DNA from: Neoroseomonas lacus
GTDB lineage: Bacteria > Pseudomonadota > Alphaproteobacteria > Acetobacterales > Acetobacteraceae
Assembly (NCBI RefSeq): GCF_014644535.1
Contig: NZ_BMKW01000001.1
Span: 248,001 to 312,000 of the forward strand
DNA: 64,000 nt
Direction: 5' to 3'
Part shown: positions 1-64,000 of the stretch, in pieces
How the letters are laid out: each line of letters starts with the position of its first letter
Position numbering within the stretch: the first letter of the stretch is position 1
Made by a program: the position numbers and the translations under genes
Notes under the pieces: generated by a model
What the model was told of the DNA's origin: nothing
The model's database searches: none
The model's input: only the letters and a program-made list of their open reading frames with translations

Positions 1-2310
1 CACCTGATCGCCGAGGCCCCGAAGCTCGACAAGAAGCTGAAGCACGACATCGAGGCGGCGATCGACCGCATCGTGGTGCGCGAGGGCATCGCCCAGCGCC
101 TGGCGGACAGCTTCGAGACCGCGCTGGGCTTGGCCGACGGCATCGCCTATGCGGAGAACGCGGACACCCAGGAACGCACCGTGTTCAGCGCGAAATTCGC
201 CTGCCCGGTCAGCGGCTTCACCATCGAGGAGATCGAGCCGCGGCTGTTCTCCTTCAACTCCCCGCACGGCGCCTGCCCTTCCTGCGATGGCCTCGGGACG
301 GAGACCTTTTTCGATGCCCAGCTGGTAGTGCCGCAGGATGATGTGTCGCTGAAGGACGGCGCCATCATGCCGTGGACCGGTGCGCAATCGCCCTACTACA
401 CCCAGACGCTCGAAAGCCTGGCGAAGCACTTCAAATTCCCGATGAGCACGCCCTGGCAGGATATCCCGGCCGCGGTGCGCCAGCAGATCCTGCATGGCAC
501 GGGCGATGACGTCGTCACGCTCCGCTACAAGGACGGCCTGCGTGCCTACGAGGTGAAGAAGGCCTTCGAAGGCGTCATCCCGAACCTCGAACGTCGCTTC
601 AAGGAATCCGACAATCCCTGGGTGCGCGAGGACCTCTCCCGCTACCAGGCGCAGAAGCCCTGCCAGGTCTGCACCGGCTACCGGCTGAAACCGCAGGCGC
701 TGTCGGTGAAGATCGCCGGCAGGCACATCGGCGAGGCGAGCGAATTGTCGATCCGCCGCGCGCGGGAGTGGTTCGCCACGGTGATGGAGACGCTGACCCC
801 GCAGCGCCAGGAGATCGCCCGGCGCATCCTGCGCGAGATCGAAGAACGCCTGCAGTTCCTGGTCGATGTCGGGCTGGATTACCTCAGTCTCAGCCGGTCG
901 TCGGCCACGCTGTCGGGCGGCGAATCGCAGCGCATCCGGCTCGCCTCGCAGATCGGTTCCGGCCTGACGGGCGTGCTGTATGTCCTGGACGAACCGTCCA
1001 TCGGTCTGCACCAGCGCGACAATGAACGGCTGCTCGGCACGCTGCGCAGGCTGCGCGACCTCGGCAACACGGTACTGGTGGTCGAGCATGACGAGGATGC
1101 GATCCGCCAGGCCGATCATCTGGTCGATATCGGCCCGGCCGCCGGCAAGGGCGGCGGGCATGTCATCGCCCAGGGCACGCCGGCCGAGGTCGCCGCCAAC
1201 CCCGCCAGCCTGACCGGGCAGTACCTGTCCGGCATCCGCCGCATCGAGGTGCCGGCGACCCGTCGCAAGGCCGACAAGAAGAAGCAGCTGCGTGTCATCG
1301 GCGCGACCGGCAACAACCTGAAGAACCTGACGGCCGCGCTGCCGCTCGGCACCTTCACCTGCGTCACCGGCGTGTCCGGCGGCGGCAAGTCCACGCTGGT
1401 GATCGAGACGCTCTACAAGGCCGCCTCCCGCCGCCTGATGGGCGCGGCCGAGGTCCCTGCCCCGCATGAGCGCATCGAGGGGCTGGAACATCTCGACAAG
1501 ATCATCGACATCGACCAGTCGCCGATCGGCCGCACGCCGCGCTCCAACCCGGCGACCTATACCGGCCTGTTCGCGCCGATCCGCGACTGGTTCTCGGAAA
1601 TGCCGGAATCGCGCGCCCGCGGCTACAAGGCCGGCCGCTTCTCCTTCAACGTCAAGGGAGGCCGCTGCGAGGCCTGCCAGGGCGACGGCCTCATCAAGAT
1701 CGAGATGCACTTCCTGCCCGACGTCTACGTCACCTGCGACACCTGCAAGGGCAAGCGCTACAATCGCGAGACGCTGGAGGTGAAGTTCCGCGGCAAGTCG
1801 ATCGCCGACGTGCTCGACATGACGGTGGATGAGGGGGTGGAGTTCTTCTCCGCCGTGCCCTCCATCCGCGACAAGCTGAAGGTGCTGAGGGAAGTCGGCC
1901 TCGGCTACATTCATCTCGGCCAGCAGGCGACGACGCTGTCGGGTGGCGAGGCGCAGCGCATCAAGCTGTCGAAGGAACTGTCACGTCGCGCCACGGGCCG
2001 CACGCTCTACATCCTCGATGAACCCACGACGGGCCTGCATTTCGAGGATGTGCGCAAGCTGCTCGAAGTGCTGCATGCGCTGGTGGAACAGGGCAACACG
2101 GTGGTGGTGATCGAGCACAATCTCGAAGTCATCAAGACCGCCGACTGGGTGCTCGACCTCGGGCCGGAGGGCGGCGAAGGCGGTGGGCGGATGATCGCCG
2201 AGGGCACGCCGGAGGTCATCGCCGCGGTGGCTGAAAGCCATACGGGGCGCTTCCTCGCACCCCTGCTGGAACGGGTGGAGCCGCCGGCGCGCAAGCGCAA
2301 GCGCGCCTGA
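1..2310 (+). CDS. uvrA: UvrABC excinuclease subunit A, 5' end outside window
   Basis: UvrA is the dimeric ATPase that finds bulky DNA lesions and loads UvrB in nucleotide excision repair. The reading frame is open from base 1, so the first Walker A region (roughly 190 residues compared with a ~950-residue UvrA) lies before the window. Visible are the zinc-binding segment starting [19 protein letters not shown] and closing with CPSC, the first ABC signature [14 protein letters not shown] with [13 protein letters not shown], the second Walker [11 protein letters not shown], the second zinc module (CEAC...CDTC), and the second signature [14 protein letters not shown] with LDEPTTGLH. The tail is basic (RKRKRA). 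It is convergent with the next gene, with only four bases between stop codons. Confidence 0.98.
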
Positions 2311-2314
2311 CGCC

Positions 2315-3442
2315 TCAGCTTCCGGTCGCGCGCTGGAAGTCGCGCATGCGCACGATCTCGCGCCGCAGGTCGCGCATGGTCGTGCGATTGGCATGGCGTC
2401 GCAGTATCGGCGGCGGCACGATCCGCCGATCGAGCATCAGCAGCCACAGCGCGGCGATGTCCTCCTCGGTCGCGATGCGGTCGGGGTCAACCTGCACCGC
2501 CTCGATCCTGTCGAGCAGGGGTTCAAGATTCGAGCGCCGGAAGCCCTGGTAGAATCCGTGGTCGCGGCGGGCGATGCGCTGCGCGTCCTCCTCGGTCGGG
2601 CCGATCATGGTGAACGCCTTGGCCTCGGCCCAGCGCATGGTGTCGAAGGCCCGCCGGCGAAATACCTCGGGCGTCGAGTTCTCGCCCTGCTCGCCGATGT
2701 AGCGTGCGAAGGAGACATCGGTGTTGATCCGCGCCAACTGCAGCGAGGCACAGGCGAGCGATGTCGCCGTATCCTGCCCGACGCCCTTGAAGGCGACATC
2801 CCAGCCTCGATAGACCTTCAACAGGCGCGCCTGGTTCTTGGCACGGTAGTCGGTGCGCCGCACTTCCTCCCACCAGGACGGCAGGAAGGCCTGGATGCGC
2901 CGCCAGGCCGCACGTCGCAATCCGAAGCCCCAATTGTGCTCGAGTTGCGTCATCCGGACCTCTGGCCCCGGCAATGGCTTACGTTGGTCACCCAAGGCGG
3001 CGAAATACCCGACCGCATCGGAGAAGGGCTCCGTCCGCAGGCGAAGCGCCTCGAGCGCCGCGAGGTAGAGCGGACCAGGCTCCAAATCATCCTCGAAGAA
3101 GTAGGCTACCTCCTCATCCAGGGTCTCGAAGATATGATGCTGGCCGCGCAGGATATTGTCGGCGATGCCAAGATTATGGTCGGCCGGCAACACGGTGCCT
3201 TCCGGAAACAGTGACCGGAAGACCTCGACGGACCGACGCAGCATGACGGGTCGACCGTAGCGTGTGCCGGTGCGCGGCGAGACTGCGCCGTCCTGCATCA
3301 GATAGACCCGAGAGGGATCGACGCGTACCTGCGTCTGCGCCAGCAATCCTCGGCCCAGCCGTTCCAGATACTCCGGCCGATCGAACGAAAAGATCACTAG
3401 AGGAACCCGGGTCACCCCAGGCTCCACACCAACGATGCGCAT
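2315..3442 (-). CDS. Glycosyltransferase-like protein, tandem paralogue 1
   Basis: This 375-residue protein has a GT-A-like look. The N-terminus has a strand and nucleotide-sugar-type start (VPLVIFSFDRPEYLERL), an acidic metal-type motif FFEDDLEPGP near residue 115, and a later WGFGLRRAAW segment. The order recalls GNT-I/GT13-type transferases, but this is inference from motifs and no acceptor can be named. The last ~55 residues form a separate helical, arginine-rich module (LWLLMLDRR ... TMRDLRREIVRMRDFQR) resembling DUF4214-type repeats. The ATG is preceded by GGGAG at good spacing. The next gene upstream is a close paralogue of equal length. There is no signal peptide or membrane segment, so it is probably cytoplasmic. 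Confidence 0.75.
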   Translation of the reverse strand: MRIVGVEPGVTRVPLVIFSFDRPEYLERLGRGLLAQTQVRVDPSRVYLMQDGAVSPRTGTRYGRPVMLRRSVEVFRSLFPEGTVLPADHNLGIADNILRGQHHIFETLDEEVAYFFEDDLEPGPLYLAALEALRLRTEPFSDAVGYFAALGDQRKPLPGPEVRMTQLEHNWGFGLRRAAWRRIQAFLPSWWEEVRRTDYRAKNQARLLKVYRGWDVAFKGVGQDTATSLACASLQLARINTDVSFARYIGEQGENSTPEVFRRRAFDTMRWAEAKAFTMIGPTEEDAQRIARRDHGFYQGFRRSNLEPLLDRIEAVQVDPDRIATEEDIAALWLLMLDRRIVPPPILRRHANRTTMRDLRREIVRMRDFQRATGS

Positions 3443-3504
3443 GTCGTGCTCCCGGAACGGGACGATGTTCGGATGCCGCCATGAAGCACGTCAAGCGCAG
3501 CCGA

Positions 3505-4632
3505 TCAGCTGCCGGTCACCCGTTGGAAGGCGCGCATGCGCACGATCTCGCGCCGCAGGTCGCGCATGGTCGTGCGGTTGACATGGCGCTCAAGGACCTG
3601 CGGCGGCACGGTCCGCCGGTCCAGCATCAGCAGCCACAGCCCGGCGATGTCTTCCTCGGTCGCGATGCGGTCGGGGTCGGCCTGCTCCGCCTCGATCTTC
3701 GCGATCAGTGGTTCCAGGTGGTCACGCCGGTAGGTGACGTAGAATTCGCGCGCCCAGGCGACGATACCATCCAGCGTGTCGGGCGCGATCGGCAGCAGGG
3801 TGAATGCCTCAGCCTCGGCCCAGCGCATAGCCTCGAATCCGCGCCGACGGAACAGGCCGGGCGTGAAGTGCTCGCCATGCTCGCCAATGTAGCGGGCGAA
3901 GGAGACATCAGTGTTCAGCCTCGCCAGCCGCAGCGACGCACAGGCCACCGCCGTCGCCGAGTCCTGTCCCACACCGAGGAATGCCGCATCCCACCCCCGA
4001 TAGACCTTCAGCAGGCGCAGATGATTGTTGCCGCGATAGTCGACCCGGCGGACTTCCTCCCACCATGGGGCGAGATGGTCCTGGATGCGTCGCCACGCTT
4101 CGCGGCGCAGGCCGAAGCCCCAATGGTATTCGAGTTGCTTGACCGTCACCACCGGCCCCGGGCGCGGCGCTAGGTGATCGCCGATGGCGGAGAAATGCGC
4201 GACACGCGCCGCGAAGGGCTCGGTCGCCGCGCGCATCGCCTCCAGCGCGGCGAGGTAGAGCGGGCCGGGTTCGAGGTCATCCTCGAAGAAATAGCCGAGC
4301 GGCTCGTCCAGCGCTTCGAAGACATGACGCTGGCCGCGCAGGATATTGTCGGCGATGCCGAGATTGTCACCGGCCGGCACGACCGTCCCGTGCGGAAACA
4401 GGCTCCGGAACACATGGACGCAGCGCTGCATGCGCGCCGCATCCCCGTAGCGGCGGCCCGAACGCGGCGAGACGGCGCCGTCCTGCATCAGGAAGACACG
4501 CGACGGATCGGGCCGGACCTGCACCTGCGCCAGCAGGCCGCGGCACAGACGCTCGAGATAATCCGGCCGGTCGAGCGAGAAGATAACGATCGGCACCCGG
4601 CTCACCCCGGGCTCGACCCCGGTGATCCACAT
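3505..4632 (-). CDS. Glycosyltransferase-like protein, tandem paralogue 2
   Basis: This is a close paralogue of the downstream gene, colinear along its whole length, with the same FFEDDLEPGP motif, WGFGLRREAW, GWDAAFLGVGQD and the C-terminal TMRDLRREIVRMRAFQR module. I chose the ATG at 4632 over an in-frame GTG at 4650: it gives exactly 375 residues, the same as the paralogue, the N-termini then align (WITGVEPG against RIVGVEPG), and AGGGA lies upstream. The 62-base gap to the paralogue suggests co-transcription. It presumably transfers sugars in surface glycan or protein glycosylation, but the substrate cannot be read from sequence. Confidence 0.75.
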   Translation of the reverse strand: MWITGVEPGVSRVPIVIFSLDRPDYLERLCRGLLAQVQVRPDPSRVFLMQDGAVSPRSGRRYGDAARMQRCVHVFRSLFPHGTVVPAGDNLGIADNILRGQRHVFEALDEPLGYFFEDDLEPGPLYLAALEAMRAATEPFAARVAHFSAIGDHLAPRPGPVVTVKQLEYHWGFGLRREAWRRIQDHLAPWWEEVRRVDYRGNNHLRLLKVYRGWDAAFLGVGQDSATAVACASLRLARLNTDVSFARYIGEHGEHFTPGLFRRRGFEAMRWAEAEAFTLLPIAPDTLDGIVAWAREFYVTYRRDHLEPLIAKIEAEQADPDRIATEEDIAGLWLLMLDRRTVPPQVLERHVNRTTMRDLRREIVRMRAFQRVTGS

Positions 4633-4717
4633 GGTGGCGGTCCCTGGCACGTCGGGCGATAGTCAGGCAGCGGCGAGCGCATCGTCAAGGCGCAGGGGCC
4701 GACAGCCGGGCGACCGA

Positions 4718-5551
4718 TCAGGCCGAGGCCGGCACCCAGCGGGAACCGTCGATGCGCGCCCGCTCCTCCTGCGTCAGGGTGACGAAGCGCAGCTTTTCAT
4801 CCAGCGGGAAGGCCGGCCCACCCGCGGGGTCGCGCAGCGCCAGCACCAGCCCGCGTTGCGCGTCGAGGATATAGGGCTTGTCCGACTTGCGGACCGGCCA
4901 TTCGAAATGCGCGCCGTGCTCGTCGCGTACGCGCCAGGTCGGACCCTTGCCCCAGCCATCGAACACCACCGGCACCGGCTGCAACACCCGGCCGGACAGC
5001 GCCGAGACCTCGCCGCGCTTGGCCTGGGCCTGCCGTGCGGTGAGGAATAGCCCGACGATGATGGCCAGCGCGAAGACCACGCCGCCGATCGCGGTGGCGA
5101 CCCGGTTCCACAGCCGGTCGAGCCCGAGATCCGTCGTCACCAGCGCGGGCCGCTGCGGGTCCATCATCGGGGTGGCGGTCCAGGAGCCCATATGCGGCTC
5201 GACGAACATGTAGCTGAGCTTGCGGGTGTGGCTGCCGTCCTTGTCGCGCCAGTCGAGCGTGATGTCGCAGCTCTGGAACAGGAACATGCGCGAACTGCAG
5301 CGCCCCTCGCTGACGCGGGCGAAGGCGGCGGGCCGGGCCTGGTCGCGCACCGCGAAATCGTCGCGGATCGCCGGGCCGATCTCGATCGCCATGAGGACCA
5401 GGAAGCCGCCGAACAGCACCACGCCCAGCAGTGCCATCATCCAGCCGCCGAACGCACCGCGCCCGGGCTTGAGGGTCAACGGGCGCTGCGGGAAGGCGGA
5501 GAGAATGGGGAACATCAGGGCATACTCCATCGGGCGGGCGCGCCGCCCCAT
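4718..5551 (-). CDS. Unknown two-pass membrane protein
   Basis: A 277-residue protein of unknown function. It has one hydrophobic segment near residues 35-58 (MMALLGVVLFGGFLVLMAIE) and a second near 160-180 (AIGGVVFALAIIVGLFL). Between them is a ~95-residue extracytoplasmic loop with two cysteines (GRCSS and SCDI) that could form a disulfide. A cytoplasmic C-terminal domain of about 95 residues follows. The arrangement resembles DUF3592-type proteins, but I cannot claim membership. The start at 5551 lies three bases after the stop of the preceding gene, so translation is probably coupled. A second in-frame ATG at 5530 is an alternative start. Confidence 0.75.
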   Translation of the reverse strand: MGRRARPMEYALMFPILSAFPQRPLTLKPGRGAFGGWMMALLGVVLFGGFLVLMAIEIGPAIRDDFAVRDQARPAAFARVSEGRCSSRMFLFQSCDITLDWRDKDGSHTRKLSYMFVEPHMGSWTATPMMDPQRPALVTTDLGLDRLWNRVATAIGGVVFALAIIVGLFLTARQAQAKRGEVSALSGRVLQPVPVVFDGWGKGPTWRVRDEHGAHFEWPVRKSDKPYILDAQRGLVLALRDPAGGPAFPLDEKLRFVTLTQEERARIDGSRWVPASA

Positions 5552-5554
5552 TCG

Positions 5555-6178
5555 TCACGGTAGCGGAAACGGTATCGGCGCAAAGCCGCCGTCATGCAGC
5601 GAACCCCAGGCAGTGAGCGGCATCTTCGGCAGCACGTCGAAGCTCCCCAGCGCGACCAGCGAGGGCTTCCATGCCGCGAAGTCGCGCAGGCCGGGGATGA
5701 AGTTCTGTGAAATCTCGTAGCCGCCATGCCAGGCGAGCGGCACGCCCTGCTTCTCGCGCACCGCCGGGTCGGGGTCTTCCATGACGGGGAAGCCGCGGCC
5801 ATTCCAGGCGCGCAGGGTATCGCGCACGATCACCCAGAACAGCGTGTCGGCGACGCCGAAATCCGGGGTCAGCGCCAGCTTGATTCGCACCATGTGGTCG
5901 ATCGGCGTGCCGGAATCCTCGCTGCGCCCGCCGATCTCAAGGAAGGTGCTGCTCGTCATCCACCACGGCGAGGTGAGGTTCACCCAATCGGGGATCGGGT
6001 TGCCGGCCTGGTCCACGGAATGGCCGATGCGGATCAGCACCTCGCCGGGGCGGATCTTGACCTGTTGGGGGAAGGAAATGCCGCCGCGCGCCGAACGCGT
6101 CGCGGGATTCCAGCCCTGGGCGAAGGCCAGGTTCCGCTCGCCGGTCGCGCCGCCGAATTCAGTGTCGTTCGCCGCCAT
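5555..6178 (-). CDS. Conserved protein of unknown function
   Basis: A 207-residue protein that I do not recognise. It has no signal peptide, membrane span or nucleotide-binding motif. It is rich in Trp, Gly and Pro, with a repeated style of aromatic turns (LTSPWWMTSSTFLEIGG, LAWHGGYEISQNFIPGL). The ATG at 6178 is chosen over an upstream in-frame ATG because AGGAG lies 12 bases before it and the extra residues look like non-coding Arg-rich translation. It is followed at three bases by the two-pass membrane protein, so the pair is probably one operon. Confidence 0.75.
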   Translation of the reverse strand: MAANDTEFGGATGERNLAFAQGWNPATRSARGGISFPQQVKIRPGEVLIRIGHSVDQAGNPIPDWVNLTSPWWMTSSTFLEIGGRSEDSGTPIDHMVRIKLALTPDFGVADTLFWVIVRDTLRAWNGRGFPVMEDPDPAVREKQGVPLAWHGGYEISQNFIPGLRDFAAWKPSLVALGSFDVLPKMPLTAWGSLHDGGFAPIPFPLP

Positions 6179-6251
6179 GGGCCGTCGCCGCTCCTGTCGC
6201 TGATGCGGGCGCAGGGCTACCCGGCTCGGCGCCACCGGGCGACGAAATGGA

Positions 6252-7061
6252 TCACACGGCGTGACGCAGCCCTGCCCAACTTACCGCGAGCCGGTCGCCC
6301 ACCCCGCGCAACGCCGTGGGCCGACCCCGAGCGAGACGCCGCAGGTCGCGCCGCGCGAGCACCGCCGGCAGCGCGGCGGCGATCACCCCGGCCGGCACGT
6401 CGCGCCGTGCCGAGGCAAGCGCCTCCAGCCCCTCCCGCGCCATCGTCCGCAGCATCGGCGCCAGCGCAACGCTCTGCGGGTCGGCGATGACATGCTCCGC
6501 CAGCAACCCGGCCTCGGCGAGCCGGTCGAGCGGCAGCAGGCAGCGCCCCTGGGCGGCATGGGCAGGAACCGAGCGCAACACCCCGGCGAGCCCATAGGCC
6601 GCCCCCAGCGCCCTCAGCAGCTCGGCCGCCTGGGCATCGGCGCCGAGCGCGCGCCCGGCCACCGCCGACCAGCCGCCCGCAGTGCCGCGCAGCCAGGTCA
6701 CGAAATCCTGTTCGGTGGCGAAGCCGCCCTCCTCGGTCTCGACCTCACGCGCATCCATCAGCTTGATCAGCGCATCGGGGTCGAGCGCGCCGGCAGTGAC
6801 GGCCTCATGCAACGGGCCGGCCACCTCGTGGTGGCGGGCGGGGCGACCGTCGCGCGCTTCCTCGACCGCATCGCGCCACCATTGCAGGCGGATCAGCGCG
6901 GCCATGGGGTTGGTTGCCGCCTCCCGCGCACGGGCGAGCTCGTGGTTGAGCGCGATCAGGGCGAAGATCGCCTCCCGCCGCTCCGCCGGGGCGAAGAGCG
7001 CGCAGAGGAATCGGTCGGGGTCGTGGGCGCGGGCGAAGGCGCCGATCGGGGAAAGACTCAC
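6252..7061 (-). CDS. Phytoene/squalene synthase-family protein, NDUFAF6 type
   Basis: A 269-residue all-helical protein of the trans-isoprenyl synthase fold. The family's first Asp-rich motif (DxxxD) is replaced by NHELARAREA, followed by LIRLQWWRDAVEEA, and then LAGVLRSVPAHAAQGRCLLPLD. This pattern matches NDUFAF6 (mitochondrial complex I assembly factor) and its alphaproteobacterial relatives rather than real squalene or phytoene synthases, so it is probably not a prenyltransferase. In many alphaproteobacteria this gene follows yajC-secD-secF. Here it stands beside sodB, and yajC is 3 kb away without secDF. It is divergent from sodB across a 122-base gap. Confidence 0.8.
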   Translation of the reverse strand: MSLSPIGAFARAHDPDRFLCALFAPAERREAIFALIALNHELARAREAATNPMAALIRLQWWRDAVEEARDGRPARHHEVAGPLHEAVTAGALDPDALIKLMDAREVETEEGGFATEQDFVTWLRGTAGGWSAVAGRALGADAQAAELLRALGAAYGLAGVLRSVPAHAAQGRCLLPLDRLAEAGLLAEHVIADPQSVALAPMLRTMAREGLEALASARRDVPAGVIAAALPAVLARRDLRRLARGRPTALRGVGDRLAVSWAGLRHAV

Positions 7062-7106
7062 GCCGCCGATATGCGCGCGCGCGGCGCCCGGCGGAACCCC
7101 ATGCGG

Positions 7107-7135
7107 TTGACGCGCGTTACACCCCCGCCTACCTC
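7107..7135 (+). promoter_or_regulatory. Candidate promoter of sodB
   Basis: TTGACG, a 17-base spacer and TACCTC precede sodB by about 50 bases. The -35 box is good and the -10 box is weak. Confidence 0.35.
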
Positions 7136-7183
7136 GCCTGTGTGGCGCGGCCCGCGCTTCGTCCGACGATCGGGAGAGACCCC

Positions 7184-7825
7184 ATGGCCTTCAGCCTGCC
7201 TCCGCTGCCTTACGCGACCGGTGCCCTTGCCGCGACCGGCATGTGCCAGGAGACGCTCGAACTCCATCATGGCAAGCATCACAACGCCTATGTCACCGCG
7301 CTGAACGGCCTGGTCGAAAGCAAGGGCCTCGCCGGCAAGTCGCTGGAGACCATCTGCGCCGAAGCCGGCAAGGCTGGCGCCGATGGCCTGCCGGTGCTGA
7401 ACCAGGCCGGCCAGCACTACAATCACTGCCTGTTCTGGCAGGTGATGGCCCCCGGCGGCGCGCATGGCGACAGCCTGCCGGCCGCGCTGGCCGCGAAGAT
7501 CGATGCCGACCTCGGTGGCCTCGCCGCCTTCAAGGACGCCTTCAAGGCGGCCGGTGCGACGCAGTTCGGCTCGGGCTGGGCCTGGCTGGTAATCGGTGGC
7601 GACGGCAAGCTGAAGGTGACCAAGACCCCGAACGGCGCCAACCCGCTGGCGACCGGCGAAGGCCAGCCGATTCTCGGCTGCGACGTATGGGAGCACGCCT
7701 ACTACCTCGACTTCCGCAACGTCCGCCCGAACTACCTGGCGAACTTCCTCGACAAGCTGGTGAACTGGGAAGTCGTCGCCGACTTGATGGCGAAGGGCTC
7801 CTTCACCACCGGCCAGTCGGCCTGA
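7184..7825 (+). CDS. sodB: Superoxide dismutase, Fe/Mn family
   Basis: It converts superoxide to oxygen and hydrogen peroxide in the cytoplasm. The 213-residue product shows the metal ligands in their usual contexts: LELHHGKHHNAYV (first His), HYNHCLFW (second His) and DVWEHAYYLDF (Asp and His). The short length, the absence of a signal peptide and the overall pattern fit the Fe type common in alphaproteobacteria, although metal choice cannot be proved by eye. The ATG at 7184 gives the normal family start MAFSLPPLPY. Upstream in-frame codons are rejected as leader. A strong terminator follows. Confidence 0.96.
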   Translation: MAFSLPPLPYATGALAATGMCQETLELHHGKHHNAYVTALNGLVESKGLAGKSLETICAEAGKAGADGLPVLNQAGQHYNHCLFWQVMAPGGAHGDSLPAALAAKIDADLGGLAAFKDAFKAAGATQFGSGWAWLVIGGDGKLKVTKTPNGANPLATGEGQPILGCDVWEHAYYLDFRNVRPNYLANFLDKLVNWEVVADLMAKGSFTTGQSA

Positions 7826-7860
7826 ATGACAGGAGGGCCGCGGCCCTCCCCTGGCTGATC

Positions 7861-7895
7861 AAGGCGCCGCGGCAGATCCCTGCCCGGCGCCTTTT
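7861..7895 (+). terminator. Rho-independent terminator of sodB
   Basis: A perfect 9-bp stem (AAGGCGCCG / CGGCGCCTT) with a 15-base loop is followed by TTTT, 36 bases after the sodB stop. Confidence 0.75.
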
Positions 7896-8016
7896 CCCGT
7901 GCCGGTTACAGTGGTGGGCATCGTCGGCCGGCCCGGTCGGCCGCACCAAGTGCTGCGGCCCCAGCGCATGCGGCTTTCGCATGCGTTCACAGCGACCACT
8001 CCAACCATTCCCTGAT

Positions 8017-8056
8017 GAGCACCGTCACGCACTCGGATGAGGCCAGCCGACCGCGA
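8017..8056 (-). repeat. 3'-end hairpin element, copy A
   Basis: This 40-bp element reads on the plus strand GAGCACCGTCACGC, four variable bases, G, two variable bases, TGAGGCCAGCC, three variable bases, CGCGA. It aligns without gaps with the copy at 58729 and with one gap with the copy at 23257. It starts 7 bases beyond the stop codon of the histidine kinase gene on the minus strand. On that strand it folds as CGCGGTCGG paired with CCGAGTGCG (one wobble, one mismatch), then the conserved tail GTGACGGTGCTC. It is probably a transcript 3'-end structure. It lacks a U-tract, so it is not a classical terminator. Confidence 0.65.
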
Positions 8057-8062
8057 CGAGCC

Positions 8063-9883
8063 CTAGGCGCGTACCCGAACCGCGTCGGCGACGGCCCGCA
8101 ACAACGTGTCGCGGTCGATCGGCTTGGCGATATGGCCGTCCATGCCGCTCGCCAGACAGGCCCGCTCCTCCTCCGGCCCGGCCTCGGCGGTGACGGCGAG
8201 GATGGGCACGCGGCTTGCCGGCCCCGGCAGGGCACGGATGCGCCGCGCGGCCTCATAGCCATCCATCTCCGGCATGAAGATGTCCATCAACACCACATCG
8301 GGTAGCGACTCTTCCTCGAGCAGCGCAATCGCCGATGGCCCGTCGGCGACGCTCTGGACCCGGTGGCCGAGCTGGCCGAGCAAGGCCTCGGCTACCATCC
8401 GGTTGGCGGCGATGTCATCGACGACGAGAATGCGGAGCGCTTCGGTCCGCTTCGGTGGTTCCGGGGCCGGCGGCTCGACTGGCGCGGGCGGGGCGACCGC
8501 GGGTAGCGGCAGCGTCACGCTGAAGCAACTGCCAACCCCGCCCGGGCCAGGCGCATACCACGCCCGGCCGCCCATGGCCTCGGCCAACGCGGCGGTGATG
8601 GCGAGGCCGAGCCCGGTGCCCTCGGTGCCCGCGGCATCGGCGCCGACGCGCTCGTAATCCTGGAACAGCCGCGCGCGGCTTTCCTCCGGCACGCCGGGGC
8701 CGCTATCCGTGATGGCAATGGTCAGCCCGGCCTGGCCGGACAGCACGGAGACCGCGATCTGGCCGCCCTCGGGCGTGAACTTCACCGCATTGCCAAGCAG
8801 GTTGAGCAGGATCTGGCGCAGCCGGACCGGGTCGACCAGCACCGCGTCCGGCAAGGGCGGCAATGGCTGGAGGCTGAGGGCGATGCGCTTCTCGAGGCTG
8901 CTCGGGCGCATGAGCTCGACCGCCTCCTGCAACTGGGCGCGCAGGTCGACGGGACGCGGTGCCAGTTCCAGGCGCCCGGCCTCGATGCGGCCGAGGTCGA
9001 GGCTGTCGTTCACGATCGCGACGAGGTGCCGGCCCGCCCGCTCCAGTGTCTCGGCGCGGTCCCGCTGCGCCGGGGTAAGCGCCGGGTCGCTGGCCAACGA
9101 CTGCGCCATGCCGAGGACGGAATTGAGCAGCGTGCGCAATTCATGGCTCATGCGCGCGAGAAAGCGCGACTTTTCTTCGTTCGCCCGTTCCGAAGCGTCA
9201 CGCGCCGCCGCCAGCAAAGCATTGGACCGCTGCTCGGCCTGCTCCTTGGCGAGCGAGACCATCAGCATCGCGATGCCGACGAAGACGACCACCGATGTCA
9301 TCGAGACGAAGCCGAAGGCGACCGACATCGTGGGCAGCCCCATGCCGACCTCCGGGTGCGGCAACAGGTGGAACAGCGGGATTCGCGACACGACGAGCGT
9401 AGCGTTGACCATCAGCAGCGCTGCAAGCGGCCTGCTCGATGGCAGTCGCGCGACGGCCGGCCCCTGCAGCAATTCCCACGCGCCCGCAGATGAGTATGCC
9501 CCGCAGACCAGGGAAGCCAGGATGAGGCGCAGCGAGAAGCTCTCGTAAAAGGCCGGCACTTGGCAGGCCAGCACCCAGAGCACCGACCCCAGGGCCATGG
9601 CGGCGGGTCGGGGCGGACGTCGCATGAACTGCCGCATGCCAGTCCAGATGAGCGCGTAGGCGAACAGCACCAGAGCGTTGGCGACGACGACCGACACGAA
9701 ATCCGGGATGTGGCCGCGCGCCGAGAGCAGTGCCGCGCCAGCCGCCGCCGACAGGAATCCGCCACCGATCCATGCCAGTGGCCGCTGCTTGCGATCCTGC
9801 CGCCAGAGCAAGAGCTGCAGCGAGCCCAGGATCAGGGCCAGCAGCCAGGCGATGGCGAAGATGGTTGGCGGATGCAGCGGCAT
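8063..9883 (-). CDS. Hybrid sensor histidine kinase with 7-TM input domain
   Basis: A 606-residue membrane sensor. About seven transmembrane helices fill residues ~5-225, followed by a short coiled linker, a HisKA domain with the H-box MSHELRTLLNSVLG, and an HATPase domain with N-box LLGNAVKFTPEGG and G-box GTGLGLAITAALAEAMGG. A Pro-rich linker leads to a C-terminal receiver domain with LVVDD, the phospho-acceptor context VLMDIFMPEMDG and the final Lys in IAKP. The H-box has Leu where most kinases have Pro (HELRTP). No DNA-binding output is present, so it probably passes phosphate on to a partner encoded elsewhere. I take the ATG at 9883 because a promoter lies just upstream of it; the longer GTG start (9958) adds AT-rich sequence upstream of that promoter. 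Confidence 0.9.
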   Translation of the reverse strand: MPLHPPTIFAIAWLLALILGSLQLLLWRQDRKQRPLAWIGGGFLSAAAGAALLSARGHIPDFVSVVVANALVLFAYALIWTGMRQFMRRPPRPAAMALGSVLWVLACQVPAFYESFSLRLILASLVCGAYSSAGAWELLQGPAVARLPSSRPLAALLMVNATLVVSRIPLFHLLPHPEVGMGLPTMSVAFGFVSMTSVVVFVGIAMLMVSLAKEQAEQRSNALLAAARDASERANEEKSRFLARMSHELRTLLNSVLGMAQSLASDPALTPAQRDRAETLERAGRHLVAIVNDSLDLGRIEAGRLELAPRPVDLRAQLQEAVELMRPSSLEKRIALSLQPLPPLPDAVLVDPVRLRQILLNLLGNAVKFTPEGGQIAVSVLSGQAGLTIAITDSGPGVPEESRARLFQDYERVGADAAGTEGTGLGLAITAALAEAMGGRAWYAPGPGGVGSCFSVTLPLPAVAPPAPVEPPAPEPPKRTEALRILVVDDIAANRMVAEALLGQLGHRVQSVADGPSAIALLEEESLPDVVLMDIFMPEMDGYEAARRIRALPGPASRVPILAVTAEAGPEEERACLASGMDGHIAKPIDRDTLLRAVADAVRVRA

Positions 9884-9911
9884 GCTCGTCAGAGGTGAGT
9901 CGTAGCGATCA

Positions 9912-9940
9912 TATATGAACTGAGAGTAGAAAAGAGACAA
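9912..9940 (-). promoter_or_regulatory. Candidate promoter of the histidine kinase gene
   Basis: On the minus strand TTGTCT, a 17-base spacer and CATATA lie in a locally AT-rich stretch. Transcription would begin about 22 bases before the ATG at 9883, which supports that start. Confidence 0.4.
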
Positions 9941-10108
9941 ACTCCCAAACAATTCCACGTGTCGAGGCAGCCAGGGGCGGCATGACGGGTGCTTGAAATG
10001 GCAATCGCCTGCTGGCCTCTGCCCCGGGCGGCCGTCTCGGCGGGGCTACGCCCCGTCGGACGCCGCGTGAGAACGCCCACCACGGCCTGCCGATGGCGCA
10101 ATCGCGAA

Positions 10109-10135
10109 GGGCGCCGGGGCTGTCCCCCAGCGCCC
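10109..10135 (-). terminator. Inverted repeat downstream of yajC, possible terminator
   Basis: GGGCGC pairs with GCGCCC, extended by four GC pairs after a single mismatch, with a 5-base loop. It lies about 30 bases after the yajC stop. There is no U-tract. The remaining intergenic DNA up to the kinase gene holds no gene I can see. Confidence 0.35.
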
Positions 10136-10166
10136 GATGTCAGTCGCGGGAGGTGATATGCGGCGT

Positions 10167-10529
10167 TCAGCCACTCTTGACCGCCGAGCCCTGGTCGTTC
10201 GCCGCCTGCGGGCGGACTACGCTGGTGATGGTACCGCGCACCAGCATCACGCGCACATTCGGCGCGATCTCGGCCTCGATCTCGTCCGAGCCTTCCTTCA
10301 CCTTGGTGATGGTCGCGACGATGCCGCCCGCGGTGACCACCCGGTCATTGCGCTTGAGCTGCGTCAGCATCTCCCGGTGATCCTTCATCTTCTTCTGCTG
10401 CGGGCGGATCAACAGAAAGTAGAAGACGACGAAGATCAGCACGAGCGGCATGATCTGCATGGCGATGCCGGCGGCGCCACCGGCTGCGTCCTGGGCGTGC
10501 GCGACCGAGATCGCGAAGGGGTTCCACAT
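10167..10529 (-). CDS. yajC: Preprotein translocase accessory subunit YajC
   Basis: A 120-residue single-span inner-membrane protein that associates with SecDF in the Sec translocon. It has a hydrophobic helix (MPLVLIFVVFYFLLIRPQQK) followed by the typical KMKDHREMLTQLKRNDRVVTAGGIVATI segment, the family signature, broken here only by normal variation. The ATG at 10529 with GGAAGACGGA upstream is chosen; the upstream open frame is spurious. It is divergent from the DUF815 ATPase gene, which is the usual alphaproteobacterial arrangement. The secD and secF genes that normally follow it are absent here; a ~280-base gap and a kinase gene follow instead. Confidence 0.95.
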   Translation of the reverse strand: MWNPFAISVAHAQDAAGGAAGIAMQIMPLVLIFVVFYFLLIRPQQKKMKDHREMLTQLKRNDRVVTAGGIVATITKVKEGSDEIEAEIAPNVRVMLVRGTITSVVRPQAANDQGSAVKSG

Positions 10530-10619
10530 GGTGCTTGTTCCGTCTTCCGGCGTGATGGCGCGGAACCTAGCGGCCCGCCCCTTCCCGTCAATAGCGTCCC
10601 GTCCTATGCCCGGGAAACC

Positions 10620-11483
10620 ATGGATGATACCCCCCTGCTGCCCGCCCTCACCCGCATCGCCGAAGCGCTTGAGCGCTTGGCCCCGCCACCGGTCTCCTCG
10701 CTGGAGCTGACCTCCGCGGATGCCTTCGTCTGGCACCCCGAACCGCGTCCGCACCTCGCCCCGGTGCCGCAGGTCGCCGCCGTGCCGATCGCCCTGCTGC
10801 AGGGGATCGAGAGCCAGAAGGCGTTGCTGCTCGACAACACGATGCGCTTCGCTCGCGGCTTTTCCGCCAACAACGCCATGCTGTGGGGCGCGCGCGGCAC
10901 CGGCAAGTCATCCATGGTCAAGGCCGCCCATGCCACGGCCAATGCCGAGATCCCCGGCTCCCTCGCGCTGATCGAGATCCATCGCGAGGACATCCGCACC
11001 CTGCCCGACCTGCTGGGCCAATTGCGGCTGCAGCCTCGCCGCTGCCTGGTGTTCTGCGACGACCTGTCCTTCGAGAAGGACGATGCCGACTACAAGGCGC
11101 TGAAATCCGTGCTCGATGGCGGCATCGAGGGGCGGCCGTCCAATGTGCTGTTCTATGCCACCTCGAACCGCCGGCACCTGATGTCGCGCGACATGATCGA
11201 GAATGAGCGCAGCACCGCCATCAATCCCGGCGAGGCGGTGGAGGAGAAGGTCTCGCTGTCGGACCGCTTCGGCCTGTGGATCGGCTTCCACAACGCCGAC
11301 CAGCCGACCTTCTTCGCCATGATCGAGGGCTATGCCGCCCATTTCGGCCTGCCCATCTCCACCGAGGACCTGCATGCCCAGGCGATCGAATGGTCGGTGA
11401 CGCGCGGCGGCCGCTCGGGGCGGGTGGCGTGGCAGTTCATCCAGGATCTGGCGGGCCGGCTTGGAGTGAAGATCGACCCGTGA
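10620..11483 (+). CDS. DUF815 family AAA+ ATPase
   Basis: A 287-residue AAA+-type ATPase of unknown role, conserved next to yajC in alphaproteobacteria. Residues ~85-110 contain Walker A (GARGTGKSS). LVFCDDLSF near residue 145 is the Walker B equivalent, and NVLFYATSNRRHL is the sensor-1-like strand. SLSDRFGLWIGF and the C-terminal helical part are typical of DUF815. The start at 10620 (MDDTPLLPALTRIAEALERL) leaves a 90-base divergent promoter region with yajC. Its stop overlaps the GTG start of the downstream hydrolase, so the two are translationally coupled. Confidence 0.88.
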   Translation: MDDTPLLPALTRIAEALERLAPPPVSSLELTSADAFVWHPEPRPHLAPVPQVAAVPIALLQGIESQKALLLDNTMRFARGFSANNAMLWGARGTGKSSMVKAAHATANAEIPGSLALIEIHREDIRTLPDLLGQLRLQPRRCLVFCDDLSFEKDDADYKALKSVLDGGIEGRPSNVLFYATSNRRHLMSRDMIENERSTAINPGEAVEEKVSLSDRFGLWIGFHNADQPTFFAMIEGYAAHFGLPISTEDLHAQAIEWSVTRGGRSGRVAWQFIQDLAGRLGVKIDP

Positions 11484-12439
11484 GGGGCGCGGGGCGCGAC
11501 CCGAACGGCCGCTTCCTCAATCCGGATGGGTCCTCGGGCGGCAAGCGGCTGTCCGAGGTGGTCCGGCTGATGTTCGGCGGCAGCGGCGCGCCCTGGCCGG
11601 CGCCGGCGCCGGTCCACCCGCAGCCGCCGCCCGTGCCGCCGCCGGCGGGCCATGTCGCGGTCACCGCCATCGGCCATGCGAGCTTCTGCATCGCCTTCGC
11701 CGGTGGCCCGGTGCTGCTGACCGACCCGGTCTGGAGCCGGCGCGCCAGCCCCTTCAGCTTCATCGGCCCGCATCGCCATCGACCGCCGGGGCAGCCGCCC
11801 GACGCCTTGCCGCGGCCTGACGCGGTGCTGGTCTCGCACAACCACTATGACCATCTCGACCTCGCCACGCTGCGGCGGCTGGCGGGGATGGACGCGCCGC
11901 CGGTGATGACCGGCCTCGGCAACGCGCCGCTGATCCGCCGGTCAGGGCTGCGCCAGGTGACGGAACTCGACTGGTGGCAGGCTCATGACCTGCCCGGCGG
12001 CCACCGCATCACCTACCTGCCGATGCGGCACGGCTCAGCGCGCGGCCTGCGCGACCAATGCCACGCGCTGTGGGGCGGCTTCGCGATCGAGACGGCCTCC
12101 GGCGCCCGCCTGTTCTTCTGTGGCGACACCGCCTGGGGGCCGCATCTTCAGGAGATCGGCGACCGCCTGGGTCCCTTCGATGTCGCCCTGGTGCCGATCG
12201 GTGCCTATGACCCGCGCTGGTTCATGAACACGGTCCACATGAACCCGGAGGAGGCGCTGCTGACGCATCACGCGCTGCGCGCGCGAACATCGATCGCCAT
12301 GCATTTCGGTGTGTTTAAGCTGACGCGCGAGGCGATCGACGAGCCCACCACCCGTCTCGAAGCCCTGCGCGGGGACGCCGATTTCCGCATCCCCACCTTC
12401 GGCGAGACCATCACCCTGCCGGTCACGACGACCGGCTGA
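11480..12439 (+). CDS. Metallo-beta-lactamase-fold hydrolase, NAPE-PLD/UlaG-like
   Basis: A 319-residue member of the metallo-beta-lactamase superfamily. It has the dinuclear zinc motif SHNHYDHLD near residue 118, FCGDTAWGPH with the bridging Asp, and a late HFGVFKL histidine. The opening GRDPNGRFLNPDG and the block TDPVWSRRASPFSFIGPHR are typical of the branch that includes N-acyl-phosphatidylethanolamine phospholipase D, so a phospholipase-D-like activity on lipid amides is possible but unproved. The start is a GTG whose last two bases overlap the TGA of the ATPase gene. The Pro-rich stretch at residues 35-60 is an odd low-complexity linker. Confidence 0.88.
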   Translation: MRGAGRDPNGRFLNPDGSSGGKRLSEVVRLMFGGSGAPWPAPAPVHPQPPPVPPPAGHVAVTAIGHASFCIAFAGGPVLLTDPVWSRRASPFSFIGPHRHRPPGQPPDALPRPDAVLVSHNHYDHLDLATLRRLAGMDAPPVMTGLGNAPLIRRSGLRQVTELDWWQAHDLPGGHRITYLPMRHGSARGLRDQCHALWGGFAIETASGARLFFCGDTAWGPHLQEIGDRLGPFDVALVPIGAYDPRWFMNTVHMNPEEALLTHHALRARTSIAMHFGVFKLTREAIDEPTTRLEALRGDADFRIPTFGETITLPVTTTG

Positions 12440-12445
12440 GGCCGT

Positions 12446-13714
12446 TCAGCCGATCTTCTCACGCCCGCCCATGATGGGCTGCAGCACCGCCGGGATACGG
12501 ATGGACCCGTCTTCGTTCTGATAAGTCTCCATCACCGCGATCAGCGCTCGGCCGACGGCGACGCCCGACCCATTCAGCGTGTGCAGGAACACATTGCCCT
12601 TGCCTTCCTTCGGCTTGAAGCGGCCGTTCATGCGCCGAGCCTGGAAGTCCCGCGTGTTGGAGCAGGAGGAGATCTCGCGCCAGGCCTGCTGCCCGGGGAG
12701 CCAGACCTCGAGATCATAGGTGCGCGCCGCGCCGAAGCCGGTATCACCGGCACAGAGGAACACCCGTCGCCAGGTCAGGCCGAGATCGGTCAGCACCCGC
12801 TCGGCGCAGCGCGTCATGCGCTCATGTTCCTCGACGGATTGCTCGGGGGTGGTGATGGTGACCATCTCCACCTTCCAGAACTGATGCTGGCGCAGCATCC
12901 CCCGTGTGTCGCGCCCGGCGCTGCCCGCTTCGGAGCGGAAGCAAGGCGTCAGCGCCGTCAGGCGCATCGGCAGGTCCGCCTCGGGAATGATCGTATCCAT
13001 CGCGAAACCGGTCAGCGGTACCTCGGCGGTCGGGATCAGCCAGCGTCCGTCGGTGGTGCGGAACAGGTCGTCGGCGAATTTCGGCAGCTTGTCGGTACCG
13101 TAGGCGACGGCGTCGTTCACCAGCAGCGGGACCGAGGCCTCGGTGTAGCCGTGTTCCTCGGTGTGAAGCGCCAGCATCCATTGGCCGAGCGCGCGTTCGA
13201 GCTGCGCCAGCGCGCCCTTGAGCACGGTGAAGCGGGCGCCAGCGATCTTCGTCGCAGTGGCGAAATCCATCAGACCGAGGGCTTCGCCGAGCTCGAAATG
13301 CTGCTTCGGCTGGAAAGCGAGCGACGGGATCTCGCCATGTTGGTGCAGCACGACATTGGCGGTCTCGTCGGCGCCATCGGGCACTTCGGGGTCGAGGGTA
13401 TTAGGCAGGACTTCCAGCAGCGCTGTCTGCTCGCGCTCGGCCTCGGCGGCGGTCGTCTCCAGCGCGGCCATCTCGTCGCGCAGTGCGATCGCCTCGGCCT
13501 CCAGGGCGGCGGTGTCGCCCCCCTGGCGTTTGGCCATGCCGATCTCCTTGGCGATAGCGTTGCGGCGCGCCTGCTTCTCCTGCTGCGCGGTCTGCGCGGT
13601 GCGGCGCGCTTCGTCACGCGCCAGGATGGCGGCCGACGCCGGCGCAATTCCGCGCCGTGCCAATGCCGCATCAAACGCCGCGGGGTCGGCGCGGACGGCC
13701 CTTATGTCATGCAT
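12446..13714 (-). CDS. serS: Seryl-tRNA synthetase
   Basis: A class II synthetase of 422 residues that charges tRNA-Ser. Residues ~25-110 form the long antiparallel coiled-coil arm ([17 protein letters not shown] region). The catalytic core carries motif 2 ([21 protein letters not shown]) and motif 3 ([20 protein letters not shown]). [16 protein letters not shown] is the usual SerRS block. It is convergent with the metallo-hydrolase (6 bases apart) and follows tatC at 13 bases, continuing the tat-serS order normal in alphaproteobacteria. The surE gene often found after serS is not here. Confidence 0.97.
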
Positions 13715-13727
13715 CGCCGGCTATCCC

Positions 13728-14525
13728 TCAGGCGTCGTCGTTGCGCTTGGGCGCCATCCAGCGCGCCGCGAAGATCGAGATTTCGTAGAGCAGGATCAAC
13801 GGTACCGCGAGGCCGATTTGGCTGATGATGTCCGGCGGCGTGATGATCGCCGAGACCGCGAACATGCCGACGATCGCATAGCGTCGTCCCTTGCGCAGCG
13901 TCTCGACATTCACGATGCCGACCTTGACCAGCAGCGTCAGCAGCACCGGCAGCTGGAACGCCGCGCCGAAGGCCAGGATCATGTGCATGACGAGCGACAG
14001 ATACTCGCCGACCTTCGCTTCGAGCTGGATCGGGATGCCGCCGGAACCCGCGGGCGTCTCGAAGGAGATGAAGAATTTCCAGGCCAGCGGGAAGATGAAG
14101 TAGTAGGCGAGCGCCGCCCCCATCAGGAACAGGAAGGGTGAGGCGATCAGGAACGGATAGATCGCCCGCTTCTCGGACCGGTACAGCCCCGGCGCGATGA
14201 ACAACCACAGCTGCGTCGCCCAGATCGGGAAGCTGAAGAACACCGCGCCGAAGAAGGCCACTTTAAGGTAGGTGAAGAAGGCTTCGTACAGGGCGGTGAA
14301 GATCATCCGCCGTTCGCCGCCCGATTGCTGCGCGAGAATCCGCGCCAGCGGCTCCGCGAGGAAGGCGTAGATCTGGCGGGAAAAGTAATAGCAGACGGCG
14401 AAGGCGATGATGAAGGCGCCAACCGACCACAGGACCCGAAGGCGCAGTTCCTTCAGGTGATCCATCAACGGCATCGGCTTGTCGTTGATCGGATCTTCTT
14501 CTTCGGTATTCGAAGCCAAGGACAC
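13728..14525 (-). CDS. tatC: Twin-arginine translocase subunit TatC
   Basis: TatC is the six-span inner-membrane receptor that recognises twin-arginine signal peptides with TatB. The 265-residue product shows the N-terminal MPLMDHLKELRLRVLW signature, the FEYVK-like periplasmic region, and the conserved Pro/Phe pattern FGAAFQLPVLLTLLVKVG. It ends AAFRWMAPKRNDDA-like in composition (basic tail). It begins 6 bases after tatB. Confidence 0.97.
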   Translation of the reverse strand: MSLASNTEEEDPINDKPMPLMDHLKELRLRVLWSVGAFIIAFAVCYYFSRQIYAFLAEPLARILAQQSGGERRMIFTALYEAFFTYLKVAFFGAVFFSFPIWATQLWLFIAPGLYRSEKRAIYPFLIASPFLFLMGAALAYYFIFPLAWKFFISFETPAGSGGIPIQLEAKVGEYLSLVMHMILAFGAAFQLPVLLTLLVKVGIVNVETLRKGRRYAIVGMFAVSAIITPPDIISQIGLAVPLILLYEISIFAARWMAPKRNDDA

Positions 14526-14531
14526 TGTCCC

Positions 14532-15170
14532 CTACACGCTTGGGGTGGTGGGGGCGGGCCGGGGCGGCTCGGGCGGCGGAGACGGCTGGGCGGCCGGCGT
14601 GGCAACCGGTTCGGCCATCGGCGCGGACGCCGTGGCGGGAAGCGGCGCAGGCGCCGTGGTGAAAAGCGGCGCGGAGGACGCCGAGGGGGCCGGCTCGGAG
14701 GGCGGCACGAAGGCGGGTGCCGCCACGGGCTCGGGCAGCGGCGCGGGCGGCGGCATCGGCGCGGCCCAGCGCGCCACGTCGGGCGGCACGAAGGCGGGCG
14801 CGTTCTCGGGCACCGGCGGCGGCTCATAAGGCGCCGGCGGCGTATAGCTGCTGCCGCCCATCATCGGGTCATCGAAGGCCTTGCGCACTGAGCCATCACC
14901 GTCGACGGCCTTCTCAAGGTGCCCCTTGATGTCGAATTTGCGGATGTCGCTGATGGTGTTGCGCACATCGGCGATCTGGTTGCGCACGTCGTCGAGCTTC
15001 GCTTCCCGCACAAGCTCATCGGCCTGCTGCTGGAACTCGGCAACCTTCCGGCGCAGGGACTGAATCCCCTTCGCCACGCCCTTGATGGCATCGGGCAGGT
15101 CCTTGGGCCCGATGACGACAAGCGCCACCACGGCAACCAAGGCGATCTCGGACCAGGCAAGGTCGAACAT
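14532..15170 (-). CDS. tatB: Twin-arginine translocase subunit TatB
   Basis: A 212-residue protein with one N-terminal membrane helix (MFDLAWSEIALVAVVALVV), the conserved IGPKDLP turn, then an amphipathic and coiled helix (KVAEFQQQADELVREAK). The F-D-x-x-W-S-E start identifies TatB rather than TatA. The last ~90 residues are a Pro/Ala-rich low-complexity tail (PAPLPEPVAAPAFVPPSEPA), long even for alphaproteobacterial TatB. tatA, normally just upstream after scpB, is not found there. Confidence 0.93.
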   Translation of the reverse strand: MFDLAWSEIALVAVVALVVIGPKDLPDAIKGVAKGIQSLRRKVAEFQQQADELVREAKLDDVRNQIADVRNTISDIRKFDIKGHLEKAVDGDGSVRKAFDDPMMGGSSYTPPAPYEPPPVPENAPAFVPPDVARWAAPMPPPAPLPEPVAAPAFVPPSEPAPSASSAPLFTTAPAPLPATASAPMAEPVATPAAQPSPPPEPPRPAPTTPSV

Positions 15171-15259
15171 GCGTTCCTTATCCTCCGGCGTCTTTCTCTG
15201 CCGGCAGGGGACGCCCCGTTAGCAGGAAGCCGGCATCACGCCAATGCGGTGACGGATAT

Positions 15260-16306
15260 CTAGGGTGCCTCGGGCGGAAACACGAAGGCCCGCTCGGGGT
15301 CAATCGCAACTGTTACACGTTCGCCACGTGACAACCGTCGACCGGGCGGCAGCCGGGCATGCAGGTGCAGCAAGCCCCCTGCCCCATCCGGCAGCGACAG
15401 ATGCACCAGCGTCGTTGCGCCCAGCAGCCGGCAGGCATCCACCGTCGCCTCCGTGCCGGAATCGGCGCCCAGGCGCAGGCCTTCGGGGCGGACCAGCACC
15501 TCGACAGTAGCGCCATCGGCCATGCCCGGAGCAGGCAGGGCACCGACCGGGGTCTCGGCCAGGCCACAGATCACTCGCGCCGTCAGGCGGTTCACCTCGC
15601 CGAGGAAGGTCGCGACATAGGGGTCGGTCGGGCCGAAATAGAGCTGTTCCGGCGGACCGAGCTGGAGAATCCGCCCCTCCCGCATCAGGGCGATGCGGTC
15701 GCCCATGAACATCGCCTCCTCTGCGTCATGGGTGACCAGCAGCGTGGCGATGCCGGAGGTCTGCAACACATGCAGTGTGTCGTCGCGCACCTGCTCACGC
15801 AGCCGGGCGTCGAGGCTGGCGAAAGCCTCGTCCAGCAGCAGCACCGCCGGACGCGGTGCGAGGGCGCGGGCCAGCGCCACGCGCTGCTGCTGCCCGCCCG
15901 AGAGCATGTGCGGAAATGCCGCCTGAAATGCCTCGAGACCGACCCGGGCGAGCGCATCCATCACCCGCCAGCCACGTTCGCCGCGCGGGGCGAAGCGCAG
16001 GCCGAAGGCGACGTTTTCCGCCACCGTCAGATGCGGGAACAGCGCGTAATCCTGGAACACGAAGCCGACGCCGCGGCGTTCCGGCGGCACGTCCCGCCCC
16101 GGTTCGGCGATCACCTGCCCACCGAGGTCGATCCGCCCGGCCTGCAAGGGTTCGAGCCCCGCCGCCAGGCGCAGCAGCGTCGTCTTGCCGCAGCCCGAAG
16201 CGCCGAGCAGGCAGACGATCTCCCCCGGCGCGACGGAAAGGTCGATGCCGCGCAGCACCTCCTGGGCGGAATAGGCGTGGCGAATGCCGTGAAATTCGAG
16301 AGACAT
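15260..16306 (-). CDS. ABC transporter ATP-binding protein, Fe(III)/FbpC type, orphan
   Basis: A 348-residue import ATPase. It has Walker A GASGCGKTTLLR, Q-loop FVFQDYALFPHLTVAENV, signature LSGGQQQRVALARAL, Walker B VLLLDEAFASLD and switch His (VTHDAEEA), followed by a C-terminal TOBE-like regulatory domain of ~110 residues. This architecture is that of FbpC, the ATPase of periplasmic ferric-iron importers (also PotA/ThiQ relatives). No permease or binding-protein gene is nearby, so its partners are unlinked. It sits where tatA would be expected, between scpB and tatB, with a leader GAGGGC before the ATG. Confidence 0.88.
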   Translation of the reverse strand: MSLEFHGIRHAYSAQEVLRGIDLSVAPGEIVCLLGASGCGKTTLLRLAAGLEPLQAGRIDLGGQVIAEPGRDVPPERRGVGFVFQDYALFPHLTVAENVAFGLRFAPRGERGWRVMDALARVGLEAFQAAFPHMLSGGQQQRVALARALAPRPAVLLLDEAFASLDARLREQVRDDTLHVLQTSGIATLLVTHDAEEAMFMGDRIALMREGRILQLGPPEQLYFGPTDPYVATFLGEVNRLTARVICGLAETPVGALPAPGMADGATVEVLVRPEGLRLGADSGTEATVDACRLLGATTLVHLSLPDGAGGLLHLHARLPPGRRLSRGERVTVAIDPERAFVFPPEAP

Positions 16307-16317
16307 GCTTTATGCCC

Positions 16318-16476
16318 TCAGACGGCGGGCGCCGGCCATCCGGCCGGCTTGCCTTCGCGCATCCAAGGCGCATTGGCGGCGGCTGGCGGGCGGTCGCGCG
16401 CGCTCGCGCTCGCGCTGTGCGCACCGGGCCGGCCTTCGGCCTGCCTGGGGGGTGCTTTTCCGGTGATGGTGGTCAT
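16318..16476 (-). CDS. Possible small protein coupled to scpB
   Basis: A 52-codon frame whose ATG overlaps the scpB stop as ATGA and which ends 11 bases before the ABC ATPase. The product is Ala/Pro/Arg/Gly-rich and hydrophilic, ending PWMREGKPAGWPAPAV, with no membrane helix, so it is not TatA. I do not recognise it. The overlap and its exact fit between two genes are the only support. In such GC-rich DNA a chance frame of this length is easy, so this is tentative. Confidence 0.35.
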   Translation of the reverse strand: MTTITGKAPPRQAEGRPGAHSASASARDRPPAAANAPWMREGKPAGWPAPAV

Positions 16477-17282
16477 GGTCCCGCCGGGGCGGCCGGCGGC
16501 TCGTCCTGCTCCGGTTCCGAGGTGGTTTCGGGCTCGGCAGGGGGCTCGGGTTCCGGCTTCTCGGGCCGCATTCCCTGCAACGGCAAGGGCGGGCCGGTTT
16601 CGGCGGTCACCAGTTCCTCCTTGCGCGGCAGGTCGGACAGCGCGCGCAGGCTGAATTGTTCGAGGAATTTCGGCGTCGTCCCCCACAGCGTCGGGCGGCC
16701 GGGCACTTCGCGCCGGCCGCGCGGGGCGACCAAGCCCAGTTCCAGCAGCGCCTCCAGCGTCGTCTGCGCCAGCGCGGCGCCACGAATCTCCTCGATCTCG
16801 CCGCGCGTGCAGGGCTGGTGATAGGCGATGATGGACAGTGCCTCCATCGCCGCACGCGGCAGCCGGCGCGGCGCCTGCACCACCTTGGTCAGCCGCTGCG
16901 CGAGGTCCGGTGCGGTACGGAAGGCCCAGCCGCCGGCGACCTCCGTGAGTACAACGCCACGGCCCTCGCAGGCCTCGGCGAGCGCCGCCATGACGATGCC
17001 GGCGGTCAGCCCCTCGGGCAGGATGGCGCCGAGCATGGCCGGTGTGACCGGCTTGTCGGAGGCATAGACCAGCGCCTCGGCCAGCCGCACGGCGGCGGCG
17101 AGCAGCGCCGGGTCGGGCGCGACGTCATCGGCCGGCACGCCTTCGGCGACCACCTCCTCCACCGAGTCCATCCCGGACCCGGCCGTCGTGTCGCGGTCAG
17201 TCGATTCGCGCGGCGCGGCGAGCGCCACGTCCGCGGGCTGCTCCGGCGCGTCCGGCCTCGGCTCGTCAGCCTGGTTGGTCAT
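16473..17282 (-). CDS. scpB: Segregation and condensation protein B
   Basis: ScpB is the winged-helix partner of ScpA in the SMC-ScpAB condensin that compacts and separates replicated chromosomes. The 269-residue product has an acidic N-terminal extension (~55 residues), two winged-helix units (ALVYASDKPVTPAMLGAILP and AMEALSIIAYHQPCTRGEIEEIRG, the latter a hallmark), GRREVPGRPTLWGTTPKFLEQF, and an acidic Pro/Glu-rich tail. The ATG at 17282 lies inside the end of scpA, a 17-base overlap that implies coupling. The longer upstream frame is spurious. Confidence 0.95.
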   Translation of the reverse strand: MTNQADEPRPDAPEQPADVALAAPRESTDRDTTAGSGMDSVEEVVAEGVPADDVAPDPALLAAAVRLAEALVYASDKPVTPAMLGAILPEGLTAGIVMAALAEACEGRGVVLTEVAGGWAFRTAPDLAQRLTKVVQAPRRLPRAAMEALSIIAYHQPCTRGEIEEIRGAALAQTTLEALLELGLVAPRGRREVPGRPTLWGTTPKFLEQFSLRALSDLPRKEELVTAETGPPLPLQGMRPEKPEPEPPAEPETTSEPEQDEPPAAPAGP

Positions 17283-18024
17283 CCGCGGTCCCTTCCTCGG
17301 TCCGGCGGCGTACCATGATAGGACCGAAGGCCTCCTCCTGGCGGATCTCGATCCCGCCGCCGCGCGCCATCTCCAACCCCGCAATCAGCGTGCTGGCAAG
17401 GGCCGCGCGACGTTCCAGCGGGTCCATGATTGTATCGGGCAGGAATCCCTGCAGCACCGTCCAGGACGGCAGCGCGCCGACGAGCCGGGTCAGCCGCTCC
17501 AGCGCCTCCTGCACCGAGAACAGCTTGCGCGGCTTCGGGCGATACGGCCGCTTGGCCAACGCCCGCCGCCGCGCCGCGACATAGGCCTGTAACAGCGACG
17601 GCAGGTCGGCATGCAGCCCGGACCGGTCCTCGACGCGCAGACTCTCCGGCGCGCCACGGCCGAACACGTCATGGCCGAGCCAGGGCCGCCGGTTCAGCCA
17701 CAGCGCGGCGGCACGCATGCGTTCCAGCTCAACCAGTCGGTCGGCGAGCTGTTCGGCCAGCGCCTCGGCATCCTCGCCCTCGGCTTCCTCGGGGGGGATC
17801 AGTAAGCGGGACTTCAGCCAGGCCAGCCAAGCCGCCATCACCAGCCAATCGGCGGCCAGTTCCAGCCGCACCCGCCGCGCGCCCTCGATCACCGCCAGAT
17901 ACTGGTCCACCAGCGCGACGATCGAGATCCGCGCGATATCGACCTTCTGCGACCGCGCCAGTTCCAGCAGCAGGTCGAGCGGCCCTTCGAAGCCGTCCAG
18001 CGTCAGGTGCAGCGACTCGCTCAC
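17266..18024 (-). CDS. scpA: Segregation and condensation protein A
   Basis: ScpA is the kleisin of the bacterial condensin, bridging the SMC heads. The 252-residue product has the N-terminal kleisin signature (FEGPLDLLLELARSQKVDI), then VDQYLAVIEGARRVRLELAADWLVMAAWLAWLKSRLLIP typical of ScpA, and a C-terminal winged-helix part ending LASTLIAGLEMARGGGIEIRQEEAFGPI. Its ATG overlaps the stop of the M50 protease gene (ATGA), and its end overlaps scpB, giving a tightly coupled nagZ-M50-scpA-scpB unit. Confidence 0.95.
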   Translation of the reverse strand: MSESLHLTLDGFEGPLDLLLELARSQKVDIARISIVALVDQYLAVIEGARRVRLELAADWLVMAAWLAWLKSRLLIPPEEAEGEDAEALAEQLADRLVELERMRAAALWLNRRPWLGHDVFGRGAPESLRVEDRSGLHADLPSLLQAYVAARRRALAKRPYRPKPRKLFSVQEALERLTRLVGALPSWTVLQGFLPDTIMDPLERRAALASTLIAGLEMARGGGIEIRQEEAFGPIMVRRRTEEGTADDQPG

Positions 18025-18731
18025 CCGCCGCCCCCATGCCCGGCGGTCAGCAGCACGAAATCGAATACCGGGGCGACGATGTTGCGCAGGAACAGGTTCA
18101 TCGGGTCCCAGGCCGGCACGGCCATGGGCAGGATGAACAGGAACATGATCACCACCAGGATGCCGTAGGGCTCGACCCGCGCCAACGCCATTGCCGGCCC
18201 GCGCGGCAGCAGGCCCACCATGATCCGCCCGCCATCAAGCGGCGGCAGCGGGAGCAGGTTAAACAATCCAAGCACCAGGTTCGACATGATGGACAGGCCG
18301 ACGAAGCGCAGCAGGAAGCGCGTCATCTCCGGCCCCAGCTCCCCTTGCCCCCAGAACACCAGATGCGCCAGCAGCGCGGCGATGACGGCGAGCACCGCAT
18401 TGGTCGCCGGCCCGGCGGCGGCGACCAGCACCATCCCCCAGCGCGGATTGCGCAGCTGCCAGATGTTCACCGGCACCGGCTTGGCCCAGCCGAACACCCC
18501 CTGCACCTGGCCCATGGCGAGCAACTGCCCGGCCACCATGACGCCCGGCAGGATGATCGTGCCCATCATGTCGACATGGCGCAGCGGGTTGATGCTGATC
18601 CGCCCGGCGCGCTGTGCCGTGTCGTCGCCGAGCCACAGCGCGGCGTAGCCATGCGCGGCCTCATGCAGCGTGATGGCGAGGATGGCGGCGATCGCCGCCG
18701 CCGCCACCTCCGGCAGCCAATCGGGCATCAT
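18021..18731 (-). CDS. Site-2 protease family (M50) membrane metalloprotease
   Basis: A 236-residue integral membrane zinc protease-like protein. The zinc motif HEAAH lies in the first membrane helix (AAIAAILAITLHEAAHGYAA), and the third ligand region NLLPLPPLDGGRIM is in a later helix. About five hydrophobic segments are visible. Members of this short family lie between nagZ and scpA in many alphaproteobacteria; their substrate is unknown. The ATG at 18731 (ATGATG, overlapping the nagZ TGA) is chosen over the long upstream frame, which is the nagZ gene read in another frame. Confidence 0.9.
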   Translation of the reverse strand: MMPDWLPEVAAAAIAAILAITLHEAAHGYAALWLGDDTAQRAGRISINPLRHVDMMGTIILPGVMVAGQLLAMGQVQGVFGWAKPVPVNIWQLRNPRWGMVLVAAAGPATNAVLAVIAALLAHLVFWGQGELGPEMTRFLLRFVGLSIMSNLVLGLFNLLPLPPLDGGRIMVGLLPRGPAMALARVEPYGILVVIMFLFILPMAVPAWDPMNLFLRNIVAPVFDFVLLTAGHGGGG

Positions 18732-19759
18732 GCCGGCCGCGCGGTCGGGTCGTCGCCGGGTGCCACCGCCGCCAGGGCGCCAAGCGCCGCATCGCGCAAG
18801 GCCCGCAACGCGTCGGGCCGGCGGCCATGGAAGGCCTCGGTCATCGCCCGAGCCTGGGCCAGCCGCTCGGCCGCGCGGTCGGTCAGCGTCGGGCAATCGG
18901 CCAGCAGCGCGGCGGTGTCGCCCAGCCGGCCGGTGCAATGCAGCACCAGGTCGCAGCCGGCCGCCAGCGCCGCGCTGGCCAGATCATTCGACGCACCGGC
19001 CAGCGCACCCATCGCCAGGTCATCGGTCACCAACACGCCCTCGAACCCGATCTCACCACGGATGATGTCCCTGATCACGACCGGGGAAATGGTGGCAGGC
19101 AATGCCCGATCCCAGGCCTCGTACAGCACATGCGCGGTCATCGCCCAGGCACCGGAACCCGCCAGCGCTTGGAACGGGGCGATATCCGCGGCGAGGTCGG
19201 CCACCGAGGCCGTCACGCGCGGCAATTCATGGTGGCTGTCGGCCAGCGCCCGGCCATGGCCGGGAATGTGCTTGATGACCGGAATCGCGCCGGCGGCCTG
19301 CAACCCCGCCACAAAGGCGGCGCCGAGTCGGGCGATCACGGCGGGGTCCTCGGAAAAGGCGCGGTCGCCGATCACGCCATGCGCGCCGGGCAGCCGCAGG
19401 TCGAGCACCGGGGCGCAAACCACGTCGAGCCCGACCTCCCGGCAGACACGCCCGAGCAACTCGGCATTGGCCCGCAAGGCCGCTTCCGGCGCATGCTCGA
19501 AGGCGGCGGCGGGCGGGAATCGCTCCCACTGCGGCGGCTTCAGCCGGGCGACGCGGCCGCCCTCCTGATCCACCAGGATGGGCGCCTCGGCCCCGAGGAT
19601 GTCGCGGATCTCGCCGGTCAGAGCGCGCAACTGCCCCGGCTCGGCGACATTGCGCGCGAACAGGATGGCGCCGACCGGCCGGCGGGCGCGCAGCAGCGCG
19701 GCCTCCTCGGCCGTCAGGCGCAGGCCGGACAGGCCGATGATCGCCGCGCGGGGGGTCAC
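18728..19759 (-). CDS. nagZ: Beta-N-acetylhexosaminidase (GH3)
   Basis: NagZ removes N-acetylglucosamine from anhydromuropeptides during peptidoglycan recycling in the cytoplasm. The 343-residue TIM-barrel protein has FARNVAEPGQL, ILVDQEGGRVARL, VCAPVLDL, IPVIKHIPGHG (the KH...PGHG signature), the flexible-loop catalytic His in DSHHELP, and the nucleophile Asp in LVTDDLAMGAL. The start is GTG at 19757-19759, giving TPRAAIIGLSG, and lies 10 bases after the SPOR gene. Upstream in-frame codons belong to the SPOR gene region. Confidence 0.95.
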   Translation of the reverse strand: MTPRAAIIGLSGLRLTAEEAALLRARRPVGAILFARNVAEPGQLRALTGEIRDILGAEAPILVDQEGGRVARLKPPQWERFPPAAAFEHAPEAALRANAELLGRVCREVGLDVVCAPVLDLRLPGAHGVIGDRAFSEDPAVIARLGAAFVAGLQAAGAIPVIKHIPGHGRALADSHHELPRVTASVADLAADIAPFQALAGSGAWAMTAHVLYEAWDRALPATISPVVIRDIIRGEIGFEGVLVTDDLAMGALAGASNDLASAALAAGCDLVLHCTGRLGDTAALLADCPTLTDRAAERLAQARAMTEAFHGRRPDALRALRDAALGALAAVAPGDDPTARPA

Positions 19760-19769
19760 GCCGGCAGCG

Positions 19770-20519
19770 TCAGCGGACCACGACGCAAGGCATCCGCTTC
19801 GCCTTCGCCTGCTCGCAGAAGGCCTGCGCGGTGGCCGTGTTGGCAAAGCCGCCAGTCCGCAGTCGGTACAGTGTCGTCTGGCCTTCGCGTTCGAAGCGCA
19901 CCACCTGTGGCTGGAAGGCGCCGAGCAGGTCGGCATGTGCCCGCGCCAGGCGGTCCCATTCCCCGCGCGCCGATTCCTCGGAGGTCAGCGCGCCAAGCTG
20001 CACGCGGATCCGGCCATTGGCCGCCGGGGCAAAGGTCGTGGGCGCGGCGGGTTGTTCGGCCGCCGGTGCGGGGGCAGGCGCGACGGTGGCGGCCGTGCGC
20101 GGCACCGCGGCCGGCAGCTGCGGCTGCGGCGTGGCGGCAGGGGCCTCCGGCGCGGCAGCCCGCGGCGGCGGCTGCGCTACTTGGGCGCGCAATGCCTCAA
20201 GGCTCGGCGCCTCCGGCTCCGGCGCCAGGCGCGCGTCGCGGGGCTGCAGGTTGCTGCCGCGGTTGCGCTCGAAGATCAGTTCGTCCTGGTTCGGCACGCG
20301 CAACCCGCCGGGGTCGTCCGGGCGCACCTTGAAGGGACGCGGGTCGGGTTCGATCACCGGCACCGAACGCGGCCCGCCGGCACGCGACAGCCCCCAATAG
20401 ATGCCGCCGCCCACCACCAGCACCGCGGCCACGCCGCCGCCGAACGCAACCATCCGCCACGGTGCCCCGCCATCATCGGAACGCCGCACGCGATAGGATG
20501 GCACCGGTACATCTGTCAC
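19770..20519 (-). CDS. SPOR domain cell-envelope protein
   Basis: A 249-residue single-span protein. A short cytoplasmic N-terminus leads to a membrane helix near residues 24-46 (MVAFGGGVAAVLVVGGGIYW), then ~110 residues of Pro/Ala-rich periplasmic linker. A C-terminal SPOR domain (GRIRVQLGALTSEESARGEWDRL ... LYRLRTGGFANTATAQAFCEQAK) follows, which binds denuded septal peptidoglycan. Placement between argS and nagZ is standard in alphaproteobacteria. Its role is probably in division or peptidoglycan handling at the septum. Confidence 0.92.
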   Translation of the reverse strand: MTDVPVPSYRVRRSDDGGAPWRMVAFGGGVAAVLVVGGGIYWGLSRAGGPRSVPVIEPDPRPFKVRPDDPGGLRVPNQDELIFERNRGSNLQPRDARLAPEPEAPSLEALRAQVAQPPPRAAAPEAPAATPQPQLPAAVPRTAATVAPAPAPAAEQPAAPTTFAPAANGRIRVQLGALTSEESARGEWDRLARAHADLLGAFQPQVVRFEREGQTTLYRLRTGGFANTATAQAFCEQAKAKRMPCVVVR

Positions 20520-20562
20520 GCCCCACCCCCCCTGACTGCCCCTGGGGCCATGGTCGAGCCCG

Positions 20563-22410
20563 TCAGCGCATTTCCTCCACCGGCGTCACCCCCATGACGC
20601 CGAGGCCCGAGCGGATCACCGTCGCGGTCGCCGCGACGAGGGCCAGCCGGGCCCGGGTCGCCCCCCGATCCTCCGTCCGGATGAACCGAAGCGTCGAATC
20701 GTCGCGACCACGGTTCCACAGTACATGAAAATCCCCGGCCAAGTCCGCTAAATAGAACGCGATTCGATGCGGCTCGCGCGCTGTTGCAGCCGCTTCCACG
20801 CTGCGCGGCCAGGCCGCCAGCCGGCGGATCAGCGCCATTTCCGACGGATCGGCCAGGGCCGTGAGCGGCACATCGGCCAGATCGGCGACCAGCGCGGCAT
20901 CCGCGGCCTCCGCCTGGCGCAGCACCGAGCGGCAGCGCGCATGCGCGTACTGCACGTAGAACACCGGATTGTCGCGCGACTGCTCGACGACCTTGTCGAG
21001 GTCGAACTCCATCTGCGCGTCGGATTTGCGCGTCAGCATGGTGAAGCGCACCGCGTCGCGACCGACTTCCTCGATCAGGTCTCGCAGGGTGATGTAGGTG
21101 CCGGCGCGCTTGGACATGCGCACGGGCTCGCCCGCCTTCATCACATGCACGATCTGGCAGAGCACGACCTCGAGCGGCACGCGGCCGTCCGAGACCGCGC
21201 GCACCGCCGCCTGCATGCGCGAGACATAGCCGCCATGGTCGGCACCCCAGACGTCGATCAGCAGCTCCTGCCCACGACCGACCTTGTCGGCGTGATAGGC
21301 GATGTCATTGGCGAAATAGGTGTTGGTGCCGTCCGACTTGCGCAGCGGGCGGTCCACGTCGTCGCCGAACTCCGTGGCGCGGAACAGCGTCTGCGGGCGC
21401 GGTTCCCAATCATCGGGCGTCTTGCCCTTGGGCGGCTCCAGCACGCCTTCGTACAGCAGCCCCTTGTCTTCCAGCAGGCGCACCGCGCCCTCGACGGCAC
21501 CGGCCTCGACCAGCGAGCGTTCCGACACGAACACGTCCTGCTCGACGCCGAGCAGTGCCAGGTCCTCGCGGATCTCCGCCATCATCATCGCCACCGCGAT
21601 CTCACGCGCGGTGTCGAGCCAGGCGGATTTCACCAGCCAGCCGCGTTCCAGCGCCGGGGCATAGGCTGAGAGCGTCTCCTCCTCCGGAACGGTGCCGCCC
21701 TCGACGCGACGCGGCATCATCCCTGCGCCGTGGCGCTCGGCCAGCGCATCGCCCACCGCGACCAGGTAGTCGCCGCGATATTGCAGCGTCACGCCGAACC
21801 GCTGTTCGGTGTTCTCGGCATTCCACTCATCGGCATCGAGGGTGACCGCGCGCAGATACCGCCAATAGGACGCCCAACCGAGGGCGCCGACCTGGTTGCC
21901 GGCATCGTTGACGTAGTATTCCTTGGTGACGTCCCAGCCGGCCTTCTTCAACAGATTGGCCAGCGCATCACCCACCACCGCGCCGCGGCAATGGCCGACA
22001 TGCATCGGCCCGGTCGGGTTGGCCGAGACATACTCGACATTCGCCCGCACCCCGGCGCCAATCGTGCTGTCGCCATAGGCCTCCCCGGCGCGCAGCACGG
22101 CCGGCAACTGGGCGCGCAGGAAATCCTCGTCCAGCCGCAGGTTCACGAAGCCGGGGCCGGCCGGCGTCGCCTCGGTGACCATCGGCAGCGCGGCGAGCTT
22201 CTCGGCCAGCGCGGCGGCAAGCTTCTGCGGCGGCATGCGGGCCGGCTTCGCGGCGATCAGCGCGGCATTGGTCGCCATGTCGCCATGCGCAGCATCGCGC
22301 GGGGGCTCCACCTGCACGCGCGCCAGCGCCTCGGGCGGCAGATCGGGCACCAGGGCGGCAAGCACGCCGCGCACCTCCTGCGTCAGCAGGGCGAAGATAT
22401 TCTCGGTCAT
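20563..22410 (-). CDS. argS: Arginyl-tRNA synthetase
   Basis: A class I synthetase of 615 residues that charges tRNA-Arg. It has an N-terminal Add-1-type domain, the HIGH-equivalent HVGH in [19 protein letters not shown], a KMSKS-equivalent RMSKRAGTY, and the C-terminal DALR anticodon-binding domain ([14 protein letters not shown] ... FHVLWNRG). The ATG at 22410 ([13 protein letters not shown]) is the family start. The longer frame adds unrelated Arg-rich residues. The SPOR gene begins 43 bases downstream. Confidence 0.97.
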
Positions 22411-22542
22411 GTCATACTCAGGCAGGGATGTCGGGGCGCTTGATACGCCATGCCGGCGCCGGGGCGTAGCCACCCTGGCCCCGTCATCGACGATTTGCCG
22501 CATCCGTGGCCTGGCCCGGGCACCGTCCTGGCCCGACTGGCG

Positions 22543-23118
22543 CTACAGCGTCCGGTCGAAGCGGCTCTGATCCATGGCGGCGAAGTCCTGGATGTCGGAC
22601 TCCTTCAACTTCCACTTCTCGACGAGGAAGGTCTTGAGGCGCAGCGATACCGACCAGGCCCCGCCGGCGAGCATGGTGTTGCGGGATTTCTTGGTCGCCG
22701 GCGTCTTCGGCCCGATATTGAGCAGGCCGAGCATGGTCGAGCACTGCACGCAGCAGGGCTTGCCGACGCAGTCCAGCGTGACCGAGCCTTCCTGCAGCAC
22801 CGCCTCGACCGCCTCGTTGCCCATGCTGCCGATCAGGAAGTCGAGCGCATCCATCTCCGCATGGCCGTGGCCGTTGCCGGTCTGGCCTTCATAGCCTTCG
22901 GGGTCGGAGTCGAACTCCTCGCTGTCGACGAAAATGACCGCACGGCACTGGGCGGAATGGTCGTCATGGTCGCCAGCCTGTTCCTCGGCGGCGAAGCTGT
23001 CCCAGGCTTCCGCGACGTCGAATTCGCGATATTCACGTCGCGAGCGCTTCGGTCGCCCGCTGGTCAGATTGCCCTGGGACGCTGTCCGCTTGGCGCCGCC
23101 GTCCGCTGATCCACTCAT
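22543..23118 (-). CDS. Putative zinc-dependent deaminase-fold protein
   Basis: A 191-residue soluble protein. A charged, disordered N-terminus (~55 residues) precedes VIFVDSEEF. The core has GHGHAEMDALDFLI with H86-A-E88, and 34 residues later GKPCCVQCSTMLGLLNI with C123 and C126. H-A-E plus P-C-(C)-x-x-C is the zinc-ligand and catalytic-Glu pattern of the cytidine-deaminase superfamily, including nucleic-acid deaminase toxins of polymorphic toxin systems. I see no toxin leader, immunity gene or secretion signal, so a housekeeping or nucleotide/RNA-editing role is equally possible. The ATG is preceded by GAGGAAA. It lies between dgt and argS on the same strand. Confidence 0.6.
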   Translation of the reverse strand: MSGSADGGAKRTASQGNLTSGRPKRSRREYREFDVAEAWDSFAAEEQAGDHDDHSAQCRAVIFVDSEEFDSDPEGYEGQTGNGHGHAEMDALDFLIGSMGNEAVEAVLQEGSVTLDCVGKPCCVQCSTMLGLLNIGPKTPATKKSRNTMLAGGAWSVSLRLKTFLVEKWKLKESDIQDFAAMDQSRFDRTL

Positions 23119-23256
23119 CGAACCGTTTCCTCAACCTGCCCGCCGGGAAGCGAGGCTAGCCGAGCCGGACGCGGAATGGAATGTGCGAAGGCCCGTGGCC
23201 AGAGCGGCTTGCGATCGACTGCGCTCACGCCAGCCGTCCAAGACACTGCCTGATCG

Positions 23257-23295
23257 GAGATCGTCACGCGCCTGGCTCACTCCGGCCGGGCGCGA
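23257..23295 (-). repeat. 3'-end hairpin element, copy B
   Basis: Second copy of the element at 8017 and 58729, one base shorter. It starts 7 bases after the dgt stop codon on the minus strand. The minus-strand hairpin pairs CGCGCCCGGC with GCCAGGCGCG (one mismatch), followed by the conserved GTGACGAT tail. The rest of the 23119-23301 gap shows no gene. Confidence 0.65.
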
Positions 23296-23301
23296 CCACC
23301 T

Positions 23302-24450
23302 CTAGCCTGGCACATCCGGGTCGGTCAGGCGCCGGTGTTCCTCCAGCGCGTAACGGTCGGTCATGCCGGCGATGTAGTCGCACACGACCAGGGCGCATTG
23401 GGCGCTGCCGGCATCCCCGGCGCGGCTGCGCCAATCGGGCGGCAGCATCTGCGGCCCGCCATGCAGCAGGCTGAACAGCATCTGCACCACGCGCTTGGAC
23501 TTCGCCATGGTGCGGTTGACCCGCCAGTGGCGGTACATCCGCGTGAACAGGAAGTCGCGCAGCGCCAGGTTGGCCTCCGCCATGCGCGGCGAGAAGGCCA
23601 CCACCGGTTCCCTGGCGCGGCGGATGTCATCGACGCTGGCCGGGTCCAGCACGGTGAGGCGCCGGCGCGTCTCGACCTCGACATCGACGACCATCAGGTT
23701 GATGACGCGGCGGATCATCTCCGGCGCCACGCGGTCCGGCGCCATGTCCGGGTTGGCCTGGCGGGCCTCGGCCAGCGCCTCGCCGATCAACGGCAGCGTG
23801 CCGACTTCCTCGAGCGTGAACAGCCGCGCCCGCAACCCGTCATCGAGGTCGTGGTTGTTGTAGGCGATGTCGTCGGCCAGGGCGGCGACCTGCGCCTCCG
23901 CCCCGGCATGGGTGTCGAGGTCGAGCGGGTGCCGCGCATCGTAGTCGGCGATGTAGGGGGATGGGCGGCGCAGCGGGCCATTGTGCTTGGCCAGGCCCTC
24001 CAGCGTCTCCCAGGTCAGGTTCAGCCCGTCGAACCCGCCATAGCGCGTCTCCAGCAGCGTCACTGCCTTGAGCGACTGCGCATTGTGGTCAAAGCCGCCA
24101 TAGGGCTTCATCGCGCTGTTCAGCGCATCCTCCCCGGCATGGCCAAAGGGCGGGTGGCCGAGGTCATGGGCCAGCGCCAGCGCCTCGGCGAGGTCCTCGT
24201 CCAGCGCCAGCAGCCGGGCGATCGAGCGCGCGATCTGCGCGACCTCGATGGAATGGGTCAGCCGGGTGCGGAAATGGTCGCCCTCGTGATAGACGAAGAC
24301 CTGCGTCTTGTACTGCAGCCGGCGGAAGGCAGTGGCGTGCACGATGCGGTCGCGGTCCCGCTGGAAGGGCGAGCGCGCGTCACCCCCCGCTTCCGGATGA
24401 AGCCGGCCGCGGGAAGTCTCGGGGCGGACGGCATAGGGTGCCAGAACCAT
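23302..24450 (-). CDS. dgt: dGTP triphosphohydrolase-like HD protein
   Basis: An HD-domain enzyme of 382 residues that hydrolyses dNTPs to deoxynucleosides and triphosphate, helping balance nucleotide pools. It has FQRDRDRIVHATAFRRLQYKTQVF, RTRLTHSIEVAQIARSIAR with the first His, AHDLGHPPFGHAGEDAL with the HD pair, and DDIAYNNHDLDDGLRA with the later metal Asp. The ATG at 24450 (MVLAPYAVRPETSRGR) is preferred over one nine codons upstream because it matches the usual family start. It is divergent from erpA across ~100 bases. The copy B hairpin element follows its stop. Confidence 0.93.
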   Translation of the reverse strand: MVLAPYAVRPETSRGRLHPEAGGDARSPFQRDRDRIVHATAFRRLQYKTQVFVYHEGDHFRTRLTHSIEVAQIARSIARLLALDEDLAEALALAHDLGHPPFGHAGEDALNSAMKPYGGFDHNAQSLKAVTLLETRYGGFDGLNLTWETLEGLAKHNGPLRRPSPYIADYDARHPLDLDTHAGAEAQVAALADDIAYNNHDLDDGLRARLFTLEEVGTLPLIGEALAEARQANPDMAPDRVAPEMIRRVINLMVVDVEVETRRRLTVLDPASVDDIRRAREPVVAFSPRMAEANLALRDFLFTRMYRHWRVNRTMAKSKRVVQMLFSLLHGGPQMLPPDWRSRAGDAGSAQCALVVCDYIAGMTDRYALEEHRRLTDPDVPG

Positions 24451-24501
24451 GCCGCGGGCCGTAGCACCGCGCCGCACCCGACGGCAACCGCAAGGCCGTC
24501 G

Positions 24502-24530
24502 TTGGAACCGGCGCCCGGAAGCCCTATCTT
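24502..24530 (+). promoter_or_regulatory. Candidate promoter of erpA
   Basis: TTGGAA, a 17-base spacer and TATCTT end 24 bases before the erpA ATG. AAGGAG lies between. Confidence 0.45.
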
Positions 24531-24554
24531 GATCGCCAAGGAGTCCAGACCGCC

Positions 24555-24908
24555 ATGCCCGACGGGTCCATCACCGCCCCCGCCTTCCGCGTCACCGAGC
24601 GCGCCCACGCCCAGATCACCGACATCGCGGCGCGCGAAGGCCGCCCCGCAGCCGGGCTGCGCCTGGCGGTCGAGGCCGGCGGCTGCTCCGGCTTCCAGTA
24701 CAAGTTCGGCCTGGAGGACGGCCCGGCCGAGGACGACCTGATCGTCGGGGAGGGTGCCGGGCGTGTTTTCGTCGACCCCGTCTCGCTCGACCTGCTGGCC
24801 GGAGCCGAACTGGATTGGGCCGAGGAACTGATCGGCGCGCATTTCGCCATCCGCAACCCGCAGGCGGTCTCCGCCTGTGGCTGCGGGACCTCCTTCTCGG
24901 TCGGCTGA
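24555..24908 (+). CDS. erpA: A-type iron-sulfur carrier, ErpA/IscA family
   Basis: A 117-residue carrier that receives Fe-S clusters from the assembly scaffold and passes them to apoproteins. The three cluster cysteines are visible: GGCSGFQY in the middle and CGCG near the C-terminus (SACGCGTSFSVG). The dgt-erpA-xth neighbourhood is the alphaproteobacterial location of the ErpA-like member, hence the symbol; IscA is possible. The AAGGAG box is 12 bases from the ATG. Confidence 0.92.
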   Translation: MPDGSITAPAFRVTERAHAQITDIAAREGRPAAGLRLAVEAGGCSGFQYKFGLEDGPAEDDLIVGEGAGRVFVDPVSLDLLAGAELDWAEELIGAHFAIRNPQAVSACGCGTSFSVG

Positions 24909-25038
24909 CGCGTTTGAGCGTGACGACCGCCGCTGCGGCTGCACCGAAGGTCTGAATCGCGCGATCATTCCCGGGTTCGGAAGGTGATGCGCGAACCACA
25001 TCGAATGCGTCACGTTCTATTGCATCGCAGCATTTTCA

Positions 25039-25066
25039 TTGAAGGTCAGTATTGCTGACCTATAAG
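25039..25066 (+). promoter_or_regulatory. Strong promoter with palindromic operator between -35 and -10
   Basis: TTGAAG (25039-25044), a 16-base spacer and TATAAG (25061-25066) form the best promoter match in the window. A 7-bp inverted repeat AGGTCAG-TATTG-CTGACCT (25043-25061) fills the whole spacer, so a bound dimeric regulator would block RNA polymerase. I cannot name the regulator. Confidence 0.6.
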
Positions 25067-25078
25067 CTCCCCATGGCA

Positions 25079-25099
25079 GGCCGCCAGCCGGTGGCGGCC
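25079..25099 (+). other. Leader hairpin before the 31-codon peptide gene
   Basis: A perfect 8-bp stem (GGCCGCCA / TGGCGGCC) with a 5-base loop starts a few bases after the expected transcript start and ends 6 bases before the CGGAGG ribosome site. It may stabilise the mRNA or tune translation. Confidence 0.5.
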
Positions 25100-25118
25100 C
25101 CAAGCGGAGGCTGCATCG

Positions 25119-25214
25119 ATGCCCGAACCGATCAATGCCTATGGCGTGATGCCCGCGATCATCGCGCGCATCGGCTTCTTCCTCGGCTGCATGGCGCTGG
25201 CGGTGGCGGCCTGA
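25119..25214 (+). CDS. Small hydrophobic peptide, 31 residues
   Basis: An ATG follows GCGGAGG at 8 bases and opens a 31-codon frame. The peptide begins MPEPINAYGVMPAIIA and continues RIGFFLGCMALAVAA, giving one hydrophobic helix from residue ~11 to the end and one Cys. It looks like a single-span membrane peptide. Support comes from the dedicated promoter, palindromic operator, leader hairpin and strong ribosome site just upstream. No family is recognised. It ends 80 bases before xth, so it may lead an operon with it. Confidence 0.55.
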   Translation: MPEPINAYGVMPAIIARIGFFLGCMALAVAA

Positions 25215-25294
25215 CGGCCCCCGCCTGATCGACGTGCCTTGACCGCGGCTTCGGCGGAAGGGGTATGGTGCCCCTCCCCTGCATCGAAGCCGGC

Positions 25295-26062
25295 ATGAAA
25301 CTCGCGACCTTCAACGTCAATTCGATCCGCCAGCGGGCGGGCCATGTCGCGCGCTTCCTCGACCGCGTGAAACCCGAGATCCTGTTCCTCCAGGAGACCC
25401 GCTGCACCGCCGAACAGGTACCGGCCGGCGAGTTTGAAGCCCTCGGCTACACTGCCCATGCGGTCGGCCAATCAGGCGGGCGCAACGGCGTGGCGGTGAT
25501 CGCCAACATCCCCTTCGAGGTGGTCGCCGAGGTCCTGCCCGGCGATGCCGAGGACAGCCAGGCCCGCTACATCGAAATCCGCGCCGGGGGGCTCAACGCC
25601 GCCGGCATCTACCTGCCCAACGGCAATTCCGGCGGCGAGGCCGGCTTCGCCTACAAGATCGGCTGGATGGAACGGCTGCGCGCGGTCGCCGCCGAACGGC
25701 TCGACACCTTCACCCCCTTCGCGATGCTCGGCGACTTCAACGTCTGCCCGACGCCGGCCGACCTCGCCCCCGGCGCTCTGCCGCCGACCGATGCGCTGGT
25801 GCGGCCCGAATCGCGCGCCCAGTTCCGCGCCCTGCTGCATCTCGGCCTGACCGACGCGCTGCGCGCGCTGCACCCGGCGGAGACACTGTTCACCTACTGG
25901 GACTACGGCGCCGCCTTCGAGACCAATCGCGGCCTGCGCATCGACCATGTGCTGCTCAGCCCCGACCTGGCGGAGCGGCTCGAAGCCTGCGAGGTCGACA
26001 CCATGCCGCGCAGCGAGACGCAGCCTTCCGACCACACGCCGGTGATCGCGACGCTGCGCTGA
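25295..26062 (+). CDS. xth: Exodeoxyribonuclease III / AP endonuclease
   Basis: A 255-residue Mg-dependent enzyme that cuts at abasic sites and trims damaged 3' ends in base excision repair. It shows MKLATFNVNSIRQR, the catalytic Glu in LFLQETRC, IYLPNGN, LGDFNVCPTPAD with catalytic Asp and Asn, LRIDHVLLS, and SDHTPVIATL with the catalytic His. The ATG at 25295 begins the conserved start. Confidence 0.95.
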   Translation: MKLATFNVNSIRQRAGHVARFLDRVKPEILFLQETRCTAEQVPAGEFEALGYTAHAVGQSGGRNGVAVIANIPFEVVAEVLPGDAEDSQARYIEIRAGGLNAAGIYLPNGNSGGEAGFAYKIGWMERLRAVAAERLDTFTPFAMLGDFNVCPTPADLAPGALPPTDALVRPESRAQFRALLHLGLTDALRALHPAETLFTYWDYGAAFETNRGLRIDHVLLSPDLAERLEACEVDTMPRSETQPSDHTPVIATLR

Positions 26063-26069
26063 ACCCGTC

Positions 26070-26417
26070 TCACCAGCGCCGGTAATACCCGCCCGGCCGA
26101 CCCCAATAGCCGCGGGGGCGGCCGTAATAGCCCGGCCCCCAATAGCCGCGCCCCCAGCCCAGCCCGATCCCGATGCCAACCGACGGCGCCACCACCATGG
26201 GCGACGGCTGCGGCGCCGGCACGACATAGACCGGCGCCCCGGGGTAATAGCCATAGGAGGGTGGCGAATAGAGCACCGGTGGACCGGGCGGCGACGCATA
26301 CGTCACGGCCGGCTGCGCTACCGGTGGTGGCCCCCAGGTGCCATCGGGGTACTGCACGCAGCCGGCAAGGGCGACGGGCAGCAGAACGGCCAAGGTCGGC
26401 CAAAGCTTACGCATCAA
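26070..26417 (-). CDS. Small Gly/Tyr/Pro-rich lipoprotein
   Basis: A 115-residue predicted lipoprotein. The signal sequence MMRKLWPTLAVLLPVALAGC ends in the lipobox LAGC. The mature part is Pro/Tyr/Ser-rich, then a Gly/Trp/Tyr/Arg-rich C-terminal run (GYWGPGYYGRPRGYWGRPG). The function is unknown; such tails occur in surface-exposed or aggregation-prone small lipoproteins. It is convergent with xth and sits 36 bases downstream of a second, similar lipoprotein gene. Confidence 0.75.
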   Translation of the reverse strand: MMRKLWPTLAVLLPVALAGCVQYPDGTWGPPPVAQPAVTYASPPGPPVLYSPPSYGYYPGAPVYVVPAPQPSPMVVAPSVGIGIGLGWGRGYWGPGYYGRPRGYWGRPGGYYRRW

Positions 26418-26453
26418 CTCATCCTTCCGCGCCGGACGGCCCGGATGGCCGCC

Positions 26454-26684
26454 TCAGACCCAGCGCCAATGACCTCCCCAGCACCGGCCATAGGCATCAC
26501 AGCGTCGCGGCACCCACACCCGGCGACGCGGCGCAGGTTCAACATACACCGGCGGTGGCGGTCCGGGGGCGGCATAGACGACCCGCGGCGGTGGTGGCGG
26601 CGGTCCGGCCACCGGATAGGCAACGCAACCGGCCAGGCCGATTCCGGCCAATAGGGGCAGCAGCAGGCGGGACGTCATCATCAC
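26454..26684 (-). CDS. Small Pro-rich lipoprotein
   Basis: A 76-residue predicted lipoprotein with signal MMMTSRLLLPLLAGIGLAGC and lipobox LAGC. The mature part has poly-Pro, PVYVEPAPRRRVWVPRR and a short CDAYGRCWGGHW end with two cysteines that may pair. The function is unknown. It forms a tandem pair with the following lipoprotein gene, with a shared layout but little identity. Confidence 0.72.
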   Translation of the reverse strand: MMMTSRLLLPLLAGIGLAGCVAYPVAGPPPPPPRVVYAAPGPPPPVYVEPAPRRRVWVPRRCDAYGRCWGGHWRWV

Positions 26685-26779
26685 GGTCTCCCGTATGGGG
26701 GCGGCGGTTGATGCCGCAGCCCCTCAACGCACGGGTTAAGTGGCGCGTTGCCTGTGGCGACGCGATGGCACCACGATGG

Positions 26780-28498
26780 CTATTGGTCGGCGTAACAATG
26801 CGTCTCGGCGGCGCCACCGGGGTTGGTGACAGCACCGAGATAGGCCGGCCCCACAAGCTGCGCATATTTCCACAGCGCGCCGGCATTGTAGTCATGCGCG
26901 CGAGGCTTCCAGGCAGCGCGGCGGCGGGCGATCTCCTCGTCAGGCACCAGCATGTCGATGGTGCCCTTTTCGGCATCGATGACCAGCCTGTCGCCGTTCT
27001 GCAGCAACGCGATCGGCCCACCGACCGCCGCTTCCGGCCCGACATGGCCGATGCAGAAGCCGCGCGTGGCACCCGAGAACCGCCCATCGGTGATCAGCGC
27101 CACCTTGTCGCCCATCCCCTGGCCGTAGATCGCCGAGGTGGTGGACAGCATCTCCCGCATGCCCGGCCCGCCCTTGGGGCCCTCATAGCGGACGATGATG
27201 ACGTCACCCGCCTTGTAGGCGCGGGCGTCGACCGCGGCGAAGGCGTCCTCCTCGCAATCGAAGCATAGCGCGGTGCCTTCGAAGCGCAGGTTATGCATGC
27301 CGGCGATCTTCACGATGGCGCCTTCCGGGGCGAGATTGCCATGCAGCGCGACGACACCGCCGATCGGGCTGATCGGGTTGCTCGTCGGATGCACCACATC
27401 CTGGTCCTTGGGGATGATGACCTCGCGGTGGTTCTCCGCCAGCGTCTTGCCCGTGACCGTCAGGCAATCGCCTTTCACATAGCCGCCATCGAGCAGGGCC
27501 TTAATGATGACCGGCACGCCACCGATGCGGAACACATCCGCCGCGACGTATTTCCCGCCCGGCTTGAGGTCGGCGATATGCGGCGTCTTGCGCATGATCT
27601 CGGCGACATCCTGCAAGGTGAAGCGGATGCCGGCCTCATGCGCCATCGCCGGCAGGTGCAGCGCCGCGTTGGTGGAACCGCCGGTCGCCCCGACAATCGC
27701 CGCCGCATTATGCAGCGCGTCGAGCGTGACGATGTCGCGCGGGCGCAGGTTGCGGCGGATCAGCTCGACCACCGCCTTGCCGGACGCCACGGCGTAGTCG
27801 TCGCGCGTCACATCCGGCGCCGGCGCGCCGGCGGAAAACGGCAGCGCGAGGCCGATCATCTCCGACACGCAGGCCATGGTGTTGGCGGTGAACTGGCCGC
27901 CGCAGGCGCCCGCCCCGGGGCACGCATGGCGTTCCAGCTCGTCCAGTTCCTCATCCGACATGTTCCCCGCGGCGTGCTGGCCGACCGCCTCGAACACATC
28001 GAGCACCGTCACGTCATGGTCGTGGTGCCGGCCCGGCATGATCGACCCGCCATACATAAACACGCTCGGCACGTTCAGCCGCAGCATGGACATCATCACG
28101 CCCGGCAGCGACTTGTCGCAGCCGGCGATGCCGACCAGCGCGTCGTAGCAATGCCCGCGCATCGTCAGTTCAATGGAATCGGCGATCGCCTCGCGGGATG
28201 CGAGGGACGACTTCATCGACTGGTGCCCCATGGCGATGCCATCGGTCACCGTGATGGTAGTGAATTCGCGCGGCGTCGCCCCCGCCGCCTTCACGCCGAC
28301 CTTTGCCGCCTGCGCCTGGCGCGACAGCGCGATGTTGCACGGCGCGGCCTCGTTCCAGCAGGAGGCGACGCCGACCAGCGGCTGTTCGATCTCCTCCTTG
28401 GTCAGCCCCATCGCGTAATAATAGGAACGGTGCGGCGCGCGCTCCGGCCCCATGGTGGTGTGGCGGCTCGGCAGGCGGGACTTGTCCCAGGCGGTCAT
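26780..28498 (-). CDS. ilvD: Dihydroxy-acid dehydratase
   Basis: IlvD catalyses the third step of valine, leucine and isoleucine synthesis (also feeding pantothenate), using a cytoplasmic Fe-S cluster. The 572-residue protein has the cluster cysteines in contexts [25 protein letters not shown] and [16 protein letters not shown]. It ends with [28 protein letters not shown], the second family signature. The ATG at 28498 with AGGAAA at 8 bases is chosen; the upstream GTG would place the ribosome site inside the gene. Confidence 0.97.
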
Positions 28499-28576
28499 GG
28501 ACGATTTCCTCACGCGGGGGTCGGGGGCCGGTCGCGGGCCGGCTTCCCCCCTATCGAAGGCCGATCGCGCGGCGCG

Positions 28577-29578
28577 TCAAGCGGCGATGCCCACCATCGC
28601 CTGAGCCTTCGCGAGGATTTCGAAGGATCGCAGCCGTGCGCCATGGTCGTGGATCTGCGCGGTGACCATCAGCTCATCCGCCCCGGTCCGCGCGGCGATC
28701 TCGGCGATGCCCTGCCGCACCGTCTCGCGCGTGCCCACCACCGAGCAGGACAAGGCATTGTCGAGCATAGCCCGCGCATAGCGGTCGAGTTGTCCGTCGA
28801 ACCCCTCGACCGGCGCCGGCAGCTTGCCCGGCCGGCCGCTGCGCAGGTTCACGAAGGCCTGTTGCAGGGAGGAAAACAGGAAGCGCGCCTCATCCTCCGT
28901 CTCCGCCGCGAAGACGTTGACGCCGACCATGACATGTGGCGCGGCGAGCCGTTCGGAGGGCCGGAACCGCTCGCGATACACCGCGATGGCATCCATCATC
29001 TGCGCCGGCGCGAAATGCGAGGCGAAGGCATAGGGCAGCCCCAGATAGGCCGCGAGCTGCGCGCCGAAGGTGCTGGAACCGAGGATCCAGGCCTCGACCG
29101 CTTCGCCGGCACCGGGGACCGCACGCAAGGCCTGGCCGGGCTCGGCCGGGCGGAAATAGCTCAGCAACTCCACCACATCCTGCGGGAAGGCGTCCTCGCC
29201 GCTGGTGAGGTTGCGCCGCATCGCCCGCGCCGCCACTTGGTCCGTCCCCGGCGCGCGGCCGAGGCCGAGGTCGACCCGCCCCGGATACAGCGCCGCCAGT
29301 GTACCGAACTGCTCGGCGATGATCAGCGGCGCATGGTTGGGCAGCATTATGCCGCCCGCACCGATGCGGATGCGCTGCGTGCCCTCCGCCACATGCGCCA
29401 GCGCGACCGCGGTCGCCGCACTGGCGATGCCTGGCATGTTGTGGTGTTCGGCCATCCAGAAGCGCCGGTATCCCAGCGCATCGGCATGACGGGCGAGATC
29501 GCGCGAGTGTCGTAACGCTTGGCCGGCGTCACTGCCCTCGGGGATCGGGGAGAGGTCGAGAATGGAGAGCGGGATCAT
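28577..29578 (-). CDS. Luciferase-like (LLM class) flavin-dependent oxidoreductase
   Basis: A 333-residue (beta/alpha)8 protein of the bacterial luciferase-like monooxygenase family, closest in pattern to the YhbW/'MsnO8'-type group. It has [76 protein letters not shown] (seen in parts), and [16 protein letters not shown] near the C-terminus. It would use FMNH2 and oxygen on an unknown substrate. An ATG three codons further upstream is possible. It is unlinked in function to ilvD as far as can be seen. Confidence 0.9.
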
Positions 29579-29619
29579 ACCGTGCATATGGGCGCACCCG
29601 CGCGGCCCGGAAGCCCGGA

Positions 29620-30420
29620 TCAGAGCCGCGAGATCAGCGCCATCGCCGCGGCAGGGTTGCGTTCCTTCTCGCCACTGATCACGAACAGGAACACATCACG
29701 CGGGGTCGGCGGACCTGGCTCCGCGACAGGCGCGGCCAAGCCGTCGAGCCCCTGCCCCGCCGCCAACCGTCTCGCCCGTGCCGCCCAGGCGTCGAGCGCC
29801 GCGGCATCATAGCCCTCCGGGTGGTCGGCCGTGGTGCCCATGATGCGCAGATAGGCGAAGGGCGCCGTCAGGTCGGTGAATTGCGGGTACTCCCCATCCG
29901 CCGCGGTGACGATCGCCACGCCGTGTCTGCGTGCAATGGCAACGAAGTCCGGGTGTCGGAAGCTTTCATGCCGCGCCTCGATGGCGTGGCGCAGCGTCAG
30001 CCCGTCCAGCGCCTTCGGCAGCAGGCCGAGAAACGCGTCGATATCGGCCGCGTCGAATTGCTTGGTCGCGGCAAGCTGCCAGTTGATCGGGCCAAGCTTC
30101 GCCTTCAACGCCGTAAGCCCGCTGGCGAAGAACTTCTCCAGCGACGGCCCCGCTTCGGCCAGCACGCGGCGGTTGGTGACAAAGCGCGACCCCTTCAGGG
30201 CGAAGACGAAGCCTTCGGGCGTCTCGTCATGCCAGCGGGCGAAACTATCCGGCGATTGCAGGCGATAGTACGTGCCGTTGACCTCGATGCCGGTCAGCTG
30301 CCGCCCGGCATGCGCCAGCTCGTCCTTGTGCGGCATCCCCTTCGGGTAGAACACGCCGCGCCAAGGCGGAAAGGTCCAGCCGCCAATGCCGACATGGATG
30401 CGTCCGGGGGTGGCAGGCAT
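29620..30420 (-). CDS. DUF72 family protein (YecE-like)
   Basis: A 266-residue TIM-barrel-like protein of unknown biochemical role. Typical features are [19 protein letters not shown] at the start, [54 protein letters not shown] and a late [12 protein letters not shown]. The C-terminus ends MALISRL. It is on the same strand as, but not clearly co-operonic with, the LLM oxidoreductase 41 bases downstream. Confidence 0.9.
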
Positions 30421-30493
30421 GGTGCGATTTCTCCTGCGGCAAGCATGGACCGGACCGGGTCCGGCGCCACATCACCTTCGGCGGCGGGACGGC

Positions 30494-30667
30494 TCAACCG
30501 AGCGCGAGCGGGAATCCCACCGCCACGAAAATTCCCACCAGGCCCGCGACGGATTGTGCCACCACCCTGGACAGCCCCTGCCGCACCAACAGGTCACGAC
30601 CGCCAACCGTGACGAACACGACGACCGTAATCGCCACGAACAGGTTGATCGTGGCACCATCGAACAT
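30494..30667 (-). CDS. Small two-pass membrane protein downstream of valS
   Basis: A 57-residue frame starts six bases after the valS stop. It begins MFDGATINLFVAITVVVF, giving a first helix at residues ~7-22. A charged turn GGRDLLVRQG follows, then a second helix (VAGLVGIFVAVGFPLAL). A short hairpin of two membrane helices is a convincing protein, and its codon choice matches the neighbours. There is no obvious ribosome site, so coupling to valS is likely. I do not recognise a family. Confidence 0.6.
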   Translation of the reverse strand: MFDGATINLFVAITVVVFVTVGGRDLLVRQGLSRVVAQSVAGLVGIFVAVGFPLALG

Positions 30668-30673
30668 CGCCCG

Positions 30674-33379
30674 TCAGCCGGTGATGCGCGCGATGGCGGC
30701 CTGCAGCCGCGCCATCTCGGTCTGCGCGGCGGCCAGGCGGTCCCGGTTTTCCTGCACGATCTCCTCCGGCGCGCGGGAGATGAAGACCTCGCTGGACAGC
30801 TTCGCCTCAGCCTTCTGGGCCTCGCCGGCGACGCGCTTGAATTCCTTCTCCAGCCGCGGCGCGGCGGAGGCGAAGTCAAAATCGTCGCCGAATTGCAGGT
30901 CGAAGCGGTCGCCCGACACGGCGAATTCGGCACCCGACGACGTGCCCGTGCTGGCCGGCTCGACCGCCGACAAACCGCCCAGCCGTTGTAGAATATCATT
31001 GTGCCGCGTCAGCCGGTCACGCAGCCGCGCCTCCTCGGCCGGCGGCATATGCGCGGCCAGCCGGCCCTTGATCTTGTAGCCGATGTCGAAATCCGAGCGT
31101 ATCGACCGGATTTCCGACACCACGCCGACCACCCAGTCGAGTTCCGCCCTCGCCTCGACCACACCCTCGACCGACACGGCTTCCGGCCAAGCCTCGCGGA
31201 TCAGGCTGCCCTCGGCGCCATAGCCGAGCCGGTGCCACAACTCCTCGGTCAGGAACGGCATCACCGGGTGCAGCAGGCGCAGCACGGTCCCGAGCACATG
31301 CTGGGCAACGCCCTTCACCTCCTCCTTCTCCGCCCCATCCGGGCCGAGCAGCACCGGCTTGGCGAATTCCAGGAACCAGTCGCAGAAGGTGTTCCAGGTG
31401 AAGCGGTAGCAGGCGCCGGCATAGTCGTCGAAGCGGAAGGCTTCGAGCGACGCATTGGCTTCCGCCACCGCACTGTTCGCCGCGTCGAGAATCCAGCGCG
31501 ACAACGGCAGCGTGACCGCCGAGGCATCGAAATCGCTACGTGGCGCAATCCCGTTCATTTCGCAGAAGCGCGACGCGTTCCAGATCTTGGTGGCGAAGGC
31601 GCGATAGCCCTCGATGCGCTGCTTCGCCAGTTTGATGTCGCGCCCCGGCCCGGCCAGCGCGCACAGCGTGAAGCGCACCGCGTCGGCGCCATAGGCATCG
31701 ACCAATTCCAACGGGTCCATGACGTTGCCGCGCGACTTGGACATCTTCTGCCCCTTCTCATCGCGCACCAAGCCGTGGATGCACACCGTCTTGAACGGCG
31801 TCTCACCCATGAAATGGATGCCCATCATCATCATCCGGGCGACCCAGAAGAAGATGATGTCGAAGCCCGTCACCAGCACGTCGCCGGGGTAGTATTTCGC
31901 GAGTTCCGGCGTCTTCTCTGGCCAGCCGATGGTTGAGAACGGCCACAGCGCAGAACTGAACCAGGTGTCGAGCACGTCCTCGTCGCGAACCAGTTCCACA
32001 TCCCGGCCGAATTTTACCCGCGCGAGGTCAGCCGCCTCCGCTTCAGTGAAGGCGACGAACACCTCGCCATCCGGCGCGTACCAGGCCGGGATCTGATGCC
32101 CCCACCAGAGCTGGCGCGAGACGCACCAGGGCTGGATGTCGCGCATCCAGGCGAAAAAGGTGTTCTCCCACTGCTTGGGCGTGAACACGGTCTGGCCGGT
32201 CTCGACCGCCTTGATCGCCGGCGCGGCCAGCGTCTTGGCATCGACATACCATTGCATGGTCAGCCGCGGTTCGATCGGCACGCCCGAGCGGTCGCCATGC
32301 GGTACCGCATGGGTGTGCGGCTCGATCGCCTCGACGAGTTCCATCTCTTCCAGCCGCGCGACGATCGACTTGCGCGCCGCGAAACGGTCCTGCCCGGCCA
32401 GGCCACGCACGAAGTCGAGGTCGCTGACGCCATCGACAGCCGCGAAAGCGCCGGCGATCTCATCGAGGAACACGCGCCCCTCGGCATCGAGCACCGAGGG
32501 CATCGGCAGGTCGTGCCGCTTGCCGAGCTCGAAATCGTTGAAGTCATGCGCGGGGGTGATCTTCACCGCGCCGGAGCCCTTCTCCGGGTCGGAATACTCA
32601 TCCGCCACCACGGGAATGGAGCGGCCCACCAGCGGCAGAATCACCCGCTTGCCGACCAGTGAACGGAACCGCTCATCCTCCGGATGCACCGCCACCGCCG
32701 TATCGCCGAGCATCGTCTCCGGCCGCGTCGTCGCCACCACCAGGAAGCGCCCCGGCTCGCCCTCGATCGGGTAGCGCAGGTGCCACAGATGCCCCTTCAC
32801 TTCCTTGCTCTCGACCTCCAGGTCGGAAATCGCGGTCAGGAACTTCGGGTCCCAATTCACCAGCCGCTTGTCGCGGTACAGCAGGCCGTCCCGGTACAGC
32901 CGCACGAAAACCTCGCGCACCGCAACGGAAAGCCCCTCATCCATAGTGAAGCGTTCGCGCGGCCAATCGAGCGAGGCGCCCAGCCGGCGCAACTGTCGCG
33001 TGATGGTGCCGCCCGATTCCGCCTTCCATTCCCAGATGCGCTTGACGAAATTCTCGCGCCCCAAGCTGCGGCGATCGGCATTGCCTTCCTGCACCAGCAG
33101 GCGTTCGACCACCATCTGCGTTGCGATGCCGGCATGGTCGGTGCCCGGCTGCCACAGCGCGTCGCGCCCCTGCATACGCCGCCAGCGGATCAGGATGTCC
33201 TGCAGCGTATTGTCGAGCGCATGCCCGATATGAAGGCTGCCCGTGACATTGGGCGGCGGGATCATGATGGTGAAGGGCTTGGCCGGCGAAGCGGGGTTCG
33301 CCGAGAAGGCGCCAGCGCCCTCCCAGCCCTCATAGAGGCGCTGTTCGATGGCGGCGGGGTCGAAGGACTTGTCGAGCAT
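30674..33379 (-). CDS. valS: Valyl-tRNA synthetase
   Basis: A class I synthetase of 901 residues that charges tRNA-Val and edits mischarged Thr. It has the HIGH motif in PPPNVTGSLHIGHALDNT, a large CP1 editing insert with VATTRPETMLGDTAVAVHP, the KMSKS motif in GQKMSKSRGNVMDP, an anticodon-binding domain, and a C-terminal coiled coil (RLEKEFKRVAGEAQKAEAKL). The ATG at 33379 (MLDKSFDPAAIEQRLYEGWE) is the family start. It is divergent from the Bug receptor gene. Confidence 0.97.
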   Translation of the reverse strand: MLDKSFDPAAIEQRLYEGWEGAGAFSANPASPAKPFTIMIPPPNVTGSLHIGHALDNTLQDILIRWRRMQGRDALWQPGTDHAGIATQMVVERLLVQEGNADRRSLGRENFVKRIWEWKAESGGTITRQLRRLGASLDWPRERFTMDEGLSVAVREVFVRLYRDGLLYRDKRLVNWDPKFLTAISDLEVESKEVKGHLWHLRYPIEGEPGRFLVVATTRPETMLGDTAVAVHPEDERFRSLVGKRVILPLVGRSIPVVADEYSDPEKGSGAVKITPAHDFNDFELGKRHDLPMPSVLDAEGRVFLDEIAGAFAAVDGVSDLDFVRGLAGQDRFAARKSIVARLEEMELVEAIEPHTHAVPHGDRSGVPIEPRLTMQWYVDAKTLAAPAIKAVETGQTVFTPKQWENTFFAWMRDIQPWCVSRQLWWGHQIPAWYAPDGEVFVAFTEAEAADLARVKFGRDVELVRDEDVLDTWFSSALWPFSTIGWPEKTPELAKYYPGDVLVTGFDIIFFWVARMMMMGIHFMGETPFKTVCIHGLVRDEKGQKMSKSRGNVMDPLELVDAYGADAVRFTLCALAGPGRDIKLAKQRIEGYRAFATKIWNASRFCEMNGIAPRSDFDASAVTLPLSRWILDAANSAVAEANASLEAFRFDDYAGACYRFTWNTFCDWFLEFAKPVLLGPDGAEKEEVKGVAQHVLGTVLRLLHPVMPFLTEELWHRLGYGAEGSLIREAWPEAVSVEGVVEARAELDWVVGVVSEIRSIRSDFDIGYKIKGRLAAHMPPAEEARLRDRLTRHNDILQRLGGLSAVEPASTGTSSGAEFAVSGDRFDLQFGDDFDFASAAPRLEKEFKRVAGEAQKAEAKLSSEVFISRAPEEIVQENRDRLAAAQTEMARLQAAIARITG

Positions 33380-33485
33380 GGCGCATCCCTTCCCCGCCCG
33401 GCCGCCCCGCGTCAAGGGCTGCGCATGCGGGTTGGACGAGCGCCGGGCGCCGGGCTAATGCGCTGAAGCCTCCCGGGGACCGACC

Positions 33486-34454
33486 ATGAACACAAAGCGC
33501 CGCCCTCTGCTCGCCCTGCCCGCCGCCGCCCTGGCGCGGCCGTCCCTGGCCCAGGCGCCCTGGCCGAGCGGGCCGATACGCCTCATCGCTCCCTTCCCGC
33601 CCGGCGGATCGGTGGACACGCTGAGCCGCCTGCTGCAGCCCCACCTCTCGGCCGAGCTCGGCGTGCCGGTGGTGATCGAGAACCGCCCCGGCGCTTCCGG
33701 CGCCATCGGCACTGCCACGCTGGCCCGTTCACCGGCGGATGGACTGACCTGGGCGATGGTGTTCGACACCCATGCGGTGAACCCGGCACTGATCGCCAAT
33801 CCCGGCTACGACACGAAGCGGGACCTGACGACGGTGATGCTGGTCGGCACCTCCCCGATGCTGATCACCACCCATATCTCCCGCCCCTGGCGGAGCCTGC
33901 AGGAGGTCGTCGCCGCCGCCAAGGCGCGGCCCGACACGCTGACCTACGGATCGATCGGCAACGGCTCGCTGGCGCATCTGACCATGTCGCTGATGCAGAA
34001 GGCCGGCGGCTTCCAGGTGGTGCATGTCCCCTATCGCGGTGGCGGGCCGATGAGCGCGGCAGCCGCTGCCGGTGAACTCGACATGCCGATGGCGACCAAT
34101 GCCGGGCTCGGCGGCCAGGTGGGCCAGACGTTGCGCCCGCTGGCACAGACCGGGGCGCGGCGGTCGACCCTGTTCCCCGACCTGCCCACCGTCGTCGAAT
34201 CCGGCATTCCCGGCATCGATGCCCTGGCCTGGTGGGGCGTGATCGGCCGCGCCGGCGTGCCGGAGCCGGTGCTGCGCCGCTTCCATGTGGCGCTGGGCAA
34301 GGCGCTGGAGATGCCGGAGGTCCGCGCGCGGATCAGTGGCCCGCTCGGTATCGAAATCGTCGGCTCGACGCCCGAGGCCTTCGGCAGCTTCCTCGACACC
34401 CAGATGGAGACCTGGGGTCGAGTGGTGCGCGAGAACAACATCCGCTCGGAGTGA
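33486..34454 (+). CDS. Bug-family periplasmic substrate-binding protein (TTT type)
   Basis: A 322-residue extracytoplasmic receptor of the tripartite tricarboxylate transporter family. The signal peptide is residues 1-~23 (MNTKRRPLLALPAAALA ... LAQ). The mature part begins with the hallmark PIRLIAPFPPGGSVDTLSR, then LGVPVVIENRPGASGAIG, LTYGSIGNGSLAHLTM, and VHVPYRGGGPM. Ligands are usually carboxylates, but the specific one is unknown. No tctA/tctB membrane genes are present. It interrupts the conserved popZ-valS order and is transcribed opposite to both. Confidence 0.92.
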   Translation: MNTKRRPLLALPAAALARPSLAQAPWPSGPIRLIAPFPPGGSVDTLSRLLQPHLSAELGVPVVIENRPGASGAIGTATLARSPADGLTWAMVFDTHAVNPALIANPGYDTKRDLTTVMLVGTSPMLITTHISRPWRSLQEVVAAAKARPDTLTYGSIGNGSLAHLTMSLMQKAGGFQVVHVPYRGGGPMSAAAAAGELDMPMATNAGLGGQVGQTLRPLAQTGARRSTLFPDLPTVVESGIPGIDALAWWGVIGRAGVPEPVLRRFHVALGKALEMPEVRARISGPLGIEIVGSTPEAFGSFLDTQMETWGRVVRENNIRSE

Positions 34455-34584
34455 TGCCGGGCGGCCGTCGCGCCTGAGGGGCCGCCTGGAAAACCCGGCA
34501 CTACCCAGCCACCCAGGTCAGCATGCAGGAGGGGGCGGTCGATTGCGGGTCCGGACCGGCCTCGGAAACGCGACCAATGGACAC

Positions 34585-35142
34585 TCAGGACAAGGCGCGC
34601 CCGACCACCCGTTCGATCTCGGCCCGCACCAAGCGCTCGACCATCGCCGGCAAGTGATGGTCGAGCCAGTCCTTCAGCAGCGGGCGCAGTTCCTCGCGCA
34701 CGACATCCTCGATACTCGGTCCGCCACGATGGACCATCGCGCCGCGTTCGGTGCTGACAGCGCGCAGCAACTGGCTGACCGAGGCGGCTGCCGCGGCGGC
34801 GACGGCCGGCGCCAACAGCCCTTCGGGATCCACGGGCTGCGGTGTCTGGGACGGCGTTGGTACCGGCGGCGTTTCCACCTCGGCGATCGGTCCGGCCACG
34901 GGCGGCGCGGGGTCCATGGGCTCGGACACCATCATATCCTCCGTCAGCAACAGGGGCTCGGGCTCGCCAGGCTCCGCCGGCGCAACGGCGGACGGCGCGG
35001 CGTCAGCCTCCGCGCCAGCGGGGGTCGCGATCTCATCCTCGTTCAGAATGCGGCGGATGGAGGCGAGAATATCCTCCATCGACTGGTCCGAGGCCACCCC
35101 GGGCGGCGTGCCACCGGGTGTTGGGGTGCCCTCGCCGCTCAT
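34585..35142 (-). CDS. popZ: Polar organizing protein PopZ (DUF2497)
   Basis: PopZ self-assembles into a condensate at the cell pole and anchors ParB-origin complexes and signalling proteins. The 185-residue product has the family layout: an N-terminal helix (QSMEDILASIRRILNEDE) that binds clients, an ~80-residue acidic Pro/Glu/Ala-rich disordered middle, and C-terminal oligomerisation helices (EELRPLLKDWLDHHLP, MVERLVRAEIERVVG). The ATG overlaps the tolC stop (ATGA). The pcm-tolC-popZ order is as in other alphaproteobacteria. Confidence 0.92.
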   Translation of the reverse strand: MSGEGTPTPGGTPPGVASDQSMEDILASIRRILNEDEIATPAGAEADAAPSAVAPAEPGEPEPLLLTEDMMVSEPMDPAPPVAGPIAEVETPPVPTPSQTPQPVDPEGLLAPAVAAAAAASVSQLLRAVSTERGAMVHRGGPSIEDVVREELRPLLKDWLDHHLPAMVERLVRAEIERVVGRALS

Positions 35143-36674
35143 GGCTGCCGGCGCGTCGGCTGAGCAGGCTGGGCCGGGGTGATGGGGACCAGCGGCGTCA
35201 CCGCGATGACGGTCTGCGGCACGACCGCGGCCTGCGGCACCGATTCGTTGTAGTCACCGGTGCCGACCCAGCGGTCGCGCACGGCATTGTAGTAGTTCCG
35301 CGGGTCATAGATCTGCACCGGCAGCGACAGATCCTGTGCCGTTAGCCGCCCGAGCGACGCGGTCAGCTCGTAGGAGGAATTGATCAGCGTCGCCAGTGCG
35401 CGCACCAGGCGCACGCGGGCATTGAGCAGTTCCTGTTCCGCATTCAGCACGTCGAGCGTCGTGCGGCTGCCGACCACGGCCTCGCGTTGCACGCCATCGA
35501 GCGCGATTTCCTGCGCGCGGATTTCCGCCTGCGAGCTTTCAACCTGGGCGCGCGCCGTGTTCAGCGCCTCCCAGGTTCGCGTCGCGTCCTGTTCGGCCAC
35601 CCGCCGCGCATCGGCCAACACCTGGCGCGCCTGCTGGGCCTGCTGGCGCGCCTGGCGCACCGCGGAATGTTCGGCGCCGCCCTGATACAGCGGTACGGAC
35701 AGGTTCGCGGTGATCTGCGCGCCGGTCTGTCGCGACCCGCGCACGGTATTGTTGTCGAGCCGGAAAGCCTGCGCCTGCGCGCTGACAGTGGGCAGCAGCG
35801 CGCCGAATTGCAGGTCGATATTGTCCCGCGCCGCCGATTCGTTGAACGTCGCCTCGACCACCGCCGGGCTGTTCGCCGTCGCGCGACGAATCGCCTCCTG
35901 CAGGTTGCGCACCGGCGGACGGATCGGCGGCGGCGGCGAGACCCTCGTCGGCTCCATCCCGATCACACGCACGAAGGTGGCGCGGGAAGCCTGCAGCGTC
36001 CCGAGCGCCTGGTCGAGCTGGAAGCGGGACGCGGCGAGGCGCGCCTCGGCCTGGGCGACGTCGGTACGGGTGATCTCGCCGACCCGGAAGCGTTCGTTGG
36101 TCGCCTGCAGCTGGCGCAGCAGCACCTGCACGTTGTTCTCGTTGAGGCGAACCTCCTCCTGGTTCTGCACCACAGAAATATAGGCGCGCACGCCATCGAG
36201 CAGCACGGTCTGCTCGGTCGCCAGCAGCCGCGACCGCTGGGCGTAGACCTGATTCTCCGCCCGCCGCGTCGCCGCCGTGGTGCGGCCGCCGCGATACAGC
36301 GGCTGGGTGACGGTTGCCGTCACATTGGCGGTGTTCCGCGGTGCATCCGAATACAGCGAGAACGGCACGCCGGCGGTGTCGAGGTTCACCACATCGCCCG
36401 AGGCGGTGCGCTGCACCGCGACGGTGGACTGGTTGCGGTACTGGGTATCGGCATACCCGCCCGCGGCCCCCAGGACGACGGTCGGACGCCAGCCGGACAG
36501 CGCCTGGGGCACGCCCTCATCCACCGAGCGGGTCTGGGCACGGGCGGCGAGCAGCGTCGGGTTGTTGGCATAGGCGGCGGCGAGCGCTTCCTGCAGGGTC
36601 TGGGCCCAGGACGCAGCAGCGGGCAGCACGGTCAATGCGGCGGAAAGGAGCATGGTCCGTCGCAGGCTGGTCAT
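35139..36674 (-). CDS. tolC: TolC-family outer membrane efflux/secretion channel
   Basis: A 511-residue outer-membrane trimeric channel protein serving type I secretion and drug efflux. The signal peptide is residues 1-~25 (MTSLRRTMLLSAALTVLPAA). Two OEP repeats follow: TLQEALAAAYANNPTLLAARAQ and NLQEAIRRATANSPAV. Long coiled helices and the typical RTTLDVLNAEQELLNARVRLVRA motif near the end are present. The tail is Pro/Gln-rich. The ATG at 36674 is chosen by the signal peptide. It could pair with the RND pump elsewhere in the window, but linkage does not show this. Confidence 0.93.
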   Translation of the reverse strand: MTSLRRTMLLSAALTVLPAAASWAQTLQEALAAAYANNPTLLAARAQTRSVDEGVPQALSGWRPTVVLGAAGGYADTQYRNQSTVAVQRTASGDVVNLDTAGVPFSLYSDAPRNTANVTATVTQPLYRGGRTTAATRRAENQVYAQRSRLLATEQTVLLDGVRAYISVVQNQEEVRLNENNVQVLLRQLQATNERFRVGEITRTDVAQAEARLAASRFQLDQALGTLQASRATFVRVIGMEPTRVSPPPPIRPPVRNLQEAIRRATANSPAVVEATFNESAARDNIDLQFGALLPTVSAQAQAFRLDNNTVRGSRQTGAQITANLSVPLYQGGAEHSAVRQARQQAQQARQVLADARRVAEQDATRTWEALNTARAQVESSQAEIRAQEIALDGVQREAVVGSRTTLDVLNAEQELLNARVRLVRALATLINSSYELTASLGRLTAQDLSLPVQIYDPRNYYNAVRDRWVGTGDYNESVPQAAVVPQTVIAVTPLVPITPAQPAQPTRRQP

Positions 36675-36846
36675 CACGTCCGCAATCCCCCAACTGGATG
36701 GCGCGCGGTCACGGACAGGGTCCGCGCGGCGCCCGAAGCCTAACGTGGGAGTCTTAACGCACCGCAACAGGCCTGCGCCAGCCCGGGGTGGGAAAAGAAA
36801 GTGCTTCAAGGCATTGGCCGCCCTGTCCGGGCAGGCTGTCACCCCC

Positions 36847-36870
36847 GGCAGGCGCCATCGGGCACCTGCC
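36847..36870 (-). terminator. Hairpin downstream of pcm, candidate terminator
   Basis: On the minus strand GGCAGGTGCC pairs with GGCGCCTGCC (one G-U pair) around a CGAT loop, 11 bases after the pcm stop. There is no U-tract. The rest of the gap to tolC shows no gene. Confidence 0.45.
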
Positions 36871-36881
36871 GCCAACGATAC

Positions 36882-37535
36882 TCAGAAGGCGAAGGCCGGC
36901 GCCGGCGCGAAGCCGGGCAGCGCCGCCGCATGCGCATCGAAATCAACGATGGTGGTCACCGTCCCGCCAGCGCGCCGCATCAGCAGGGCGCGCCCCGGCG
37001 GGCCACCGGCCAGGCTGATGGTCACCAGGCGGCCACCCTCGACAAGTTGCTCCTGTACCGCCTCGGGCACCACCTCGACGCCGCCCTCGATCATGATGAC
37101 GTCATAGGCACCCGCGGCATGACCGGCCGAGGAGGGCCCTTCCACCAGGGTGACCGCGCCGGCCGGCAGGCTCGCCGCGATCGCCATGCGCGCGATCGCC
37201 AGCAACACGGGGTCGGATTCGACCGCGGTGACGCTGGCGCCGATCGCGGCCATCAGCGCGGCGCCGAAGCCGGTGCCGGCGCCGAGCACCAGCGCCCGCT
37301 CGCCGCGCCGCAGCGCCGAGAGCTGCACCAGTCGCGCGAGAACCATCGGCTTCATCATCGCCCGCCCGCCCGGCAGCGGCACATCCGCATCGGCATAGGC
37401 GCGCGAGGCCATCGCGGCCGGCACGAAGCGTTCGCGCGGCAAATCGCGCAATGCCGCGACGATGCGCGGGTCCTCGACGCGGTTCGGCCGCAATTGACCT
37501 TCGACCATGAACCGGCGCGCTTCGGCGAAATCCAT
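36882..37535 (-). CDS. pcm: Protein-L-isoaspartate O-methyltransferase family
   Basis: A 217-residue SAM-dependent methyltransferase of the PIMT family, which repairs isoaspartyl residues in aged proteins. It has MDFAEARRFMVEGQLRPNRV at the start, the conserved LPGGRAMMKPMVLARLVQL block (PIMT proteins usually have 'ISQP' here), the SAM loop VLGAGTGFGAALMAAIG and VESDPVLLA. The missing ISQP-type Ser/Gln places it in the divergent alphaproteobacterial branch linked to tolC, whose activity is less certain. The ATG at 37535 is the better start. Confidence 0.85.
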   Translation of the reverse strand: MDFAEARRFMVEGQLRPNRVEDPRIVAALRDLPRERFVPAAMASRAYADADVPLPGGRAMMKPMVLARLVQLSALRRGERALVLGAGTGFGAALMAAIGASVTAVESDPVLLAIARMAIAASLPAGAVTLVEGPSSAGHAAGAYDVIMIEGGVEVVPEAVQEQLVEGGRLVTISLAGGPPGRALLMRRAGGTVTTIVDFDAHAAALPGFAPAPAFAF

Positions 37536-37602
37536 CTGTGAGCGCCCTTGCAAACTGAGCGGGCGTTATAGGTCTGCGGGTAGCCTCACGCCAAGCCGGC
37601 GC

Positions 37603-37631
37603 TTGACCCGGCGGCGCGATGCCCCGATAGA
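37603..37631 (+). promoter_or_regulatory. Promoter of tRNA-Cys
   Basis: TTGACC, a 17-base spacer and GATAGA end 11 bases before the tRNA. Confidence 0.6.
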
Positions 37632-37642
37632 GGCGCCCGCGC

Positions 37643-37716
37643 GGTCCGGTGGCCGAGTGGTCAGGCAAGGGTCTGCAAAACCCTCTACAGCGGTTCGATT
37701 CCGCTCCGGACCTCCA
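37643..37716 (+). tRNA. tRNA-Cys (GCA)
   Basis: A cloverleaf of 74 bases. The acceptor stem is GGTCCGG/CCGGACC, the D arm GCCGAGTGGTCAGGC, and the anticodon loop CTGCAAA with anticodon GCA. The T arm contains GGTTCGATTCC, with discriminator T and an encoded CCA end. Confidence 0.97.
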
Positions 37717-37730
37717 CCGCGCAGGATGGG

Positions 37731-37759
37731 TTTACACTGGTGTCGCGCCAGACTATACG
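37731..37759 (+). promoter_or_regulatory. Promoter of tRNA-Asn
   Basis: TTTACA, a 17-base spacer and TATACG lie between the two tRNA genes, 15 bases before tRNA-Asn, so it need not depend on tRNA-Cys transcription. Confidence 0.6.
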
Positions 37760-37774
37760 CGGCGCCCGGCTCCT

Positions 37775-37850
37775 TCCCCGATAGCTCAGTTGGTAGAGCG
37801 CGGGACTGTTAATCCCTAGGTCGTAGGTTCGAGTCCTACTCGGGGAGCCA
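37775..37850 (+). tRNA. tRNA-Asn (GTT)
   Basis: A cloverleaf of 76 bases. The acceptor stem is TCCCCGA/TCGGGGA, the D arm GCTCAGTTGGTAGAGC, and the anticodon loop CTGTTAA with anticodon GTT. The T arm has GGTTCGAGTCC, with discriminator G and an encoded CCA. A GC hairpin about 30 bases downstream (near 37880-37912) may end the transcript. Confidence 0.97.
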
Positions 37851-38035
37851 AGCCACTTCCGATATCCCGCCATCATCCCCCGCACCGGTGCAAGTTCCCG
37901 GTGCGCGGGGAGGCGCGACGTCCGTTGCGCGACGTGCCCGAATCCGCCGCCCCGGCCCGCCATGAAATTTTGACGACGCCCGCCCAGCCCCGGATTCGGC
38001 GGCTAGTGTCCGGCCGCATCCAGCCGGAGACATTC

Positions 38036-39772
38036 ATGCGCCGACATCACCTCGCCACGCTCGCCGTCATGGCGGTGCTTGCTGCCCCCGCCGTGCAGGC
38101 GCAGACCATCTTCCCGGTCGACCGCGCGGAAATCCTCGCCGGCAGCCGCTTCGACCTGAAGGTCGAATTCCCCGGCCTCGTCGCCGCCGACCGCGTCGCC
38201 GTCACGGTGAATGGCCGCCCTGTGGCCGGGGTGTTCGGCCGCGCGCCCGACTTCATCGAACGCGAAAACGACCAGCCCGCCAGCAGCATCGTGCTGCGCG
38301 ATGCCAGCCTCGCCACCCCGGGCGTCTACAACCTGCGCGCGACGGATGGCGAGCACACCGCCTCGGTAACGTGGGAAGTCTATGCCGGCGGCCAGCGCCA
38401 GGCGCGCAACGTCATCCTCTTCGTCGGCGACGGCATGACGGTCGCCAACGTCACCGCCGCGCGCATCCTCTCCCGCGGCATCAGCGAGGGCCGCTACAAC
38501 GGCCGCCTGGTGATCGACGGCTTCCCGGTGATGGCGACGGTCGGCACCTCCGGCGTCGACAGCATCGCGACCGACAGCGCCAATTCCGCCGCCGCCTACA
38601 ACACCGGGCACAAATCCGGCGTCAACGCGCTCAACGTCTATCCGAGCCGCGCGCGCGACACCCTCGCGCATCCGCGCGTCGAGACGCTGGCGCAGATCGT
38701 CCAGCGCACCCGCGGCATGTCCGTCGGCGTGGTGACCAACACCGAGATCCAGGACGCCACCCCGGCCGCGGTCTTCGCCCATACGCGCCGCCGCTCGGAC
38801 TACCTGCCGATCACCGACCAGATGCTGGCCTCCGGCGTCGATGTGCTGATGGGCGGCGGGTCCGCCTCCCTGCTGCCGCAGGGCACGCCGGGGTCGCGCC
38901 GGCGCGACCAGCGCAACATGCTCGATGCCTTCCGCCAGCAGGGCTACGTCTTCGCCGAGGATGCCGGCAGCCTGGCCGAGGCCGCCGCGCAGACCGGCAC
39001 GCGCCGCCTGCTCGGCCTGTTCAACCTGAGCAACATGGACGGCCCGCTCGACCGCTTCTACCTGCGCCGCGGCACGGTGGAGCGCTTCCCGAACCAGCCC
39101 GACCTGACCGAGCAGGTGCGCGCCGCGCTGCAGGTGCTCGAACGCAACCCGGGCGGCTTCTACCTGATGGTCGAGAGCGGCCTGATCGACAAGGACAACC
39201 ACCCGCTCGACTGGGAACGGTCGGTCTACAACACCATCATGCTCGACAACGCGGTGCGCGTGGCGCGCGACTGGGCGGCCGACCGCAATGACACGATGAT
39301 CGTCGTCGTGCCCGACCACACCCACGGCATGGCCATCATCGGCACGGTGGACGACAACCGCCCCGGCCGGGACATGCGTGAACGCGTCGGGACCTATGCC
39401 GAGGCCGGCTTCCCCAACTACCCGCCGGCCGATGCCCGTGGCTATCCGCCAAGCGTCGATGTCAGCCGCCGCCTCGCGGTGTTCTATGCGGCCTACCCCG
39501 ACTATTGCGAGACCTTCCGCCCGAGCCTCGACGGCCAGCGGGTGCCCGCGGTGCGCCAGGGCGAAAACTACGTCGCCAACGAGGACCTGTGCCGCCAGGC
39601 CGGTTCGCTGCGGCGCGAAGGCAACATGCCGCGCTCGGTCAACCAGGGCGTCCATGCCGTCGATGACGGCATCCTGCGCGCCTGGGGCCCAGGGAGCGAA
39701 CGCTTCCACGGCTTCGTCGACAACACCTACGTGTTCCGTGGCATGGCCGAGGCGCTCGGGCTTGGCCAGTAA
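38036..39772 (+). CDS. Secreted alkaline phosphatase, PhoA superfamily
   Basis: A 578-residue periplasmic phosphomonoesterase. The signal peptide is residues 1-~22 (MRRHHLATLAVMAVLAAPAVQA). An Ig-like N-terminal part (~100 residues) precedes the catalytic domain. Metal site and nucleophile are seen in ILFVGDGMTVAN and TDSANSAAAYNTGHKSG (Ser nucleophile in D-S-A), then ESGLIDKDNHPLDW and VPDHTHGM with the zinc ligands. It frees phosphate from organic esters. The ATG at 38036 follows GGAGA. The DUF3299-like gene overlaps its 3' end, so it heads a four-gene unit. Confidence 0.93.
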   Translation: MRRHHLATLAVMAVLAAPAVQAQTIFPVDRAEILAGSRFDLKVEFPGLVAADRVAVTVNGRPVAGVFGRAPDFIERENDQPASSIVLRDASLATPGVYNLRATDGEHTASVTWEVYAGGQRQARNVILFVGDGMTVANVTAARILSRGISEGRYNGRLVIDGFPVMATVGTSGVDSIATDSANSAAAYNTGHKSGVNALNVYPSRARDTLAHPRVETLAQIVQRTRGMSVGVVTNTEIQDATPAAVFAHTRRRSDYLPITDQMLASGVDVLMGGGSASLLPQGTPGSRRRDQRNMLDAFRQQGYVFAEDAGSLAEAAAQTGTRRLLGLFNLSNMDGPLDRFYLRRGTVERFPNQPDLTEQVRAALQVLERNPGGFYLMVESGLIDKDNHPLDWERSVYNTIMLDNAVRVARDWAADRNDTMIVVVPDHTHGMAIIGTVDDNRPGRDMRERVGTYAEAGFPNYPPADARGYPPSVDVSRRLAVFYAAYPDYCETFRPSLDGQRVPAVRQGENYVANEDLCRQAGSLRREGNMPRSVNQGVHAVDDGILRAWGPGSERFHGFVDNTYVFRGMAEALGLGQ

Positions 39773-40214
39773 CGTCCATCGCTGCGGCCGGCGCGCCATC
39801 CTTGGTGCGCCGGCCGGCCTGATATTCTCCTCCGGCGCCCGGGCGGCGGAGAGGATCGGCTTTGACGACCTCTACGGCGCCTGGTCGGTGACCGGCCTAC
39901 GCTTTTCCGACAAGGTCCAGCGCCTGGCCGGCCAGGATGTGACGATGCGCGGCTTCATGGCGCCGCCGCTATCGGCCGAGGCGATCTTCTTCGTGCTGAC
40001 CCGCGAACCGCTCTCGATCTGCCCCTTCTGTTCGTCCGACGCCGAATGGCCGCCCGACATCGTCGTGGTCTATCTGCGCCGCCGCGCCCTGCCGCTCGAC
40101 CCCTCGATGCGCATCGAGGTGACGGGCCGGCTCGAAGCGGGCTCCTGGACCGACCCGGAGACCGGTTTCGTCAGTCAACTGCGGCTTCGCAATGCCAGCT
40201 TCGCCCGCGGTTGA
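39762..40214 (+). CDS. Exported DUF3299-like protein
   Basis: A ~150-residue protein with an N-terminal export signal (CGRRAILGAPAGLIFSSGARA). Its core (GQDVTMRGFMAPPLSAEAIFF ... PLSICPFC ... DIVVVYL) resembles DUF3299 proteins, small periplasmic or lipoprotein partners of LolD/FtsX-type ABC systems. A CPFC motif could bind metal or haem-type ligands. The start is uncertain: TTG at 39762, inside the phosphatase gene and preceded by GAGG, or GTG at 39738. The next gene overlaps its end by 23 bases. DUF3299 assignment is by motif memory only. Confidence 0.65.
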   Translation: MASNVHRCGRRAILGAPAGLIFSSGARAAERIGFDDLYGAWSVTGLRFSDKVQRLAGQDVTMRGFMAPPLSAEAIFFVLTREPLSICPFCSSDAEWPPDIVVVYLRRRALPLDPSMRIEVTGRLEAGSWTDPETGFVSQLRLRNASFARG

Positions 40215-40896
40215 ACCATCGGGTACGCTGAGCCTGCGCGGTCTCGAGATCGCCGTGCCCGACCGCGCGGCGGGCTGGCGCCCGCTGCTCACCGTGCCGG
40301 AACTCGACCTGCCAGCCGGCGCCAGCCTCGGCATCGAGGGCGGCTCGGGGGCCGGCAAGACCACGCTGCTGCATATCCTGGCCGGCATCGCCACGCCACG
40401 CGCCGGTCGCGTCGCCTGGGGCGAGACCGACCTCGCCGCCCTGCCCGCGCCGGCGCGCGACGCCTGGCGGCGACGCCATGTCGGCATGGTGTTCCAGGAC
40501 TTCCACCTGGTGGAGGGCCTCAGCAGCCTGGCCAATGTCCTGCTGCCGGCGCTGTTCGGCCGCACGCGCGCAAGCGCCGCCGAACGCGCCGCCGCGATGG
40601 CGCTGCTCGACCGCCTCGGCGTGCGCGGCGATGTCGCCGATGTTGCGGCGCTGAGCCGGGGTGAACGCCAGCGTGTCGCCCTCGCCCGCGCCTTGCTGTT
40701 CCGCCCGCCCGTGCTCATCGCCGACGAACCGACCGCGAGCCTCGACGCCGAAGCCGGCGCCACGGTTGGTGACCTGCTGGTCGGCCTCGCCGCCGAAACC
40801 GGCGCGACGCTGCTGGTCGCCAGCCATGACCGGGCGCTGCTCGGCCGGCTGCAATGGCAGTTGCGCATCGTCGGCAATTGCCTGGTGACGCCATGA
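40192..40896 (+). CDS. ABC transporter ATPase, LolD/MacB-like
   Basis: A 234-residue ATPase. It has Walker A EGGSGAGKTTLLHILAG, Q-loop MVFQDFHLVEGLSSLANVLLP, Walker B VLIADEPTASLD and switch His (VASHDRALL). The signature reads ALSRGERQRVALARAL, with Arg-Gly-Glu in place of the common Gly-Gly-Gln, a form seen in this family. It powers the FtsX-type permease encoded next, with which it shares an ATGA overlap. Confidence 0.9.
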   Translation: MPASPAVEPSGTLSLRGLEIAVPDRAAGWRPLLTVPELDLPAGASLGIEGGSGAGKTTLLHILAGIATPRAGRVAWGETDLAALPAPARDAWRRRHVGMVFQDFHLVEGLSSLANVLLPALFGRTRASAAERAAAMALLDRLGVRGDVADVAALSRGERQRVALARALLFRPPVLIADEPTASLDAEAGATVGDLLVGLAAETGATLLVASHDRALLGRLQWQLRIVGNCLVTP

Positions 40897-42098
40897 TGAA
40901 TCCCTGGCCAGTGGCGCGCGCCGCGCTGCGGCGGCGGCCCTGGACCTCAGCCGCGCTGGCCTTGCTGGTTGCGCTCGCGGTCGGCCTCGGCGTCGCGGTC
41001 GGCGCGGTGGAACGCGCCGTGCGACAAGGCTCGATCGGCGCCGTCGCTGGCTTCGACCTGGTGGTCGGCGCGCCCGGCAGCCCGACACAGCTGGTGCTCG
41101 CCTCGGTGTTCCTTCGGCCGGAAGCGGTGCCGCTGCTGGCCGGCGAGACGCTGGCGCGGCTGATGGCCGAGCCCGGCATCCGCTGGGCTTCGCCGATCGG
41201 CTTCGGCGATTCCTGGCGTGGCCACCCGATCGTCGGCGTCACCGAGGCTTTCGTGACGCGCGGCGGCCGCTGGACGCTCGCCGAGGGCCAGCCGTTCGGC
41301 GCACCATTCGAAGCGGTGGTGGGCGCCGCGGTGCCGCTGGCGACGGGGGCGGAATTCGAGCCCGGCCATGGCCATAGCAGCGCCGATGAAGCGCCGCGCG
41401 GCCATGACCACACCGACTACACCGTGGTCGGCCGCCTACCGCCGCAGGGCAATGCCTGGGATCGCGCCATCCTGGTGCCGATCGAAAGCGTCTGGGAACT
41501 GCACGGCCTCGGCGAGGGCCATGGCGGCGACGAGACGCGCCTCGGCCCGCCCTGGATCGCGCCGCCCGGCGTGCCGGCCGTGGTGGTGGCGCCCACCGGC
41601 ATCGCCGATGCGTATCGGCTGCGCTCGCAATACCGCTCGGGGACGAGCGTCGCGGTGTTCCCCGCCGAGGTGCTGGTGCCGTTGCTGCGCGCGCTCGGTG
41701 ATGTGCGGGGGCTGGTGGCCGGCATGGCCTGGGGTGGCTTCGCCCTGGTGCTGGCGGCAGTGTTCCTGGCGCTGTCGGCCAACTTCCTCGCCCGACGGCG
41801 TGATTTCGCGGTGCTGCGGGCGATCGGCGCGCCACCAGGCTTCATCGCCGGCGCGGCATGGCTGGAAGCAGCCGCGATCCTCGGCGCGGGCGTCGCCACC
41901 GGCCTGCCGCTCGGCTGGGCGCTGGGCGTCGGGGCGGGCATGCTGGCGGGCGGTTCGCTTGATCTGTCCGTGGTGGCGGCGCCGGCCTGGGAGGACCTAT
42001 TGGCGCCGGCGGCGGCGCTGCTGGTCGGGCTGCTGGCGGCCGCGCTGCCCGCCCTCGCCATGGGGCGGCGAACGGTGGAGACCGACCTGCGGCGCTGA
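40893..42098 (+). CDS. FtsX/MacB-type ABC permease with His-rich loop
   Basis: A 401-residue permease. One N-terminal membrane helix (SAALALLVALAVGLGVAVGA) is followed by a ~230-residue periplasmic domain, then three C-terminal helices ending LLVGLLAAALPALAMGRR: the FtsX layout. The periplasmic part contains a His/Asp/Glu-rich loop, GHGHSSADEAPRGHDHTD, plus GLGEGHGGDE, likely to bind zinc or a similar metal. With the ATPase and the DUF3299-like protein this matches the layout of the Zur-regulated PA4063-PA4066-type systems of pseudomonads, which suggests a metal-related role. Confidence 0.88.
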   Translation: MMNPWPVARAALRRRPWTSAALALLVALAVGLGVAVGAVERAVRQGSIGAVAGFDLVVGAPGSPTQLVLASVFLRPEAVPLLAGETLARLMAEPGIRWASPIGFGDSWRGHPIVGVTEAFVTRGGRWTLAEGQPFGAPFEAVVGAAVPLATGAEFEPGHGHSSADEAPRGHDHTDYTVVGRLPPQGNAWDRAILVPIESVWELHGLGEGHGGDETRLGPPWIAPPGVPAVVVAPTGIADAYRLRSQYRSGTSVAVFPAEVLVPLLRALGDVRGLVAGMAWGGFALVLAAVFLALSANFLARRRDFAVLRAIGAPPGFIAGAAWLEAAAILGAGVATGLPLGWALGVGAGMLAGGSLDLSVVAAPAWEDLLAPAAALLVGLLAAALPALAMGRRTVETDLRR

Positions 42099-42149
42099 AG
42101 GAATGTCGTGGATGCGCCGTGCTGCGCCGGTTGATGCGGCGTCGCCGCG

Positions 42150-43301
42150 TCAGCGCGCGTCGAACATGACCGACAGAAGCCGGTCGCAAATCGCCTGCCA
42201 GGAGAAGCGCTCATGCACCAGCGCGCTGCCCGCCGCGCCGCCGACCGCGCCCGGCCGGGTGATCGCCGTCTCGATGCTGTGCAGCAGCGCGTCGAAATCA
42301 GGCTCCAGCGTCCGGCGCCGCCCCTCGGCGACGACGCGGCTTTCGACCGCATAGCCGAGGCGCGGATCGAAATAGCTGTCGGTCGATCCGCCGCGCGTCA
42401 CGATGATCGGCACACCACAGGCCGCGGCTTCGAGCGGGGGCATGTTGAAGCCCTCGGCGCGGTAGGGCGAGACGTAGCAATCCGCCGCGACATACAGCGC
42501 CTGCATCTGCCGCACATTGAGGTTGCGGGAGATGAAGGCGATGCCGCGCAGCGCCGCCTCTGTGAAGTCGCCGGCATGGGGGCCGGCCATGAGGCCGCGC
42601 AGGATCCCCTGCCCCTGCCAGCCATAAAGGTCGGCCGAATCCTTCAACGCCAGGCGCAACTGCGGGTAGCGCCGCTTCAGCACCGCATAGGCCCGCAGCA
42701 GCAGGTCCACGCCCTTGTTTTTCGACATGCTGCCGAGCGAGAGCAGGACGACCTCATCCGGGCCGAAGCCCAGCATGCTGCGCAGGCGCTCGCGCCCGGC
42801 CGGGTCCGCCGGCCGGAAGACGCCCGGATCGACCCCATGCGGCACGACATCGATGTCCGATTCGGCGAATCCGAAGTCGAGGAAGCCGATTTTCGACCAG
42901 TCGGACGGGGTGACGATGCGCACGCCATTGCGCCGCGCCTGTTCGAAATCGAGCCCGTCGCGCACCATGCCGTCGATCGAACCATCCTCTGCTGTGCCGA
43001 AAACGAAAAGACGACCCAAACGGGCCGCCGAGAAGTCGTATGGATAGGCAATACGGAAGGTGGCATCTATTGCTTCTCCGTAATCCGGGGCTCGTAGTGC
43101 CGCTATTTCTCCTGCCTGATCCTTGTCAAATCCGCCTGAATTAGTGTGTCTGTTCCATTGCTGCTTGAAAAATGGCGTGTCTCTGAAGCGTATCGACTGT
43201 CCTCGTCGCAGCAATTCAAGAATCTGCCATTGATTCACCATGGCATAGGAATGATTAATTCCACGCCATCCTTCGACAAGGATTTTTAGCCCGACTGTCA
43301 C
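42150..43301 (-). CDS. Glycosyltransferase, GT4/GT1 type, mosaic
   Basis: A 383-residue GT-B glycosyltransferase. The C-terminal half has the GT1 family hallmarks LSLGSMSKNKGVDLLLRAY and SPYRAEGFNMPPLEAAACGVPII with the E-x7-E motif. The first ~100 codons are much richer in A/T and use codons rare in the neighbours (ATA, AAA, GGA, CTA), whereas the rest is GC-rich like the genome. The gene therefore looks like a recombinant or recently acquired 5' part. The start is a GTG (MTVGLKILVEGW). The sugar and acceptor are unknown. Confidence 0.82.
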   Translation of the reverse strand: MTVGLKILVEGWRGINHSYAMVNQWQILELLRRGQSIRFRDTPFFKQQWNRHTNSGGFDKDQAGEIAALRAPDYGEAIDATFRIAYPYDFSAARLGRLFVFGTAEDGSIDGMVRDGLDFEQARRNGVRIVTPSDWSKIGFLDFGFAESDIDVVPHGVDPGVFRPADPAGRERLRSMLGFGPDEVVLLSLGSMSKNKGVDLLLRAYAVLKRRYPQLRLALKDSADLYGWQGQGILRGLMAGPHAGDFTEAALRGIAFISRNLNVRQMQALYVAADCYVSPYRAEGFNMPPLEAAACGVPIIVTRGGSTDSYFDPRLGYAVESRVVAEGRRRTLEPDFDALLHSIETAITRPGAVGGAAGSALVHERFSWQAICDRLLSVMFDAR

Positions 43302-43575
43302 CCGCGATGCCTACGATCTTCTCCCGTTACATGATGGATGGTCGCCGATTTTTCGCCAGCGCGCATTTGGCAGTGCAACAGTTTGTAATGTGGCAGGCTC
43401 GTCCGCCAGGCGGCGACCGGGAAGCGATGTCGCCCGTCACGGCGCCGCGTTGGGCGCGATATGATCAATTTTCAACATCACGGCGATTATTTTTGCCTAT
43501 GCACTGGCAACATTCCTGCCATACGCGGCTACACTGCCGCACGGCCTCCGGGCCCAATGAACAAGGAGGCTGAGA
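43000..43575. other. AT-rich island: 5' part of glycosyltransferase plus divergent intergenic
   Basis: By eye this is the lowest-GC stretch in the window, with runs such as GATTATTTTTGCC. It covers the start of the glycosyltransferase gene and 274 intergenic bases. The intergenic part must hold divergent promoters. An 88-codon plus-strand frame (43307-43573) is not convincing: it lacks a ribosome site and its codons look random. Confidence 0.6.
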
Positions 43576-43815
43576 ATGGGCGAGGCGCTACGAGACGCCT
43601 ACGCGCGTGCTTGTATTGAACACACCGCAGCGTGCGACGCGCTGGAGGCGGTGAAGCTCCGCGTCCGCCGGGCGCGCGAGGAGTGCGAGCGATTGGAAGC
43701 CGCCTTGCAAATGACAGGTCTTTCCGGCGGGATCTTCCCGCAACTCGGCTGCGCGTTGGAGCAGCCCGCGCGGCAGGACGTCGTGCCGCCAAGGAAACGC
43801 AGAGGCTCCGGCTGA
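43576..43815 (+). CDS. Small unknown protein with coiled-coil N-terminus
   Basis: A 79-residue protein that I do not recognise. Residues ~3-45 are helical, Ala/Glu/Arg-rich with heptad spacing (CDALEAVKLRVRRAREECER), followed by a short Gly-rich turn and a basic end (PPRKRRGSG). The ATG has AAGGAGG at 7 bases, one of the best ribosome sites in the window, which is the main support. It is divergent from the mosaic glycosyltransferase and convergent with ppk2. Confidence 0.6.
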   Translation: MGEALRDAYARACIEHTAACDALEAVKLRVRRAREECERLEAALQMTGLSGGIFPQLGCALEQPARQDVVPPRKRRGSG

Positions 43816-43854
43816 CGCAACCTCAGCGATGAGCGCGTCCGGCCGGCCCGGCCG

Positions 43855-44727
43855 TCATGCCGTCGACGCCCCGTCCAGATCAGGTACCAACTTATAGGCA
43901 TATTCCGGCGGCACGTAGTCGCCCGGCTTCTGTCGCTTCGGCAATTCGACCTTTTCCCGCTTCGGCGCCTCATAGGGAATGTGGCGCAGCAGGTGCCGGA
44001 TGATGTTCAGCCGCGCCCGCTTCTTGTCGTCCGACTGGGCGACGAACCACGGCGCCCAGGCGGTATCGGTCGCCAGGAACATCGCGTCACGCGCGCGCGA
44101 ATAGTCGTACCAGCGACTGTAGGATTTCAGATCCATGGCGGTGAGCTTCCACAACTTCCGCCCGTCATCGATGCGCGCGGTGAGCCGGCGCGTCTGTTCC
44201 TCCGGGCTCACCTCAAGCCAGTATTTCAGCAGGATGATGCCGGAATCGACCAGGGCCTTCTCGGTCGCGGGCGCCATCTGCAGGAAGCGCTCGACTTGGT
44301 TCTCGGACGTGAAGCCCATGACGCGCTCGACCCCGGCACGATTGTACCAGGAGCGGTCGAAGATCACGATCTCGCCGCCGGCCGGCAGGTGCTGGATATA
44401 GCGCTGGATGTAGAGCTGCGACTTTTCCCGCTCGGTCGGCGCCGGCAATGCGACGACGCGGAAGACGCGCGGGCTGACCCGTTCGGTGATCGCCTTGATG
44501 ACGCCGCCCTTGCCGGCACCGTCCCTGCCCTCGAAGACGATGCAGACCTTCGCGCCGGTCTTCTGCACCCACATCTGCAATTTCACGAGCTCCACATGCA
44601 GGTCGTGCAGCAGACGTTCATATTCCTTGCGCGCCAAGCGGCCATCGGCGCGGAAGCGCGCATCACGGGCGGGCGTCACCTCGCCATCCGGTGCGGCGTC
44701 ATCATGCTTCCTGTTCTTCTTCGCCAT
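43855..44727 (-). CDS. ppk2: Polyphosphate kinase 2
   Basis: PPK2 moves phosphate between polyphosphate and nucleotides, mostly making GTP/ATP from GDP/ADP at the expense of polyphosphate. The 290-residue, single-domain (class I) protein has Walker A FEGRDGAGKGGVIKAI, the lid and Walker B region IFDRSWYNRAGVERVMGF, and VSPEEQTRRLTARIDD ... WKLTAMDLKSYSRWYDYSRARD. The ATG at 44727 (MAKKNRKHDD) with GGGAGG upstream is chosen. It lies 35 bases after an unknown gene with a FixK/Fnr-type box before it, so it may respond to low oxygen. Confidence 0.94.
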   Translation of the reverse strand: MAKKNRKHDDAAPDGEVTPARDARFRADGRLARKEYERLLHDLHVELVKLQMWVQKTGAKVCIVFEGRDGAGKGGVIKAITERVSPRVFRVVALPAPTEREKSQLYIQRYIQHLPAGGEIVIFDRSWYNRAGVERVMGFTSENQVERFLQMAPATEKALVDSGIILLKYWLEVSPEEQTRRLTARIDDGRKLWKLTAMDLKSYSRWYDYSRARDAMFLATDTAWAPWFVAQSDDKKRARLNIIRHLLRHIPYEAPKREKVELPKRQKPGDYVPPEYAYKLVPDLDGASTA

Positions 44728-44762
44728 CTTGTCTGCCTCCCCAGTGGTCGTGACGCGGGTTG

Positions 44763-45218
44763 TCAGCCTTCCTCGGGATGCTGCCAAGTCAGGTACCAAC
44801 CGACATCGCCGGGCATGCCGCCGGGCCAGTCGATGATCTCGAACTTCAGCTGGAAGCCGCGCTGGGCCAGTTCCTTGGTGTAGAAATCATAGGCGCGGCG
44901 CGGGAAGCCATCGAGTTTCTCATGCCAGTTCGGATTATGGGTGGTCAGCGACCGCCCCGAATCCGGCAGCCATTCGGACGGGAACTGCAGCACCAGCGCC
45001 TGCTTCTCGCCATTCTCGACGGCACGGCGCACCACGGTGGCAATGCGGTCCATCGCCTCGGGCTGCACCTCGCGCGTGACAAAGGATTCGCGGATCAGGT
45101 CGCGCTCGGCCCTCTTCGCCGCTTCCTGCGCGCGCGCCTCATCCGCGGCCCGCTTCTTCTGCTGCGCGATCTGGTCCCAGATCGCCTGCGCGCTCAGATT
45201 GTCGCCGGTAACGCTCAT
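44763..45218 (-). CDS. Conserved protein of unknown function upstream of ppk2
   Basis: A 151-residue soluble protein. The first ~60 residues are helical and charged (IWDQIAQQKKRAADEARAQ), the rest is alpha/beta with Trp and Tyr (LVLQFPSEWLPDSGRSLTTHNP, EIIDWPGGMPGDVGWYLTW). I do not recognise a named family. The ATG at 45218 has GGAGGAG at 8 bases and is far better than the upstream codon at 45293. It is probably co-transcribed with ppk2. Confidence 0.78.
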   Translation of the reverse strand: MSVTGDNLSAQAIWDQIAQQKKRAADEARAQEAAKRAERDLIRESFVTREVQPEAMDRIATVVRRAVENGEKQALVLQFPSEWLPDSGRSLTTHNPNWHEKLDGFPRRAYDFYTKELAQRGFQLKFEIIDWPGGMPGDVGWYLTWQHPEEG

Positions 45219-45296
45219 CCGCGCTCTCCTCCGCTTGGCGGGCCATCGCAAAGCCGACCCGCCACGGATTCCTAGGCGTAACGAAATGCTCATACC

Positions 45297-45310
45297 TTGA
45301 CGCGGATCAA
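45297..45310 (-). promoter_or_regulatory. FixK/Fnr-type box
   Basis: TTGACGCGGATCAA fits the alphaproteobacterial FnrL/FixK consensus TTGAY-N4-RTCAA at every fixed base. If centred at -41.5 for the minus-strand unit, transcription would start near 45262, some 44 bases before the start of the unknown gene that precedes ppk2. Confidence 0.55.
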
Positions 45311-45332
45311 GACTTTCTCGCCCGGACCGCCA

Positions 45333-46475
45333 TCAGCCCGCCAAGCGCGCCGCCGCCCCCGGCGCAATCCAGGCCAGGCGGCCGGCGGCAAACACGGCGA
45401 CCGGCGCCGGCTGGTCGGGGTCCACCACTACCACGTCCCCGCGCAGCCCCGCCGCCAGCCGGCCACGATCGGCCAGCCCGCACGCCGCGGCCGGATTCGC
45501 CGAGACCAGCGCCCAGGCGCGCGGCAGATCGAGCACGCCCCGCTTCACCATGGCAAAGGCGGCTTCCAGCATCGCCGGCCAGACGTAATCGGAGGCCAGC
45601 ACGGTTACGAGCCCGCGCTCGGCCAGCGGCGCGGCGGAGGCCCAGCCGAGATGGCTGCCGCCGCGCACCACATTCGGCGCGCCCATCACCACATGCTCGC
45701 CGGCCACGCGCGCATCGGCGGCGACCGCCTCGGCCATCGGGAATTCGCAGATGCGCGCACCGATGCCGCGGTAGAGCGCGCGATCCTCCAGCGTCGCATC
45801 ATCGTGGCTCAACATGGGAATGCCGGCTGCCTGCGCCGCATCGGCCAGCCGCCGCCGCGCTACCGGAATCTCGTCCCGCCGCCCCGCGACGGCCTCGGCC
45901 AGCGCGCGATAGTCGCCCGCCGCGACGCCGGCCCGGCCAGCGTATTTCGCCGTCTGCACTGGATCGCCGAGCTTCTTCACGATCGCCATGGTGTGGTCGT
46001 TGAAGCCAAGCAGATGCACCGAGCCATCGGCGATCCCCGCCAGCGCATCATCGAGCGCGTCGAAATTGTCGGCCTCAAAGCGCAGATGGACGCGCAGGTC
46101 GGTCGCTGCTTGCGCCCGCGCCGCCGGCAGCGCCGCCTTCAACGCCCGCCACCCGGCCAGCGAACGCAGCCCCGGCTCCCAGGACAGCGTGACGCCGAGA
46201 TACGCCGTGGTGATGCCGCAGGCGATCAACTGCGCGGCGGAATCGCGCAACGCCAGGCCGACCGGCAGATCGACCCCCGGGCGCGGCTGCAACTGGCGCT
46301 CATGCGCATCGCCATGGATGTCCACCAGCCCCGGCAGGACCAGCAGGCCGGACGCATCGAAGCGCGCCGCATCGGCCGACGCCGTCTCGGCCACCACACC
46401 GTCCACCAACGCCAGCGCGTCAGCATCCATCGCGCCGTCCCGCAGGACGGTGCCGCCATTCAATACCCAGTTCAT
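45333..46475 (-). CDS. PhnM-like amidohydrolase, second copy
   Basis: A 380-residue amidohydrolase-superfamily protein related to PhnM (alpha-D-ribose 1-methylphosphonate 5-triphosphate diphosphatase). It has LPGLVDIHGDAHERQLQPRPG as metal-binding start, IPMLSHDDATLEDR, GAPNVVRGGSHLGWASAAPLAE and LASDYVWPAMLEAAF. Its HGDAHE differs from HTDNLE in the phnM of the main operon. It lies 4 bases after phnF, transcribed away from phnGHIJKLM. It may act on a different phosphonate intermediate or be a partial substitute. The ATG at 46475 is chosen by the PhnM-like start. Confidence 0.85.
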   Translation of the reverse strand: MNWVLNGGTVLRDGAMDADALALVDGVVAETASADAARFDASGLLVLPGLVDIHGDAHERQLQPRPGVDLPVGLALRDSAAQLIACGITTAYLGVTLSWEPGLRSLAGWRALKAALPAARAQAATDLRVHLRFEADNFDALDDALAGIADGSVHLLGFNDHTMAIVKKLGDPVQTAKYAGRAGVAAGDYRALAEAVAGRRDEIPVARRRLADAAQAAGIPMLSHDDATLEDRALYRGIGARICEFPMAEAVAADARVAGEHVVMGAPNVVRGGSHLGWASAAPLAERGLVTVLASDYVWPAMLEAAFAMVKRGVLDLPRAWALVSANPAAACGLADRGRLAAGLRGDVVVVDPDQPAPVAVFAAGRLAWIAPGAAARLAG

Positions 46476-46479
46476 GCCG

Positions 46480-47211
46480 TCAGGGCTCCACCACCAATTG
46501 CACGCGACCCGCGGCATAGACCGCGATGGTCCAATCCACCGGCTGGCCAGCCGGATCGACATTCAAGGATTCCGCGACGAGGACCGGGCGCGACCGTGAT
46601 TGCTGCAACAGATCCGCCTCATCGGGCGTCGGCAGCCGCGCGGTGATGCGCGAGGATTGCCGCCGATAATCAGGAATGCCGCAGGCCTCGAGCGCCGCGG
46701 TGATCGACGCCTTGCTCTCCAGCACCTCCTGCGCCGCCGCGCAGCGCGGCAGCGGCAGGTGATGCGTGCCGAGCACCACAGGCCGTCCATCGGCAAGACC
46801 CAGCCGATCGACGCGCAGCACGAGCCGCCCGCGCCGGACCCCGAGCGCCTCGGCGAGCATCGTCTCGGCCTGGATCTCGGCGACGCGCAGGATGCGCCCG
46901 GCGGGTTCGCGATTCTCCCGGCGCACCAGTTCGGAAAAACGCGTTCGCGGCCCGAGGCGGTAATCCACCACATCCTCGGCGACAAAGGCGCCACGCCCCT
47001 GTTCGACGCGAATGAGGCCTCGCGCCTCAAGGTCCTCCAGCGCGCGACGCACCGTGTGGCGATTCACCCCGAAGCGCAGCGTGAGCGCCGCCTCGGTCGG
47101 CAGCCGCTCGCCGGCAGCCTTGCTGCCACGGGCGATCTCCGCCTCCATCGTCGCCGCGATCTGGCGCCACAGCGCCACCCCCTGGCCGCGGGCAAGCGGC
47201 GCACCTGTCAT
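46480..47211 (-). CDS. phnF: GntR/HutC-family repressor of phosphonate genes
   Basis: A 243-residue transcription factor. It has an N-terminal winged helix (GERLPTEAALTLRFGVNRHTVRRALEDLEARGLIR) and a C-terminal UTRA ligand-binding domain (FSELVRRENREPAGRIL ...). Position directly beside the phn operon and domain pattern indicate PhnF. It probably represses both its own unit and phnG-M by binding the TGTCTAGACA palindrome at 47283. An ATG at 47226 is an alternative start; neither has a clear ribosome site. Confidence 0.9.
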   Translation of the reverse strand: MTGAPLARGQGVALWRQIAATMEAEIARGSKAAGERLPTEAALTLRFGVNRHTVRRALEDLEARGLIRVEQGRGAFVAEDVVDYRLGPRTRFSELVRRENREPAGRILRVAEIQAETMLAEALGVRRGRLVLRVDRLGLADGRPVVLGTHHLPLPRCAAAQEVLESKASITAALEACGIPDYRRQSSRITARLPTPDEADLLQQSRSRPVLVAESLNVDPAGQPVDWTIAVYAAGRVQLVVEP

Positions 47212-47282
47212 GGAAACTTCAACCATCACCGATCATGTCCGTGGGATATCCGTGTGGACTAAGTGGCGGATGGATGTCTATC

Positions 47283-47292
47283 TGTCTAGACA
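47283..47292. promoter_or_regulatory. Probable PhnF operator
   Basis: The perfect palindrome TGTCTAGACA matches the GntR/HutC-family core GTNTANAC. It ends 6 bases before the phnG ATG and 72 bases before phnF. A further half site GTCTA (47276-47280) precedes it. A weak promoter (TGGACT, TCTATC) overlaps, so binding would cover the start of transcription. Confidence 0.7.
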
Positions 47293-47298
47293 AATCCG

Positions 47299-47754
47299 AT
47301 GACCCAATCCGCCCCACATCCCGCCCCCGAGCGCCGCCATTGGATGGCGGTTCTCGCCCGTGCCGAGGCCCAGGCGATCACCGCCCTCCTCGCCCCTCTC
47401 CCCCCCTTGCCGGCGCATGAAAAGCTGCGCCCGCCCGAGACCGGCCTGGTCATGGTGCGTGGCCGCGCGGGCGGCGACGGCACGCCCTTCAACCTCGGCG
47501 AAATGACCGTCACGCGCTGTGCGGTGCGGCTCGGCGCGCAGGTCGGCCACGCCTATGTCGCCGGCCGCGACAAGCAGCAGGCGGAACTCGCCGCGGTGCT
47601 CGACGCTGCCTTGCAGGACCCGGCGCGGCACGACGCGCTGATGGACGCCGTCATCACGCCGCTGGCCGCACGCCAGCAGTCGGCACGCGAGGCCGAAGCC
47701 CGCCGCGCCGCCGCCACACGGGTGGATTTCCTCGCCATGCAGACCACGCGATGA
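47299..47754 (+). CDS. phnG: C-P lyase core subunit PhnG
   Basis: PhnG is part of the PhnGHIJ carbon-phosphorus lyase core; with PhnI it helps attach phosphonate to ribose triphosphate. The 151-residue product has the family block GLVMVRGRAGGDGTPFNLGEMTVTRCAVRL (seen in parts) and VGHAYVAGRDKQQAELAAV. No ribosome site is visible before the ATG, and the likely transcript start is within ~10 bases, so the mRNA may be leaderless. A Met at residue 16 is an alternative. It overlaps phnH by 4 bases. Confidence 0.94.
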   Translation: MTQSAPHPAPERRHWMAVLARAEAQAITALLAPLPPLPAHEKLRPPETGLVMVRGRAGGDGTPFNLGEMTVTRCAVRLGAQVGHAYVAGRDKQQAELAAVLDAALQDPARHDALMDAVITPLAARQQSAREAEARRAAATRVDFLAMQTTR

Positions 47755-48350
47755 ACGGCCTGACCCCCGGCTTCGCCGATGCTGGCTTAACCCCCGGCTT
47801 CGCCGACCCCGTCCTCGACGGCCAGGCGACCTTCCGCGCGGTACTGGAGGCGATGAGCCGCCCCGGCCGTGTGCAGCGTGCCGGCAGCGCGCTGCGCCCA
47901 CCCGCACCGCTCAACCAGGCGGCGGCGGCGGTGCTGCTGACGCTGGCCGATGCCGATACCGGCTTCGCGCATGACGCGGGCGTGGCCGCAGAAGCTTGGC
48001 TGCGCTTCCATTGCGGCATGCCCTTGGTCCCGGGCGCTCAGGCCGCCTTCGTGCTCGCCACCGGCACACCGCCGGCGCTCGCGTCGCTCGCCCAGGGCAG
48101 CGAGGAGGAACCGCAGGCCGGCGCCACGCTCGTGCTGCAAGTGAATGCCCTGACCGAAGGCACCGGCTGGCGCCTGATCGGTCCGGGCATCGAGACCGAA
48201 CACCGCCTGCATGTCGATGGTGCGCCGGCCGGTTTCGTTGCCGCCTGGGCGGTAAACCGCGCGAGCTTCCCGCTCGGTGTCGATGTCGTGCTCTGCGTCG
48301 GGGACCGGCTCGCCGCCCTGCCCCGCACCACCATGATCGCGGAGGGCTGA
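47751..48350 (+). CDS. phnH: C-P lyase core subunit PhnH
   Basis: A 199-residue PhnH homologue of the C-P lyase core. It has FADPVLDGQATFRAVLEAMSRPGR at the start, APLNQAAAAVLLTLADADTGF and FPLGVDVVLCVGDRLAALPRTT near the end, all typical. The N-terminus carries a duplicated segment, LTPGFADAGLTPGFAD, from an imperfect 27-base tandem repeat. One copy would suffice, so the true start may lie at the second unit. Confidence 0.94.
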   Translation: MNGLTPGFADAGLTPGFADPVLDGQATFRAVLEAMSRPGRVQRAGSALRPPAPLNQAAAAVLLTLADADTGFAHDAGVAAEAWLRFHCGMPLVPGAQAAFVLATGTPPALASLAQGSEEEPQAGATLVLQVNALTEGTGWRLIGPGIETEHRLHVDGAPAGFVAAWAVNRASFPLGVDVVLCVGDRLAALPRTTMIAEG

Positions 48351-48353
48351 ACG

Positions 48354-49439
48354 ATGTATGTCGCCGTCAAAGGTGGCGAGCGCGCGATCAGCGCCGCCCA
48401 TGCCTGGCTGGACGAGACGCGGCGCGGCGATCCCGCCGTACCGGAACTCACCGTCGCGCAGATCGAACAGCAGATGGGCTTGGCAGTCGATCGCGTCATG
48501 GCGGAAGGCTCCTGCCATGACCGCTTCCTCGCCGCCCTGGCGATCAAGCAGGCCAAGGGCGATTTGATCGAGGCCGCCTTCCTGCTGCGCGCCTATCGCA
48601 CCACGCTGCAACGCTTCGGCGCCTCCGAGCCGCTGGAGACCTCCCGCATGCGCCTGCGCCGCCGCATCAGCGCAACCTACAAGGATTTGCCCGGTGGCCA
48701 GGTGCTCGGCCCGACCTTCGACTACACGCACCGTCTGCTCGACTTCGCCCTCGCCGCCGAAGCCGGCGACGCAGTCGCGGTACCCCAGGCCGAGACGCCG
48801 GTGGCCGAGGTGCCGCGCGTGACCGAACTGCTCGCCCGCGAAGGCCTGATGCAGCGCGAGGCGGAGCAGGACGAAGAACCTGGCGACCTGACGCGCCAGC
48901 CCCTCGCCTTCCCGGCCGCGCGGCCGCTGCGGTTGCAGAACCTCGCGCGCGGCGATGAGGGTTTCTTACTCGCGCTCGGCTACTCGACGCAGCGCGGCTA
49001 TGGCGGCAACCACCCCTTCGTCGGTGAAATCCGTGTCGGCCATGTCGCGGTCGAATTCACCCCGCCGGAACTTGGCTTCCCGATCGAACTCGGCGAGATC
49101 GGCATCACCGAATGCCAGATGGTCAACCAGTTCAAGGGCAGCCGTACCGAGCCGCCGCAATTCACCCGCGGCTACGGCCTGGTCTTCGGCCATGGCGAAC
49201 GTCGCGCCATGGCGATGTCGCTGGTCGATCGTGCCCTGCGCGCGGGCGAGCTTGGCGAGGATATCACCGCCCCGGCACAGGATGAAGAATTCGTGCTCTA
49301 TCACTCGGACAACATCGAGGCGACCGGCTTCGTCGAACATCTGAAGCTGCCGCACTACGTCGATTTCCAGAGCGAACTCGAGAACCTGCGCACCATCCGC
49401 CGCAGCGCCGAACAGGCGATGCAGGAAGCCGCCGAATGA
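48354..49439 (+). CDS. phnI: C-P lyase core subunit PhnI
   Basis: A 361-residue PhnI, the nucleosidase-like subunit that with PhnG, H and L exchanges the adenine of ATP for phosphonate. It starts MYVAVKGGERAISAAHAWL, has RLRRRISATYKDLPGGQVLGPTFDYTHRLLDF, LALGYSTQRGYGGNHPFVGEIR and YHSDNIEATGFVEHLKLPHYVDFQSEL, all family-typical. The gap to phnH is 3 bases and there is an ATGA overlap with phnJ. Confidence 0.96.
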   Translation: MYVAVKGGERAISAAHAWLDETRRGDPAVPELTVAQIEQQMGLAVDRVMAEGSCHDRFLAALAIKQAKGDLIEAAFLLRAYRTTLQRFGASEPLETSRMRLRRRISATYKDLPGGQVLGPTFDYTHRLLDFALAAEAGDAVAVPQAETPVAEVPRVTELLAREGLMQREAEQDEEPGDLTRQPLAFPAARPLRLQNLARGDEGFLLALGYSTQRGYGGNHPFVGEIRVGHVAVEFTPPELGFPIELGEIGITECQMVNQFKGSRTEPPQFTRGYGLVFGHGERRAMAMSLVDRALRAGELGEDITAPAQDEEFVLYHSDNIEATGFVEHLKLPHYVDFQSELENLRTIRRSAEQAMQEAAE

Positions 49440-50293
49440 GCACGACCTTAGAGGGCTACAACTTCGCCTATCTCGACGAGGCGACGAAGCGGATGATCCG
49501 CCGCGCGCTGCTCAAGGCCGTCGCCATTCCCGGCCACCAGATCCCCTTCGGCGCGCGTGAAATGCCGCTGCCTTATGGCTGGGGCACCGGCGGCATCCAG
49601 GTGACCGCGGCCATCCTCGGCCCGACCGACACGCTGAAAGTGATCGACCAGGGCGCCGACGACACCACCAACGCCATCTCGATCCGCCGCTTCTTCACCC
49701 GCGTCGCTGGCGTGGCGACCACCGAACACACCGCCGAGGCGACCGTGGTGCAGACCCGCCACCGCATCCCCGAAAGGCTGCTGCGCGAGGACCAGATCAT
49801 CGTCTACCAGGTGCCGCAGCCCGAGCCGCTGTCGCGCCTCGAACCGCGCCGCACCGAGACCAAGCGCCTGCATGCGCTGGCCGATTACGGGCTGATGCAT
49901 GTGCGGCTGTACGAAGACATCGCCCGCTTCGGCCACATCGCCAAGGCCTACGATTATCCGGTGATGGTCAATGGCCGCTACCTGATGTCGCCCTCGCCCA
50001 TCCCGGCCTTCGACAATCCGAAGATGCACCGCATGGCCGCGCTGCAATTGTTCGGCGCCGGGCGCGAGAAACGCATCTACGCCATCCCGCCCTATACCGA
50101 TGTGCGCAGCCTGGATTTCGAGGACCACCCCTTCCGCCCTATCCGCGCCCCGCATGCCTGCGCGCTGTGTGCCAGCACGGACACCTACCTCGACGAGGTG
50201 ATCACCGACGATGCCGGCGGGCGCCTGTTCGTCTGCTCCGACACCGACCATTGCGCGGAACGCCAGGCAACCGCGCAGGAGGCCGCCGAATGA
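49436..50293 (+). CDS. phnJ: C-P lyase radical SAM subunit PhnJ
   Basis: PhnJ cleaves the carbon-phosphorus bond with a radical SAM Fe-S cluster of unusual spacing. The 285-residue product has YNFAYLDEATKRMIRRALLKAVAIPG, the glycine region MPLPYGWGTGGIQVTA, and the C-terminal cysteines in HACALCASTDTYLDE and FVCSDTDHCAERQ. These correspond to the four essential cysteines of the family. It overlaps phnK by 4 bases. Confidence 0.97.
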   Translation: MSTTLEGYNFAYLDEATKRMIRRALLKAVAIPGHQIPFGAREMPLPYGWGTGGIQVTAAILGPTDTLKVIDQGADDTTNAISIRRFFTRVAGVATTEHTAEATVVQTRHRIPERLLREDQIIVYQVPQPEPLSRLEPRRTETKRLHALADYGLMHVRLYEDIARFGHIAKAYDYPVMVNGRYLMSPSPIPAFDNPKMHRMAALQLFGAGREKRIYAIPPYTDVRSLDFEDHPFRPIRAPHACALCASTDTYLDEVITDDAGGRLFVCSDTDHCAERQATAQEAAE

Positions 50294-51048
50294 CCACCCC
50301 CCTTCTCGACGCGAAGGGCCTGACCCTGCGCTTCGGCGCCATCCCCGCCCTGATCGATGTCGACATCGACATCACCGCCGGCGAGGTCGTCGCCATCGTC
50401 GGTGAATCCGGATCGGGCAAGACCACGCTGCTGCGCGTCCTGTCGGGCATGATGGCGCCCGATGCCGGCAGCGTGCTCTGGCGCGGCCAGGATGTGCTCG
50501 CCATGGGCGAGGCCGCGCGCCGCCGCCTGATGCGCACCGAATGGGGCTATGTCCACCAGAATCCGCGCGATGGCCTGCGCCTCGCCGTCTCCGCCGGTGG
50601 CAATGTCGGCGAACGCCTGATGGCCGTCGGTGCCCGCCACTACGGCAATATCCGTGGGGAAGCCCTGTCCTGGCTCGCCAAGGTCGAGATCGACGCCGAC
50701 CGCATCGATGACCTGCCGCGCACCTTCTCCGGCGGCATGCAGCAGCGCCTGCAGATCGCCCGCACGCTGGTGACGCAGCCGAAGTTGGTGTTCATGGATG
50801 AACCGACCGGCGGCCTTGATGTGTCGGTGCAGGCGCGCCTGCTCGACCTGATCCGCTCCCTCTCACGCGAACTCGGACTTTCAGTGTTGATCGTGACGCA
50901 TGACATCGCCGCCGCCAGGCTGCTCGCCGACCGCATCCTGGTGATGCGCCGCGGCGTGGTGGTCGAACAGGGGCTGACCGACCGGGTGCTCGACGACCCG
51001 CAGCATCCCTACACGCAACTGCTCGTCTCCTCGGTGCTCGCGGCATGA
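50290..51048 (+). CDS. phnK: C-P lyase ATPase PhnK
   Basis: A 252-residue ABC-type ATPase that docks on the PhnGHIJ core rather than driving a transporter. It has Walker A GESGSGKTTLLRVLSG, YVHQNPRDGLRLAVSAGGNVGER (a PhnK hallmark), signature FSGGMQQRLQIAR, Walker B LVFMDEPTGGLDVSVQ and HD switch (VTHDIAAARLLADR). The ATG overlaps the phnJ stop. Confidence 0.96.
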   Translation: MTTPLLDAKGLTLRFGAIPALIDVDIDITAGEVVAIVGESGSGKTTLLRVLSGMMAPDAGSVLWRGQDVLAMGEAARRRLMRTEWGYVHQNPRDGLRLAVSAGGNVGERLMAVGARHYGNIRGEALSWLAKVEIDADRIDDLPRTFSGGMQQRLQIARTLVTQPKLVFMDEPTGGLDVSVQARLLDLIRSLSRELGLSVLIVTHDIAAARLLADRILVMRRGVVVEQGLTDRVLDDPQHPYTQLLVSSVLAA

Positions 51049-51743
51049 CCCCCGTTCTCCGCACCGAAGGCCTCGGCAAGGCCTTCACCCTGCACCTCCA
51101 AGGCGGCACGCATATCCCGGTCCTCGGTGGCGTCGACCTCGCCGTCCATCCGGGCGAATGCGTCGCGCTGTGGGGCCCGTCGGGGGCCGGCAAATCGACG
51201 CTGATGCGTTGCCTCTACGGCAACTACGGCACCGGGACGGGGCGCATCATCCTGCGCCATCGCGGGGCTGACCTCGACCTCGCCACCGCCGACCCGCGCA
51301 CGGTGATCGAGGCGCGGCGCGAGACGCTCGGCTATGTCTCGCAATTCCTGCGCGTCATTCCGCGCGTGGCGACGCGCGACATCGTCGCCGAACCGCTCAT
51401 CGCCCGCGGCATGGCGCGTGACGAGGCGCTGGCCCGCGCCACCGCCCTGCTGCACCGCCTCAACCTGCCCGAGCGCCTGCACGCCCTGCCGCCCGCCACC
51501 TTCTCGGGCGGCGAACAACAGCGCGTGAACCTTGCCCGCGGCTTCGCCCCCGGCTACCCCGTGCTGCTATTGGATGAACCGACCGCCAGCCTCGATGCCG
51601 CCAACCGCGCCATCGTCATTGCCCTGATCCGCGAGGCGAAGGCCGCGGGTGCCGCCATCATCGGCATCGTCCACGATGCCGAAGTTCGCGAAGCCGTGGC
51701 CGACCGCCTTTTCGACGTGCTCCCCCAGCAGGACGCCGCATGA
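51045..51743 (+). CDS. phnL: C-P lyase ATPase PhnL
   Basis: A 232-residue ABC-type ATPase, the second of the C-P lyase system. It has Walker A GPSGAGKSTLMRCLYGNYGTG, GYVSQFLRVIPRVATRDIVAEPL, signature FSGGEQQRVNLARGF, Walker B VLLLDEPTASLD and IVHDAEVREAVADR. It is coupled to both neighbours by ATGA overlaps. Confidence 0.96.
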   Translation: MTPVLRTEGLGKAFTLHLQGGTHIPVLGGVDLAVHPGECVALWGPSGAGKSTLMRCLYGNYGTGTGRIILRHRGADLDLATADPRTVIEARRETLGYVSQFLRVIPRVATRDIVAEPLIARGMARDEALARATALLHRLNLPERLHALPPATFSGGEQQRVNLARGFAPGYPVLLLDEPTASLDAANRAIVIALIREAKAAGAAIIGIVHDAEVREAVADRLFDVLPQQDAA

Positions 51744-52882
51744 CCAACGAGACCATCCTCACCAACGTCTTCCTCGTCCTGCCCGACGAGGTGATCCACG
51801 GTACGCTGGTGATGCGCGACGGCCGCATCGCCGAAATCCAGCCTGGCCGCAGCCACGCGCTCACCGCGCGCGACCTCGATGGCGACCACCTGATCCCCGG
51901 CGTGGTCGACGTGCACACCGACAATCTCGAACGCCAGGTCCAGCCGCGGCAGAACGCCCGCTGGCCGTCGCGCTCGGCGATGATCGCGCATGACGCGCAA
52001 TGCGCCGCCGCCGGCGTCACCACGGTGTTCGACGCGCTCTGCCTCGGCGACCTCGGCTTCGACCAGGGCCGCGGGCAGACCTTCCTCGACGGCGTCGCCG
52101 ATCTCGACGCGCTGGCCGATACCGGCGTGCTGCGCAGCGAGCACTTCCTGCATCTACGCTGCGAATTGCCCGCCGCCGACATGGTCCCCGCGCTCGACCC
52201 GGTCGGCGACCATCCGCGCGTACGCATGGTCAGCCTGATGGATCATTCCCCCGGCGTCGGCCAGTACCGCGACATCCCGCGCTACGTCACCATGCGCCGC
52301 AAGCAGACCAGCCTGACGATCGACCAGGTGCAGGGCCGTATCGACGAATTGCTCGCCCAGCGCGAACGCCTGCGCGAACCGCAGCGCGCCTGGCTGCTCA
52401 ACCGCATCCGCCATCGCGACCTGCCGATCGCCTCGCATGACGATGATTCGCCCGACGAGGTGCGCCGCAACCTCGCCGACGGCATCGCCATCAGCGAATT
52501 CCCCGTCGCCATGGAAGCCGCCGAGGCGGCGCGCGATGCGGGCGTCGCGGTGATCGCCGGCGCGCCCAACATCGTCCGTGGCGGCAGCCATTCCGGCAAT
52601 GTCGCCGCCGCCGACCTGGTGCGCGCGAGCGCCGCCGACGCCTTCGCCTCCGACTACGTGCCGGCCTCGATGATCGAGGCCGCCTGGCGCACCGTGGAAC
52701 AGACCGGCATTTCCCTACCGGCTGCGGTGGCGATGATCGCCGACGCGCCGGCCCGCATGGCCCGCCTGCCCGACCGCGGCCGGCTCGAAGCCGGGCTGCG
52801 CGCGGACCTCGTGCAGGTCCGCCCGGTGCAGGACATGCCCGTGGTGCGCCGCGTGTGGCGCGAGGGCAACCGCGTCGCATGA
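51740..52882 (+). CDS. phnM: Alpha-D-ribose 1-methylphosphonate 5-triphosphate diphosphatase
   Basis: PhnM removes pyrophosphate from the ribosyl-phosphonate triphosphate before C-P cleavage. The 380-residue amidohydrolase has metal motif IPGVVDVHTDNLERQVQPR, DALCLGDLGFDQGRGQTF, LPIASHDDDSPDEVRR, GAPNIVRGGSHSGNVAAADLV and FASDYVPASMIEAAW. It matches canonical PhnM better than the copy at 45333. Confidence 0.96.
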   Translation: MTNETILTNVFLVLPDEVIHGTLVMRDGRIAEIQPGRSHALTARDLDGDHLIPGVVDVHTDNLERQVQPRQNARWPSRSAMIAHDAQCAAAGVTTVFDALCLGDLGFDQGRGQTFLDGVADLDALADTGVLRSEHFLHLRCELPAADMVPALDPVGDHPRVRMVSLMDHSPGVGQYRDIPRYVTMRRKQTSLTIDQVQGRIDELLAQRERLREPQRAWLLNRIRHRDLPIASHDDDSPDEVRRNLADGIAISEFPVAMEAAEAARDAGVAVIAGAPNIVRGGSHSGNVAAADLVRASAADAFASDYVPASMIEAAWRTVEQTGISLPAAVAMIADAPARMARLPDRGRLEAGLRADLVQVRPVQDMPVVRRVWREGNRVA

Positions 52883-53559
52883 CGCCCCATCGCCTCGCGC
52901 TGTATTGGGCGCCGCCGGATGACGACGCGCTGCATGCGCGCGGCTCCACCTGGCTCGGCCGTGACGCGGCGGCCGGTGCGCCGTTGCTGCAGCCAGCCCT
53001 GCCCGGCCACGACATCGCCGCGCTGACCGCCGACCCGCGCGGCTACGGCCTGCACGCCACGCTGAAGCCGCCCTTCCGCCTCGCCCATGGCTATGCGGCG
53101 GCGCGCGAGGCGGCGGCCGCCCTCGCCGCCCGCACCGCACCCTTCGACCTGCCGCCGCTCGCGGTGCATGACCTCGACGGCTTCCTCGCCTTGCGCGAGA
53201 CCGCGCCCTGCCCGGCCCTGCACGCCTTCGCCGATGCCTGCGTCACCGGCCTCGACGACCACCGCACGCCGCCCGACGAGGCCGAACTCGCCCGCCGCCG
53301 CCCCGACCGCCTGACCGCCCCGCAGCGCGAACACCTGACCCGCTGGGGCTACCCCTACGTCTTCGAGGAATGGCGCTTCCACGTCACGCTGACGCGGCGC
53401 CTGACCGCCGGGGAGAAGGCCGTGGTCATGCCGGCCGTCACCGACTACCTCGGCGATGCGCCGGGTCTCGCGCGGCGCGTCAGCACGCTCAGCCTCTTCG
53501 TGCAGCCCGCCCCCGGCGCGCCCTTCACGATCGCCGAGCGTCTTCCGCTGCGCGGCTGA
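52879..53559 (+). CDS. DUF1045 family protein, 2H phosphoesterase-like
   Basis: A 226-residue protein of the phosphonate-associated DUF1045 family. Two H-x-T motifs, YGLHATLKPPF near residue 60 and WRFHVTLTRRL near residue 178, give the 2H phosphoesterase pattern. In other bacteria such proteins lie in phn operons and are thought to act on cyclic ribose phosphates, in the place of PhnP. phnP itself is not seen here. The ATG overlaps the phnM stop. Its last 35 bases overlap the convergent phnN. Confidence 0.88.
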   Translation: MTPHRLALYWAPPDDDALHARGSTWLGRDAAAGAPLLQPALPGHDIAALTADPRGYGLHATLKPPFRLAHGYAAAREAAAALAARTAPFDLPPLAVHDLDGFLALRETAPCPALHAFADACVTGLDDHRTPPDEAELARRRPDRLTAPQREHLTRWGYPYVFEEWRFHVTLTRRLTAGEKAVVMPAVTDYLGDAPGLARRVSTLSLFVQPAPGAPFTIAERLPLRG

Positions 53560-54076
53560 GTTCCGCGACGACGCGCGCCGCACCTTCCTCGGGTGTGGCG
53601 TCATTCATCACCGTGGCGATGTCGAGGCCCGGCGCCAGTGTCATCTCGCGCTGCAACCGCGCCTTGATATCCGCCACGCTCTCGCGCCCGCGCGCCGTCA
53701 GCCGAGCCGCCAGCACCGCGATCGGCGCGCTCACCACCAGCACGCGCAGCGGGTAGCGCGACGCCGCTTCGGCCAGCACGCCGCGCGACAAATTCGCCAC
53801 CACCACGCGCCGCGCCGCGAGATCCTGCTCGATGTTACGCGGAATGCCATAGAACAGACCGTGCACGTTCCACCACAGCGCGAAGTGGCCGGCCTCCCGC
53901 TCTGCCTCGAAGGCGGCAAGGTTGAGCGGGCGATGCGCCTCGCCCCCCGCCTCAGCCGGCCGCGTGATGGCGCGCTGCACGAAGCGAAAGCGCGCATCGC
54001 CTTCCACTTGCGTGCGCGCCAGCGCCATCAACGTGTCCTTGCCGGCACCCGAAGGCCCCACCACCGCCATCAACAT
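53525..54076 (-). CDS. phnN: Ribose 1,5-bisphosphate phosphokinase
   Basis: PhnN turns ribose 1,5-bisphosphate into PRPP, returning the ribose of the C-P lyase route. The 183-residue P-loop kinase has VVGPSGAGKDTLMAL, FVQRAITRPAEAGGEAH, WWNVHGLFYGIPR and VVANLSRGVLAEA, all PhnN-type. It is unusual in lying on the opposite strand, overlapping the end of the DUF1045 gene convergently by 35 bases. The ATG at 54076 is chosen over a GTG at 54133. Confidence 0.92.
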   Translation of the reverse strand: MLMAVVGPSGAGKDTLMALARTQVEGDARFRFVQRAITRPAEAGGEAHRPLNLAAFEAEREAGHFALWWNVHGLFYGIPRNIEQDLAARRVVVANLSRGVLAEAASRYPLRVLVVSAPIAVLAARLTARGRESVADIKARLQREMTLAPGLDIATVMNDATPEEGAARVVAELSRAAEDARRS

Positions 54077-54156
54077 CGTCGCACGCCCCCGCGTAGGATT
54101 GACGCGCCCCCTCTGCCGCGCGACGAGTTTCACCGCAAGATCGAGGAACCGCCCAC

Positions 54157-55998
54157 ATGTCCGTCGTCACGCCGGAAATGATCGGCTTCCCCGCCAAGGA
54201 GGCGCCGAGCATGTTCACCACCCGCCCCGAGATCATCGGCACTTTCGGCGCCGTTGCCTCGACCCATTGGATCGCCAGCCAGGTCGGCATGTCGGTGCTC
54301 GAACGTGGCGGCAATGCCTTTGACGCTGCCGCCGCCGCCGGCTTCGCGCTGCAGATCGTCGAACCGCATCTGAACGGCCCGGGCGGTGATTGCCCGATCA
54401 TCCTGCACAGCGTGCGCACCGGGACGCAGCAGGTGATCTGCGGCCAGGGCCCGGCGCCATCCGGCCTCACCGTCGGCCTGATGCGCGACAAGCTTGGCAT
54501 GGAGATCATGCCCGGCACCGGCCTGCTCGCCACGCCTGTCCCCGGCGCCTTCGATGCCTGGATGGTGATGCTGCGCGACCACGGCACCTGGTCCGTGCGC
54601 GAGGTGCTGGCCTACGCCATTGGCTATGCGCGGAACGGCGCGCCGATGGTCCCGCGCATCCGCGCAACGATCGAAAGCGTCCGCCCACTGTTCGAGACGG
54701 AATGGACCACCTCCGCCGCGCTGTGGCTGCGCGATGGTGGGCCGGAGCCCAACGGCCTCTATGCCAACCCGACATTAGCCGATACCTACGAACGCGTCGT
54801 GCGCGAAGCCGAGGCCGTCGGTGGCTCGCGCGAGAACCAGGTCGATGCTGCGCGCGATGCCTGGTATCGCGGCTTCGTCGCCGAGGCGATCGGCAAGTTC
54901 GTCGCCGCGACCGAGGCGATGGACACCTCCGGCCGGCGCAATCGCGGCGTGCTGACCGCCGACGACATGGCGCGCTGGCATGCCGGCATCGAAGCCCCGA
55001 CCACGCTCGACTATCACGGCCACACCGTCCTGAAATGCGGCCCCTGGAGCCAGGGCCCGGCGATGCTTCAGACGCTGGCGTTGATGGGCGGCTTCGATGT
55101 CGCCGCGATGGACCCCGTCGGCGCGGACTTCATCCACTACGTATTGGAAGCGCAGAAGCTCGCCTTCGCCGATCGCGAGGCCTTCTACGGCGACCCGGCC
55201 TTCACCGATGTGCCAATGGCGACACTGCTCTCGCCTGCCTACAACGATGCGCGCCGCGCGCTGATGGGCGCCACGGCGTCGCTGGAGTTCCGCCCCGGCC
55301 AGCCCGACGGCCTGGTGCCGCGCACCGACTACGCCGCGGCGATCCGTCGTTCGAATGACCTCGCGGCGGCGATGGGCTCGGGCGAGCCGACCGTCTCGCG
55401 CCTCGGCGCTTCCGGCGGCGACACCTGCCATGTCGATGTCATCGACAAGCACGGCAACATGGTCAGCGCGACGCCATCGGCCGGCTGGCTGCAATCCTCG
55501 CCGGCGATCCCGGAACTCGGCTTCTGTCTTGGCTCGCGCTGCCAGATGTTCTGGCTCGACGAAACGCTACCGAACGGGTTGAAGCCCGGCAAGCGGCCGC
55601 GCACGACGCTCTCGCCCTCGATGGTGCTGCGCGACGGCAAGCCCTGGATGTCCTTCGGCACGCCGGGCGGCGAGCAGCAGGACCAGTGGCAGCCCATCAT
55701 GCTGATGCGCATGATCCATCACGGGCTGAACATCCAGCAGGCGATCGACCTGCCCTCCTTCCATTCCGAACATTGGATCAGCAGCTTCTGGCCGCGCGGC
55801 GCCAAGCCCAACAAGGCGGTGATCGAAGGCCGCTATACGCAGGCGGTGCTGGATGACCTGATCGCCCGCGGCCATGCCGCCGAGATGGGCGGCGAATGGT
55901 CGGAAGGCCGGCTGACCGGCGCGCGGCGTGAAGCGGACGGCACCATCCGCGCCGGCGCCAATCCGCGTGGCATGCAGGGCTATGCGGTCGGCCGCTGA
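54157..55998 (+). CDS. ggt: Gamma-glutamyltransferase family protein, no signal peptide
   Basis: A 613-residue Ntn-hydrolase of the gamma-glutamyltranspeptidase family, normally cleaving glutathione or gamma-glutamyl amides after autoprocessing. It has STHWIASQVGMSVLERGGNAFDAAAA, GPGGDCPIILHS, and the cleavage region GGDTCHVDVIDKHGNMVSAT, where the Thr of DTCH would become the N-terminal nucleophile of the small subunit. There is no export signal, unlike classical Ggt, so it is probably cytoplasmic and may be an amidase-like member. It heads a unit with the next two genes (TGATG and ATGA overlaps). Confidence 0.88.
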   Translation: MSVVTPEMIGFPAKEAPSMFTTRPEIIGTFGAVASTHWIASQVGMSVLERGGNAFDAAAAAGFALQIVEPHLNGPGGDCPIILHSVRTGTQQVICGQGPAPSGLTVGLMRDKLGMEIMPGTGLLATPVPGAFDAWMVMLRDHGTWSVREVLAYAIGYARNGAPMVPRIRATIESVRPLFETEWTTSAALWLRDGGPEPNGLYANPTLADTYERVVREAEAVGGSRENQVDAARDAWYRGFVAEAIGKFVAATEAMDTSGRRNRGVLTADDMARWHAGIEAPTTLDYHGHTVLKCGPWSQGPAMLQTLALMGGFDVAAMDPVGADFIHYVLEAQKLAFADREAFYGDPAFTDVPMATLLSPAYNDARRALMGATASLEFRPGQPDGLVPRTDYAAAIRRSNDLAAAMGSGEPTVSRLGASGGDTCHVDVIDKHGNMVSATPSAGWLQSSPAIPELGFCLGSRCQMFWLDETLPNGLKPGKRPRTTLSPSMVLRDGKPWMSFGTPGGEQQDQWQPIMLMRMIHHGLNIQQAIDLPSFHSEHWISSFWPRGAKPNKAVIEGRYTQAVLDDLIARGHAAEMGGEWSEGRLTGARREADGTIRAGANPRGMQGYAVGR

Positions 55999-56855
55999 TG
56001 CGTGTCCTTCTCGCCCTGCTGCACTACTTCAAGGGCGAGGCCGATTCGCGCCATTCCTCCACCGATGAACGCCGCCGCGAGCAACGCGCGGCGGTGCTGC
56101 GCCGGGTCATCGATTCCTGGCGCGGCACGCTTGGCGCCACCACCACGCTAAACATCGAGACCAAGCGCTTCGAACGGATGCGCGGCGCGGTTGATGGCCT
56201 CGACATCGTCGTCGTCACCAACGGTACCGACCATCTGCTGAATGAGGAGCACGCGAAGGCACGCGGCGTGCGCCACGTGACGGCGCAGGTGGACAACCCG
56301 CGCATGCTCGGCTTCGCCGCCCATCGGCTGTTTGCCGACATGCGCCATGCCTACGACCTGTTCTGCTATTCCGAGGATGACCTGCGCATCGCCGATGCCG
56401 GCTTCATCGACAGGCTGCGCGCCTTCCAGGACGCCTTCGGCCCGAAGCGGCTGCTGATGCCGAACCGCTTCGAATGGAACCCCGCCGGGCCGACGCTGAA
56501 GACCTGGATCGATGGCGACCTACGTCCCGGTGCCATCGAACGCTGGCGCGACCCGCTGCCGGATGAGGATTTCCTCCATCTGCCGATGCCGGGCCGCGCC
56601 CCGGTCACCTTCCGCCGCGCGCCGAACCCCCATGCCGGCTTCTTCGCGATCTCGGCGCCGCAACTCGCGCATTGGATGCGGCAGAAGCACTTCCTTGATC
56701 TCGACTGCGGATTCATCTCGCCGCTCGAAAGTGCCGCGACGCTCGGCATGCTGAAGACCTTCGCCATCTACAAGGCCTTCGGTCCCGATGCCGGCTTCCT
56801 CGAGATCGAACATCTCGACAATCGCTTCTCTTCCATGAAGCTGCCGGGAGCATGA
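55998..56855 (+). CDS. EDD-motif glycosyltransferase-like protein
   Basis: A 285-residue protein. It begins MRVLLALLHYFKGEADSRHSS, has VTNGTDHLLNEEHAKARG, and a YDLFCYSEDDLRIADAGFI segment near residue 125, an acidic motif like the DxD of GT-A transferases. ISPLESAATLGMLKTFAIYK lies near the end. I infer a transferase fold; the sugar and acceptor are unknown. Its ATG shares two bases with the ggt stop and its end overlaps the amidohydrolase, so the three are made together. Confidence 0.7.
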   Translation: MRVLLALLHYFKGEADSRHSSTDERRREQRAAVLRRVIDSWRGTLGATTTLNIETKRFERMRGAVDGLDIVVVTNGTDHLLNEEHAKARGVRHVTAQVDNPRMLGFAAHRLFADMRHAYDLFCYSEDDLRIADAGFIDRLRAFQDAFGPKRLLMPNRFEWNPAGPTLKTWIDGDLRPGAIERWRDPLPDEDFLHLPMPGRAPVTFRRAPNPHAGFFAISAPQLAHWMRQKHFLDLDCGFISPLESAATLGMLKTFAIYKAFGPDAGFLEIEHLDNRFSSMKLPGA

Positions 56856-57676
56856 CCATGCGTATCATCGACGCGCAGGTGCACATCTGGGCCAGCGGCA
56901 CGCCGAGCGGCGACCATCGCCAGGTGTCGTCCTTCACCGTTGACGAACTTCTCGTCGAAATGGCGGAAGCCGGCGTCGATGGCGCAGTGATCCACCCGCC
57001 CGTTTCCTGGGACCCCGACGCCAATGCGCTGGCTGAAGCTGCCGCCGCGCGATACCCCGGCCGCTTCGCCGTGCTCGGCCAGGTGCCACTCGATACGCCG
57101 GAGACCAGCCGCGCGCTGCTCGAGGGCTGGCGCGACCGCCCCGGGCAATGTGGCCTGCGCTACCCGCTGATCCGTGCCGACCAGAAGGACTGGCCCTTCG
57201 ACGGCACGCTCGACTGGCTCTGGCCCGTAGCGGAAGCCGAGGGCCTTCCCGTCGCCACCATGGCCTGGCGCTTCCTGCCGGAATTCGCCCGCATCGCCGA
57301 ACGCCATCCGCAACTGCGCCTGATCATCGACCATTGCGGCCTGATCCGGCACGAGAAGGGCGCCGCCGCCTTCTCCAACATCGACGCCGTCACGGACCTG
57401 GCGCGACTGCCGAATGTCGCGCTGAAGGCGACGGGTGCACCGGGCTATTCGCAGCAAGGCTACCCCTTCCGCGACATCCATGACGGCTTGCACCGGCTGT
57501 ATGACGCCTTCGGGCCGGATCGATTCTTCTGGGGCACCGACATCACCCGCATGCCGTGTTCATGGACCCAATGCATCACACTGTTCACCCAGGAATTGCC
57601 CTGGCTGCACGGTGCCGCGCTGGAGCGTGTGATGGGTGGCGCCGTCTGCGATTGGATCGGCTGGCACCGCCCCTGA
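56852..57676 (+). CDS. Amidohydrolase family 2 (TIM-barrel) protein
   Basis: A 274-residue metal-dependent hydrolase or decarboxylase-type protein. It has MRIIDAQVHIW (the H-x-W form of the first metal site), QCGLRYPLIR, LRLIIDHCGLIRHEKG with the metal His, and FFWGTDITRMPCSW with the catalytic Asp. The family covers lactonases, amidases and decarboxylases of ring acids; the substrate here is unknown. It ends the ggt unit, followed by a terminator. Confidence 0.88.
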   Translation: MTMRIIDAQVHIWASGTPSGDHRQVSSFTVDELLVEMAEAGVDGAVIHPPVSWDPDANALAEAAAARYPGRFAVLGQVPLDTPETSRALLEGWRDRPGQCGLRYPLIRADQKDWPFDGTLDWLWPVAEAEGLPVATMAWRFLPEFARIAERHPQLRLIIDHCGLIRHEKGAAAFSNIDAVTDLARLPNVALKATGAPGYSQQGYPFRDIHDGLHRLYDAFGPDRFFWGTDITRMPCSWTQCITLFTQELPWLHGAALERVMGGAVCDWIGWHRP

Positions 57677-57732
57677 TCGATTGCGCAGCAACCGCCCGAA
57701 GGTCCAGGAACCTCCGTTTCCTGGCGGGGTGC

Positions 57733-57758
57733 TCGAGGGGCGGCGCCTCTCGATCTTT
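57733..57758 (+). terminator. Rho-independent terminator after the amidohydrolase gene
   Basis: An 8-bp stem (TCGAGGGG / CCTCTCGA with one G-U pair) around a 5-base loop is followed by TCTTT. A 7-bp hairpin (CCAGGAA/TTCCTGG, 57704-57724) lies just before it. Confidence 0.6.
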
Positions 57759-57760
57759 CC

Positions 57761-58252
57761 TCAGAACATCCCAATCGCCAGCCCGGCGGCGATGGTCGCA
57801 CCAAGTTCCTCGCAGCGCGCGATGTCCTCTGCTGCGATCGTCTTCGGCGCGAGGATTGCCTCCGGCGTCTGTGCATGGGTGCACACGATGATCGGCTCGG
57901 CGACGGCCCGTAGCCGCCACCCCGTCGCGATGCGCGCCACCTGCCGCACCGCGTTGCTCCCATCGCTGCCCGCACAGACCATCAAGCCGTAGGCGCGCCC
58001 CTCGACCCGCCCCAGCGCCGCGTAATAGGTGCGATCGAAGAAGTCCTTCATCATCCCGGCGATGGCGGCGAGGTTTTCCGGCGTTGCGAAGATGTACGCA
58101 TCCGCCGCCAGCACATCCTCCGCCGTCGTGTCCCGCGCTTCCAGCAACCGCACGGCGACGCCCTCGCCCGCCGCCGCGCGCGCCGCCGCCTGCGCCATCT
58201 GCCGCGTCCCGCCGGTCATCGAATGGAACACCACCAGCAGCGTCTTCGTCAT
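57761..58252 (-). CDS. Flavodoxin-fold protein / NAD(P)H-dependent FMN reductase-like
   Basis: A 163-residue flavodoxin-like protein. The FMN phosphate loop is HSMTGGTRQMAQAAARAA, the second region YIFATPENLAAIAGMMKDFFDRTYY covers the isoalloxazine site, and GLMVCAGSDGSNAVRQ follows. It is a likely small electron carrier or quinone/FMN reductase. It is divergent from the CMD-family gene (50 bases between starts), which may share its regulation. Confidence 0.85.
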   Translation of the reverse strand: MTKTLLVVFHSMTGGTRQMAQAAARAAAGEGVAVRLLEARDTTAEDVLAADAYIFATPENLAAIAGMMKDFFDRTYYAALGRVEGRAYGLMVCAGSDGSNAVRQVARIATGWRLRAVAEPIIVCTHAQTPEAILAPKTIAAEDIARCEELGATIAAGLAIGMF

Positions 58253-58302
58253 CGCAGGCCCTCGCGTCTATGCTCGCGTCCCATCATGCAGGAGGAACCA
58301 CG

Positions 58303-58710
58303 ATGACCGACAAGGCTGCGCATGACGCGCTGCAAACGACCGGCCGCCAGGCGATGACCGAGGTCCTGGGCGAGGCCTACACCGCCCGCCGCGACACCAC
58401 CACCACGCCGCTGAACCAGGCGCTGCGCCATTTGTCGGAGGAATTCCCCTACGCCTCGCTGTGGACGCGCGACGTCATCACGCGTCGCGAACGCTCCATG
58501 GTGACGATCGGCATGTTGGTCGCGATGAGCCAGCACCACGAACTGCGCGGCCACTTGGTCGGTGCGTTGAACAATGGCTGCACACCCGAGGAGATCGCCG
58601 AGGTTATTACCCATGCCTGCGCCTATGCCGGCTTCCCCGCCGCCATCGCGGCGATGCGCACGGCCGAGGACGTCCTGCGCGAGGTCGGCGCGACACCGAC
58701 CTCGCCCTAA
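58303..58710 (+). CDS. Carboxymuconolactone decarboxylase family protein
   Basis: A 135-residue small helical protein. It has TPLNQALRHLSEEFPYASLWTRDVI, RRERSMVTIGMLVAMSQHHELRGHLVGALNNGCTPEEIAEVI (seen in parts) and THACAYAGFPAAIAAMRTAEDVL. It lacks the CxxC of AhpD, so it is nearer to PcaC (4-carboxymuconolactone decarboxylase), although no other aromatic-catabolic genes are nearby. The ATG at 58303 follows GGAGGA. Confidence 0.88.
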   Translation: MTDKAAHDALQTTGRQAMTEVLGEAYTARRDTTTTPLNQALRHLSEEFPYASLWTRDVITRRERSMVTIGMLVAMSQHHELRGHLVGALNNGCTPEEIAEVITHACAYAGFPAAIAAMRTAEDVLREVGATPTSP

Positions 58711-58728
58711 ACCGCCTCTTCCTTGTTC

Positions 58729-58768
58729 GAGCATCGTCACGCGCCTGACTGAGACCAGCCAGGCGCGA
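58729..58768 (-). repeat. 3'-end hairpin element, copy C
   Basis: Third copy of the 40-bp element, gap-free against copy A (8017). It starts 7 bases after the stop of the ThDP enzyme gene on the minus strand. The hairpin is the longest of the three: CGCGCCTGGCT pairs with AGTCAGGCGCG (one G-U) around GGTCTC, then the tail GTGACGATGCTC. It separates two convergent genes. Confidence 0.65.
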
Positions 58769-58774
58769 TCTTCC

Positions 58775-60538
58775 TTAGCGGATGCGTGGCCCGGTGCGCC
58801 GCGGTGCGGGTGCGGGCGCCGTCCGGCTAGTGGCCGCCGGCGCCGCGGCACCCTCCGACTTCGCCGCCTGCGCGCGCAGGTCGGCGATGGTGGCGCGATT
58901 GGTCACCTGCTCGGGGTTGGTGCGCACCTCGACCAGCGCCGGCTTGCCCGACGCGATCGCCCGCTTCACCGCCGGGACCAGTTGCTCGGTGGTCTCGACG
59001 ATCTCGCCATGCCCGCCGAACGCCTCGATGAATTTGGCGAAATCCGGGTTGGTCAGCGCGGTGCCGGAGACGCGGGCAGGATAGGTGCGCTCCTGATACA
59101 TGCGGATCGTGCCGTACATCTGGTTATTGAACACCAGGATGATCGGGTTCACCGAATGGTGGAACGCGGTGGCGATCTCCTGCCCTGTCATCATGAAGCC
59201 GCCATCGCCGACGAAGGCGACCACGGTGCGATCCGGATGGGTGATCTTCGCGCCGATCGCCGCCGGCACCGAATACCCCATCGCGCCATTGGTCGGGCCC
59301 AGGAAATCCTGCTTCTCGCTGAAATGCATGAAGCGGTTCGGCCAGGTGGCAAAATTGCCGGCATCGGTGGTGAAGATGGTGTCCTTGGGCAGCACCGCCT
59401 CCAGCTCCTGCAAGGCAGTCGCGAGGTTCAGCGGCCCCTCATAGACCGGCGGCACCGCCTGAGCGACGCGCAGCGCGCGCAGTTCCTTGGTCCAGCCACC
59501 CCAGGCTGGCTTGGCCACCGCCCCGGCCGCCTTGGCCGCCGCGGCGAAGGCATTCACCTCCGACACGATGCCGAGCGCGGGCCGATAGACGCGCCCGATC
59601 TCCGCCTGGTCCGGATAGACATGGACGATCGGCGTCGCCCCCGCCATGTCGAGCAACGTGTAGCCCTGGCTCACCGGCTCGCCGATGCGCGTCCCGATGG
59701 CGAGGATGAGGTCGGCCTCCTTCGCCTTGGCGACCAGTCCGCCATCGGCGCCGACACCCAGGTCGCCGACGTAATTCGCCGAGGTCCCGTCAAATAGCCC
59801 CATGCGGCGGAACGCCACCGAGACCGGCAGGTCATTGGCCAGCAGCCAGTCGCGGATGTCGGCCTTGCCCTGCTCCGACCAGCGCGACCCGCCCAGCACC
59901 ACCAGCGGCTTCTTTGCCGCCGCCAGCATCTTCATCACCCGCGGCATCGCCTCGGGCGCGGGGTTGGCCGGCAGCACCTCGGCCGGGCCGATATCCGGCA
60001 CATTGGCGAGACGCTTCTGCATCTCCTCGCTGATGGCGACCACCACTGGGCCAGGTCGGCCCGAGGTCGCGACATCGAAGGCATGCGCCATCAATTCGGG
60101 GATGCGCTTCTCGTCATCGATCTGCGTCACCCATTTGGCCAGCGGGCCGAACATCTGGCGGTAATCGACTTCCTGGAAGGTCTCGCGATCCGTCTCATCG
60201 ACCGGAATCTGCCCGACCAGCAGCACCAGCGGCGTCGAATCCTGGAACGCCACATGCACGCCGATCGCGGCATGGCAGGCACCCGGGCCCCGCGTGACGA
60301 TCGCCACCCCCGGCTTGCCGGTCAGCTTGCCGTAGGCCTCGGCCATATGAACCGCGCCGGCCTCGAAACGGCAGGTCACCAGCTGAAGCTGGTTGCGCAC
60401 CGAATAGAGACCGTCGAGCAGGTCGAGATAGGATTCGCCCGGCACGCAGAAGGCGTGTGTCACACCCTGGGCCACCAGCGCATCGGCCAGCAGCTTGCCC
60501 CCCGTGCGCCCCGTAGTGGCGCGCCGACCCTCAGTCAT
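58775..60538 (-). CDS. Thiamin diphosphate-dependent enzyme, acetolactate synthase-like
   Basis: A 587-residue ThDP enzyme of the acetohydroxyacid synthase / oxalyl-CoA decarboxylase superfamily. The catalytic Glu is in VTCRFEAGAVHMAEAYGKL. The central FAD/DHS-like domain holds KKPLVVLGGSRWSEQG, and the ThDP-Mg motif is VGDGGFMMTGQEIATAFHHSVNPIILVFNN (seen in parts). It is not a clear IlvB: no regulatory ilvH follows, and the C-terminal ~40 residues are an Ala/Pro/Arg-rich tail. The substrate is a 2-keto acid of unknown identity. The ATG has GGAAGGA at 8 bases. Confidence 0.88.
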   Translation of the reverse strand: MTEGRRATTGRTGGKLLADALVAQGVTHAFCVPGESYLDLLDGLYSVRNQLQLVTCRFEAGAVHMAEAYGKLTGKPGVAIVTRGPGACHAAIGVHVAFQDSTPLVLLVGQIPVDETDRETFQEVDYRQMFGPLAKWVTQIDDEKRIPELMAHAFDVATSGRPGPVVVAISEEMQKRLANVPDIGPAEVLPANPAPEAMPRVMKMLAAAKKPLVVLGGSRWSEQGKADIRDWLLANDLPVSVAFRRMGLFDGTSANYVGDLGVGADGGLVAKAKEADLILAIGTRIGEPVSQGYTLLDMAGATPIVHVYPDQAEIGRVYRPALGIVSEVNAFAAAAKAAGAVAKPAWGGWTKELRALRVAQAVPPVYEGPLNLATALQELEAVLPKDTIFTTDAGNFATWPNRFMHFSEKQDFLGPTNGAMGYSVPAAIGAKITHPDRTVVAFVGDGGFMMTGQEIATAFHHSVNPIILVFNNQMYGTIRMYQERTYPARVSGTALTNPDFAKFIEAFGGHGEIVETTEQLVPAVKRAIASGKPALVEVRTNPEQVTNRATIADLRAQAAKSEGAAAPAATSRTAPAPAPRRTGPRIR

Positions 60539-60602
60539 ACGGACATCCTTCCCGTGATTCGGAAACCATCGGGGCGGAGGCTAGCCTCTCCCGCCCCGCC
60601 CG

Positions 60603-63600
60603 TCACTCCGCCGGCTGCGACCCATGGCCATGGCCGGCAGGGCCGTGTCCGGCCTGCAGATCCGCCAGCTTCGCCGCGATCGCCCCGATCGGCTTGGTAT
60701 AAGGTGCCAGCAGCAGATACAGCGCCGGCACAGCATAGAGCGTGACGATGGTGGACAGGCTGATGCCGCCCACGATGACGACGCCGAGCGCCTGCCGGCT
60801 TTCCGCCCCCGCCCCTGTCGCCATCGCCAGGGGGAACGCCCCGAACACCGTCGCGATCGAGGTCATCAGGATCGGCCGCAGCCGCACGACAGAGGCTTCG
60901 AGCACCGCGTCGCGAATGGTCATGCCGCGGTCGCGCAACTGATTGGCGAATTCGACGACCAGAATGCCGTTCTTCGCCATGAGCCCGATCAGCAGGATCA
61001 TGCCGATCTGGCTGAAGATGTTGAGCGACTGCCCAGTCCACCACAGTGCCAGCAGCCCGCCGGTGATGGCGAGCGGCGTGGACAGCAGAATGACAAAGGG
61101 GTGGATGAAGCTCTCGAACTGCGCGGCCAACACCAGGAACACCACCAGCAGCGCCATGGCGAAGGTGACATACAGCGCGCCCGAAGATTCCTTGAACTCC
61201 AGCGACTGGCCGCGATAGGCGATACGCGCCTCGCTCGGCAGCACCTCCCGCGCGACGCCGTCGAGGAAGCCCAGCGCATCGGCCAGCGAATAGCCCGGCG
61301 CGAGGGAGGCGGTGATGGTGATGGCGCGCACCCGATCCTCACGCGCCAGGGTCTGGGCGCGGGCGCGTTCGGAGATTGTCACCACATTCGACAACGGCAC
61401 CAGCCCGCCCGACGAGGTCCGCACGAAGACATTCTGCAGGTCATAGGGCGACAGGCGCAGTTCCTCCGGCGCCTGCAGCAGCACCTTGTATTCCTGCCCG
61501 CCGACCACGTAGGTCGTCACCTCGCGCGAGCCCAGCATGGTCTCGATGGTGCGGCCCACCGCGGCGATGGACACACCCAGATCGGCCGCCTTGCGGCGGT
61601 CGATGCTGACGCGGATCTCCGGCTTGGTCTCCTTGAAATTGTGGTCGAGGTTGAGCAGCCGCGGATTGGTCCGCGCCCGCTCCAAGAAGCGGTCGCGCCA
61701 GTCAACCAGCGTATCGTAGTCCGGCCCGCCGATGACGAACTGCACCGGCGGCTGGAAGCCGCGCGCGCCGAGCGAGGGCGGGTTCAGCGCGAAGCCCCGG
61801 ATGCCGGGGATACCGGCGATCAGCGGGAAGACCTCGGCGGCGATGACCTGCTGCTTGCGGCTGCGTTCCGCCCAGGGTGCGAGGCGGATGAAGATGTTGG
61901 CGATATTGCCGATGGCCGGTCGCTGGAAGCCGCCGACCGTGGCGAAGACCGCACTCGCCTCGCCGCTGTCCACATAGCGCTGCAGCAGGTGCTCGATCTG
62001 CATCACATGGTCGATGGTATAGCCGAAGGACGCCCCCTCCGGCCCGGTGGTCGGAATGATGACCACGCCACGGTCCTCGGTCGGCGCGAATTCCTTGGGC
62101 AGGATCGCATAGAGCACCACCGCGAGCCCGCACAGCGCCGCCGCCCCGCCAAGCACCAGCACCGGCGCGCGCAGCGCGCGGTCCAGCGTCCAGCGCAGCG
62201 ACCCGTTCAGGCCGATGAAGAAGGGCTCCGTCACCCGCACGAACCAGGTCTCGCCCTGATGCGCCTTCAGCAGCTTCGAACACATCATCGGCGTCAGCGT
62301 CAGCGCGATCAGCCCGGAGAACAGCACCGAGGCCGCCAATGCGAGCCCGAATTCCGTGAACAGCCGCCCTGTATTGCCCCCCATGAAGGACAGCGGCACG
62401 AACACCGCGACCAGCACCAGCGTCGTCGCGATGACCGCGAAGGCGATCTCCCGCGCGCCGAGCAGCGAGGCAAGCAACGGCTCCTCGCCTTCCTCGATGC
62501 GGCGATGGATGTTCTCCAGCACGACGATGGCGTCGTCCACCACCAGGCCGATCGCCAGCACCAGCCCCAGCAGCGTCAGCACATTCACCGAGAATCCCAG
62601 CGCCGACATCGCGATGAAGGAGGCGATGATCGAGACCGGGATGGCGACCGCCGGGATGATCGTCGCCCGCACCGAGCGCAGGAACAGGAAGATGACGCCG
62701 ATGACGAGCGCGAGGGCGATCATCAGCGCGTGCTCGACCTCATAGATCGACTGGCTGATGAACAGGCTCTCGTCATAGCCGGTGATCACGTCCACGCCCT
62801 CGGGCAGGGATGGGGTGATCAGCGCCATCTCGGCCTTCACGCCATTGGCGACGGACAAGGTATTGGCCGTGGATTGCCGCAGGATGCCGAGGCCGATGGC
62901 CGGACGCCCATTGATGCGGTAGCCGCCGCGGGTGTCCTCGGCGGCGACCTCGATGCGCGCCACCTCGCCCAACAGCACCTGGGCGCCGCCGGCATTGCGG
63001 CTCACGACGATCTCGCGGAACTGCTCGGGACGCGACATGCGGCTGTCGGTGCGCACGGTCAGCTCGCGCTGCTGGCTCTCGATGCGCCCGCCGGGCAGCT
63101 CGACATTCTCGCGGCGGATCGCCTCTTCGATGTCCTGTACCGTCAGGTTGCGCGCCGCCAAGGCCTGGCGGTCGAGCCAGACCCGCATCGAGAAGCGCCG
63201 CTCACCGGAGATGATGACCTGCGCGACACCCTCGACGATGGCCAGGCGGTCAACGATGCGCCGCCGCGCGAGGTCGGTGAGGTCGAGCGGCGTCAACCGG
63301 TCCGAGGCCAGCGCGATCCACAAGATCGGGCGGCTGTCGCCATCCACCTTGGCCACGACGGGGGTGTCGGCCTGTTCGGGCAGCCGGGCCAGCGCGCGGG
63401 CGACCTTGTCGCGCACGTCGTTCGCCGCGGCATCGACATTGCGCGTCAGCTGGAATTCCAGCGTGATCTGGCTGCGCTCGTCGCGCGACTGCGAGGAGAT
63501 CGTCTTGATCCCCTCGATCCCCGCGACGGCAGCTTCGAGAAGCTCGGTGATCTGGCTGTCCACCACCGGCGCCGAGGCGCCCGTATAGGTCGTGGTGATC

Positions 63601-63737
63601 TGGATGACGGGCGGGTCGATCGCCGGGTATTCGCGGATCGGCATGCGCAGCAGCGCGAAGATGCCGAGCACCGTCAGCATCAGGCTGATGACGGTGGCGA
63701 AGACCGGGCGCTTGATCGAGACGTCGGAGAGAACCAT
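60603..63737 (-). CDS. RND efflux permease, AcrB/MexF type
   Basis: A 1044-residue inner-membrane proton-driven pump. Twelve membrane helices in two sets of six frame two large periplasmic loops. It has FATVISLMLTVLGIFALLRMPIREYP, the proton-relay Asp pair in GLVVDDAIVVLENIHRR, and LIGLMAKNGILVVEFANQLRDRG in the second half. The tail is Gly/His-rich (AGHGPAGHGHG). With its adaptor, encoded 16 bases upstream, and a TolC-type channel it would export drugs or metabolites from the periplasm. GGAGCGAGG precedes the ATG. Confidence 0.95.
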   Translation of the reverse strand: MVLSDVSIKRPVFATVISLMLTVLGIFALLRMPIREYPAIDPPVIQITTTYTGASAPVVDSQITELLEAAVAGIEGIKTISSQSRDERSQITLEFQLTRNVDAAANDVRDKVARALARLPEQADTPVVAKVDGDSRPILWIALASDRLTPLDLTDLARRRIVDRLAIVEGVAQVIISGERRFSMRVWLDRQALAARNLTVQDIEEAIRRENVELPGGRIESQQRELTVRTDSRMSRPEQFREIVVSRNAGGAQVLLGEVARIEVAAEDTRGGYRINGRPAIGLGILRQSTANTLSVANGVKAEMALITPSLPEGVDVITGYDESLFISQSIYEVEHALMIALALVIGVIFLFLRSVRATIIPAVAIPVSIIASFIAMSALGFSVNVLTLLGLVLAIGLVVDDAIVVLENIHRRIEEGEEPLLASLLGAREIAFAVIATTLVLVAVFVPLSFMGGNTGRLFTEFGLALAASVLFSGLIALTLTPMMCSKLLKAHQGETWFVRVTEPFFIGLNGSLRWTLDRALRAPVLVLGGAAALCGLAVVLYAILPKEFAPTEDRGVVIIPTTGPEGASFGYTIDHVMQIEHLLQRYVDSGEASAVFATVGGFQRPAIGNIANIFIRLAPWAERSRKQQVIAAEVFPLIAGIPGIRGFALNPPSLGARGFQPPVQFVIGGPDYDTLVDWRDRFLERARTNPRLLNLDHNFKETKPEIRVSIDRRKAADLGVSIAAVGRTIETMLGSREVTTYVVGGQEYKVLLQAPEELRLSPYDLQNVFVRTSSGGLVPLSNVVTISERARAQTLAREDRVRAITITASLAPGYSLADALGFLDGVAREVLPSEARIAYRGQSLEFKESSGALYVTFAMALLVVFLVLAAQFESFIHPFVILLSTPLAITGGLLALWWTGQSLNIFSQIGMILLIGLMAKNGILVVEFANQLRDRGMTIRDAVLEASVVRLRPILMTSIATVFGAFPLAMATGAGAESRQALGVVIVGGISLSTIVTLYAVPALYLLLAPYTKPIGAIAAKLADLQAGHGPAGHGHGSQPAE

Positions 63738-63753
63738 CGGCGCCTCGCTCCCG

Positions 63754-64000
63754 TCAGCTCGTCGGTCGCGTCAGGGTCTCGGTGACCCGGACGGGAATGT
63801 CGTTGCGCAGCCGCTGGACGCCGCGCACCACCACCGGCTCGCCGGCATTCAGCCCGTCGCGGATCTCGACCTCGCCGGGCAGGCGCAGGCCGAGCCGCAC
63901 CTCCTGCCGCCGCGCGCGGCCATCGCGAACGACATAGACGTAGGCATGGTCGCCAACCGGGTCGATCGCCTCCTCGGCCACCAACAGGGCGCGGTCGCGT
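63754..64000 (-). CDS. RND membrane fusion protein, C-terminal part
   Basis: The frame is open to the right edge. The visible 82 codons are the C-terminal membrane-proximal domain of a periplasmic adaptor (ALLVAEEAIDPVGDHAYVYVV, RRQEVRLGLRLPGEVEIRDGL, GEPVVVRGVQRLRNDIPVRV), typical of AcrA/MexE-like proteins. It partners the RND permease encoded downstream. Confidence 0.9.
   Translation of the reverse strand, partial: RDRALLVAEEAIDPVGDHAYVYVVRDGRARRQEVRLGLRLPGEVEIRDGLNAGEPVVVRGVQRLRNDIPVRVTETLTRPTS

Follow-up and report, generated by a model that had tools for sequence, protein, structure and literature searches.

Three copies of a repeat at the ends of minus-strand genes

The window, that is, the whole 64,000-nucleotide stretch of Neoroseomonas lacus DNA analyzed here, contains three copies of a structured repeat (A, B and C), each directly after the stop codon of a minus-strand gene. 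According to Pfam, the genes that end at A, B and C encode a hybrid histidine kinase, an HD-domain (dgt-like) protein and a ThDP enzyme, respectively. A probable fourth, decayed copy lies on the plus strand. Bit scores and E values refer to R1, a covariance model built from 13 rows that include copies A and B and leave out copy C.

7964..8063, minus strand: copy A, whole element (hairpin 1 at about 8063-8017, linker, and a diverged hairpin 2 to about 7964); 65.3 bits, E 7e-14, and read from the sequence
8063..8065 (CTA on the plus strand), minus strand: TAG stop of the hybrid histidine kinase gene, formed by the flanking TA and the first base of copy A
23202..23302, minus strand: copy B, whole two-hairpin element; 85.5 bits, E 1.1e-18
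23302..23304 (CTA), minus strand: TAG stop of the dgt-like gene, formed by the flanking TA and the first base of copy B
58677..58775, minus strand: copy C, intact hairpin 1 (58775-58729) and linker; 52.7 bits, E 7.3e-11, and read from orthologous sites
58775..58777 (TTA), minus strand: TAA stop of the ThDP-enzyme gene, formed by the flanking TA and the first base of copy C, here an A
24918..25017, plus strand: probable fourth, decayed copy; 22.4 bits, E 0.0012

The part of copy C that should hold hairpin 2 falls in the end of a convergent plus-strand ORF (58084-58710) and has been lost or replaced. The decayed copy begins about 10 bases past the stop of a plus-strand gene (24555-24908) and by eye resembles the GCGTGATGGCCGCAGG subfamily. 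Rfam at the gathering score finds two tRNAs in the window and nothing on the repeat copies.

A first-pass annotation of the same DNA had described a 40-bp hairpin element placed exactly 6 bases after three unrelated stop codons. The positions of the three copies, the stops of minus-strand genes before them, the 6 bases and the ungapped alignment of copies A and C all hold. The 40 bp are only hairpin 1 of a unit that is about 100 bp long at A and B, and the 6 bases are not a spacer, being positions 2-7 of the element itself. A hairpin in each copy was likewise claimed; folded alone, copy C is more stable than shuffled sequences (z -2.45), but A (z -0.74) and B (z -1.43) are unremarkable. The conserved tail motif is real, with 83 whole-genome matches at one mismatch or fewer against three for the reversed pattern, although not all 83 are copies: 14 of the 30 loci shown were true by eye, including 8 of the 12 exact matches. 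A looser tail pattern gives 66 matches in the window alone, where 40 are expected.

A family of two-hairpin elements with stems modestly maintained in resident copies

The first-pass annotation had proposed building a covariance model from the copies and searching the genome with it, and this was productive: R1 finds at least 135 matches at E <= 0.1 in the N. lacus genome, at least 109 of them at E < 1e-5, a few of the weak matches overlapping stronger ones on the opposite strand. An alignment of 13 true copies gives a repeat unit of about 102 bases, in which a linker like GATCAAACAATGGCTT joins hairpin 1 to hairpin 2. The layout is GAGC-hairpin 1-GCTC, a TCAAACAA-like linker, then TTAGAGC-hairpin 2-GCTC. 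At C2:99977, C7:320357, C8:101882, C16:22545 and C20:53794 the same genome also holds a distinct subfamily (GCGTGATGGCCGCAGGTGCGAATGCACC...), whose linker and hairpin 2 follow this plan.

Compensatory changes, which had also been expected, are present: 16 of 30 pairs carry double changes among the 13 copies, and 29 of 30 among 100 copies. In the 13-copy alignment, which was not fitted to the structure, 81.4% of pair cells are standard, and the covariation score of 0.300 was reached by none of 500 shuffles, versions with the pairing slid scoring at most 0.092; for one measure, that of further pair types, 31 of the 500 shuffles came up to the observed value. The score is 0.415 when 100 copies are fitted to the model, and slid versions stay at or below 0.092. 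RNAalifold applied to the 100 copies recovers only the hairpin-1 stem, with nine pairs, all of which have double changes.

Such family-wide covariation is what would be expected if the copies were RNA 3'-end signals, either terminators or stability hairpins, held at stop codons by selection. Much of the covariation, however, is difference between subfamilies, and within three subfamilies covering 93 of the 100 copies, single changes break 371 of 2706 pair cells, which speaks against maintenance as an RNA. Double changes private to one copy keep the pairing in 45 of 66 cases (chance taken as 4/9; p 8.5e-5), and this is a point in favor of an RNA signal. Taken together, the subfamily-level covariation, the broken cells and the private changes mean that pairing is firmly conserved in the spreading lineages but only modestly in resident copies. 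Because covariation is strong family-wide and modest among private changes, a role in RNA after insertion is possible, and some inserted copies may serve as 3'-UTR hairpins in mRNA.

The element begins inside the stop codon

Flanking sequence was read for 104 of the 135 R1 matches, the 98 strongest and six weaker ones, with genes called by a simple codon-usage script. Six of the 104 lie inside called genes and three have no neighbor on one side and were left unclassed; the remaining 95 comprise 47 between convergent genes, 41 between tandem genes and 7 between divergent genes. Convergent gaps make up 98 of 565 in 800 kb of the related genome G010 and 8 of 52 in the window. The claimed bias to gene 3' ends is therefore genuine (47/95 convergent against 7/95 divergent), and it is a second feature that an RNA 3'-end signal would predict.

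Among genes pointing at the hairpin-1 edge of the flanked matches, 22 of 70 end exactly there, at element base 1, and of those pointing at the hairpin-2 edge, 21 of 68 end exactly at the mirrored position; all other gene-end distances are spread out. Since genes end at opposite edges about equally, the polarity of the element relative to the gene is not fixed, which is hard to reconcile with an RNA signal. One edge is a stop in 44 of the 98 strong copies, and both edges are in none.

Why should a repeat so often begin inside a stop codon? The edge consensus is Y-TA|GAGC...GCTC|TA-R. In the 98 strong N. lacus copies, TA stands on the left in 42 and on the right in 27, compared with 1% of window dinucleotides, and the next commonest edge dinucleotides are TG and CA, as decay of TA would give. 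TA on both sides is found in 9 of 98 copies, which is not above the expectation from independence. In the 19 best-scoring copies from relatives (two of 21 loci were truncated and omitted), TA is on the left in 17, on the right in 12 and on both sides in 11. TAG accounts for 38 of the 45 stops at element edges and for 49 of the 234 other stops in these loci (Fisher p 5e-16). TA is missing from four used edges, of which three belong to hairpin 2 and the fourth to hairpin 1.

Is TA at the edge simply because a gene uses it? Where the neighboring gene points away from the hairpin-1 edge, TA is present in 14 of 25 strong copies, so that at this edge it is not merely there because the gene uses it. 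None of the 16 copies whose neighboring gene points away from the hairpin-2 edge has TA there, so that at this edge it survives mainly where a gene uses it; this counts against a simple account of both edges.

The distance to the stop is fixed because the TA used for insertion is part of the stop codon. With G as the first base of the element and C as its last, a flanking TA and the adjoining element base would together read TAG on the strand of the gene, whichever end faces it. An element that inserts into the TA of an existing TAG or TAA stop would thus begin inside the stop codon and leave the protein unchanged. Stops probably supply a good part of the non-coding YTAR sites in TA-poor genomes, and harmful insertions would be lost, leaving copies gathered at gene 3' ends. 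YTAR sites outside coding sequence are stops in 39 of 247 cases in the 800 kb of G010 and in 5 of 15 in the window. The fraction of copies at stops (44/98) exceeds both backgrounds, which can be counted in favor of an RNA signal and makes some further preference or selection for stops, beyond neutral choice of YTAR sites, likely. The first-pass annotation was thus right that the copies are not randomly placed with respect to stop codons, but the cause is target choice together with a duplicated TA, and target choice accounts for the spacing that had suggested an RNA signal.

The window sites in related genomes

At site B, the 29 dgt orthologues shown from the genus stop at the same codon (TGA in 27, TAG in 2), and no copy is visible within 150 bases after the stop in any of these 29. 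The closest named dgt relatives among the matches listed are Neoroseomonas soli (88%) and Roseomonas sp. CECT 9278 (86%). In 80 dgt loci from other species, some of which end soon after dgt, there are no R1 matches just after the gene, and this absence again argues against an RNA signal that serves the gene. In the window, dgt is followed by the repeat and a 191-aa ORF without a Pfam match (22543-23302), and in most of the genus genomes shown there is an ATG within about 15 bases of the dgt stop, opening an ORF that starts MTENIFT and which we take to be argS-like.

At site C, 28 orthologues were shown, with TGA in 25, TAA in 2 and TAG in 1. In the single TAG orthologue (G006) the gene ends at an oppositely oriented copy, and one of the TGA orthologues (G023) has, by eye, a copy about 40 bases further on. 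Most element-free relatives have TGA at sites B and C, and the stop that stood there before insertion is one that we infer.

Four orthologues of site A could be aligned across the stop: G016 has a copy of another subfamily and a TAG stop, and three show no copy. The site A orthologue in G001 has a TGA stop and no visible copy. A second palindrome (about 7861-7897) lies between the histidine kinase and superoxide dismutase genes; it is terminator-like without a long T-run and is also found in G003, which has no element there. The presence of this other palindrome downstream counts against a 3'-end signal at copy A, and a scan of 7700-8120 finds no intrinsic terminator at copy A. By eye, no T-run follows the hairpins of copies B and C.

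A terminator class, one of the roles suggested for the element, is not supported in view of the variable polarity, the target duplication described below and the absence of copies in orthologues. The wider claim of an RNA 3'-end signal at a functional distance from stop codons is likewise not supported, given insertion at the TA of stops, the use of either end to face the gene and the dgt loci that lack the element. Overall, selection of RNA 3'-end signals at stop codons is an improbable explanation for the placement of the copies.

Occupied and empty sites

Two pairs of sister species have an occupied and an empty version of the same site. The site in G005 reads GTTTA[101 bp]TAGCG and the empty site in G025 reads GTTTAGCG, with flanks identical over at least 15 bases on each side. 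The TA at this site is part of the TAG stop of a 393-aa ORF that is beta-lactamase-like by eye; in 16 relatives shown, all element-free, the stop is TGA in 12 and TAG in 4. In the second pair, G034 reads GCTA[101 bp]TAGAAG and the empty site in G033 reads GCTAAAAG. Both empty sites have one TA where the occupied sites have two, i.e., the gain is 101 bp plus a 2-bp TA duplication. These are the only two clean pairs, and both are from genomes other than that of the window. A third candidate, site A in G016 versus G003, is too diverged to read. The 800 kb of G010 hold eight repeat matches and, site C excepted, no empty site for the N. lacus copies. The flanks of the L077 site are non-collinear in relatives, where no empty site is readable, and in the G005/G020 stretches the collinearity (27 kb) is too small for such a reading.

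These pairs bear on a different explanation, that TA is a fixed part of the element, which would spread by recombination or gene conversion between palindromes instead of by TA-targeted transposition. The rarity of both-sided TA in the N. lacus copies agrees with this explanation, as do adjoining copies that have a single TA in common, for example in G032. Recombination of a TA-containing unit is nonetheless highly improbable, as the empty junction has precisely one TA in both pairs. Very probably, the repeat is a non-coding, non-autonomous, MITE-like mobile DNA element of about 101 bp that inserts at YTAR with duplication of TA. Understood as such an element, the repeat accounts for the puzzling constancy of the spacing, and no new RNA signal is needed. 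It also warns that target choice can place a structured element at a constant distance from stop codons.

Distribution and possible sources of transposase

All 35 genus genomes have a repeat match at E <= 1e-5, as do at least 56 of 119 genomes in all, including that of N. lacus. In a class-wide draw, 11 of 385 genomes match at 1e-6, again counting N. lacus, and several of the class members shown keep the TA-GAGC ends and two hairpins. Relatives of the repeat reached via these class members occur in nine Azospirillum plasmid records. With L508 as the query, one Sinorhizobium plasmid record was found, at 74.5% identity over 101 bases to a site on pNGR234b of Sinorhizobium fredii NGR234 that has CTAGAGC...GCTCTAG ends, a GGAATC loop and the two-hairpin plan. 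That site as the query in turn matches 146 plasmid records, nearly all of them rhizobial by name; in 24 of the 146 the match spans 80% or more of the site. With L062 as the query, two Komagataeibacter plasmid records matched over half the element; with L061, no plasmid record matched.

Which transposase might move the repeat? A REP/BIME system of tetranucleotide-tagged hairpins mobilized by a RAYT (Y1 transposase) would fit the short palindromes, the high copy number and the adjoining copies, and GTAG REPs are reported (PMC3733652) often to give the TAG stop to flanking ORFs. However, the N. lacus genome (97% complete) has no match to PF01797, whereas 6 of 14 control genomes do, and the TA target duplication and a bipartite unit of about 101 bp, instead of 20-40 bp, also speak against such a system. 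We consider mobilization by a RAYT to be scarcely credible. 

For the MITE-like element, a transposase would act in trans, possibly one of the IS5 family. Of 36 matches to the IS5-type PF13340, 30 loci were read, and among these one IS5-family type, with two copies in G012, has GAGC...GCTC ends at TTA/TCA with an inverted repeat of 16 of 18 bp. This element (L460 and L466, about 1363-2295) is 933 bp long with GAGCCTGACC ends, and a 75-aa piece of it matches NF033580. By eye, a hairpin-1-plus-linker sequence stands before one copy, at TTA, and a hairpin-2-like sequence stands after the other. The likeness seen between this IS5-family element and the repeat lies in the GAGC ends, and the element is a candidate source of helper transposase and no more. 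A further IS5-type element in the N. lacus genome (L475; C12, near 143208) has GAGTC/GAGCC ends and lies between TAA and TAA, a hint of a 3-bp duplication and thus an imperfect fit to the TA of the repeat. An IS630 parent was also considered: 16 loci, from five of the six genomes searched, gave three weak 14-of-20 pairs and no convincing TA-flanked inverted repeat.

Likeness to known repeats

The repeat is a CIR/RIME-like alphaproteobacterial element, probably of a known type, which gives an ordinary but instructive cause for the spacing. CIR (Chen and Shapiro 2003, via PMC2229807 and PMC10969869) is described in a 2007 review (PMC2229807) as an alphaproteobacterial element of about 110 bp with two arms and a linker, GANTC in the terminal loop, and TA termini; there its target duplication is marked '?' and the mechanism of mobility is left open. 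A 2024 review (PMC10969869) counts CIR among the MITEs and calls it strictly intergenic. The repeat analyzed here shares with CIR, which we compare by its description only, the two arms and linker, a similar size, TA termini and a loop GANTC. It differs in that TA duplication is seen and that 6 of 104 copies are inside called genes. With TA duplication now given for a repeat of the CIR plan, dependence on a transposase and on methylation becomes testable.

GANTC is found in the hairpin-1 loop of 19 of 19 best-scoring copies from relatives and 40 of 100 N. lacus copies, a contrast weakened by the choice of the 19 with a model whose consensus is GAATC. By eye, it is absent from window copies A, B and C. 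In N. lacus copies the GANTC columns are kept at 75-87% compared with 70-81% beside them, which gives no clear sign of upkeep after insertion.

RIME1 is a 108-bp element with two palindromes. The Rhizobium-specific intergenic mosaic element (RIME; Osteras 1995, cited in PMC2573895 and PMC2245857) may be represented by the pNGR234b site, which has the two-hairpin plan and is linked to the repeat via L508. In the open-access literature, among the matches listed, we recognized no description of this Roseomonas repeat, nor of TA duplication for CIR or RIME.

Other families are similar in part. The GTAG and CGTC REPs share the 3'-end and convergent location, but they are 20-40 bp with a tag at one end, the GTAG type is RAYT-linked, and CGTC REPs are reported missing in Acetobacteraceae (PMC3733652); the repeat is instead bipartite and TA-duplicating, with no Y1 transposase found. 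Because GTAG REPs were already reported there to supply TAG stops, the supply of stops by a repeat is not new. The RUP, Correia/NEMIS and ERIC MITEs are alike in their size of about 100-200 bp, TA termini and target duplication (PMC2229807); unlike the repeat with its two separate arms, they fold end to end through a terminal inverted repeat, and they have other hosts.

It is tempting to view the CIR/RIME-type repeats of Alphaproteobacteria as one TA-duplicating superfamily moved in trans by an IS5-type transposase, with the loop GANTC tying movement to CcrM methylation and replication and with stop codons as a preferred safe harbor, but we consider this extension unlikely as a whole. As a minor observation, the Brucella sRNA family CI27 (Rfam BASRCI27) gives sub-threshold matches at L062:1491-1684, covering a copy, and at L516:697-863, mostly beside a copy; sRNA families such as BASRCI27 may have been partly assembled from repeats like this one.
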